Of a DNA stretch of 37,007 nucleotides, positions 1-37,007 are shown one piece after another. Source of the DNA: Acidilobaceae archaeon (GTDB lineage Archaea; Thermoproteota; Thermoprotei_A; Sulfolobales; Acidilobaceae); NCBI GenBank assembly GCA_026413755.1, contig JAOAKH010000011.1, positions 1,927-38,933 on the forward strand, written 5' to 3'. Under the pieces are notes generated by a model. That model was given only the letters and a program-made list of their open reading frames with translations. It had not been told where the DNA came from and made no database searches. The position numbers were made by a program, and so were the translations under genes. Each line of letters opens with the position of its first letter. Position 1 is the first letter of the stretch.

Positions 1-793
1 ATAAGAGACAGGGGCCGCTGAAGTCGCCGTAGCCCCAAACTATCTTGATCCTGCCCGCAGCGAGCTCGTCTCCAACCCTGCTCACGTCGAAGACCTGTAT
101 GTTGAGTATCCTGTCCAGGTCTGCCGACCTCACGCCGAGCAGGGTAGAGAAGACCCTTCTGAAGACCTCGTGGCTCGCGAAGGCGGTGGGAGTTGCGTAA
201 ACTCCCACGCCGCCCTCCCTTGCGCCCACGGCCCTTATGTCGCTCCAGCACCTAACCCTAGGCGCTATGTCCTCCGTCACGAAAATTGTGTATATGAGGG
301 GGAACTGGTAGATCACCACGCTCATCTCATCGTACCTCTTCGCCACCCTCACGGCAGGGTCCCATCTCTCCGTCCTCATGGTGTACTGGTAAACTATGTT
401 AAGCGCCGTATAGCCAAGGTCTACCCTGCCGTCGTCCCACGCTGCGGTGGCTGCAGCTGCACCGCCCACTGGAGTCGCTGTTATCTCGAAGAACTGAGGA
501 TACAACCTCCCCATGATCTCCGCGAGGGCAGAGTGCACCACGTAGCCTATGCCGCCTACGGTGGTGGTTCCTATAGACCAGGTAACTTTGCCCTTAGGCA
601 TGATGCCGGGCGTCGGCGTGGGGGTTGGGGAGGCCTCGGGAGTCGGCGTGGGGGTAGGGGAGGCCTCGGGCGCGGGGGTCGGCAGGGGGGCTGGGGCTGG
701 CTGCTGGAAGAGGAACACGGAGCCCACGAGAAGGAGCGCTACGACAAGTAGAGCTGTCACTATGATGAGACCTCTAGACGAATCTGCTGCCAA
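1..793 (-). CDS. TRAP transporter solute receptor, TAXI family (3' end cut by window edge)
   Basis: Extracytoplasmic solute-binding receptor of a TRAP transporter; it would capture a small anion or amino acid outside the cell and hand it to the fused permease encoded divergently at 907. I translated the minus strand by hand: a TTG start at 793 preceded by GAGGTGGGA, a short N-terminus, one hydrophobic helix (about residues 9-25), then a Pro/Thr-rich spacer (about 26-53) with two copies of EASPTPTPTP. The mature domain begins near WSIGTTTVGGIGYVVHSALA, the usual TAXI beginning, and continues with TPVGGAAAATAAW and DLGYTALNIVYQY. There is no lipobox cysteine, so I infer an uncleaved N-terminal anchor with the linker lifting the domain off the membrane. 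The frame is open to base 2; 264 codons are present of a family usually about 320-400 residues. The substrate cannot be told from sequence. Confidence 0.9.
   Translation of the reverse strand, partial: MAADSSRGLIIVTALLVVALLLVGSVFLFQQPAPAPLPTPAPEASPTPTPTPEASPTPTPTPGIMPKGKVTWSIGTTTVGGIGYVVHSALAEIMGRLYPQFFEITATPVGGAAAATAAWDDGRVDLGYTALNIVYQYTMRTERWDPAVRVAKRYDEMSVVIYQFPLIYTIFVTEDIAPRVRCWSDIRAVGAREGGVGVYATPTAFASHEVFRRVFSTLLGVRSADLDRILNIQVFDVSRVGDELAAGRIKIVWGYGDFSGPCLL
611..670. repeat. Two tandem 30-bp repeats encoding a Pro/Thr linker
   Basis: Bases 611-640 and 641-670 are two head-to-tail 30-bp units that differ at two positions only. On the minus strand each encodes the ten residues EASPTPTPTP of the linker in the TAXI receptor. 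Such units usually expand or contract by slippage, so linker length probably varies between strains. Confidence 0.85.
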
Positions 794-828
794 ATTCCCA
801 CCTCTCTCGTAGGTATTTTGAGCTACCC

Positions 829-840
829 TAATAATTTTTC
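829..840 (-). promoter_or_regulatory. Probable TATA region of the TAXI receptor gene
   Basis: An AT-only stretch (minus strand AAAAATTATTA) lies about 40 bases upstream of the TTG start at 793, the right distance for an archaeal TATA box with a short leader. The ribosome binding site GAGGTGGGA is at 797-805. Confidence 0.45.
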
Positions 841-866
841 CCGCCATACAGGGAGCAGAAAAATCG

Positions 867-874
867 TTTATAAA
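867..874 (+). promoter_or_regulatory. TATA box of the TRAP permease gene
   Basis: TTTATAAA with an A-rich stretch just upstream (BRE-like). Transcription would begin near base 899, giving a leader of under ten bases before the TTG start at 907, with AGGTGAG at 898-904 as ribosome binding site. Confidence 0.65.
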
Positions 875-906
875 CCCCCTCTTTAACACGGGCAGTAGGT
901 GAGAGA

Positions 907-2901
907 TTGTTTGATTCAAGAAACCTGTCCAGCTACCTTTACCTATTGCTGAGCATTGCCCTCGTGGGCTACGTGATCTACTACGCATATTTCATGCCGT
1001 TCGAGAGGAGCAGGGGGGCCATCCTCTATCTTGCGCTCGCCTCTGCCCTGCTCTTCCTGAAGGCGGCCTTCGACGAGGTGAAGCTCGTGAAAAACAAGGC
1101 TCTGAACGCTGTGCTCTCCCTCCTTCTCCTCCTCATATCGCTGGCGGGAGGGGCTTACTTCTTCCTAGAGTACCACGAGATCTTGATGTACAGGGTAGGA
1201 GGCAGGGGGACCCTCGCGGACCTGATCCTAGGGGGCCTCATGATAGCGGGCGTGCTGATGCTCTCCTGGCGTTACGTAGAGAGGGCCATTTCCCTCCTTG
1301 CCCTTGCGTTTATGGTATATGCCGTCATCGGCCCCTACATCCCTGACGGCATTCCCTACGTTTCCCGCCTCTTGAGGCACAGGGGCATGGAGCCGGACTA
1401 TGTTGTGATGTACTTGTCCTCCGAGATCTATAATGGCATATTCGGCCTGCTCACGGAGATAGCCTTCACCTGGATCTCCGCCTTCGTGATCTTTGCCAGC
1501 GTCCTCAAGGCCCTAGGGGGTTACGACGCGCTCTTCGCCATGATGCGCTATCTCGCCACGAGGAGCCCCTACCTGGTGCCCCAGACGGGAGTGATAGGGA
1601 GCGCCCTCTTCGGCATGTACAGCGGCAGCGCCCCAGCTAACGTAACTGGCACGGGGGTCTTCACGATACCCATGAACAAGAGGATAGGGATGCCAGCAAA
1701 GTTCGCTGCAGCAATAGAGGCAGTAGCTTCTAGCGGGGGCCTCATAGTGCCTCCAGTCATGGGGGCCGCGGCCTTCCTCATGGCCTCCCTCCTCGGCAAG
1801 CCATACTTTGAGATCATGCTAGCTGCCGTGCTGCCAGCCATCGTTTATTATGCAGTGGTGTCGCTGGTGGTCTTCTTCCTCTCCACCCGCTACCTCGACA
1901 TAGCGAAGGCCCAGCGCTTCCTGGAGGAGACGGAGAAGGTGAGGGGAGTTCAGGTGATCAAGATGAGCATACCGCTTTTCGTTGCGGTAGCAATGCTCAT
2001 CTGGGTGCTCGCCTACCTCAAGATGGACCCGCTGCCTGCAGCCGCCTACTCCACCTTTGCCTTCACACTCGTTGCCTTCTTCTACAATTACTTGGTGTTA
2101 GAAAGAGGGAAGCCCTTCTTGACATACGTTAGGGAGTTCGCGGGCAAGCTGAAGGGAGGAGTCCTAGAGGCCGCTTTCCTGTCAGCGACCCTCGGCGTCA
2201 TGCTGGCGACCATCAACATAATCACGGGCGTGCTAACGGGCACAGGCCAGAGCATGAAGTGGTCCCTCATGATGACGAGCGCCCTAGGCCATAGCTTGCC
2301 CCTCCTCGTACTAGCGGTCTGGCTCATAGTGGTGCTCCTCGGCTTCGGCGTTTCTACCACAGGAGTTTACGTCATTGCAGTGGGGGTGGCGCTGACGCCC
2401 TTCGTGAAGATGGGCTACGTGGGCGATCAGCTGCTCATAGTCCACTTCTTCATCTTCTGGGTAGCAACGCTCTCTGCCATAACGCCGCCCGTGGCGATAG
2501 CTGCCATAGCTGCAGCAAAGATAGCTGGGGAGAAGTTCTTCCCGGTAGCCATGGAGTCGGTGAAGATAGGCCTCCCGCTCTTCCTCCTCCCCTTCGCCTT
2601 CTTTACATGGCCGGAGGTGCTCCTTCACAGCTCCTCCACCCTCACCTCCTTCATAGCAGTGCTCGCTGCCAGCACAGCCATGGCTGCCTCCATCTACGGC
2701 CCCCTGCCCCCCGGCCTCCTGTCCTTAGCGCTCCGGGTCGTCCTCTTCGTTATGGCCATCTCTGTCATGGTGGGCAAGGCCGTGCTGCCCCCGGCGACCA
2801 TTTACGGGGCAGTGGCGTTCCTCCTCCTTGCCACGCTATATACTGTGAGCATAGCCTTCAGCAACATGAAGAAGGTAGGGGTCATGGGAGCTGGGGCATA
2901 G
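907..2901 (+). CDS. TRAP transporter fused permease, 4TM/12TM (DctQM-like)
   Basis: Membrane component of a TRAP transporter: secondary, ion-gradient-driven uptake of the ligand delivered by the TAXI receptor. The protein has 664 residues and is hydrophobic nearly throughout. The N-terminal part (about 1-160) corresponds to the small DctQ-like 4TM portion fused to the large DctM-like portion. The DctM signature is very clear: GMYSGSAPANVTGTGVFTIP near residue 237 and IEAVASSGGLIVPPVMGAAA shortly after. A pseudo-repeat lies in the second half (LGFGVSTTGVYVIAVGVALT and ATLSAITPPVAIAAIAAAKI). The fused architecture is typical of TAXI systems and agrees with the divergent neighbour. The start is TTG at 907 with AGGTGAG just upstream. 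The substrate is unknown; C4-dicarboxylates or glutamate are only guesses from the wider family. Confidence 0.93.
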   Translation: MFDSRNLSSYLYLLLSIALVGYVIYYAYFMPFERSRGAILYLALASALLFLKAAFDEVKLVKNKALNAVLSLLLLLISLAGGAYFFLEYHEILMYRVGGRGTLADLILGGLMIAGVLMLSWRYVERAISLLALAFMVYAVIGPYIPDGIPYVSRLLRHRGMEPDYVVMYLSSEIYNGIFGLLTEIAFTWISAFVIFASVLKALGGYDALFAMMRYLATRSPYLVPQTGVIGSALFGMYSGSAPANVTGTGVFTIPMNKRIGMPAKFAAAIEAVASSGGLIVPPVMGAAAFLMASLLGKPYFEIMLAAVLPAIVYYAVVSLVVFFLSTRYLDIAKAQRFLEETEKVRGVQVIKMSIPLFVAVAMLIWVLAYLKMDPLPAAAYSTFAFTLVAFFYNYLVLERGKPFLTYVREFAGKLKGGVLEAAFLSATLGVMLATINIITGVLTGTGQSMKWSLMMTSALGHSLPLLVLAVWLIVVLLGFGVSTTGVYVIAVGVALTPFVKMGYVGDQLLIVHFFIFWVATLSAITPPVAIAAIAAAKIAGEKFFPVAMESVKIGLPLFLLPFAFFTWPEVLLHSSSTLTSFIAVLAASTAMAASIYGPLPPGLLSLALRVVLFVMAISVMVGKAVLPPATIYGAVAFLLLATLYTVSIAFSNMKKVGVMGAGA

Positions 2902-3120
2902 GCGGGTCAGACCGTGACCAGCAGCTCCCCCATCGCCATGCGGTTCCTATCCCCATCCCCATACATATAACTGCTCCCTCTGCTCCCTTTAGATGATAGC
3001 GCGGCATATCCTATCCCAGGCCTAACAGGGACGTCCCGAGGTTTTCAGGGATAGCACATCAGCCGCTGGGAGCCCTGGGAAGGCCTTTCCCGAGGGGAGT
3101 GGGGAGGAGCCGCTCGAGCC
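2902..3120. other. Intergenic region without a convincing gene
   Basis: About 220 bases between the TRAP permease and the cas control region. I see no ORF with a ribosome binding site, no tRNA fold and no convincing box C/D pair. A TATA-like CATACATATAA lies at about 2961-2971, and GTTTTCAGGGA at 3041-3051 recurs in the csa3 promoter region (see findings). Confidence 0.5.
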
Positions 3121-3156
3121 TTCATTGCAGGGAGAAAAAATTCGGCCTGCAATGAA
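3121..3156 (+). promoter_or_regulatory. Inverted repeat bracketing the cas operon promoter
   Basis: TTCATTGCAGG (3121-3131) and its exact reverse complement CCTGCAATGAA (3146-3156) flank a 14-base spacer containing the run AAAAAATT, the only TATA-like sequence at the right distance before csa1. Transcription would start near 3163, so a dimer bound to the arms would sit on or beside TBP. Csa3 (5675-6397) is the obvious candidate ligand because Csa3-type CARF-HTH proteins control type I-A adaptation operons in Sulfolobus. The assignment to this site is inference. Confidence 0.7.
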
Positions 3157-3163
3157 TTAGTGG

Positions 3164-3976
3164 GTGAGGGGAGTGATAGGGTATCCTCTGAGAAGGGCCA
3201 TGAGGACGCTCCACGAGCTGAGGGAGCACGACCCTATACCCCCAGAGCTGAGGGGGTGGAGCTGGGACAGGTTCCCCGTGAAGCCTAGGGCAAGGCTGGG
3301 GTTGGCGGTGAGCGACATAGCCTACGGCTACCGGTGCGGCTGGAGGACCCTCTGGTACAAGAAGAAGCGCGGCATAGCTCCTGAGCCAGGTCCCTCAGCC
3401 CAGCTAGGCCTGGAGATCCACGAGGCCTTCCGCCAGGCCATGAACGATGTGCTCCGCCTCTCCTTTAGCGGGAGGCCGTGGGAGATAGGCTGGCTGCTCT
3501 CGACCGCAGAGAGGAGGTTCTCGGGGAAGGTCGCCCAGCTATACAAGCAGCTCCTAGTGATCTTCGCCGGGGAGGCAACGGCTTCTGCGGTAACTGAAGG
3601 CGGCATGGGAGCCGGCATCCCCTGGCTCACGGAGTACAGGGTAGACGGCTGGCCCCTCGGGCTCTCCAGGCAGCTGAGGGTAGATGCGATGGGGGACGCT
3701 GGCATCGTAGTAGAGTTGAAGAGCGGAAAGAGAGGGAGGTGGCAGGAGATCTCCCTTGCAGGCTACGCGCTGGCCTTTGAGTCCTTCAAGGAGGTGCCCG
3801 TTGACTACGGGGTGCTCATTAACGTCAACCTCCACGACGGCATAACCATTGCTGTGGATCCCATCTACGTTTCCCCAGACCTCAGGAGGGAGTTCCTGAA
3901 CGCCAGGGACGAGGCGATAGATGCGCTCCTCAGCGACGAGGAGCCTGCAGCGGGCAGCTGCGGTGAGGAGGGGTGA
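3164..3976 (+). CDS. csa1: CRISPR adaptation nuclease Csa1 (Cas4-like, type I-A)
   Basis: Cas4-related RecB-fold nuclease of type I-A adaptation modules, thought to act with Cas1, Cas2 and Cas4 in processing or orienting new spacers. 270 residues from GTG 3164. Visible family signs are the N-terminal IPPELRGWSWDRFPVKPRAR and LAVSDIAYGYRCGWRTLWY blocks and the nuclease residues H86 (GLEIHEAF), D174 (LRVDAM), E184 and K186 (VVELKSGKR) and Q194 (QEISLAGYALAFE). As I recall, the family carries a C-terminal cysteine group that completes an Fe-S cluster with the N-terminal Cys (here C58), but only one Cys (in GSCGEEG) is left at the C-terminus. GTG 3164 fits a leaderless transcript; GTG 3173 has GGTGAGG upstream and would shorten the protein by three residues. 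The stop overlaps the cas1 start (GTGA). Confidence 0.87.
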   Translation: MRGVIGYPLRRAMRTLHELREHDPIPPELRGWSWDRFPVKPRARLGLAVSDIAYGYRCGWRTLWYKKKRGIAPEPGPSAQLGLEIHEAFRQAMNDVLRLSFSGRPWEIGWLLSTAERRFSGKVAQLYKQLLVIFAGEATASAVTEGGMGAGIPWLTEYRVDGWPLGLSRQLRVDAMGDAGIVVELKSGKRGRWQEISLAGYALAFESFKEVPVDYGVLINVNLHDGITIAVDPIYVSPDLRREFLNARDEAIDALLSDEEPAAGSCGEEG

Positions 3977-4938
3977 AGGTGCTGGCCCTCCACGGCTACG
4001 GCATAAAGCTGGGGGCGGGGGGAGGCGCTCTTGTCGTCAAGAGCAAAGAGGGCTCTAGGAAGGTGCCGCTGGGCGAGGTCGATATGGTGCTCCTCCTCTC
4101 CAGCGGGATCTCCGTTACCAGCAAGGCCCTGCGGGCCATGATAGCCTCCTCCGTGGAGCTCGTCGTCTTGGACGCGCGCGGGAGCCCCATAGGGATCCTT
4201 TACCACAGCCACTACACGAGGACTACCGAGACGAGGAGGGCCCAATACCTAGCCTATGCAACGGGCCGCGAGCTAAGCTATGCAAAGTCTTTCGCTAGGT
4301 GCAAGCTCCTCTCCCAAGCTGCCGCCGTCTGGCGCCTCTCTACAGACCTTGGGGAAAGGGCTGGGGTGAGGGCGACAGAGGAGATCGAGGGGATGATCGA
4401 GGAGCTGGAGGGGGCAAAGGACAAGAAGGAGGTCATGAAGGTGGAGGCAAGGGCAGCCAGGGAGTACTGGTCGGCCATTGCCCTCCTCCTGCCCCGTGAG
4501 CTAGGCTTCGACGGCAGGGACCAGGACGCGCAAGACCCCGTAAACGCCTCCCTGAACTACGGCTACGGCATCCTCTACTCCATAGCCTGGCGCGCGCTAG
4601 TGATCGCAGGCCTCGATCCCTACGCTGGCTTCCTGCACACAGACAGATCTGGCAAGCCGGTGCTGGCCTTCGATTACGTGGAGATGTGGAGGGCGCCCGT
4701 GGTGGACGAGGCCCTCGTGAGAGCTATGGCTAAGGGCTGGAGGCCCCGCACAAGGGAGGGGCTGCTGGAGAGGGAGGACAGGCTGAAGATAGCGGAGCTC
4801 GTGAATGAGAGGCTGAGGGCAGGCTGCCCAGGGGAGGGGAAGAGCTTCGAGCAGGCCATCAAGAGCTACGCCCTCTCCCTCGCTTCAGCCCTCAGGCGCT
4901 CCTCCCCCTACAAGTGCTACGAGGGGGGTCGGCGGTGA
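3973..4938 (+). CDS. cas1: CRISPR integrase Cas1
   Basis: Metal-dependent integrase that, with Cas2, inserts new spacers at the leader end of the array. 321 residues from GTG 3973, which overlaps the csa1 stop. The N-terminal beta-rich domain (about 1-80) reads LHGYGIKL through LVVLDARGSPIGIL; the C-terminal alpha domain carries the catalytic triad E158 (KVEARAAREYW), H222 (AGFLHTDRSGKPVLAFDYVE) and D234. The QDPVNASLNYGYGILYS block before the His is also typical. The length is normal and nothing looks damaged, so the adaptation core should be active. It is translationally coupled on both sides, to csa1 and to cas2, by four-base overlaps. Confidence 0.97.
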   Translation: MKVLALHGYGIKLGAGGGALVVKSKEGSRKVPLGEVDMVLLLSSGISVTSKALRAMIASSVELVVLDARGSPIGILYHSHYTRTTETRRAQYLAYATGRELSYAKSFARCKLLSQAAAVWRLSTDLGERAGVRATEEIEGMIEELEGAKDKKEVMKVEARAAREYWSAIALLLPRELGFDGRDQDAQDPVNASLNYGYGILYSIAWRALVIAGLDPYAGFLHTDRSGKPVLAFDYVEMWRAPVVDEALVRAMAKGWRPRTREGLLEREDRLKIAELVNERLRAGCPGEGKSFEQAIKSYALSLASALRRSSPYKCYEGGRR

Positions 4939-5216
4939 AGGCTGTAGTAGTGTACGACATCTCTGACAACGAGAAGAGGCTCAAGGTGGCAAGGCTGCTA
5001 GAGGCCTACGGCCTTGCCAGGATACAGCGCAGCGCCTTTGTCGGCAATGCACAGCTGGCAAAGGCAAAGGACGTAGCTAGGAAGCTTGAGGCCATGATAG
5101 ACGAGGAGAGCGACGTGGTGCACATCTTCTTCCTCCAGCCCCAGGAGTGGGGGAGGACCATAGTCATAGGCAAGCCCCAGTGGGTGAGGAGGCTTGATGG
5201 GGTCAAGCTTGTCTAA
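4935..5216 (+). CDS. cas2: CRISPR adaptation protein Cas2
   Basis: Small ferredoxin-fold protein that bridges two Cas1 dimers in the integration complex. 93 residues when read from GTG 4935, which overlaps the cas1 stop as GTGA; an earlier GTG at 4914 would add seven residues, but Cas2 proteins begin directly with the first beta strand, here KAVVVYDISDNEKRLKVARL with the conserved Asp after Tyr. The middle part LARIQRSAFVGNAQ and the late strand VVHIFFLQPQEW fit the family. The final 20 bases overlap the start of cas4. Confidence 0.95.
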   Translation: MKAVVVYDISDNEKRLKVARLLEAYGLARIQRSAFVGNAQLAKAKDVARKLEAMIDEESDVVHIFFLQPQEWGRTIVIGKPQWVRRLDGVKLV

Positions 5217-5763
5217 CTACCTCTCTGCCTCCCTCGTGAAGGAGTACTCCTACTGCCCCACGCTCCCCTGGCTCATGGCCAACTACGAGGCTTACGAGCA
5301 GCCCACCCCCAGCATGGAGGAGGGGAAGAGGAGGGCGCTGGACAAGAGGGCCGTGGCAGAGGAGCTGAAGCTAGAGCAGCCCTGGCGCTTCGAGGTAGCG
5401 CTAGCTAGCAAGAGGCTCGGGCTGAAGGGGGTGGTGGACATAGTGGCGGGGAGCAGGAGCTACACGGTAGTAGAGCTCAAGGCCTTCGAGAGGAACCTCA
5501 AGAGGTCCCACCACTTCAGGGACCAGCTGCTGATCTACGCTCTGCTCGTGAACGACGTGCTGGGGCCTGTGAGGAGGGCAGTGCTGTACCTCGGCAAGAG
5601 GGCTCTCGACATGCCTGTAGGGGAGAGGGAGCTCTCGAGGGCCAGGGAGCTAATCGAGAGGACGAGGAGGGCCGTCAGCTCCCCCGAGCCCCCCCGGGGG
5701 ACTCCTTCCCCTGGGAAGTGCCTCTACTGCTCCTTCCGGAGGCTCTGCCCATACTCACCGTGA
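5197..5763 (+). CDS. cas4: CRISPR-associated exonuclease Cas4
   Basis: RecB-fold nuclease with an Fe-S cluster that trims pre-spacers and selects those next to a PAM. I take ATG 5197 (188 residues) because GGTGAGGAGG lies five bases upstream; TTG 5194 is in frame directly before it. All four cluster cysteines are present: C20 (EYSYCPTLPWL) and C175, C178 and C184 (GKCLYCSFRRLCPYSP). Nuclease residues are D81 (GVVDIVAG), E93 and K95 (VVELKAFER) and Q110 (FRDQLLIYALL). It overlaps the end of cas2 by 20 bases. Its 3' end runs 89 bases into the antisense csa3 reading frame. Having a complete Cas4 next to Csa1 is normal for type I-A. Confidence 0.95.
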   Translation: MGSSLSNYLSASLVKEYSYCPTLPWLMANYEAYEQPTPSMEEGKRRALDKRAVAEELKLEQPWRFEVALASKRLGLKGVVDIVAGSRSYTVVELKAFERNLKRSHHFRDQLLIYALLVNDVLGPVRRAVLYLGKRALDMPVGERELSRARELIERTRRAVSSPEPPRGTPSPGKCLYCSFRRLCPYSP

Positions 5764-6397
5764 CCTCGCCCCAGGGCGTGAGGAAGATCCCTGCATCCCT
5801 CCCCTTTCTCACCACAAGCCCCGCCTTGGAGAGCTCCGAGAGCCTGTTCTTCACTGTCTTTAGGCTCACGCCCAGCTTCTCCGCTAGTATAGCTGCCGTG
5901 ATGCCGGCCTGCTGAGAGAGGACCTCCAGGATCTCCAGGTCCCTCTCCCCTACCCTGCCGCAGGGGAGGAGGAGCTGCTCCCTGGTGAACTTCCCAAAGA
6001 TAATCTTGTTCTCCCCCTCTGCCCTCACCTCCACCTCCTTCTCCCTTGCCAACATCTGCGCCACTACAGTTGCAGCAACTACCAGCAGCCTCATCCCCCC
6101 GCTCACGTCGAAGACGAGGAGGTCGTAGCCCTCCCCCTCCTTCTTCACCAGCTCGTACAGGTCCCTCACAGCCCTCCCGAAGTCGCTGAAGTCTACCCCC
6201 ACCAGCCCGTGATCCCTCACAGCTTGCTTGATGCGGGGCTTGGCGGCAGTATATGCCCTCTCGACCCGCAGGTCAATTCCCCCGCCCTCAGATGCCACGG
6301 TGACGAAGAGGAGCCCATCCCCCTTCTCTGCTTTGCCCGCATATTCTATCGCCTTTTCGTCCGCGAAGCCCAGGGTGACTATGTACAAGGTCCTCAA
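5675..6397 (-). CDS. csa3: CRISPR regulator Csa3 (CARF domain plus winged HTH)
   Basis: Transcription factor of type I-A loci; family members bind cyclic oligoadenylate or another nucleotide in the CARF domain and control cas genes or array transcription. 240 residues from TTG 6397. Residues 3-120 form the Rossmann-like CARF domain, starting LYIVTLGFADEKAI, with the ligand-binding signature DVSGGMRLLVVAA at 97-109. Residues 148-210 form the winged HTH, with AAILAEKLGVSLKTVKNRLS as helix-turn-helix and LVVRKGRDAGIFLTPWG as wing. I reject longer starts because the TATA box at 6424-6433 puts the transcript start about five bases before TTG 6397. The final 25 or so residues are low-complexity Gly/Ser/Arg and are encoded opposite the end of cas4, so they may be an unimportant tail. 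Confidence 0.9.
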   Translation of the reverse strand: MRTLYIVTLGFADEKAIEYAGKAEKGDGLLFVTVASEGGGIDLRVERAYTAAKPRIKQAVRDHGLVGVDFSDFGRAVRDLYELVKKEGEGYDLLVFDVSGGMRLLVVAATVVAQMLAREKEVEVRAEGENKIIFGKFTREQLLLPCGRVGERDLEILEVLSQQAGITAAILAEKLGVSLKTVKNRLSELSKAGLVVRKGRDAGIFLTPWGEVTVSMGRASGRSSRGTSQGKESPGGARGS

Positions 6398-6423
6398 GGC
6401 TCCCCTTCCCTGAAAACTCCGGG

Positions 6424-6433
6424 ATATATTTAA
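6424..6433 (-). promoter_or_regulatory. TATA box of csa3
   Basis: Minus strand TTAAATATAT. Its centre is about 30 bases before the chosen TTG start at 6397, so the mRNA should be almost leaderless. Between it and the start lies GTTTTCAGGGA (minus strand of 6407-6417), also found upstream of csa1. Confidence 0.75.
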
Positions 6434-6668
6434 GCTTTTCGCTTCTGAGCTCTCATGGAAGCTGATGGAGCCAGCGCTGTTATGTTTATTGCCATAAATA
6501 TTCTTGTCCCGGCTTTTGCAGGGAAAGTCCATCAGCCCGAGATCTAGCTCAGACCCATCAGCCATGGCCATGGGCTGCGGGGCGGGGCGAAAATGCGAAT
6601 AATATTTAAGCTCTGGTTATAGAGAAAGGGTGGAGAAGGCCCGAGAAGAGATGAGGGCGCACGGTGCA
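6434..6668 (+). promoter_or_regulatory. CRISPR leader with array promoter
   Basis: The stretch between the csa3 promoter and the first repeat is more AT-rich than its surroundings and has no credible gene. It should be the leader that directs spacer insertion and drives the precursor crRNA. A TATA box TATTTAA lies at 6603-6609, so transcription would begin near 6632, about 37 bases before repeat 1. It holds GCTGATGG (6461-6468) and two copies of its complement CCATCAGC (6529-6536 and 6555-6562), plus TTTTGCAGGGAAAG near 6514, all possible protein sites. Leader identity follows from the position beside the adaptation genes, the uniform repeats next to it, and the degenerate repeat at the other end. 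Confidence 0.85.
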
Positions 6669-7877
6669 GAATCCGGGGCATGGAGTTGAAAGATCTGGTT
6701 GTTAGCCACGAACCAGCAAAGTGGCTCATCGTGAATCCGGGGCATGGAGTTGAAAGACAGGAAGTGCTGGCACTGGTCGATGCTAGAGTTAATAACATGG
6801 GGAATCCGGGGCATGGAGTTGAAAGGATGGAAACATCGAACAGCTAGATAGTGGGGAGCAGGCAGTGAATCCGGGGCATGGAGTTGAAAGAAGCTTCATG
6901 ACAAGCAGCCTGGTGATCTCATGGTCTAGAGTGAATCCGGGGCATGGAGTTGAAAGATGGCACGCGGAGGTGCACCGTGCGTTTTTCAATTTGACACAGA
7001 ATCCGGGGCATGGAGTTGAAAGGTGACTTTGTCGCGAAGCACGGCATCCCACGTGCAAATTATGAATCCGGGGCATGGAGTTGAAAGCGGGGTATATGGT
7101 GGAAAGGAAGGCTATAAAACACGTAATGAATCCGGGGCATGGAGTTGAAAGATTACTCTAGCCATTGCGTTCTTTATCGGATTACCGTGAATCCGGGGCA
7201 TGGAGTTGAAAGTTTCTATGCTCTCTAGCTTCAGCCCATTGCTCGGCTGAGAGGAATCCGGGGCATGGAGTTGAAAGATATCCGAACACTCTGAGCTAGC
7301 AGACTGGCAAAAGATGAATCCGGGGCATGGAGTTGAAAGATCATTCTGCGCACGCTGTTCACTTTGAACTGATCGAATTTTTGAATCCGGGGCATGGAGT
7401 TGAAAGGATGAGCCAGGCAATGGCAGTGTAATACGACTTTGACCGAATCCGGGGCATGGAGTTGAAAGGCCGGCACGGTCATGTCCATGCTCTTCCTGAT
7501 TGCCCTGTCCCTGAATCCGGGGCATGGAGTTGAAAGATCGACGCGGTGAAGCTAAGCTACCTGCTCAAGCTGCTCAAAGAGAATCCGGGGCATGGAGTTG
7601 AAAGGCAGAGCTGAGAAAGTATAGGGAGGCAGGGGGTTTAGTCCAACTGGAATCCGGGGCATGGAGTTGAAAGCTACTGTCATCTCTTTCAGCTTTCGCA
7701 GCAGATCTAGCACGAATCCGGGGCATGGAGTTGAAAGACCATTTTGCGCACTTTGTTTAGTGCATTAATCCACTCCTCGTTGGAATCCGGGGCATGGAGT
7801 TGAAAGAAGTACATCGTGTTCGGCGACGGCAGGCCTCACCCGTTTGTCCTCAAGAATCCGGGGCATGGAGTTGAAAG
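6669..7877 (+). repeat. CRISPR block 1: repeats 1-19, centre GGGGCATG
   Basis: Nineteen identical repeats next to the leader, so these spacers are the most recent. The GGGG centre occurs nowhere else in the array. Confidence 0.97.
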
Positions 7878-7921
7878 GCGAAGGAAGCAATTAATGTGGC
7901 GATGGGCATAGACATAAATAT

Positions 7922-8072
7922 GAATCCGTGGCATGGAGTTGAAAGTTCCCTAAGGAGCTGAGGCCTGAGGGCTGGGGCTGAGGGGAATCCGTGGCATGGA
8001 GTTGAAAGCTCCTTTTTGAGGAGCTCTTCCAACATGGCAAGTTCGTGGGAATCCGTGGCATGGAGTTGAAAG
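7922..8072 (+). repeat. CRISPR block 2: repeats 20-22, centre GTGGCATG
   Basis: Three repeats that differ from block 1 by one base (T for G) and are the plausible parent of it. The same variant recurs far away at repeats 72-81. Confidence 0.97.
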
Positions 8073-8113
8073 AGGCTCGTGAAGGGACAATCGAAAAGCA
8101 GTCAGAAGAGCAC

Positions 8114-9050
8114 GAATCCGTCGCGTGGAGTTGAAAGTTGATTTAAAGATAATTGCTGTGTTGATACTGTTCCTATTGCGAATCCGTCGCGTGGAGTTGA
8201 AAGCCCAGGAGAGAGATTCCTCTAAGGCCGCTCAAAATTATGAATCCGTCGCGTGGAGTTGAAAGGAATAGAAGGAGAAAAGAGATAGAAAGGGACTAGC
8301 AGCCTAGAATCCGTCGCGTGGAGTTGAAAGGATGACCCTGCCTCTGAGCCGGCCTCCCTAGCCCGGCCTCTGCGAATCCGTCGCGTGGAGTTGAAAGTTT
8401 ACGTTCCTGCGCAAGCAGCTAGGATATTGGTCACGGTGGTTATGAATCCGTCGCGTGGAGTTGAAAGTACGGTATAAGGTCGACGGTGATCCGATAGTGT
8501 TCGCAAAGTGAATCCGTCGCGTGGAGTTGAAAGAGTCAGTAAGTTTTTTAATCCTGTGCCATTACTCATAAAAGTCGAATCCGTCGCGTGGAGTTGAAAG
8601 GGCTAGAGGCAGGTCGGGGGGTCCATCCTGATGGACCCTAAGAATCCGTCGCGTGGAGTTGAAAGGGAGGGCCAGGGGCCCAGAGTCGGTGGGCTGGCCC
8701 AGATAGGGAATCCGTCGCGTGGAGTTGAAAGATGCTGATTCCGGATGAAGAAGTGATCAGATAGTAAGAATCCGTCGCGTGGAGTTGAAAGAGGTTAATC
8801 CACTCCTCATCTCCGAGCAGCAGGCCCGGAATCCGTCGCGTGGAGTTGAAAGTCTGTGGCTTAGCCGGCTGGGCTGTTAATGTGGAAGTAGGGACAGATG
8901 GAATCCGTCGCGTGGAGTTGAAAGCTTCACTGTCATGCCCTCGAGCCTCTCTGCCAGCCTGGGAATCCGTCGCGTGGAGTTGAAAGAAGCTTCTCTGCTG
9001 CCTCCTTAGATGCTAGGTCTTCGCTGGAATCCGTCGCGTGGAGTTGAAAG
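8114..9050 (+). repeat. CRISPR block 3: repeats 23-37, centre GTCGCGTG
   Basis: Fifteen identical repeats. Their left border with block 2 involves two base changes at once, and their right border is the 25-nt repeat at 9097. Confidence 0.97.
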
Positions 9051-9096
9051 GTTTGGACAGACATACTTGCCTTCTATGACATGGTGTACACTTTCT

Positions 9097-9988
9097 GAAT
9101 CCGTCGCATGAGAGTTGAAAGGTTATGGCTACTTCAGGGCTGAGGGTGCACCATTATGCCCGAATCCGTCGCATGGAGTTGAAAGATCATTTTCTCAGCA
9201 GCTGAGGCCACGACCTCGGCATAATTTACGTGAATCCGTCGCATGGAGTTGAAAGAAGGTATTATTGCCGAGCGAGGAGGATGTGGAGGAGTTCCTGAAT
9301 CCGTCGCATGGAGTTGAAAGCACCTTCGCCTGTGCATCCCATCTGCCCCCCAGCGCCTTAATATTGTGAATCCGTCGCATGGAGTTGAAAGCGACAGGGG
9401 GGTAAGTACCGAGGCGCGAAAACCTTTCGAGAATCCGTCGCATGGAGTTGAAAGAGGACCTTCTGCACGACAAAATACCCCCCGGCTGGGCCTGAATCCC
9501 TCGCATGGAGTTGAAAGAAGAGCTTATTTAGCCCCTAGCACTAATCTTAGAGTGGGGCGCCACGAATCCCTCGCATGGAGTTGAAAGCGCGGCCTGGCCC
9601 CCAGCCACCGTGGGAGCCCCAGGGGCTGAATCCCTCGCATGGAGTTGAAAGGCGCTGAAAGCGGGCCCACACGTCAGGGCCGATGGCTCCTACCCTGAAT
9701 CCCTCGCATGGAGTTGAAAGTTATAGAGCTGGGTGAGGGCTACAGCAGCATAACACTTGTGAATCCGTCGCATGGAGTTGAAAGGTTCAACAGGCTCAGC
9801 CCGAGCCGGCTGCCGAGAGGCCGGGAATCCGAGAATCCCTCGCATGGAGTTGAAAGACAGGGGGAAATTCCCCCGTAAGCTTGAGGGCCTCCAGAGGCCC
9901 CTGAATCCCTCGCATGGAGTTGAAAGGCCCTCACCCGCTTGGATGAAACTAACTATGCAGATGTGAATCCCTCGCATGGAGTTGAAAG
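9097..9988 (+). repeat. CRISPR block 4: repeats 38-51, centres GTCGCATG and CTCGCATG
   Basis: Repeat 38 (9097-9121) is 25 nt long, with an extra A after GCATG. Repeats 39-43 and 48 have GTCGCATG; repeats 44-47 and 49-51 have CTCGCATG. The lone GTCG repeat inside the CTCG run suggests exchange between units or back mutation. Confidence 0.95.
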
Positions 9989-10034
9989 TCAAAGTCCCAG
10001 CTCCCGGCCTCCTCGACCATTGGGCAGGGGGGAG

Positions 10035-10383
10035 GAATCCGTCGCGTGGAGTTGAAAGCTACATCCCAAGCTCAGCAGCCCCAGGGCCAGCAACCGGCGA
10101 ATCCGTCGCGTGGAGTTGAAAGTCAGATGCTCAAGAACAGGGGGACTAACAGTGCTCCTCCATGAGAATCCGTCGCGTGGAGTTGAAAGGCTATCTTCTC
10201 ATCGTCGAATAGAGGCTCTGCTATGGGGGGAATCCGTCGCGTGGAGTTGAAAGTCGAGCAGCCAGCCCCGTGCCGGCCCCCATAGAAATATAATGAATCC
10301 GTCGCGTGGAGTTGAAAGGCTATTAGTCGGGCTAATGGGTGTTTCATTAACTCCTATCGGAATCCGTCGCGTGGAGTTGAAAG
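10035..10383 (+). repeat. CRISPR block 5: repeats 52-57, centre GTCGCGTG
   Basis: Six repeats identical to block 3 but separated from it by fourteen repeats of other types. Confidence 0.95.
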
Positions 10384-10425
10384 CTCGAGGTACCTAAGGT
10401 AGCTCTCCTTGAGCCTGAAGGATAT

Positions 10426-11327
10426 GAATCCGTCGCATGGAGTTGAAAGACATACAGCAGCAGTAGCTGTGTGTTCTCGAATGCCGGCGGCGAATCCGTC
10501 GCATGGAGTTGAAAGTTTCTCTTCGATGTCCTTCATGACCTTCTCGATAATAGATAACCGTAGAATCCGTCGCATGGAGTTGAAAGATCGCTCAACGGCC
10601 ATCCATGCGGCATCCAGTTTCCTGTGCTTTGGAATCCGTCGCATGGAGTTGAAAGTATGTTCCTGGACATGTGATAGGTGAGGTCAAAGACATGGCCGGA
10701 ATCCGTCGCATGGAGTTGAAAGAGCAGATCCATTAGTGCTTTGGGCACGTTCATGACGTATGGAATCCCTCGCGTGGAGCTGAAAGACTCCTCTTGCATA
10801 TATATATGTCTCTGCCAGCTCTACCCTGAGGGAATCCGTCGCATGGAGTTGAAAGGCACTGGGGTCCACGGAGAAATCCATTGCCCCAATCGAGTTGAGG
10901 AATCCGTCGCATGGAGTTGAAAGGGGGGCATCTACGAGCGTGGCAAGTGCTTCCACTTTCTTCTCGATGAATCCGTCGCATGGAGTTGAAAGTTGCTCCA
11001 TCAAATCGCCTACCGTCCTTGTGGCGTTGCGGAGCTGGGAATCCGTCGCATGGAGTTGAAAGGGTACACAAGGTTGTGGACTCGGGGCTCGAGCCCCCCT
11101 GGCTGCCTGAATCCGTCGCATGGAGTTGAAAGTTTGAAGCCCAAGAGCCTTCAGCCGGCCCCTGGGGGATAGGAGAATCCGTCGCATGGAGTTGAAAGCG
11201 TCTCTCGATGTCCACGCTCCCCCGACGGCCACACCTGGGAATCCGTCGCATGGAGTTGAAAGAATAACCCCTCCATAACAACTGCAGGTATGGTGGTGAT
11301 AATGAATCCGTCGCATGGAGTTGAAAG
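10426..11327 (+). repeat. CRISPR block 6: repeats 58-71, centre GTCGCATG
   Basis: Thirteen GTCGCATG repeats interrupted by repeat 63 (10763-10786), which has CTCGCGTG and GAGCTGAAAG, three changes from its neighbours in one unit. Confidence 0.95.
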
Positions 11328-11364
11328 TTGTAGCCGGCATCGACAAGCGTCGGAGGGATCATGA

Positions 11365-11982
11365 GAATCCGTGGCATGGAGTTGAAAGACTCTATACGGG
11401 CCTCAGCTGCTAATTATCAGACATCGAGAGAATCCGTGGCATGGAGTTGAAAGGCGGGAGCTAGTGGCATCAATTTGAAGATCATCGCAGTGTTGATGAA
11501 TCCGTGGCATGGAGTTGAAAGTCACCCCTGCCCCCTTCATGGGGGCAGAGGCTGCTTGCTTCCTGAATCCGTGGCATGGAGTTGAAAGTTGTTATGATCC
11601 TGCCTCCTACCTTCACCTCCTCGAGGACGAGAATCCGTGGCATGGAGTTGAAAGTTGTCGTCACTGCGAGCGTCACGACATGCGATGCTATCGTTGAATC
11701 CGTGGCATGGAGTTGAAAGGCCTGGTGAGTGAGATGCCCTTCACCAGCCGGTCGAGAATCCGTGGCATGGAGTTGAAAGTACTTCTTGCCGTCGGTGTGA
11801 ACGTAATACAGCACCTTGTACGTCCGGAGAATCCGTGGCATGGAGTTGAAAGGTTTTACTTCTCTCGGTTTAAGGCACCCGGACTTAAGAATCCGTGGCA
11901 TGGAGTTGAAAGTCTAAATCGACATCATCATCTATCACGTTCTCCTTTAATATAATGCGAATCCGTGGCATGGAGTTGAAAG
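11365..11982 (+). repeat. CRISPR block 7: repeats 72-81, centre GTGGCATG
   Basis: Ten repeats with the same centre as block 2, one base from block 6. Confidence 0.95.
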
Positions 11983-12024
11983 AGGCTCTTGCAGCTGTCC
12001 CGTGCAAGCTCTACCAAGTCTATG

Positions 12025-12731
12025 GAATCCATCGCATGGAGTTGAAAGACCATCGCCAGCACGGCCTGCGCGGGCAGCTTCATGTACGCATAGGAATCCA
12101 TCGCATGGAGTTGAAAGCCAGAGGTCAATGGGGAAGTTTTAGCACAGTTTAGGTCATGGAAGAGAATCCATCGCATGGAGTTGAAAGGTCTTCTTCATCG
12201 TCGCGGTCGTGGACAAGTTCGCCAGGCGCGTCTAGCCGAATCCATCGCATGGAGTTGAAAGTTAAGGCTCGGTTAGCACAGGTAGGGGTGGAGGGCTGAG
12301 GTGGGGTCGAATCCATCGCATGGAGTTGAAAGCTCGCTTTGAAAACTTCCCTCGCGGCACGTTAATCATCAGAATCCATCGCATGGAGTTGAAAGCAATT
12401 ACCCGCCTCAGGTCGGCGATGGCTCCCTCGAGGTCCGAATCCATCGCATGGAGTTGAAAGAATGCTGACTTCATGGCAGGGACGAGGGCACCACGGCGGT
12501 TGAATCCATCGCATGGAGTTGAAAGGACCTGTACCTCTACTCTAGCGCTGGCGGCATCGGCATCGACACGAATCCATCGCATGGAGTTGAAAGGAGCCTG
12601 GAGCTCCGGAGGCGGGCGCCTCCGGCACCGATCTGTGGGGAATCCATCGCATGGAGTTGAAAGGAATTCACAAGCACATAGACCACGAAGCCGGCCAGCA
12701 CCACCACGAATCCATCGCATGGAGTTGAAAG
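12025..12731 (+). repeat. CRISPR block 8: repeats 82-92, centre ATCGCATG
   Basis: Eleven repeats; the same variant returns at repeats 115-120 near the distal end. Confidence 0.95.
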
Positions 12732-12773
12732 CCACCCCATGCCTCCACCTGTATAAGTGCTAGTGGGAGTTAT

Positions 12774-14006
12774 GAATCCGTCGCGTGGAGTTGAAAGACA
12801 GGTGATGCCTCATTCACCGAGCTAGCTCTCAGCCTCTATGAATCCGTCGCGTGGAGTTGAAAGTGTTGCCGTCACGACGAATGTTATTGCGATAGCAACG
12901 TAATGACGTGAATCCATCGCGTGGAGTTGAAAGAAGTCTATGCCGACCCACTTGTATGCATTAGCTAGAATGCCATGAATCCATCGCGTGGAGTTGAAAG
13001 GAGGAGGTGAGGGAGTTCCTTAAGACACTAGACGAGATGAATCCATCGCGTGGAGTTGAAAGAGGGAATTGTACCTGTCCACGTTAAGAGAGCGGCTGTT
13101 ATTCTACGTGAATCCATCGCGTGGAGTTGAAAGGACGTGTACACGGTGCCATACGCGCAAATTCACAAATTGTGGGAATCCATCGCGTGGAGTTGAAAGG
13201 ATCCCATTGCCGGCTGGAGTCTCCTCTGCAGCCATTCTGTCCCTGAATCCATCGCGTGGAGTTGAAAGCTGCAGCGTTACGTGCAGTAGAAAGTGGCCGA
13301 GAGGCTCCTCCTGAATCCATCGCGTGGAGTTGAAAGTGAGTTCTTAATACCCGACGAGCTAGTGGATAAGTTCATTAACGAATCCATCGCGTGGAGTTGA
13401 AAGTTCACGTCCATTGTCCTTGAATCCTTCCTCCCCTCCTCTTTGAATCCATCGCGCGGAGTTGAAAGTCTTCCCCCTGCCTTCACTTGGACGATGAGCT
13501 AATGGCAGGGAATCCATCGCGTGGGGTTGAAAGATTACCATTGTCGCTCTCCTTAACGTTAAAGAGCTGGCTTAGGAATCCATCGCGTGGGGTTGAAAGT
13601 CTTGAAGAGAGGAAGAGCAGCGCAAGAATCCACGAGGTCATCTACGAATCCATCGCGTGGGGTTGAAAGGCATTTGGGAGCAAATTTGCTCCCACATCAA
13701 ATCGATCCAGCTGAATCCATCGCGTGGAGTTGAAAGGACCCGCCCCTCATGCGCGTGTGGCTCAACGGCTTGGAAGGGAGAATCCATCGCGTGGGGTTGA
13801 AAGATACATTCGGCCACGTTAGATTGTGGGAGCAAATTTGCTCCCTAGAATCCGTCGCGTGGGGTTGAAAGTGAATGCTATTGCAATAACAACGTAATGA
13901 CGTATTTGTTCTGCTGCGAATCCGTCGCGTGGGGTTGAAAGACCCTTCAGCTCGCCCCCTCATCAGCCCAGTGGGCCTCCAGGAATCCGTCGCGTGGAGT
14001 TGAAAG
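12774..14006 (+). repeat. CRISPR block 9: repeats 93-111, GCG-type centres with GAGTTG or GGGTTG
   Basis: Repeats 93-94 have GTCGCGTG and 95-102 ATCGCGTG; 103 has ATCGCGCG; 104-106 and 108 are ATCGCGTG with GGGTTG; 107 is ATCGCGTG with GAGTTG; 109-110 are GTCGCGTG with GGGTTG; 111 is GTCGCGTG with GAGTTG. The A-to-G change in the otherwise fixed 3' part is confined to this block. Confidence 0.93.
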
Positions 14007-14048
14007 TTAGCTTCATCTTATCTTCACCACCTCGACATAGCCCTCGAT

Positions 14049-14718
14049 GAATCCGTCGCATGGAGTTGAAAGGCCACAGCGGCTAAGATGGTTAACCAGG
14101 AGAACCCCCGAATGAATCCGTCGCATGGAGTTGAAAGTACGGGCTGGCTGCCGGGAATCCGTCGCATGGAGTTGAAAGGTAAGGGGCACCTCGAGGAGGG
14201 GGCGATAGCGGGGGAACAGGGGAATAGGAATCCATCGCATGGAGTTGAAAGGGGCTCGAGAAGCAGTTCTGCCTTGAAGATGAAATCAAGTTCGATGGAA
14301 TCCATCGCATGGAGTTGAAAGGACGTGTTCGAAGCACTGGAGGGTGAGATCAAGGAGATGCTTATGAATCCATCGCATGGAGTTGAAAGCTTGTTTAGCT
14401 GTTTTCTTAGCTGCTCTAGGGGGACCGGGAATCCATCGCATGGAGTTGAAAGTCGCGTATGTGTATATTCCGGAGGGCAGTGGGGTATGATGACCCGAAT
14501 CCATCGCATGGAGTTGAAAGAGCCCGGCTACGGGGCTCGGGCTATGGGGCAACAGAAAAGAATCCATCGCATGGAGTTGAAAGTCTCCAGGGCGCGGCTG
14601 TCCAGCCGAGGCTAGGCATGGTCCGAATCTATCGCATGGAGTTGAAAGAACACGCGAACTTTCGTGTGCTGAGGAAGCTCTACCCACGCCTCGTGAATCC
14701 ATCGCATGGAGTTGAAAC
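14049..14718 (+). repeat. CRISPR block 10: repeats 112-122, oldest end of the array
   Basis: Repeats 112-114 have GTCGCATG, 115-120 ATCGCATG, and 121 a C-to-T change at base 6. The terminal repeat 122 (14695-14718) ends AAAC instead of AAAG, the usual decay of the leader-distal repeat. The spacer between 113 and 114 is only 17 nt. Confidence 0.95.
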
Positions 14719-14783
14719 GAGGCGAAGGGCTACCTCTTTGAATCAGTCGAGTCAATTCATTCTTGCAAATAGGGGTATTAATG

Positions 14784-14791
14784 CTTATAGG
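14784..14791 (+). promoter_or_regulatory. TATA box of the nucleoside ABC importer operon
   Basis: CTTATAGG about 30 bases before the expected transcript start near 14813. GGTGA at 14814-14818 serves ATG 14823. The promoter lies about 65 bases past the final CRISPR repeat. Confidence 0.55.
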
Positions 14792-14822
14792 GCTGACTCA
14801 GAAGGGTAAAAGCGGTGATGCT

Positions 14823-16046
14823 ATGAGCAGGCTCCCAGCTTCGCCCCTAGCTATAGCAGCCCTGCTAATCGTCCTCCTCGTTGTGGCCGGCCTCGTTGCC
14901 TACAGGACGGCCTTTGCCCCCGAGGTGAAAGTGGCAGTCCTCTTCGACGTGGGCGGCAGGGGGGACCTCAGCTTTAACGACATGGCCGCGCTGGGAGCAG
15001 ACAGGGCCGCAAAGGAGCTTGGGGTAAAAGTGGACTACATGACGCCGAAGGACTTAGCCCACTTCGTCCCGCTGCTAGAGGACTTGAGCAGGAGAGGGGA
15101 GTACCAGCTGCTCATCCTCGTCGGCTTCCTCTGGATTGACGCCCTAGACAAGGTCGCAGACAAGTTCCCCCAGCAGAAGTACGCCCTGATAGACGCAGCT
15201 ACTGGCAAGCGGAGGGCTAACGTGGCAGAGTTCCTCTTCAGGGAGCAGGAGGTGGGGGCGCTTGTTGGCGTTTACGCTGCAGGCATGGCCAGGGAGCTCG
15301 CCAGGGAGGCAGGGGGGCCCGTTAAGGTGGGCTCTGTGGCAGGCATGAGCATCCCGCCGCTCTGGAGGTTCCACATAGGCTACCTCTTCGGCGTGAAGTA
15401 CTTCGAGGCTAAGACGGGGACTAGCGTGGAGTTCGCCTGGGTCTACACTGGCAAGTTCGACGACCCTGCGGCAGGCCGGAGGGCTGCAGAAACAATGCTT
15501 GCAGCGGGGACTAGGGTGCTGTACGGCCTCGCAGGGCTAACTCACGTGGGCATGTTCGACGCCGTTGTGGACTGGAACGCAAAGGGCAGGGGGAGGGCGC
15601 TCGCTATAGGCCAGGACGCAAGCCAGGAGTGGTACAACGCTACCTACATACCCCTCAGCGGCTCCAAGAGGGTTGACGTGGCCGTCTACAGGGCAATAGA
15701 GATGGTGGTGAAGAACGCCTGGCAGGGGGGCGTCGTGGTGCTTGGGCTCGCGGAGGAGGGGGTGGGCATATGGGACCTGGAGGGGGTGAGGTACTTTGCG
15801 CAGATAGCCTACGAGACTAAGAAGACGAAGGTGCCGCCCCAGCAGATAGTTGAGATAGTGAGCTCCCAGCGCGGCAAGTACATAAAGGAGGACGTGCAGA
15901 GGATAGCGAGGGAGCTGGAGGAGAAGATAAGGAGGGGGGAAATAGCCTTCAAGGACCCGAGGGACGAGGGGGAGTACGAGGCAATAATTAGGGAGCTGAG
16001 CCGCGGCAACCTGAACGCAGCCCTCGCCAAGGGCAGCGTGGGCTAG
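14823..16046 (+). CDS. BMP/PnrA-family nucleoside-type ABC transporter receptor
   Basis: Extracellular substrate-binding protein of the basic membrane protein (BMP) family; PnrA-type members bind purine nucleosides. 407 residues from ATG 14823. One N-terminal hydrophobic helix (about residues 9-27) without a lipobox Cys, so I expect a membrane-anchored receptor. The mature domain starts EVKVAVLFDVGGRGDLSFND; the DLSFNDMAALG stretch matches the family's conserved beginning, and AEFLFREQEVGALVGVYAA and VGSVAGMSIPP follow at the expected places. The C-terminus (about 340-407) is a charged helical region. It heads an operon with ATPase and two permeases. The exact ligand is not readable from sequence. 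Confidence 0.9.
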   Translation: MSRLPASPLAIAALLIVLLVVAGLVAYRTAFAPEVKVAVLFDVGGRGDLSFNDMAALGADRAAKELGVKVDYMTPKDLAHFVPLLEDLSRRGEYQLLILVGFLWIDALDKVADKFPQQKYALIDAATGKRRANVAEFLFREQEVGALVGVYAAGMARELAREAGGPVKVGSVAGMSIPPLWRFHIGYLFGVKYFEAKTGTSVEFAWVYTGKFDDPAAGRRAAETMLAAGTRVLYGLAGLTHVGMFDAVVDWNAKGRGRALAIGQDASQEWYNATYIPLSGSKRVDVAVYRAIEMVVKNAWQGGVVVLGLAEEGVGIWDLEGVRYFAQIAYETKKTKVPPQQIVEIVSSQRGKYIKEDVQRIARELEEKIRRGEIAFKDPRDEGEYEAIIRELSRGNLNAALAKGSVG

Positions 16047-16070
16047 CTTTTTCCCTCCTCCCTCTTCTTG
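16047..16070 (+). terminator. Pyrimidine-rich tract, possible partial terminator
   Basis: CTTTTTCCCTCC followed by further C/T sequence directly after the receptor stop. Archaeal polymerases pause and release at T-rich tracts, so part of the transcripts may end here. That would give more receptor than ATPase mRNA, as is common in ABC importer operons. Inference only. Confidence 0.35.
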
Positions 16071-16071
16071 G

Positions 16072-17574
16072 GTGCCCCCTTTGGCGCCTCTGGTCTTCAT
16101 GAAGGAGATCAGGAAGGTGTACCCCGAGGGCACCGTTGCGCTGCGGGGAGCCAGCTTTGAGCTGCTGGAGGGGGAGGTCCACGCGCTCCTGGGCGAGAAC
16201 GGCGCCGGCAAGACCACCCTTATGAAGATCCTTTACGGGGAGCTGAGGCCCACCTCAGGGGAGATCTACTTCAGGGGGGAGAGGGTCTCCTTCAGGAGCC
16301 CCCAGGAGGCCATGAGGAGGGGCATAGCTATGGTCCACCAGTCCTTTGCGCTGGTGCCCACCTTCACAGTGCTGGAGAACCTCTACCTCGCGATCTCCTC
16401 GGTAAGGAAAGTGAGCCAGGGGGAGGTGAGGAGCAGGGCAGCGGAGCTCGGCAAGGAGCTAGGCATAGAGGTGCCGCTGAACGCCAGAGTGGAGCAGCTC
16501 CCGGCGGGGATGAGGCAGAGGGCTGAGATACTGAAGGCCCTGCTGCTGGAGGCAAAAGTGATCATACTCGACGAGCCCACCTCGCTCCTCACGCCCTTCG
16601 AGGCAGAGGCGCTGATAGCTCTCATAAGGAGGCTCAGGGCGAAGGGGGTCTCCTTTGTTTACGTAACCCACAAGCTAAGGGAGGTGAAGGAGGTAGCAGA
16701 CAGGGTCACCGTGCTCAGGAAAGGGCTCAACGTGGGCACCCTGCAAGCAAGGGAGACTAGCGAGGCAGAGATGGCTAAGCTCATGGTGGGGGCGGCGGTC
16801 GAGAGGGCTAAGAGAAGGCCGCCGAGGGAGGTGGGGGAGGTGGTGCTGGAGGTTGAAGGCCTGGTAGCGAGGGACGAGATGGGGGTGGAGAGGCTCAGGG
16901 GAGTTTCTTTCTCTGTGCGCGCGGGGGAAATAGTCGGCATAGCGGGCGTGCAGGGCAGCGGGCAGAGGGAGCTCGCTGAAGCTATAGCAGGGCTCAGGAG
17001 GCCAGAGAGGGGGTCGATAAGGGTGAGAGGAGTAGAGATCGCTGGCAAGCCCCCGAGGGAGGCGAGGAGGCTGGGCGTGCTTTACGTGCCGGAGCTAAGG
17101 GAGGAGGGGCTGGCGCTGGAGATGAACATAGTGGAGAACTCCATACTCGCAAGGCAGAGGGGGCACGCTAGGGGGCCCCTCGTGGACTGGGGCAGCGCGG
17201 AGGAGAGAGCGAGGGGGCTGGTGGAGAGGTTCAAGGTCGTTTTCGGCAGCCTGTGGGACAGGGCAGCGGCGCTCAGCGGCGGGAACCAGCAGAGGCTAAT
17301 GGTGGGGAGGGAGCTGAGCTCCCGCGGCGCCCTCCTAATAGCCCACGAGCCCACGCAGGGGCTGGACGTGACTTCGGCAGAGATGGTGAGGGAGGAAATC
17401 CTAAGGCTGAGGGACGAGGGCATGGCTGTGCTGCTCATATCCTCCGACCTAGACGAGGTGCTGGAGCTGAGCGATAGGGTGATAGTGCTGTTCGAGGGGA
17501 GAAGCGTGGGGGAGCTGAGGGGGGAGGAGGCAAGCATAGAAAAGGTGGGCCGGCTAATGGGTGGAGCAGCTTGA
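16072..17574 (+). CDS. Double-domain ABC transporter ATPase, nucleoside/sugar type
   Basis: Cytoplasmic ATPase that powers the importer. 500 residues with two fused nucleotide-binding domains. First domain: Walker A GENGAGKTTLMK near residue 45, switch MVHQSF, degenerate signature LPAGMRQRAEILKAL, Walker B VIILDEPTSLL. Second domain: altered Walker A GVQGSGQRELAEAI without the Lys, canonical signature LSGGNQQRLMVGRELS, Walker B region LLIAHEPTQGLDVTS. This asymmetry, with one good signature in each half, is characteristic of the CUT2/nucleoside class (RbsA, BmpB, NupA-like). The GTG 16072 start lacks a clear ribosome binding site; TTG 16081 is an alternative. The stop overlaps the next start as TTGA. 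Confidence 0.93.
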   Translation: MPPLAPLVFMKEIRKVYPEGTVALRGASFELLEGEVHALLGENGAGKTTLMKILYGELRPTSGEIYFRGERVSFRSPQEAMRRGIAMVHQSFALVPTFTVLENLYLAISSVRKVSQGEVRSRAAELGKELGIEVPLNARVEQLPAGMRQRAEILKALLLEAKVIILDEPTSLLTPFEAEALIALIRRLRAKGVSFVYVTHKLREVKEVADRVTVLRKGLNVGTLQARETSEAEMAKLMVGAAVERAKRRPPREVGEVVLEVEGLVARDEMGVERLRGVSFSVRAGEIVGIAGVQGSGQRELAEAIAGLRRPERGSIRVRGVEIAGKPPREARRLGVLYVPELREEGLALEMNIVENSILARQRGHARGPLVDWGSAEERARGLVERFKVVFGSLWDRAAALSGGNQQRLMVGRELSSRGALLIAHEPTQGLDVTSAEMVREEILRLRDEGMAVLLISSDLDEVLELSDRVIVLFEGRSVGELRGEEASIEKVGRLMGGAA

Positions 17575-18539
17575 TCGCGGCGCTCTCAGAGGTAGCCCTC
17601 GCGCTCGCTGCAGCCCTAGCCTTCAGCTCCCTGCTGCTGCTCGCGCTCGGCTACGATGCCGCCTCTAGCCTGCTTACGATGTTCTCCTACGGCTTCGGCA
17701 ACCCGGAGTACTTGGCAGCTGTTGCGGCGCCGCTGGTGCTGAGCGCCCTGGCCTTCCTGATCCCCTTCAAGGCGGGGATGTTCAACATAGGCGGCGAGGG
17801 CCAAGCGTACCTTGGGGCGCTGCTGTTCCTCTACGCCTCGCAGGGGCTGGGGGCGCTGGGGATAGCTGCGGGCGCCCTCGCAGGGGCTCTCCTGGGAGGC
17901 CTCGTGGGGGCGCTGAGGGCCTTCCTGGGGGTGAACGAGGTCATAGCGTCTATCATGATCAACTGGACGCTGTTCTACGTCACCCTCTTCTCCGTGAGCA
18001 AGTACCTCACCCATCCGGAGTACCCGCACAGGTCCATAGACGTGGGGTTCTCCCTCGGCGCGCCCTACTCCCTCCTCCTTGCCGCGCTGGCAGCGCTGGC
18101 AGCCTACGCGCTCCTCTACAGGACCCTGCTGGGCTACGAGATAAGGGTCGTGGGGAGCTCGCCGAGGGCTGCAGCATACGCTGGCATTGACGCAAGGCGC
18201 GCTGCCGTCATCAGCATGGCCATAGGGGGCCTCTTCGGAGGCCTTGCAGGCACTCTGAAGGTCATGTACGTAGGGCATATAGACGCCACCATGTCTGCCC
18301 TCTTCGGCGTGGGCTTCCTCGGCATAGGCGTAGCGCTCATAGGCAGAGCTAACCCCCTAGGCTCAGTTGCCTCAGCGCTGCTGCTCGCGGGCATGATCAT
18401 TGGGGGCCATTGGATGGAGCTGAGGCTCGGCACTCCCCCCGAGCTTACCGATGTGATAGTGGGGACCACGGTGCTGGTGCTCTCTGCCCCCTACGCGCTG
18501 AAGCTCCTCCTGAAGGGTGGGGGCCTTGGTGGAGGCTGA
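17571..18539 (+). CDS. Nucleoside-type ABC transporter permease 1 (BPD_transp_2 family)
   Basis: Inner channel subunit of the importer; 322 residues, about eight to ten hydrophobic segments. It carries the class motif FKAGMFNIGGEGQAYLGALL near residue 67, the cytoplasmic loop that contacts the ATPase, and GLNEV-type GVNEVIASIMINWTLFY, both seen in NupB/YufP-like proteins. Start TTG 17571 overlaps the stop of the ATPase gene and has GGTGGAG upstream. It pairs with the second permease gene that follows at once. Confidence 0.92.
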   Translation: MIAALSEVALALAAALAFSSLLLLALGYDAASSLLTMFSYGFGNPEYLAAVAAPLVLSALAFLIPFKAGMFNIGGEGQAYLGALLFLYASQGLGALGIAAGALAGALLGGLVGALRAFLGVNEVIASIMINWTLFYVTLFSVSKYLTHPEYPHRSIDVGFSLGAPYSLLLAALAALAAYALLYRTLLGYEIRVVGSSPRAAAYAGIDARRAAVISMAIGGLFGGLAGTLKVMYVGHIDATMSALFGVGFLGIGVALIGRANPLGSVASALLLAGMIIGGHWMELRLGTPPELTDVIVGTTVLVLSAPYALKLLLKGGGLGGG

Positions 18540-19410
18540 GCTGTGGGCCTTCATAGCTGTCTCCTCAGTAGCTTACATGACGCCCATACTGTTGGTGACC
18601 ATCGGGGAGATCATAGCAGAGAGGAGCGGCGTGGTGAACATAGGCGTGGAGGGCATCCTGCTAGCTTCTGCGTTCGCTGCAGTTGCTGCTGCCTTCTTCT
18701 CAGGGAGCGCAGCTTTGGGGGTAGCTTCCGGCGCCCTCGCCGGGGCCCTCATAGGCGCCCTCTTCGGCCTTTTCGCCGTATATCTGAGGGCGGATCAAAT
18801 AATAGCTGGCCTCGCCATAAACCTATCTTCATACGGCTTCACGGTCCTCGGCCTCATAGCCCTCTGGGGCCACCACGGCGCTTCCCCTAGGGTCGAGGCG
18901 GAGCTCCCGTACTTCAGCCTGGGCCAAGGCTCAGTTCCCCTACTCTCGCTCCTAGCCCTCCTGATCGCGGCCGTTGCCTGGCTGCTCCTCTTCCGCACGA
19001 GGGCTGGGCTGGCGCTCAGGGCATGCGGCGAAGAGCCCAGCGCAGCCTATGCTATGGGCGTTAACGTGCGCCTCTACAGGATGGCGGCAGTTGTGTTGGG
19101 GGGCGCGCTGGCTGGCCTCGGGGGCTCCTTCCTTGCGCTGGAGCTGGCGGGGAGCTTCACTAGGGGGATGAGCGCGGGCATGGGCTTCATAGCTCTAGCA
19201 AACGTGGCCTTTAGCGGCTGGAACCCGTTGCCTGCCATACTAGGGGCTTACGTCTTCGGCTTCCTGAGCGCTGCAGCAGATGCACTCCAGCAGGAGGTAG
19301 GGTACGCTTACTTGCTAAAGACCCTCCCCTACCTCGGCACGCTTGCCGCAGCAGCGCTCCTGGGGCGGCGCTCAATAAGGCCCCCGCAGAGGCTCGGCGT
19401 GCCCTTCTAG
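18517..19410 (+). CDS. Nucleoside-type ABC transporter permease 2 (BPD_transp_2 family)
   Basis: Second channel subunit, 297 residues from GTG 18517; TTG 18526 or GTG 18529 are possible starts and would shorten it by three or four residues. It shows the NupC/YufQ-like beginning MTPILLVTIGEIIAERSGVV followed by NIGVEGILL, then FRTRAGLALRACGEEPSAAY, a conserved coupling loop, and AGMGFIALANVAFSGWNPLP near the C-terminal end. It overlaps the first permease gene by about 23 bases, so the two should be made in equal amounts. A C/T-rich stretch follows the stop (19411-19440) and may end the operon transcript. Confidence 0.92.
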   Translation: MGALVEAELWAFIAVSSVAYMTPILLVTIGEIIAERSGVVNIGVEGILLASAFAAVAAAFFSGSAALGVASGALAGALIGALFGLFAVYLRADQIIAGLAINLSSYGFTVLGLIALWGHHGASPRVEAELPYFSLGQGSVPLLSLLALLIAAVAWLLLFRTRAGLALRACGEEPSAAYAMGVNVRLYRMAAVVLGGALAGLGGSFLALELAGSFTRGMSAGMGFIALANVAFSGWNPLPAILGAYVFGFLSAAADALQQEVGYAYLLKTLPYLGTLAAAALLGRRSIRPPQRLGVPF

Positions 19411-19449
19411 CCTATTTCTCCCCGCTCCTCCCCTCCCGAGGGGCTCTGC

Positions 19450-20310
19450 ATGCTGGTGCTGGCGGGCTACGGGCTGTCAGCTAGGGGCGTCACGAGGGAG
19501 CTAGAGGAGGAGCTAGAGAGGGCGGACGTGATCTATGCAGAGCAGTACACCATGCCCTCAGCCGCCTGGCTGGAGGAGGCAGTGAGGAAGTATGGCAGCA
19601 AGGCGGTCCTAGCATCCAGGAGCGCCCTGGAGGAGAGCTCCCGCAAGGTAGTGGAGGAGGCCAGGAGCAAGAGGGTGGTGATCCTCACCGCAGGAGACCC
19701 GCTTATAGCCACCTCGCACTTAGCGCTCCTGGCAGAGGCAGCGGAGGCTGGGGTGGAGTTCAAGTACTTGCCCGCAGCCTCGGGCGTTTGCGCAGCGAAG
19801 GCCTTCAGCGGGCTTAACTACTATCGCTTCGGGAGGACCGCCACGGTCCCAGGCCCCTGGAAGGGCTTCAAGCCATACAGCATCGCAGCCTACATATACG
19901 GCAACCTATGCGTGGACCTCCACACGCTCCTGCTGCTCGACGTCTCTGACGAGGGGAGGCAGCTCTCGCCTGCCGAGGCAGCTGCCGCTGTGCTGGAGGC
20001 AGAGGAGGCGCTGGAGAGGGAGCTCAGCTACGTGGGCCTGCTCAGGCTGCTCCCGGCGCTCGTGATCGAGAGGGCCGGCATGGAGGGGGCTAGGCTAAGG
20101 CCTTACGACAGCCTCCAGCGCCTCAGCCTCTCCCGCGAGGCCTTCGCGGAGCCCAGCAGCATAGCCGTGCCGGCTCCCCTCAACAGGGTGGAGGTCTGGC
20201 TGGCCTCAGCGCTCTCGGGGAGGAGGCTGGAGGGGTGGGCCAGCAGGCTCGCGCCGAGAGAGGACATGTGCGTGCTCTACTCGCGGATCATGGGTTGGCT
20301 CTCCAGCTAG
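19450..20310 (+). CDS. dphB: Diphthine synthase DphB
   Basis: S-adenosylmethionine-dependent methyltransferase that methylates the modified histidine of elongation factor 2 in diphthamide biosynthesis. 286 residues from ATG 19450. Family signs in order are the tetrapyrrole-methylase-like N-terminus LVLAGYGLSARGVTRELEEE, ADVIYAEQYTMPSA, the SAM-loop LTAGDPLIATSHLAL near residue 80, PAASGVCAAKAFSGLNYYRFGRTATVPGPW, and LLLLDVSDEGRQLSPAEA. Slightly longer than many archaeal homologues. It overlaps the convergent atpI stop by the four bases CTAG. The cytoplasmic location and single-gene layout are normal. Confidence 0.94.
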   Translation: MLVLAGYGLSARGVTRELEEELERADVIYAEQYTMPSAAWLEEAVRKYGSKAVLASRSALEESSRKVVEEARSKRVVILTAGDPLIATSHLALLAEAAEAGVEFKYLPAASGVCAAKAFSGLNYYRFGRTATVPGPWKGFKPYSIAAYIYGNLCVDLHTLLLLDVSDEGRQLSPAEAAAAVLEAEEALERELSYVGLLRLLPALVIERAGMEGARLRPYDSLQRLSLSREAFAEPSSIAVPAPLNRVEVWLASALSGRRLEGWASRLAPREDMCVLYSRIMGWLSS

Positions 20311-22343
20311 CTGCCCCTCACCACCACCCTAACGCCGGGGAGGGAGATGGGCGTGAAGGGCACGCCGCTGCCAGAGTAGAACTTGCTGAACCACTCGTAG
20401 AAGTGGAGCCTTAAGCTTTGAGCGAAAGCGAGGATGCCCTCCAGCGCAGTAACTATTATGTTGCCTATAATGTAGACCGCTATGCCGAGGGCTATGCCGA
20501 AGATCCCCGCGCCTGCAAGGGTCTTGTAGATCAGCGCTAGGGCCATCATTATGCTCGCGTGCGCAAGCGAGAGGGCCATGATCCTTAGGAAGCTAGGTAT
20601 GTTGCCCAGCGCCATTAGCAAAGCCTCGAAGGCCTCCACAGCTCCCTTGGCTAGCCCCGGCAGCGGGCTGTGGCCGTGGAGGGCTCCAACGATTGCCTCG
20701 CCCAAGAGCAGCCACGCCAGGGAGCCCGCTATCGCCAGGAGCAGCAGCCTGCCAGCAAAGCTCTCGCCGCCGAGGGCCAGGAGGGCCTCGCCCAGCAGCC
20801 CCCCTGCTGCCCGGGCGTCGAAGAGGAAGAGGAAAGGAGAGGTGACGGAGAAGAAGAAGAGGAAGCGGGGCACCTTTACTGCCATGGCTTCCTCCAGCTC
20901 TCCCCTCAGGTAGGAGTTAACTATGCCCAGCAGGCTGCCGAAGCTCAGCATGAAAGCTGCGGCCCAGAGGCTTATCGATATGGACCTGAACAGCAGCTCC
21001 TCTACCAGCTCAGCGAGCCCATGCTCTATTGCATACGTGGGCAGCGCCAGGGGCGGCGTCTTAAGGCCTAGGGCCTTCCAGAAGGAGGGTAGGTGGATCA
21101 GCTCGGCCGGCAGAGGGCCGAAGAGCTCCCCTGCCAAGAGGCCCGCCGCGACGGCTGCAAAGCCGAGCACCGAGATCACGAAGGCCCAGTCGGGGCTCCT
21201 CTTCCTGAGGTAGAAGTAGGCAAAGAGCACCAGCAGCAACCCATGGCCCGCGTCGGGGAACATGAGCGCGAAGGCTATGGGGAAGGTCACGGCGAGGAAG
21301 AGCGTGGGGATCACCTCGTCGGGAGAGGGCTCGCCGTAGAGCCTCACTATGTTGTGGAAGGGCTTTAGCCAGGGGGGAAGGCTCACCTTAGTAACCCTTG
21401 ACTCCCCCTTCACAACGCCAAGCCTCAGCAAGCCGTGAGCCCCTCCCGTCTCCTCCTCGAGGGCCGCCTCTAGCCTCCTCACGTCCCCCTCGTCTACGTA
21501 GCCCCTCATGATCGCAGTGGTCCTAGTCTCGTGGGTGCTGGCCAAGATCTTGAAGATCTCCCTGTACGCGCTCATGTAGGTATAGTAATACCTCAGCTCC
21601 TCGCTGCGCGAGAGCAGGTCCTTCCTGAGCCCCTCTATCTCCTCCCTCAGCCGCGCCAGCTCCTGGGAGACGAGCGCATATGCTTCCGCAGGGCTGCCGG
21701 GGAGCTCCTTGGGGATCGTGACGAGCGTGACCCCTTTCTTTAGCATGGCAGTAACTATGGCCCTCATCCTGTCGCTCCTTGCAGCCACTGCCAGCAGTAC
21801 CTCCCTCTCCCCCTCTGCTGCCAGGAGGGCCCCGTGGGACTGCGCCAGTTCCTCCAGATCTCTCAGGAGGCCTGCTGGCGCTATGCCCACAGCCAGCTGC
21901 AGCCTGGCGCCCTCCATAACAGATCGCAGGTCCACCTTGATCTCCTTCAGGGGCTCCAGCTGGAGCTTCAGCTTCTCCAGCTCCTGCGCCCTAGCCCTCG
22001 CGCCTAGGAGCCTGCTCACCCCCTCCTCGTAAAATCTATCCAGCTCGGCGTACCTGCTCACGTATGCTTGGAAGGACTCTCCCCAATCAGAGACCTCTAT
22101 CTCGAGCCCCGGCTCTGGGCTGGGCTCGAGGCCCAGGGCAGCGAAGTAGGAGGATATCTTAGAGACCCTCTCTGAGGCCTGGGAGAAGAGAGACTTGAAC
22201 TTTGAGGAGGTCGAGCCGGGGAACTCGCGGGGAGGCTCCTCCACGTGGAACAAGCCCTCCATTGAAAGCCTTGCCACAACGGCGTCGTACTTGCTTTTCG
22301 GCACTAGCAGCAGCACTTCCTCTAGCCGGCGCGCCCTCAGCAA
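20307..22343 (-). CDS. atpI: A-type ATP synthase subunit I (a)
   Basis: Membrane stator subunit that holds the two ion half-channels against the rotor ring. 678 residues from TTG 22343. The N-terminal half (1-330) is hydrophilic with long coiled-coil stretches; the C-terminal half has about seven or eight membrane helices, including the conserved PTLFLAVTFPIAFALMFPDA and the helix SFLRIMALSLAHASIMMALA with the essential arginine. Start context GGGAG four to five bases before TTG. It is separated from the F-E-A genes by two plus-strand genes, so it has its own promoter. No subunit K gene is visible beside it. Confidence 0.95.
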   Translation of the reverse strand: MLRARRLEEVLLLVPKSKYDAVVARLSMEGLFHVEEPPREFPGSTSSKFKSLFSQASERVSKISSYFAALGLEPSPEPGLEIEVSDWGESFQAYVSRYAELDRFYEEGVSRLLGARARAQELEKLKLQLEPLKEIKVDLRSVMEGARLQLAVGIAPAGLLRDLEELAQSHGALLAAEGEREVLLAVAARSDRMRAIVTAMLKKGVTLVTIPKELPGSPAEAYALVSQELARLREEIEGLRKDLLSRSEELRYYYTYMSAYREIFKILASTHETRTTAIMRGYVDEGDVRRLEAALEEETGGAHGLLRLGVVKGESRVTKVSLPPWLKPFHNIVRLYGEPSPDEVIPTLFLAVTFPIAFALMFPDAGHGLLLVLFAYFYLRKRSPDWAFVISVLGFAAVAAGLLAGELFGPLPAELIHLPSFWKALGLKTPPLALPTYAIEHGLAELVEELLFRSISISLWAAAFMLSFGSLLGIVNSYLRGELEEAMAVKVPRFLFFFSVTSPFLFLFDARAAGGLLGEALLALGGESFAGRLLLLAIAGSLAWLLLGEAIVGALHGHSPLPGLAKGAVEAFEALLMALGNIPSFLRIMALSLAHASIMMALALIYKTLAGAGIFGIALGIAVYIIGNIIVTALEGILAFAQSLRLHFYEWFSKFYSGSGVPFTPISLPGVRVVVRGS

Positions 22344-22375
22344 CTGCGCTCCCGCCTCCCCTCCCTCCCCTAACC

Positions 22376-22382
22376 TTATATT
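22376..22382 (+). promoter_or_regulatory. TATA box for the adenosine-specific kinase family gene
   Basis: CTTATATTC region; transcription would begin near 22404, at the GTG start 22406, so the mRNA would be leaderless. Confidence 0.6.
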
Positions 22383-22405
22383 CCCTAGGCAGGGAGCGGA
22401 GGGCG

Positions 22406-22903
22406 GTGAGGCCCTTGGAAGTTAGGATAGAAGTGGTGGAGATACCCATGCCGGAGGGCGTTAACGTAATAATAGGGAAAACTCACTTCATAAAGAGCGT
22501 TGAGGACCTATACGAGGCCATGGCGACAAGCCACGCAAACATAAAGTTCGGGCTGTGCATGAACGAGGCCTCCGGCAAGAGGCTGGTGAGGCACGACGGG
22601 AACGACGAGGAGCTGAGGAAGCTTGCCATAGAGGCCTGCCTCAGGATAGGCGTGGGGCACCTCTTCGTGATCTACATGAAAGGCGGCTGGCCCATAAACG
22701 TGCTGAACGACCTGAAGATGGTGCAGGAGGTGGTTTCCCTGGAGGCGGCAACAGCTAACCCTGTGCGCGTTGTCGTGGCAGACCTGGGCGAGCAGAGGGC
22801 CCTGCTCGGCATAGCGGACGGCTTCAAGCCCCTGGGCGTGGAGGGGGAGGAGCACGTAAAGGAGAGGAAGGAGTTCCTGCGCAAAATAGGCTACAAGAGG
22901 TAA
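22406..22903 (+). CDS. Adenosine-specific kinase family protein (DUF355)
   Basis: Member of the small archaeal and thermophile family annotated as adenosine-specific kinase from a crystal structure; the physiological role is poorly settled. 165 residues from GTG 22406, chosen because the TATA box places the transcript start there; TTG 22415 is an alternative with GGTGAGG upstream. Diagnostic blocks are MPEGVNVIIGKTHFIKSVED, LYEAMATSHANIKFGLCMNE, ASGKRLVRHDGNDEELRKLA, GVGHLFVIYMKGGWPINVLN and EAATANPVRVVVADLGEQRA. The length and block order match the whole family. Much longer upstream readings cross the promoter and lie over the atpI start, and are not credible. Confidence 0.9.
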   Translation: MRPLEVRIEVVEIPMPEGVNVIIGKTHFIKSVEDLYEAMATSHANIKFGLCMNEASGKRLVRHDGNDEELRKLAIEACLRIGVGHLFVIYMKGGWPINVLNDLKMVQEVVSLEAATANPVRVVVADLGEQRALLGIADGFKPLGVEGEEHVKERKEFLRKIGYKR

Positions 22904-22949
22904 ACGCATATATCCTCTAAAGGCTTCCCCATAGCTTTGGTGTCATTCT

Positions 22950-23198
22950 TTGAAGAGGGGTTCCCTGGTAGATATACTCTCCCGTCGGGACCCCCACGGG
23001 TATTACGTAATACCCTTGAAAGCGGAAGGGAGAGAGCTCGTGGAGAAGATCCTCAGCCAGCACGGGGAGCAGGCAAAGCTGGTAGAATCAAAGGACGTCG
23101 TGCTAGTGCGCATAAAGTCCCGCAGCATGGCTGAAAAGATAGCGAGGGCAGCGGAGAGGAGGAACCTGCTGGCAGTGGAGGAGGACGAGGAGGTCTAG
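22950..23198 (+). CDS. Uncharacterised small protein, 82 residues
   Basis: I do not recognise this protein. It is read from TTG 22950, with a TATA-like CATATATCC at about 22907-22915 and GGTG at 22939-22942. It is soluble and highly charged, with an alternating beta-alpha-beta-alpha look ([20 protein letters not shown], then [20 protein letters not shown]), an acidic C-terminal tail EEDEEV, and no Cys or His pairs. It is transcribed with or just after the adenosine-specific kinase gene and its stop overlaps the atpA stop by CTAG. The codon use and GC level look native. Position between ATP synthase genes is suggestive but does not show a role. Confidence 0.65.
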
Positions 23199-24991
23199 GC
23201 TATCTCAGCCCTAAGGCTCTCCAGGGCCTCCTCCACGGCTTTCTCGAGCTCCTCGATCTTCTCGAGCTCCTCGTTCCTTATGGTGAACTTGGCCTTAGCC
23301 ATATCTGCGTAGAGCCTGCCGAGGGCCTCCTTTATCCTTGCAACAGTTACCCCTGCCCTCACCAGCTCCTCCGCCTTCTTGTGGAAGCTCATGATCATGC
23401 GCATGAGCTTGAACTGCTTTTGCGGCGTGGAGAAGGCGTCTATTGGGTCGTAGGCGTTCTGCTTCAGGAAGCCGTCTTTCAGGAGCCTTGCAGTCTCGAG
23501 CACCAGCTTGTCCTTCTCGCTTAGGCTTTCAGTGCCTATGATCCTCACTATCTCCTGCAGCTCAGCCTCCTTGAGCAATATGTTCATTGCCTCGTCCCTT
23601 AGCCTCTTCCAGCTGGGATCTACGTTCTTGTGCCACCAGTCCGCCACTAGGTCTACATAGGCGCTGTAGCTCACCAGCCAGTTTATGGCAGGGTAGTGCC
23701 TGCTGTACGCAAGCCTCGTGTCCAGAGCCCAGAAGACCCTGGTGAACCTCATGGTGTGGCTTGTGACGGGCTCGCTGAAGTCCCCGCCGGGCGGGCTAAC
23801 TGCCCCTACTAGCGTGACGCTGCCCACCCTCTCCGGGCTGCCGAGCGCTATGACTCTGCCGGCCCTCTCGTAGAACTCCGCAAGCCTTGAGGGAAGGTAG
23901 CTGGGGTAGCCCTCCTCTGCAGGCATTTCCTCCAGCCTGCCGCCGAGCTCCCTAAGCGCCTCTGCCCACCTGCTCGTTGAATCAGCAACTAGCAGCACGT
24001 CGTAGCCCATGTCCCTGTAGTACTCTGCGAGCGTTACCCCCACGTAAATGCTCGCCTCCCTTGCAGAGACGGGCATGTTGCTGGTGTTCGCAATGAGTAT
24101 TGTCCTGTCCATGAGGGGCTTCCCGGACCAGGGGTCCTTGTACTTGGGGAAGCGCTCGAGGACCTCCGTCATCTCGTTGCCGCGCTCCCCGCAGCCTATG
24201 TAAACAACGACCTGCGCCTGGCTCCACTGGGCGAGCGAGTGCAGCGTTACCGTTTTCCCTGTCCCGAAGCCGCCGGGTATAGCGCCTGTACCTCCCTTGA
24301 CCATGGGGAAGAGCGTGTCCAGGATCCTCGTGCCAGTGATCAGGGCCTCGGTGGGCTCCAGCTTTCTTGCAAAGGGCCTGGGGAGCCTGACGGGCCACCT
24401 GTGGTAGAGCTTTACCTCCTGCACCCTCTCCCCATGCTGCACCTCCGCCACCACGTCCTCGACGCTGTAGTCCCCCTCCGGCGCCAGCCTCACCAGGGTG
24501 CCGCTAACGTTGGGGGGCACCATAACGTTGTGCCTGATTATGCTAGTTTCCTGCACATAGCCGATCACGTCCCCTCCCCTGACCTTGCTGCCGGGATCCA
24601 GCTGTGCCGGCACGAAGTGGTACTTCCTCTCCCTACTCAGGGCGTTTACCTTTATGCCCCTCTCTATGAATATGCTCCTCTCCGGCGCCTTTGCCTCGAG
24701 TATGCCCTTTATGACGGGGAGGGGCCTCTGGATGCCGTCGAAGATGGTCCCAAGCAGCCCGGGACCCAGCTCAACGCTGAGGGGGCCGCCCGTCCCCTCC
24801 ACTGGCTCCCCCGGGGAGAGGCCGCTTGTGGACTCATAGACCTGCACGTAAGCCCTGTCCCCCTTGATCCTCGTTATCTCCCCTATCAGCCCCTCCCTGC
24901 CGACCCTCACCATTTCGTACATCTGAGCCCCTGCCATGCCCTCAGCTACCACAAGAGGCCCTGCTATCCTCTCTATCCTCCCCTTCACCAT
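23195..24991 (-). CDS. atpA: A-type ATP synthase catalytic subunit A
   Basis: Catalytic, nucleotide-binding subunit of the A1 head. 598 residues from ATG 24991, normal for the family. Walker A GGFGTGKT at residues 240-247; the A-specific non-homologous region follows the N-terminal barrel (about 110-190, [20 protein letters not shown]). Catalytic-site blocks include [39 protein letters not shown] and [20 protein letters not shown]. It ends in a helical, acidic C-terminal domain. It lies 16 bases after the stop of atpE and is probably on the same transcript. Subunit B would be expected next but is not; the minus strand is followed by convergent plus-strand genes. Confidence 0.97.
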
Positions 24992-25007
24992 CTCTGCTCA
25001 CCGCTCG

Positions 25008-25613
25008 CTACTCTAGCAGAGCCTTTAACGCTGAGTGCCTTAGCCTTGCCTCGTTCCTGCTCAACAAAAGATCTATGCTGTAGTCCAACTTCAGCTCCCC
25101 TCCTCTTACCTCGGCTATTATGCCCCCCAAGATCTTCGCAGAGGCCGGGGAGACCTTTACGCCGTAGCGCGAGGCCAAACTCCTTACCAGCTCCATGTCC
25201 TCCGCTGAGGCCCTGATCTCCACCTCCTCTGCTCCCCCTGCCTCCGCGATAGCCCTCTCGATGGCCCTCCTCAGGAACTGCTCGTACCACTCCTCTCCCT
25301 TCGCCTTCAGCAGCCTCTCCACGCCTCTCCTGAGAGCCTCGTCCACCAGCTCGTTTCTCCTCTCTGCCACCTTCGAGCGCAGCTCGAACTCGAGCTTCGA
25401 GCGGAGGCTTCTCACCTGCTCCTCCAGCAGCGAGAACTCCTCTGCGAGCCTCCTCTCCGCCTCTAGGAGGGCTTTCCTATAGCTCTCCTCGAGGAGCCTC
25501 TGGGAGGCCTCGTAGGCCTCCTCAAGGGTCTTGTGAGACCTCTCGAGCTCCTCCCTCGCTGCCTCCCTAGCCAGCTTCTCCGGATCTCCTGCTATCTTCA
25601 AGCCCTTTCCCAC
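25008..25613 (-). CDS. atpE: A-type ATP synthase subunit E
   Basis: Peripheral stalk subunit; pairs with subunit H to hold the catalytic head still. 201 residues. The N-terminal half (about 15-110) is one long charged helix typical of subunit E; the C-terminal half is the globular EVEIRASAEDMELVRSLASR and KILGGIIAEVRGGELKLDYS, where the GG(I/V) and the D(Y/N)S(I/L)D blocks are conserved. A strong TATA box at 25633-25640 puts the transcript start at about 25611-25613, so GTG 25613 is probably leaderless. TTG 25601 would shorten it by four residues. Confidence 0.93.
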   Translation of the reverse strand: MGKGLKIAGDPEKLAREAAREELERSHKTLEEAYEASQRLLEESYRKALLEAERRLAEEFSLLEEQVRSLRSKLEFELRSKVAERRNELVDEALRRGVERLLKAKGEEWYEQFLRRAIERAIAEAGGAEEVEIRASAEDMELVRSLASRYGVKVSPASAKILGGIIAEVRGGELKLDYSIDLLLSRNEARLRHSALKALLE

Positions 25614-25632
25614 GCCCCTAGCTCGTTGCGGC

Positions 25633-25640
25633 TTTATAAG
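25633..25640 (-). promoter_or_regulatory. TATA box inside the atpF-atpE gap
   Basis: Minus strand CTTATAAA, overlapping the atpF stop region. It gives the E and A genes a promoter of their own in addition to read-through from atpF. The predicted transcript start coincides with the atpE start codon. Confidence 0.7.
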
Positions 25641-25952
25641 CTATCCCATGCCCAGCGCCTTCGCTAGGATCTTGTTCACGTCCACCTTCTCGCCAGGCGC
25701 GTGGAGGGTGGGGAGGACAAAGACAGGAACTCTAGAGTGCGCCACCTGCTGCTTGAACTTAGCTTCGTCGCTTAGCACGTGCTTGAGGACGATGATGAGG
25801 GAGACCTCCTGTGAGGCGCTGAGCCTGAAGACCGCCTCCACGGCCTGCGACTGGCTGAGCACCTCTACTGTCTTGAAGCCTGCGGACTTGAAGAGAGGCA
25901 GCGTGTCCCTGTCGCCCAGCACCGCCACCTTGCCCTTCTCTACCTTGGACAA
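25641..25952 (-). CDS. atpF: A-type ATP synthase subunit F
   Basis: Central-stalk subunit that binds subunit D and can move along the rotor. 103 residues from TTG 25952 with GGGGAGAGG directly upstream. It has the compact alpha/beta pattern of the family: KVAVLGDRDTLPLFKSAGFK, VSLIIVLKHVLSDEAKFKQQ and PVFVLPTLHAPGEK. Its first gene position in the F-E-A set is compatible with other crenarchaeal ATP synthase clusters. Confidence 0.92.
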   Translation of the reverse strand: MSKVEKGKVAVLGDRDTLPLFKSAGFKTVEVLSQSQAVEAVFRLSASQEVSLIIVLKHVLSDEAKFKQQVAHSRVPVFVLPTLHAPGEKVDVNKILAKALGMG

Positions 25953-26018
25953 AGCCTCTCCCCTTTACGCTACAAGAAAGGTAAAATATTTGAGGGAGAA
26001 AAAGGAGGTCTACGCGCT

Positions 26019-26216
26019 CTAGGCGCACTCAGGATATTCCTGCGGTACTTTTGCACGGAAGTACTTGCCTGACTGGGGATCCTGGAAGAGGCCTATCTTG
26101 ACCCCCTTCCCTCCCTTGCCGCCTTTGGGCTCTAGCATCCAGACTTTCTTGGGCACCAGCTCTGCCTCAGCTCCAGCCGGCGTCTTCACCTTTACTTTCT
26201 GGGTGCAGGCGGGCAC
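26019..26216 (-). CDS. creN7: Chromatin protein Cren7
   Basis: Small SH3-like DNA-binding protein that bends and compacts the chromosome; a hallmark of Crenarchaeota. 65 residues from GTG 26216 (GGGTGA upstream). The family core is almost complete: [19 protein letters not shown], then [20 protein letters not shown] and VPQEYPE. Compared with the Sulfolobus protein as I remember it, there is a Gly/Lys-rich enlargement (KGGKGGKG) in the loop before strand 3, and single cysteines near both ends (residues 4 and 64), which could allow a disulfide. Residue W26 and the GVKIGLF block would form the DNA-binding face. Confidence 0.95.
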
Positions 26217-26246
26217 GTTGCTTCACCCCATGCAATTCTCTGCCGT

Positions 26247-26254
26247 AATATAGT
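26247..26254 (-). promoter_or_regulatory. TATA box of the Cren7 gene
   Basis: Plus-strand TAATATAG (minus CTATATTA) about 30 bases before the ribosome binding site GGGTGA and GTG 26216. Confidence 0.6.
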
Positions 26255-26329
26255 CCCCATCAACGCTAATAAAGTTGTTTCAGCTGATTCAAAGGGCTCA
26301 CCCATTAAATACCCTCGTGAGGCGTAATA

Positions 26330-27550
26330 CTACAAAACGATCAGGAAGGGAGTGTAAACGAGCACGTTGACTGCTGTGACCAGCGCGCCTACTTTGGCGA
26401 ACTCCACGAAGCCTATGGTGCGCCTATAGTCTCTTTCCAGCCTCTCCAGGATTATAATATTCGAGGCCGCGCCGAGGAGAGTGAGGTTCCCTGCTATGGT
26501 GGAGGCCATAGCTAGCGCTAGCCATTCCTTCACGTCTCCCGGCGTGTAGCCCACGTGGTGCATGTACTCCACGAACAGCTTTGCAAAGGGCACGTTGCTT
26601 ATGAACTGGCTGAGGAGGAGCGAGAGGAGCGTTATGACGACATAGCCCTCCGGCCCCCTCTCCGCAGAGGGGAGGGCAGCGCTCAGCACCCTCTCAACGA
26701 GGCCGCTGTTCCATATGCCCTCTGCAGTTATGAAGAGAGCGATGAAGAAGAGGATGGTGCTCCAGTCAATCCTACAGATCATCTCGCGGGGGTTGGAGAC
26801 GGCTATGAACATGGCGGCTGCTACGACAAAGGGTATGAAGCCCCTGTTCTCCACGTGCGGGTAGCCCATGAGGCTGAGGACGTCGTTAATGAGCAGGGCA
26901 GCTATGACTACTATAAGGGAGGCTCCGGAGATCAGCGCGTCCCTCCTCTCCCTCACCTTCTCCCACGGCACCACCAGCACCCTCACGAGCCTCTCCTCTA
27001 TGCGGTAGTACTTCAGCACCAGGAGGGCAGTTAGCGGGAGGTTCAGGAGGGTGGGGAGGAGGAGGTAGGCGAGGAAGTATATGAAGGGGGCGCTCATGCC
27101 CGACTCTATCGCTATGAGCATGTTCTGCGGGTTGCCCAAGGGCGTCGCCACGGAGCCCACAGTAATAGAGAAGGCCAGAAGCACATAGAGGGGCTTGGGG
27201 TCCAGCCTAAGAGCGCGGGAAACAAAGTATACTATGGGAGGCCCCATGACCGCCACTGTGTCGTTCACTGCTATGGCGGCCAAGATGCCGAGGGCGAAGG
27301 AGAGGGCTATTACGACGGCGTAGACGCTCCTGGCATAAGAGAGGAACAGGAGCGAGAGCGCCTCCAGCAGCCCTGAGCTCTCCGCCACGGCGACTATGCT
27401 GAACATGCCTATGAGGAACAAGATCACGTCGAGGTTTATGCTCTCCTCGAGCCTGTCTATGGGCACTAGGCCAGTTATGACGACGGCAGAGGAGGAGAAG
27501 GCCATTATGGCCCAGACGGGGATCTTCGGCACCCTCACCCTAACGATCAA
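26330..27550 (-). CDS. ArsB/SLC13-type anion permease
   Basis: Multi-span membrane transporter of the ion transporter superfamily (arsenite, dicarboxylate/sulfate or Na+/H+ type). 406 residues from TTG 27550, with about ten hydrophobic helices. The two re-entrant hairpin motifs are visible: AAIAVNDTVAVMGPPIVYF near residue 92 and SVATPLGNPQNMLIAIESGM near 133 in the first half, and FISNVPFAKLF and GNLTLLGAASNIIILE in the second half. The substrate cannot be assigned. The open frame continues 20 codons upstream (to 27610) through another hydrophobic helix (LVALLILAFLIASLIV) that corresponds to helix 1 of the family, but contains no ATG, GTG or TTG; see findings. Confidence 0.85.
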   Translation of the reverse strand: MIVRVRVPKIPVWAIMAFSSSAVVITGLVPIDRLEESINLDVILFLIGMFSIVAVAESSGLLEALSLLFLSYARSVYAVVIALSFALGILAAIAVNDTVAVMGPPIVYFVSRALRLDPKPLYVLLAFSITVGSVATPLGNPQNMLIAIESGMSAPFIYFLAYLLLPTLLNLPLTALLVLKYYRIEERLVRVLVVPWEKVRERRDALISGASLIVVIAALLINDVLSLMGYPHVENRGFIPFVVAAAMFIAVSNPREMICRIDWSTILFFIALFITAEGIWNSGLVERVLSAALPSAERGPEGYVVITLLSLLLSQFISNVPFAKLFVEYMHHVGYTPGDVKEWLALAMASTIAGNLTLLGAASNIIILERLERDYRRTIGFVEFAKVGALVTAVNVLVYTPFLIVL

Positions 27551-27618
27551 GGAGGCGATGAGAAACGCAAGTATTAGTAATGCTACGAGCTCCCTCGTAG
27601 AGAGCAGGCTTCAACCCC

Positions 27619-27924
27619 CTACCTCTTCTCCAGCTTCTTGAGCTCCTCCTCTATCTCCCTCTCGACCTCCTCTAGCGGCTTAGGGGGAGGAGTGGTGTAT
27701 AGCGTATAGCCTATCCATGCCAGGATGCCGAAGACGCCTAGCACGCCTGCCATAACTGTTACCCTTACGAGCAGGTCTGCCAGTTGAACGCCCGTCAGCT
27801 CCACGCCTAGAATGCTGAGCCTGAAGTCCTCTGTGGCAAGGGGGAACAGGAGGAGGAAGTAGAGGGCTATCGCTAAAGCAGACACTACCATTAGCCCTAG
27901 CCCTACTGCTCTATCGCTTACCAC
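27619..27924 (-). CDS. Small two-helix membrane protein with C-terminal acidic helix
   Basis: Unrecognised, 101 residues from GTG 27924. Two membrane segments are clear (about 8-30, LGLMVVSALAIALYFLLLFP, and 53-73, VTVMAGVLGVFGILAWIGYT), followed by a Pro-rich turn TPPPKPLEEVE and a charged helix EREIEEELKKLEKR likely on the cytoplasmic side. It directly precedes the anion permease gene on the same strand (stop at 27619, next reading frame about 5-10 bases on), so the two are probably cotranscribed, and an accessory role for the permease is possible but only inferred. Confidence 0.7.
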   Translation of the reverse strand: MVSDRAVGLGLMVVSALAIALYFLLLFPLATEDFRLSILGVELTGVQLADLLVRVTVMAGVLGVFGILAWIGYTLYTTPPPKPLEEVEREIEEELKKLEKR

Positions 27925-27960
27925 TCCGCTTTCACGCTCCTCCGCTCTGCCAGGCCGGAG

Positions 27961-27970
27961 GGTATATAAA
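27961..27970. promoter_or_regulatory. Shared TATA element between divergent genes
   Basis: GGTATATAAA reads as a TATA box in both directions (minus TTTATATACC). Leftward it fits the small membrane protein (start 27924), rightward the helicase (start 28030, with a leader of about 40 bases). Confidence 0.6.
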
Positions 27971-28029
27971 CGATACGCGAGGGCCTTTAGGGGGCTCTAG
28001 ACATAGCGCAGTCCATAGTTCAGGAAGTA

Positions 28030-30228
28030 GTGGCCAGGTACGGCGGTAGAATCATATACCTTCACAAGGAGGAGGCGGGGGAGCCCGAGCCAGGCCCTGC
28101 GCTGGAGGAGCTCCCGTTAAAGGAGAGGCTGAGGGAGGCGCTGAGGGCCAGAGGCATAAGGAGGCTATACCGCTTCCAGGCAGAGGCCCTCGATCACATA
28201 GCGGCCGGGAGGCACACCATGATAGTCTCCGGGACCGGGACGGGGAAGACGGAGGCCTTCCTCGTCCCCATCCTCCAGTCCGCCCTCGACAGCGAGAGGG
28301 CGCCTCACGCAATCTTAGTGTACCCTACGAAGGCCCTCGCTAGGGATCAGCTGAGGAGGATAAGGCCTCTCATGGACCTGCTGGGCATGAGGGCTGCCGT
28401 GCTAGACGGCGACACGCCTGCAGCGGAGAGGAGGGAGATATACGCCAACCCGCCGCACCTCCTCGTAAGCAACCCAGACATGATCCATTACTCCCTCGCC
28501 TTCCAGCCGGCCTTCAGGGAGTTAGTCAGCAAGGCCCAGTACCTCGTGCTGGACGAGTTCCACCAGTACAGCGGCGTCTTCGGGAGCCACGTGAGGTGGG
28601 TGGTGAGGAGGCTTCAACGCTACTCGCCAGAGCTAGTAATGATCGGCGCCGGCGCCACAATAGGGAACCCCCGCGAGATAGGGGAGAAAGTCCTCGGCCG
28701 CAGGCCCGAGGTGGTGCTGGGGCCGCAGAGGAGGAAGGGGGTAGCCTATCATTACCTCGTAGACGTAGGGAGGGCAAGCAGGTGGACGCTCGCCGCAGCC
28801 ATATCGTTCGCGCTCTCCGCAGAGGGGATGAAGGTGCTCACCTTTACCGACTCGCAGCAAATGGCAGAGCTTGTGGCGAGGATCATAAGGAAACAGGGCG
28901 GCGCGGCGGAGGTCCACAGGGCTGGCTTGAGCGCAGATCACAGGAAAAGGGTGGAGGAGGCCTTCGCTAGTGGGCAGCTGAACGTCCTCGTAGCGACCCC
29001 AACGCTGGAGCTCGGCATAGACATAGGAGATCTCGATGCCGTGATCATGGCCTCCATGCCCAAGAGCTACGCGAGCTACCTCCAGAGGGCGGGCAGGACG
29101 GGGAGGAGGGGGAAGCCGGGCTATGTGTTCACAATACTCGGCGACGACGCAATGGAGGCTTACTTCGCCGCGCGCCCCCGCGAGTTCTTCCAGCAGGAGA
29201 TCCCGGCAAGCTACATAGAGCCCTCTAACGAGGAGGTCGCGAGGGTTCATCTTGCCGCCATGCTGCTGGAGAACTTGGCGCTCCTCCCCTCCGAGCTCGC
29301 CCCCGAGCTCCAGGCCGCAGTTGAGGCGCTCGTAAAGGAGGGCAGCGCCAGGTTCTCCAGGGGGAGGCTATATGGCAACCCCCAAAGGGTAGCTGCGATA
29401 GTTAAGTCCTCCAACCTCCGCTCCTCCGGGCCTATGGTAAGGATCATGGAAGAGGAGAGGGAGATAGGAACGAGGGAGATGCCGCTCGCCATGCTAGACC
29501 TTCACCCCGGGGCAATCTACTACCACGGCGGGACTCCGTACGCGGCGATCTCGCTCGACCTGGCTTCCATGAGGGCCGCAGTTAAGAGGCTGCCGCAGGA
29601 CGTGAGCTTCTACACAAGGCCCCTCTACACTATGGAGCTAGACTCAGTGAAGCCGGAGCTGGAGAGGGAGGTCTACGGCGTGAAGCTAGTCTACGGCAAG
29701 ATGAGGGTGACCATGAAGGTGGAGGGCTACGTAATAAAAGAGGAGCAGAGCGGGGCCCTCATATCAGAGGTCCCCCTCGAGGCTCCCCTCAGCTGGAGCT
29801 ACTGGACTAAGGGCCTCGTGGGCAGGTATCCAGATCCAGGCCTGGGGAGCCTCCCGGCAGCTGCCAGCTCTTATCATGCGCTGGAGCACGTGCTGATCGC
29901 TGCTGCAAAGCCCGTGGCAGGGATAGCAGACACGGACGTGGGCGGCATAAGCTACCCCTCGGGGCACATAGCTATCTACGACTCTGCCCCTGGCGGCAAC
30001 GGCGCCTCTAGGCTTATCTTTGAGAGGATGGAGAAAGTGGTGGAGGTGGCAGAAAAAATACTAGCAGGCTGCAACTGCTACGACGGCTGCCCGCGCTGCG
30101 TCTTCTCGCCGTACTGTGGCAACAACAACAGGATGCTCTCCAGGCAGGGAGCCCTGAGGGTCGCGAGGGCTATGAAAGAGGGAGTAGCCGTCGAGGCAGG
30201 GAGCCCTGAGGGGTACCCCTTGGCCTAG
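28030..30228 (+). CDS. SF2 DEAD/H-box helicase with C-terminal DUF1998 four-Cys domain (MrfA/Hrq1-like)
   Basis: ATP-dependent 3'-5' DNA helicase of the group that includes bacterial MrfA and fungal Hrq1, which act in repair of crosslinks and bulky lesions. 732 residues from GTG 28030. N-terminal RecA domain: Q-motif region YRFQAEALDHI, Walker A GTGTGKT at 68-74, DEFH box in YLVLDEFHQYSG, GAGATIGNP motif III. Second RecA domain: LTFTDSQQMAELVARII, ATPTLELGIDIGDLDAV, and motif VI YLQRAGRTGRRG. C-terminal part: HALEHVLIAA and the zinc or Fe-S cysteines in AGCNCYDGCPRCVFSPYCGN. It is complete. Its stop shares CTAG with the convergent HerA-type gene. Confidence 0.93.
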   Translation: MARYGGRIIYLHKEEAGEPEPGPALEELPLKERLREALRARGIRRLYRFQAEALDHIAAGRHTMIVSGTGTGKTEAFLVPILQSALDSERAPHAILVYPTKALARDQLRRIRPLMDLLGMRAAVLDGDTPAAERREIYANPPHLLVSNPDMIHYSLAFQPAFRELVSKAQYLVLDEFHQYSGVFGSHVRWVVRRLQRYSPELVMIGAGATIGNPREIGEKVLGRRPEVVLGPQRRKGVAYHYLVDVGRASRWTLAAAISFALSAEGMKVLTFTDSQQMAELVARIIRKQGGAAEVHRAGLSADHRKRVEEAFASGQLNVLVATPTLELGIDIGDLDAVIMASMPKSYASYLQRAGRTGRRGKPGYVFTILGDDAMEAYFAARPREFFQQEIPASYIEPSNEEVARVHLAAMLLENLALLPSELAPELQAAVEALVKEGSARFSRGRLYGNPQRVAAIVKSSNLRSSGPMVRIMEEEREIGTREMPLAMLDLHPGAIYYHGGTPYAAISLDLASMRAAVKRLPQDVSFYTRPLYTMELDSVKPELEREVYGVKLVYGKMRVTMKVEGYVIKEEQSGALISEVPLEAPLSWSYWTKGLVGRYPDPGLGSLPAAASSYHALEHVLIAAAKPVAGIADTDVGGISYPSGHIAIYDSAPGGNGASRLIFERMEKVVEVAEKILAGCNCYDGCPRCVFSPYCGNNNRMLSRQGALRVARAMKEGVAVEAGSPEGYPLA

Positions 30229-31877
30229 GCGTCGTAGTGCTGGCTCTTTGTCTTCACTTCCTCCTTTGCTCTCCTCCATAGCTCTGTGAGGTTGGGCGTA
30301 GCGCCCACCTTCTTGCCCTTGTGCTTGTCTATCTTCACCACCGCGGGGAACTTGCCCATGAACTCCCCCATGACGAGCGCTCTCCCCTCGGGGAAGGTCT
30401 TTATCATGCTTGCAAGGTTCTCCTCTAGGTTGTCTGCTATATTCATAACGGCTTCCACGTCTTCCTCTTGCACCATCTTCAGGAAAATGAAGTTCTGGAG
30501 CTGGCTTGCTGCCTCTATGTCTAAGTTCCTAGGCCTCTGGCTAACGACGACGAGGCTGCCGCCGAACTTCCTCCCCTCCCTTGCGAACTTCCGCAGGCTC
30601 TCCTTCACCGGATGGCTTACCTCCTTCCCCATGAAGAGGGGGGCCTCCTCGACCACTAGCACGGCGCTGGCCTTCCCCTTCTCTTTTTTCAGCCTCTCAA
30701 GCAGCTCGTCTACTATCAGCTTGAGCGTCCACCGCTTCTGCTCGTCAGACAGGAGGGAGGCGTCTATTACGAGCACGGTCCCGTGGGACATATTCTTCAG
30801 GAGGGGCTCGGCTGAGAGACTGATGGGGGCCACCTCGAAGAACTCCTCGATCTTGTCCACCACGTTCTCTACTGTTTTATCGTCATAGGACCCTTTAGCC
30901 CGTCTCACCCATCGCACGCTGAGGATGAGGGCCTTTCTATAGAGCTTCGTTATTTCTTCTGTCTCTCTTATATCTTCCTCCTCCTCCGACGCCTTCCCCC
31001 CCAGTCTTTCTATTACCTTTCTCAAGCCCTCTGCAGTCACTCCATCCTTTAACTCGTTATGAAGGTGCCGAATGGCAGCACGGAGGAGCCTCCTCTGCTT
31101 CGTAGCAGCTCCCTCACTTACGATCAGGTGGGCAAAAACCGGAACTGGGATGTGCCAGGGATTCAGCACAGCGTTTTGTACCTTCAATTCCACCTCATTC
31201 TTAAACTTGGGCCGGACCGCTAGATTCCAGTACTCCCCGTGCACGTCAAATATGACCACCGGCGCTCCAATGGCGGCCAGACCCTCCGCCAGTATTGCTA
31301 CAGTGTTGCTCTTGCCGGAGCCGGTAGCCCCTGCTATGAGAAGGTGCTTTGCCAGCTTGTCCGCCTCGATCTCTATTTCTAATCCTAGCTTTGAATCTTT
31401 CTCCTCTTCTATTCCTAATTCTAATTCTGAACCTTCCTCCTCTGCCTCCTCCTTTCTCCTCTTCGTAATCTCCACATCCAGCACGCCCAACCTCACGCCC
31501 TTCTTCTTGGGATATAGCTTGCGGAGCTCTTCGAAGGTAGCAAGCCTCACAGGGGAATCTGGCGGTATGGGGTAGCGGGGGACCTCTACCTCCTCGCCCA
31601 CGAGCTCGGCAACAATATAGACTCTCATCTCTGAGAGCTTGTAGAACTCATACGGTACTTCCTCAGGTCGAACGTACTTCAGCGCACTCGGCGGCACTGC
31701 GTGAGCGTACTGTGTTGCCGACACTATTCCCAGAGCTGTCACCTGTTTGCCCTCTGCAATATAATCTATGGCCACGTACTCCCCGTATGGCAGGGGCTGC
31801 GGCGCCTTCACTACGACGAGCCTTGGGCTAAGGGCCTCCACAGTGCGGCCTAGAATGGCCTGCTCTTCTACCTTCAA
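30225..31877 (-). CDS. HerA-type bipolar DNA translocase/ATPase
   Basis: Hexameric DNA-pumping ATPase of the HerA/FtsK superfamily; HerA works with the nuclease NurA and Mre11-Rad50 in end resection. 550 residues from TTG 31877. N-terminal HAS-barrel (about 1-110), then an acidic insert (about 142-168, rich in Glu) before the motor, Walker A GATGSGKS at 183-190, FDVHGEYWNL, Walker B AVLVVEEAPLFMG, and the SLVVVSQRPRNLD sensor with arginine. It is complete. No nurA, mre11 or rad50 gene is in the window, so this may be a stand-alone paralogue rather than the housekeeping HerA. A palindrome sits next to its TATA box. Confidence 0.88.
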   Translation of the reverse strand: MKVEEQAILGRTVEALSPRLVVVKAPQPLPYGEYVAIDYIAEGKQVTALGIVSATQYAHAVPPSALKYVRPEEVPYEFYKLSEMRVYIVAELVGEEVEVPRYPIPPDSPVRLATFEELRKLYPKKKGVRLGVLDVEITKRRKEEAEEEGSELELGIEEEKDSKLGLEIEIEADKLAKHLLIAGATGSGKSNTVAILAEGLAAIGAPVVIFDVHGEYWNLAVRPKFKNEVELKVQNAVLNPWHIPVPVFAHLIVSEGAATKQRRLLRAAIRHLHNELKDGVTAEGLRKVIERLGGKASEEEEDIRETEEITKLYRKALILSVRWVRRAKGSYDDKTVENVVDKIEEFFEVAPISLSAEPLLKNMSHGTVLVIDASLLSDEQKRWTLKLIVDELLERLKKEKGKASAVLVVEEAPLFMGKEVSHPVKESLRKFAREGRKFGGSLVVVSQRPRNLDIEAASQLQNFIFLKMVQEEDVEAVMNIADNLEENLASMIKTFPEGRALVMGEFMGKFPAVVKIDKHKGKKVGATPNLTELWRRAKEEVKTKSQHYDA

Positions 31878-31892
31878 GAGAACGCACCGCTT

Positions 31893-31910
31893 CTCTACTG
31901 TTCAGTAGAG
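31893..31910 (-). promoter_or_regulatory. Perfect palindrome between TATA box and transcript start of the HerA-type gene
   Basis: CTCTACTG, two bases, CAGTAGAG: an 8-2-8 perfect inverted repeat. It lies immediately downstream of the TATA box (31911-31919), over the expected initiation region, the classical place for an archaeal repressor operator. Confidence 0.7.
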
Positions 31911-31919
31911 CTTTTATGC
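31911..31919 (-). promoter_or_regulatory. TATA box of the HerA-type gene
   Basis: Minus strand GCATAAAAG, about 35 bases before the TTG start at 31877. It abuts the palindrome. Confidence 0.65.
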
Positions 31920-32004
31920 GTTGGGCTCCCCTTCGCTGGGCCTCCTCACCGCTCAGAGTCGGCGGTCGCGGTCCTCGCCCATGGATCAGCGTAAGGAGCC
32001 CTAA

Positions 32005-32298
32005 TTACTCTGGCCTCACGAGGGCCTCCTCCACTATCTTCTTCCCCGCCACGACCTGATCTATGCTGTGGATCACGCACCCCAAAGACTCCAGCTTCTC
32101 CTCAACTTTCTCGAAGTTTATGTCGCTCCCCTCTATCGTCACCACGAGGGTCATGGTGTCCACGTCTATCTCCTTCACCGTCACGTTCACGCCCTCTATG
32201 CCCTCCAGCGCCGCTATCTCCCTCCCGATCTCTACTATGGAGAGGCCTTTGATCGGCTTTAGCACGTCCAGCACCAGCCTCCTTATCGGGGCCTTCAA
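32005..32298 (-). CDS. DUF211 family protein
   Basis: Small archaeal protein of the DUF211 (MTH889-like) family, known as a ferredoxin-fold protein that may bind metal and form rings; function unsettled. 97 residues from TTG 32298. Family blocks: APIRRLVLDVLKPIKGLSIV, EGVNVTVKEIDVDTMTLVVT, IEGSDINFEKVEEKLESLGC and VIHSIDQVVAGKKI. The start overlaps the stop of the thioesterase gene as TTGA, so the two are translated together. Confidence 0.9.
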   Translation of the reverse strand: MKAPIRRLVLDVLKPIKGLSIVEIGREIAALEGIEGVNVTVKEIDVDTMTLVVTIEGSDINFEKVEEKLESLGCVIHSIDQVVAGKKIVEEALVRPE

Positions 32299-32753
32299 GG
32301 CCTGCTCCCCCTCTCCTCTTCAGCCGGGCCTTTTTGCTTCTCCTTTGCCCCCAGCGAGAGCAGGAGCTCCCTCATCTGCTCCGGGACCCTCACGCTCCTC
32401 ATGGCCGAGAGGTCCACCGCCACTACCACGATCTCGCACTCTGCTGCCCTTACCCCCTTGCTCTCGTTAAAGATCTCGTAGCGGTACGTTATGCTCTTCT
32501 CCCCAAGCAAGATTTCCATCACGTCGACCCTCAGCTCGTCGTGGAGGAAGAGGGGGAAGGAGTATGTGCAGGAGGCCTTAACGCGCGGGAAAGCTATCCT
32601 ACTCTCTAGCAGCTGCGGAAGGGGGCCCAGCTTGGAGCGGAAGAGCTCCTCCTCGGTCCTCTCGCACCACCTGAAGAAGTTCGAGAAGTGGGCTATGCCC
32701 GCGGCGTCCGTGTCGCTCCAGTAGACCACAAAGCGGTGGGAGTATATGCTCAA
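32295..32753 (-). CDS. Acyl-CoA thioesterase, YbgC/4HBT hot-dog family
   Basis: Hot-dog fold thioesterase that hydrolyses acyl-CoA. 152 residues from TTG 32753, preceded by GGGGAGCAGGC. A start at 32792 would lie at or above the TATA-like sequence at 32784-32790 (minus GTATTTA), so I prefer the shorter form. The 4HBT active-site block is clear: VVYWSDTDAAGIAHFSNFFR with catalytic D16, followed by ERTEEELF. The middle strands VKASCTYSFPLFLHDELRVD and ITYRYEIFNES fit the fold. The C-terminal 20 or so residues are charged and likely disordered. It is coupled to DUF211. Confidence 0.88.
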   Translation of the reverse strand: MSIYSHRFVVYWSDTDAAGIAHFSNFFRWCERTEEELFRSKLGPLPQLLESRIAFPRVKASCTYSFPLFLHDELRVDVMEILLGEKSITYRYEIFNESKGVRAAECEIVVVAVDLSAMRSVRVPEQMRELLLSLGAKEKQKGPAEEERGSRP

Positions 32754-32782
32754 GCCTGCTCCCCTTCGCGAGAGCAAAGGAC

Positions 32783-33622
32783 CTAAATACACCTACGCAA
32801 GTAAAGAGATCTAGCTATCTCAAAGGCCTCTGACTGGCTCACTACAGCAGAGAGGAGCCGCGCCACTGCCGCGTGAGCTTCCTGCAGCTCCAGGTCCCTC
32901 GGCGCCCAGCCAGTGAGCCAGAGGAGCGTGTCTAGGTTCACCTCCGGCACTCCGGAGAGCCGCGCCACCTCCCGCCAGGCCTCCTGCGCGGGCCTCTGCT
33001 TCACCATGATCTCCCTGTAAGATGCTGCCTCCAGGAGCATGCTGGAGAAGGTGGCGCAGGCGACGCGGGTGTCCACCGGTATGGGGATCTCCTTCTCTAT
33101 CGTCCTCCTCTCGCCGGGGCCCCTCGTGGCATAGTATGCCATCTTCAGGGAGAACACGAGCGTTTTCCTCCAGCTGCTAGCTCCTAACGCCGCGCTCAAG
33201 CTCCTCAGCAGCCCCTCGGGCTCGGAGTACACGATCTCTGGCTCCCTCAACAGCCTCTCCAGCTCACGCCTAGCTCCCCTTAGCGCCCTCCTCACCCTCT
33301 CAAGCTTTGCCTCCCTCGAGAGCGCTGAGCCCTTGCAGCTCAGGAGGAAGAGCTCCACCTCCCTCCCGATCTCCTCGAGGGACCTGCCGCTCCTCCTCTC
33401 TGCGAAGTCAGCAAGGCAGCCCCACCACTCCTCTCCCCTCATGGTCAGCCTGTAGCTGGCAAGCGAGACGAGGACGGCGTATGCGGCAGCTACCCCCTTT
33501 CCCCTCGCAGAGGCAATCCGCTGGAGGGCAGCGTACTGGGGATCTGCCAGCTCCTCTAGCCTCATTATGCCCTCCCTGCCTATCCGCGCAACCAGCCCAG
33601 CTACCTCCTCTGCCCTCCTCAA
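32783..33622 (-). CDS. Archaeal 8-oxoguanine DNA glycosylase AGOG
   Basis: Bifunctional N-glycosylase/DNA lyase that removes 8-oxoguanine; an HhH-GPD family member found in archaea. 279 residues from TTG 33622. Recognisable blocks are DPQYAALQRIASARG, VLVSLASYRLTMRGEEWW, SWRKTLVFSLKMAYY with the presumed Schiff-base lysine K160, EIPIPVDTRVACATF with the presumed catalytic aspartate D184, and VNLDTLLWLTGW. Slightly longer than the Pyrobaculum protein. The start overlaps the stop of the upstream 304-residue gene as TTGA, so the two are cotranslated. Confidence 0.92.
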   Translation of the reverse strand: MRRAEEVAGLVARIGREGIMRLEELADPQYAALQRIASARGKGVAAAYAVLVSLASYRLTMRGEEWWGCLADFAERRSGRSLEEIGREVELFLLSCKGSALSREAKLERVRRALRGARRELERLLREPEIVYSEPEGLLRSLSAALGASSWRKTLVFSLKMAYYATRGPGERRTIEKEIPIPVDTRVACATFSSMLLEAASYREIMVKQRPAQEAWREVARLSGVPEVNLDTLLWLTGWAPRDLELQEAHAAVARLLSAVVSQSEAFEIARSLYLRRCI

Positions 33623-34533
33623 AGGCCGTACCTCCTCACTATCTCCCGGATCACCTTGTAAGAGCCCTGGAGCACCCAGCTCGCGTAGGGTTCCCTGAGC
33701 TGCGCAGGCCTCTGCGACCTTAGCTCCCCCGTGAGCGCCCGGGAGAACTCCTCCAGGAAGGCCCGGGGGAGGTTTATGGCGTAGACCATGTGGCGAGCCT
33801 CCTCCTCTCTTACTATCTCGTCTATCCCAGCTAGCTCGTAGCAGCGGGCTATGGCTATGAGGTAGTGGGAGAGCTTCGTCACCGGCACCTTCTTGAGCAT
33901 TCCGCGCGGCCCCGCGCTCATCACGTAATCAAATATGGCCCTGTTGTCCCTCAGGAACTTCGTGACCACCCTCATGCCCCTCCTCTCCGCCTCCCCCTTG
34001 AGCCATTCCACTCTCTCCATGCTGGCATGGCTGTTCTCCTTCCCGATCAGCTCCACGAGCTCCCCCTTCTCTGGCAAGTATAGGAGGTTCTCGAACCTCA
34101 CGGTAGCAGATATAGCAGTAGCAGCGTCGAGCGCCTGGACTGCCTCCTCGCTCAGCTTAGAGAGGGCACCGAGGGGCATGAGGTAGGGAGCCATCACGAG
34201 GAGGCCCTTCCCCTCCCTAAGGCCCTGCTCCACTACGGCAGCAAAGGCTTCGTACCTGCTCTTCTCCCCCACCACGGACTCGTATTCGTAATACCTAACG
34301 TTAAGTCCCAAGACAGGGACGACCGAGTTGAGGGCGTTCAGGAGGGGGACCTCGTCCACGCTCACCTCCCTCATGCCCTTAACTATGACTATCAACTCCC
34401 CCGAGCCCTGGGCAGGCAAAGAGCCCTCGAGGACCTCTATGCTGCCCCCCAGTATTCTCAGGCGGCCGTAGGTCTTCATGAAGATCTCCACGCAGGCCTC
34501 TATGAGCTCAGACTGCAGCCCCCTCCCCCGCAT
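33619..34533 (-). CDS. Uncharacterised 304-residue protein cotranscribed with AGOG
   Basis: I do not recognise a family. Read from ATG 34533, which is probably leaderless with a TATA box at about 34552-34559. Soluble, mixed alpha/beta. The N-terminal part has ELIVIVKGMREVSVDEVPLL and NSVVPVLGLNVRYYEYESV; the centre has GLLVMAPYLMPLGALSKLSE and VQALDAATAISATVRFENLL; then a basic stretch VEWLKGEAERRGMRVVTKFL; the C-terminus is helical (RRYGL). No metal-binding Cys/His cluster or Walker motif. Coupling with AGOG (TTGA overlap) suggests a link with base-excision repair or genome maintenance, by context only. Confidence 0.75.
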   Translation of the reverse strand: MRGRGLQSELIEACVEIFMKTYGRLRILGGSIEVLEGSLPAQGSGELIVIVKGMREVSVDEVPLLNALNSVVPVLGLNVRYYEYESVVGEKSRYEAFAAVVEQGLREGKGLLVMAPYLMPLGALSKLSEEAVQALDAATAISATVRFENLLYLPEKGELVELIGKENSHASMERVEWLKGEAERRGMRVVTKFLRDNRAIFDYVMSAGPRGMLKKVPVTKLSHYLIAIARCYELAGIDEIVREEEARHMVYAINLPRAFLEEFSRALTGELRSQRPAQLREPYASWVLQGSYKVIREIVRRYGL

Positions 34534-34550
34534 ATATAGCGAATTAAAAA

Positions 34551-34558
34551 CTTATAGG
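34551..34558. promoter_or_regulatory. Shared TATA element CTTATAGG between divergent genes
   Basis: Rightward CTTATAGG fits the Fur-family gene (expected start near 34580, AGGTGA at 34589-34594, GTG 34601). Leftward CCTATAAG fits a leaderless start at ATG 34533. A second AT-rich run TTTTTAATTC adjoins it. Confidence 0.5.
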
Positions 34559-34600
34559 CACATAATGCTGATCGTAGAGCGCTAATCTAGGTGAAACTGC

Positions 34601-35032
34601 GTGCAGGAAGCAGAGAGGGTGATAGAGGAGCTGAAGGCAAGAGGTTATAGGATGACCCCACAGAGGATCTTGCTCACGAAGCTGATGCTAGAGACCGTGG
34701 AGAAGCACCCTTCCTTAAGGGAGCTGCATGAGAAGGCGCAAAAGATACTGCCAGGGACCGGCATATCCACTATATATAATACCATCATGATGCTGGAGTC
34801 CTCCGGCGTCCTACGCGTCTTCTACCTCGACGGAAAGCTTTTTATAGACAGATCTAGGCCCCACCTGAACGTGGTGTGTAGGGGGGAGGAGTCGATAAAG
34901 GACATAGACAGCGGCGCGCTGGAGGAAACGATGGAGGTCTTGAGAAAGAGGGGGGTAAGGCTGAAGAACCCCCTGGTGCTCGTCATTGGCGACTGCGAGC
35001 AAGGGACTCCACGTGAACCACAAGAGCAATAG
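34601..35032 (+). CDS. Fur-family metal-responsive regulator
   Basis: Winged-helix repressor of the Fur/PerR/Zur family. 143 residues from GTG 34601. DNA-binding domain: ARGYRMTPQRILLTKLMLET, HPSLRELHEKAQKI and GISTIYNTIMMLESSGVL with recognition helix. The dimerisation half is short: FYLDGKLFIDRSRPHLNVVC. The two CxxC structural zinc motifs are not there; only single cysteines (VVCRGEE and GDCEQG) remain, and the usual HxH has become PHL. The sensing residues are therefore reduced. Its 3' end overlaps the convergent translin gene by 50 bases. Confidence 0.88.
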   Translation: MQEAERVIEELKARGYRMTPQRILLTKLMLETVEKHPSLRELHEKAQKILPGTGISTIYNTIMMLESSGVLRVFYLDGKLFIDRSRPHLNVVCRGEESIKDIDSGALEETMEVLRKRGVRLKNPLVLVIGDCEQGTPREPQEQ

Positions 35033-35573
35033 TCTCGTCCAGCAGCCGCCGGGCCACGTCTGCCTTGTGCTTCACGCCAGGAATTAAGGACTCCGGGTAC
35101 TCTAGCCTCGAGAGGTTGAAGTATATTGCCTCCATCACCCCTATGAGCCTCCAGGCCTCTGCTATTTCCCCTGCCTTCACCTTCTCTAGCGCGAGCCTCC
35201 TCAGCTCCCCCACGAGGTCCCCCAGCCCCTGCAGGTACGGCACTGGCGGCACGCCCAGCTCCTCGTGGCCCCTCAGCTCCCTCCCCCTCGCTGCGTCGAG
35301 CAGGAGGGCTGCCTCCACGTACTCGCTCAGGCCGTTATACACGAGGCCAGAGTAAAGGAGATCAGGGTAGCCCCTGAGCCTCTCCGCCAGCTGGCGAGCC
35401 AAGAGCTCCAGCTCCCCGGCCTTCCTCTCCGCCTCCTCTAGCTCCTTCCTGAACACGAGTGAGACTACAGCCTTAGAGGCCCTCACGATGTCCCTCGTGA
35501 CCTTTATTGCCTCCTCCCTTACCGCGTCCCTCTCGCGCAGGTACTGCTCTATTGAAGCGAAGGCCTTCTCCAA
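34983..35573 (-). CDS. Archaeal translin family protein
   Basis: Homologue of translin, an all-helical protein that forms rings and binds single-stranded nucleic acid; the archaeal function is unsettled, with RNA cleavage or RNA processing proposed. 196 residues from TTG 35573, with GGTGAGCGGAG upstream. Family landmarks: REEAIKVTRDIVRASKAVVS, PDLLYSGLVYNGLSEYVEAA, LGDLVGELRRLALEKVKAGE and GVKHKADVARRLLDETIALV. It starts 11 bases after the stop of the dehydratase large subunit gene and is likely on the same transcript. Confidence 0.92.
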   Translation of the reverse strand: MEKAFASIEQYLRERDAVREEAIKVTRDIVRASKAVVSLVFRKELEEAERKAGELELLARQLAERLRGYPDLLYSGLVYNGLSEYVEAALLLDAARGRELRGHEELGVPPVPYLQGLGDLVGELRRLALEKVKAGEIAEAWRLIGVMEAIYFNLSRLEYPESLIPGVKHKADVARRLLDETIALVVHVESLARSRQ

Positions 35574-35583
35574 CTCCGCTCAC

Positions 35584-36777
35584 CTAGAGGTAGCTAACGA
35601 GATCCCTCGTCCTAGCCAAATATGCCTTAACCCCCCGCCTAGAGAGGTAGTAGTATGCCTTGAAGCTGTTCGTAACTACGCGGGAGCCCTTGTTGAACCT
35701 GTAGAAGGGGCTCACTACCAGGCAAGAGTCCCTGACGAGCGCTGCGCCCAGCCTTGCTGCCCTCTCCGCTACCCCCTCCTTCAGGGCCTCGAGGAAGACG
35801 CTCCTAGACATGGAGATCACTAGCTTTGCCCTCAGCCTCCTGCTCCCTATCATGTCTAGCAGCTCCCTGAGCTCCCCCAAGCTGGAGTGGGGGCAGCCCA
35901 CGTACACGAAGTCCACGTCCCCCTCTGGCCTTAGGCGGGCTAGAGCCTCCTCTATCTCTCCCCTCTCTACTTCCAACCTCTCCCTCACCTCCTCGCCGGG
36001 GCTCTCGGGCGTGAGGCCCGCTATGTGCGCCATTGCCAGATCTCCTGCAGTGCTCACCGCAGCGAGGAACTCCCTCACCGCCGCGTCGCCTGAGAAGCGC
36101 GCCCTGATCAGCGGAGGCCTGCTGTCCTTGTGGAGGGAAACCACTATCTCCCCCAGAGCCCCCGCCTCCGCCTCCTCTAGCTCGCCCTCAACCGAGTACT
36201 CTACCCTGGGCTTCCTCTCCTCGTCTATGTGCATTCCGTAGTAGTAAGTCCTCCCCGCTATGGCGGCAGCGAGCGCCAGAGGCCCTCCCTCCCTGTTGCT
36301 CCTGATCCCCAGCACGCTGTTCGCATATGCTACCGCGCTAGACTCCCCCCAAGCAACGTGATCCCCTTTCTTAAGGTTGTACCTCTCCGGGACCCCCGCA
36401 TAGTAGGGGGTGCACGTCAGCTCCAGCTCCGCCCCCATCTTAGCCAAGGCCTTCAGAGCCCTCTCCTGCCACCTCAAGTACTCGGGAGGGAGCTGGAGCC
36501 CTGGGATGCGGGATGGCTCCTCAACGTCGTAGCTGATGGGGTTGACGCTCGTGGGCACGGAGAAGCGCGCGCCGAGGGAGGCAAAGGACTCTATGAACTC
36601 CACCCCCGGCTCCCCTATGTTCTCAAAGGAGACGCCGGAGATGTGAGCGTGCTTGATCTCCACCAGCCTCTCCGCCCCCAGCGCTTCCCCTACTCTAACG
36701 ATCACCTGCATGGCCCTTGCCTTTGCCTCCCCCTCCTCTCCCCTCAGCGCCCTCTCCTCCTCCTTCGTGAGGAACAA
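35584..36777 (-). CDS. Phosphomevalonate dehydratase large subunit (aconitase X catalytic domain)
   Basis: Fe-S dehydratase that converts mevalonate 5-phosphate to trans-anhydromevalonate 5-phosphate in the archaeal mevalonate route to isoprenoid lipids. 397 residues from TTG 36777 with GGGGGAGG upstream. Aconitase X blocks: KHAHISGVSFENIGEPGVEF, VPTSVNPISYDVEEP, ELTCTPYYAGVPERYNLKKG, DHVAWGESSAVAYANSVLG with SNREGGP, YVGCPHSSLGELREL and ALVRDSCLVV, where three of these cysteines can hold the cluster. The small subunit gene lies divergently at 36839. Confidence 0.93.
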   Translation of the reverse strand: MFLTKEEERALRGEEGEAKARAMQVIVRVGEALGAERLVEIKHAHISGVSFENIGEPGVEFIESFASLGARFSVPTSVNPISYDVEEPSRIPGLQLPPEYLRWQERALKALAKMGAELELTCTPYYAGVPERYNLKKGDHVAWGESSAVAYANSVLGIRSNREGGPLALAAAIAGRTYYYGMHIDEERKPRVEYSVEGELEEAEAGALGEIVVSLHKDSRPPLIRARFSGDAAVREFLAAVSTAGDLAMAHIAGLTPESPGEEVRERLEVERGEIEEALARLRPEGDVDFVYVGCPHSSLGELRELLDMIGSRRLRAKLVISMSRSVFLEALKEGVAERAARLGAALVRDSCLVVSPFYRFNKGSRVVTNSFKAYYYLSRRGVKAYLARTRDLVSYL

Positions 36778-36807
36778 AGGCCTCCCCCACCCCGCTCTCC
36801 CCCTGGC

Positions 36808-36815
36808 CTTATAGG
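36808..36815. promoter_or_regulatory. Shared TATA element CTTATAGG between the two dehydratase subunit genes
   Basis: Both orientations work: leftward CCTATAAG leads to a start near 36785 for the large subunit (TTG 36777), and rightward CTTATAGG leads to a start near 36837 for the small subunit (TTG 36839). A single element could coordinate both subunits. Confidence 0.6.
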
Positions 36816-36838
36816 CTCAGCTGAGATCGGGAGAGGGC

Positions 36839-37007
36839 TTGTTCAGGGGAAGGCCTATAGTTCCGGGGAGCGTAGCGGGGGAAGCTGTAGTTGTGGAGTC
36901 CGTGAGCTTCTACGGCGACGTGAGCCTCGGCGGCCTCCTCCACGATGGGAGAAGCATAGCGGGCAAGGTGCTCATAGCGAGGAGAGCTAAAGGGAGCACC
37001 GTAGGGC
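36839..37007 (+). CDS. Phosphomevalonate dehydratase small subunit (aconitase X swivel domain), partial
   Basis: Swivel-domain partner of the large subunit encoded leftward. I translated 56 codons from TTG 36839 up to the window edge; the reading begins FRGRPIVPGSVAGEAVVVES, continues with VSFYGDVSLGGLLHDGRSIA, then GKVLIARRAKGST. The GRxxVPG start, the single SFYG(D) block and the GKVL...(R)GS(T/S) end of this part match the AcnX small subunit. GAGAGGG at 36831-36837 is a ribosome binding site candidate. The 3' end (roughly 70-80 codons) is outside the window. Confidence 0.88.
   Translation, partial: MFRGRPIVPGSVAGEAVVVESVSFYGDVSLGGLLHDGRSIAGKVLIARRAKGSTVG

Follow-up and report, generated by a model that had tools for sequence, protein, structure and literature searches.

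The CRISPR Locus and Its Surroundings

The window, by which we mean the whole 37,007-nt stretch of Acidilobaceae archaeon DNA that was analyzed, carries a leader-polarised type I-A CRISPR array. The array comprised 122 repeats of 24 nt and 121 spacers at positions 6669–14718, and the coordinates given in the initial annotation of this DNA were exact. The repeat ended in GAAAG, all copies but repeat 38 were exactly 24 nt long (121 of 122), all 121 spacers were distinct, and the window contained no N. Upstream of the array lay the type I-A adaptation genes, with csa1, cas1, cas2, and cas4 above the Pfam cut-off and csa3 recognised from its Csa3_N and HTH domains (Table 1). Interference genes (cas3, cas5, cas7, cas8a, and cas6) were not recognised among the scanned genes of the window. 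The leader was shared with a second array of the genome (C45:62314) and also recurred at several loci in a congener. Because this conserved leader lies at the left and the degenerate terminal repeats lie at the right, the left end was read as the young one. The downstream flank consisted of ordinary chromosomal genes (ABC transporter, V-ATPase, and helicases).

The array resembles Sulfolobales type I-A arrays (csa1-cas1-cas2-cas4 plus csa3) in its 24-nt repeat ending in GAAAG, its leader of ~240 nt, its length of more than 100 units, its growth at the leader end, and its adjacent adaptation module. The same repeat was also found in genomes of Acidilobaceae and Desulfurococcaceae archaea and of the host's own genus. 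The host genome (G000:C2) is a draft of 1.12 Mb in 51 contigs, with a completeness of 90%. Viral contigs carrying the repeat were considered and rejected, as three IMG/VR matches amounted to one chance-like match and no array. A search for spacer targets in a phage collection found none.

Table 1. Adaptation genes, leader, and repeat blocks of the array, with positions in the window. Four-letter groups give the variable centre of the repeat.
Feature	Position	Strand	Remarks
csa1 (CRISPR-associated exonuclease Csa1, type I-A adaptation)	3164–3976	+	Pfam PF06023, E = 1.2e-57
cas1	3973–4938	+	Pfam PF01867, E = 3.1e-62; sole Cas1 found in genome
cas2	4914–5216	+	Pfam PF09827, E = 1.2e-16
cas4	5194–5763	+	Pfam PF01930, E = 2.9e-11
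csa3-like regulator	5675–6571	-	Pfam PF22662 Csa3_N, E = 1.9e-10, and winged helix HTH_24; true start possibly further in
Leader (~240 nt)	6429–6668	+	95% identical to leader of array C45; final 26 nt before repeat identical
Repeats 1–19	6669–7877	+	GGGG..CATG; youngest block
Repeats 20–22	7922–8072	+	GTGG..CATG
Repeats 23–37	8114–9050	+	GTCG..CGTG
Repeats 38–43	9097–9454	+	GTCG..CATG; repeat 38 (9097–9121) with 2-nt insertion
Repeats 44–51	9494–9988	+	CTCG..CATG, broken by repeat 48 (9761–9784) of type GTCG..CATG
Repeats 52–57	10035–10383	+	GTCG..CGTG (return)
Repeats 58–71	10426–11327	+	GTCG..CATG (return); private singleton 63 (10763) inside
Repeats 72–81	11365–11982	+	GTGG..CATG
Repeats 82–92	12025–12731	+	ATCG..CATG (return)
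Repeats 93–94	12774–12863	+	GTCG..CGTG (return)
Repeats 95–111	12910–14006	+	Alternation in short blocks at sites 7 and 16 (ATCG/GTCG, CGTG, GGAG/GGGG); 103 is a private singleton
Repeats 112–114	14049–14178	+	GTCG..CATG; spacer of only 17 nt after 113
Repeats 115–122	14228–14718	+	ATCG..CATG (oldest); terminal repeats degenerate

Repeat Variants Are Arranged in Blocks

Repeats are usually taken as constant, with the spacers alone serving as the record of an array. In this array, the repeats varied in blocks at sites 7, 8, 9, 12, and 16, with constant repeat ends. Sites 1–5, 10, 11, 14, 15, 17, and 19–23 were invariant, and sites 6, 13, 18, and 24 changed in single units only. With private singletons dropped, the chain from old to young consisted of 20 blocks and 19 changes (23 base changes) among 9 variants; 15 of the blocks held at least two units. 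Extraction of the 122 repeats thus bore out the initial annotation, which had described runs of 19, 3, 15, and later 10 and 11 units with constant ends and a changing centre, and which had understated the pattern. The two recurrences that it named are real, with GTCGCGTG in repeats 23–37, 52–57, 93–94, and 111, and GTGGCATG in repeats 20–22 and 72–81. Further returning variants, absent from its list, were GTCGCATG (GTCG..CATG; four separate runs at 38–43, 48, 58–71, and 112–114), ATCGCATG (ATCG..CATG; two runs at 82–92 and 115–122), and CTCGCATG (CTCG..CATG; two runs at 44–47 and 49–51). Spacer length did not differ between blocks (P = 0.5).

Order of the Blocks and Returning Variants

Neighbouring blocks were separated by 23 base steps in total, compared to a mean of 35 when the 20 blocks were permuted without equal neighbours (P = 5 × 10⁻⁵). 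The effect was present in the old half alone (P = 0.008) and weaker in the young half alone (P = 0.08). Such small steps are expected if each block descends from its neighbour. Growth from the leader end with inheritance of changes by later units, as the initial annotation had it, agrees with this one-base chain, the conserved leader at the left, and the degenerate terminal repeat at the right; GTGG to GGGG is indeed the youngest change. The reading of the array as a growth record is supported, and the repeat centres serve as a clock of array growth in addition to, and independent of, the spacers. Changes of the leader-proximal repeat were ~130–190-fold more common than those of internal repeats, per repeat and acquisition. 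The statistics reported here were picked after the pattern had been seen.

A chain grown by copying the leader repeat would have single-step neighbours and variants that do not return; the former was found, and the latter was not. Exact returns to a whole older variant made up 11 of the 19 changes, whereas simulated point mutation at the same five sites gave 1.8–3.5 returns (P ≤ 0.0012 up to a transition weight of 8). With each site limited to its observed letters, 11 returns were reached at P = 0.011. Counting only blocks of at least two units, returns had P values of 0.0005–0.015, or 0.07 with restricted letters. Transitions between A and G accounted for 15 of the 23 base changes. Plain inheritance of mutations is therefore not enough to explain the array, as had been suspected from the variants that vanish and come back.

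Other Arrays of the Same Genome

All matches to the repeat in the assembly (190 forward and 93 reverse) fell in three arrays, that of the window and those on C45 and C15. The C45 array held 68 identical repeats (GTCG..CATG) and one degenerate repeat. Contig C15, which is wholly array, held 86 units of GTCG..CATG type, two of which had private changes, and its old end consisted of seven ATCG..CATG units; no return was seen in the 86 units though both ATCG and GTCG repeats are present. The window array changed 19 times in 121 steps (~0.16 per acquisition), compared to once in ~159 for the other two (C45, none; C15, one; Fisher P = 6 × 10⁻⁷). C45 and C15 carry the same repeat, and the C45 leader is nearly identical too, yet there is almost no switching in them.

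The initial annotation had proposed that returning variants came from block exchange with another array or from the use of internal repeats as templates, and had recommended a search for the recurring blocks elsewhere. That search found no spacers common to the window array and C45 or C15. These two arrays carried only GTCGCATG and ATCGCATG plus singletons, and GTCGCGTG, GTGG, CTCG, and GGGG were absent from the rest of the assembly. There is no support for block exchange with C45 or C15, and internal repeats stand as candidate templates.

Comparison with Control Arrays of the Order

As controls, stretches of up to 20 kb were taken at 100 Cas1-bearing sites in genomes of the order, and C45, C15, and four array contigs from congeners were added. 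A single script detected the arrays in all controls, and those of at least 10 units were kept, giving 104 arrays with 4,772 units and 19 block changes. Ninety of these arrays had one block, 10 had two, 3 had three, and 1 had four. Unlike the typical array of the order, with its one repeat version (90 of 104), the window array has 15 blocks of 9 versions, so the initial impression of unusually rich variation was justified. Block changes occurred at 14 of 118 junctions here and at 19 of 4460 in the controls (Fisher P = 1 × 10⁻¹⁴). The ratio of block changes to singletons was 14:7 here and 19:104 in the controls (P = 3 × 10⁻⁶), a reversal that would be unexpected if the array were simply old or mutable throughout. 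Old age or heavy spacer turnover was rejected on the same counts, since either would raise singletons too.

The control arrays with at least three blocks (G094, G104, G125, and G073, all single-contig) had two block versions each and toggled at one central site. In the controls, every block change after the first exactly undid an earlier change at that site. The alternative version of G104 was found in no other array of that genome, so its donor, if any, would be the array itself or another strain. The rate of return per share of alternative repeats present was 0.12 here and 0.107 in the controls, where repeated identical singletons were counted as returns. Returns thus need no special rate here, an equality that hinges on the singleton counting: in a count of blocks only, control returns were rarer (6 over an exposure of 261), and ~2.1 returns would be expected here compared to 6 seen. 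New variants numbered 8, where 0.6 were expected from the controls (P = 3 × 10⁻⁷), that is, they arose ~13 times more often. The window array is a clear outlier among 104 arrays of its order and the extreme case of a back-and-forth pattern.

Origin of the Switches

As the best current account we favor templated rewriting of the leader-proximal repeat, an account that is not proven and that we hold to be about evenly poised between right and wrong; we infer the templating, its donor, and its moment from the pattern of the repeats. The leader-proximal repeat would have been replaced ~19 times, each new version being copied into all later units and so forming a block. Most replacements would be templated, with an existing variant overwriting all or part of the centre of the first repeat, rather than arising by fresh mutation. 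The donor could lie further back in the array itself, as one of its older repeats, or in a sister strain, as the first repeat at this locus. A likely moment would be spacer integration, when the strands of the first repeat are parted and refilled, or else a recombinational repair event that uses the leader as its anchor. Overwriting would be silent while the repeats are identical and would become visible once a variant exists, after which diversity would keep showing itself. The absence of switching in internal repeats would be explained by the leader, a long stretch of flanking homology that is common to arrays and strains and adjoins the first repeat alone.

Spacer integration includes gap filling of the repeat by a polymerase, and a scan of the Sulfolobus repeat showed that changes at positions 5–8 and from 13 onward were tolerated in integration, those at 9–12 reduced it, and those at 1–4 abolished it (PMC5815122). 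This tolerance fits the constant ends and free centre of the present repeat, though sites 9 and 12 are the outermost positions of the sensitive 9–12 stretch. Against templating, C15 showed no return despite its two variants, donor tracts exceeding a repeat in length were not seen, and the excess of new variants is left unexplained by templating within one array.

The pattern could instead have come from recurrent point mutation of the first repeat, confined to a few sites that are mutable and tolerate change, with returns as back-mutations inherited by later units. The steps were mostly of one base at five central sites, with the bias to A/G transitions given above, the variable sites partly match the positions tolerated in the Sulfolobus scan (PMC5815122), and with observed letters only the returns are mildly surprising (P = 0.011–0.07). 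We nevertheless consider it unlikely, since it needs ~0.16 changes per acquisition here, compared to none to one in ~160 acquisitions for two further arrays of this genome with the same repeat. Other letters occur in repeats of relatives at or beside the variable sites (T at site 9 and A at site 10), so these sites are not strictly confined to the letters seen here, and the exact reversals of later control changes also speak against it. Orders of the A-B-A kind with all-different spacers would come naturally, and new variants would be brought in from outside, if whole repeat-spacer blocks had been swapped by recombination with arrays from co-occurring strains (or with arrays since lost), making the array a genomic mosaic of lineages with different first repeats. 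Recombination of one repeat with another, and of one CRISPR locus with another, is on record in Sulfolobales (PMC4390879). The other two arrays, however, shared zero spacers with this one, spacer length was equal across blocks, and the chain-like order is unlike random joining, though weakly so in the younger half; we judge such a mosaic to be unlikely.

Fusion of arrays from several strains into one metagenome contig is very improbable as the source of the blocks. The assembly of CRISPR arrays is difficult, this draft genome is split into 51 contigs and is 90% complete, and its named near relatives are metagenome-assembled genomes. Nevertheless, the window was free of N, duplicated spacers were absent, and the flanks were normal chromosomal genes, while fusing at 24-nt repeats would require very short assembly words. 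C45 and C15, from the same assembly, were uniform or nearly so, and milder back-and-forth blocks also occurred in single-contig genomes. Two simpler events were rejected. A leader-end deletion re-exposing an older repeat cannot leave a younger variant between two old blocks, and internal duplication does not agree with the finding that no spacer was duplicated.

Relation to Known Systems

The back-and-forth pattern, milder in single-contig Sulfolobales genomes, leads to a testable claim, namely that a template is used to rewrite the founder repeat, either in the course of an acquisition or in the interval between two. Templated rewriting may extend to type I arrays generally, with the centre of the first repeat rewritten from another repeat in as many as ~10% of acquisitions and this array as the clearest natural record, although we regard this extension as doubtful. 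The claim bears on the repair of integration intermediates, the concerted evolution of repeats, and the methods by which array history is inferred. A large-scale survey of repeat mutations by Mitrofanov et al. in microLife 2026 reportedly treats them as an evolutionary signal tied to spacer dynamics. Held et al. in 2013 are said to have described CRISPR reassortment between loci in Sulfolobus.

As in Sulfolobus, where short repeats recombine and parts of arrays are exchangeable (PMC4390879), the repeats of this array may be open to recombination. Unlike recombination in Sulfolobus, which is visible as shared or missing spacers, the pattern here has zero shared spacers and consists only of switches in repeat version. 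Terminal repeat degeneracy and the collapse and repopulation of arrays have been reviewed, with repeat polymorphism at the trailer end and, after collapse, replacement of the whole array (PMC8047081). Both there and here, repeat polymorphism is a record of array history, but in the present array the changes span its whole length, and earlier versions come back.

Spacer Content Shared Between Arrays

Comparison of spacers between arrays identified three, two in the window array and one in C45, another array of the same genome, whose target sequences overlap or are related (90% across 20–31 nt), which indicates that a single element family supplied spacers more than once. An 18-bp palindrome, GGGAGCAAATTTGCTCCC, was found inside four spacers with differing flanks, distributed over the window array and a further array of the genome, C15. 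A genome search placed the palindrome in these four spacers only, supporting the derivation of several spacers from some foreign element bearing it. It was also present in four IMG/VR contigs, and these matches are possibly due to chance.

Spacer 20 of C45 was of normal length and included a degenerate repeat copy, GGATCCGTGCATGGAGTTGAAAG. A similar 23-nt repeat, GAATCCGTGCATGGAGTTGAAAG, occurs at the start of contig C11 in the congener G001, and judging from this sequence likeness, the spacer may derive from another CRISPR locus.

Irregular units were also observed in the window array. A 17-nt spacer remnant was flanked by two intact repeats, and one repeat carried a 2-nt insertion that younger units did not inherit.

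Locations of spacers and irregular units in the window array, C45 (locus L064), and C15 (locus L065)
Feature	Array	Position	Unit
Spacers with related targets	Window	12864-12909	
	Window	13872-13917	
	C45		Spacer 67
Palindrome-bearing spacers	Window	13670-13847	Between repeats 106-107 and 108-109
	C15		Spacers 22 and 52
Repeat-like spacer	C45	7627-7671 (L064)	Spacer 20
Spacer remnant	Window	14138-14154	
Repeat with insertion	Window	9097-9121	

Leaders and Repeats in Congeners

The genome of G001 contained at least five copies of the window-type leader (loci L088–L095), which adjoin short arrays with mixed repeat versions where units were visible. Cas1 was looked for in G001 and not found. Together, these leaders and short, mixed arrays without Cas1 suggest that adaptation was lost and that the arrays are decaying. 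The old-end flank of C15 matched the flank of one G001 array.

In the congeneric isolate RSWP17 (loci L032, L048, and L052), the old repeat changes ran from ATCA to ATTA to ATTG in the same order in two separate arrays, hinting that first repeats may change in concert across the arrays of one genome.
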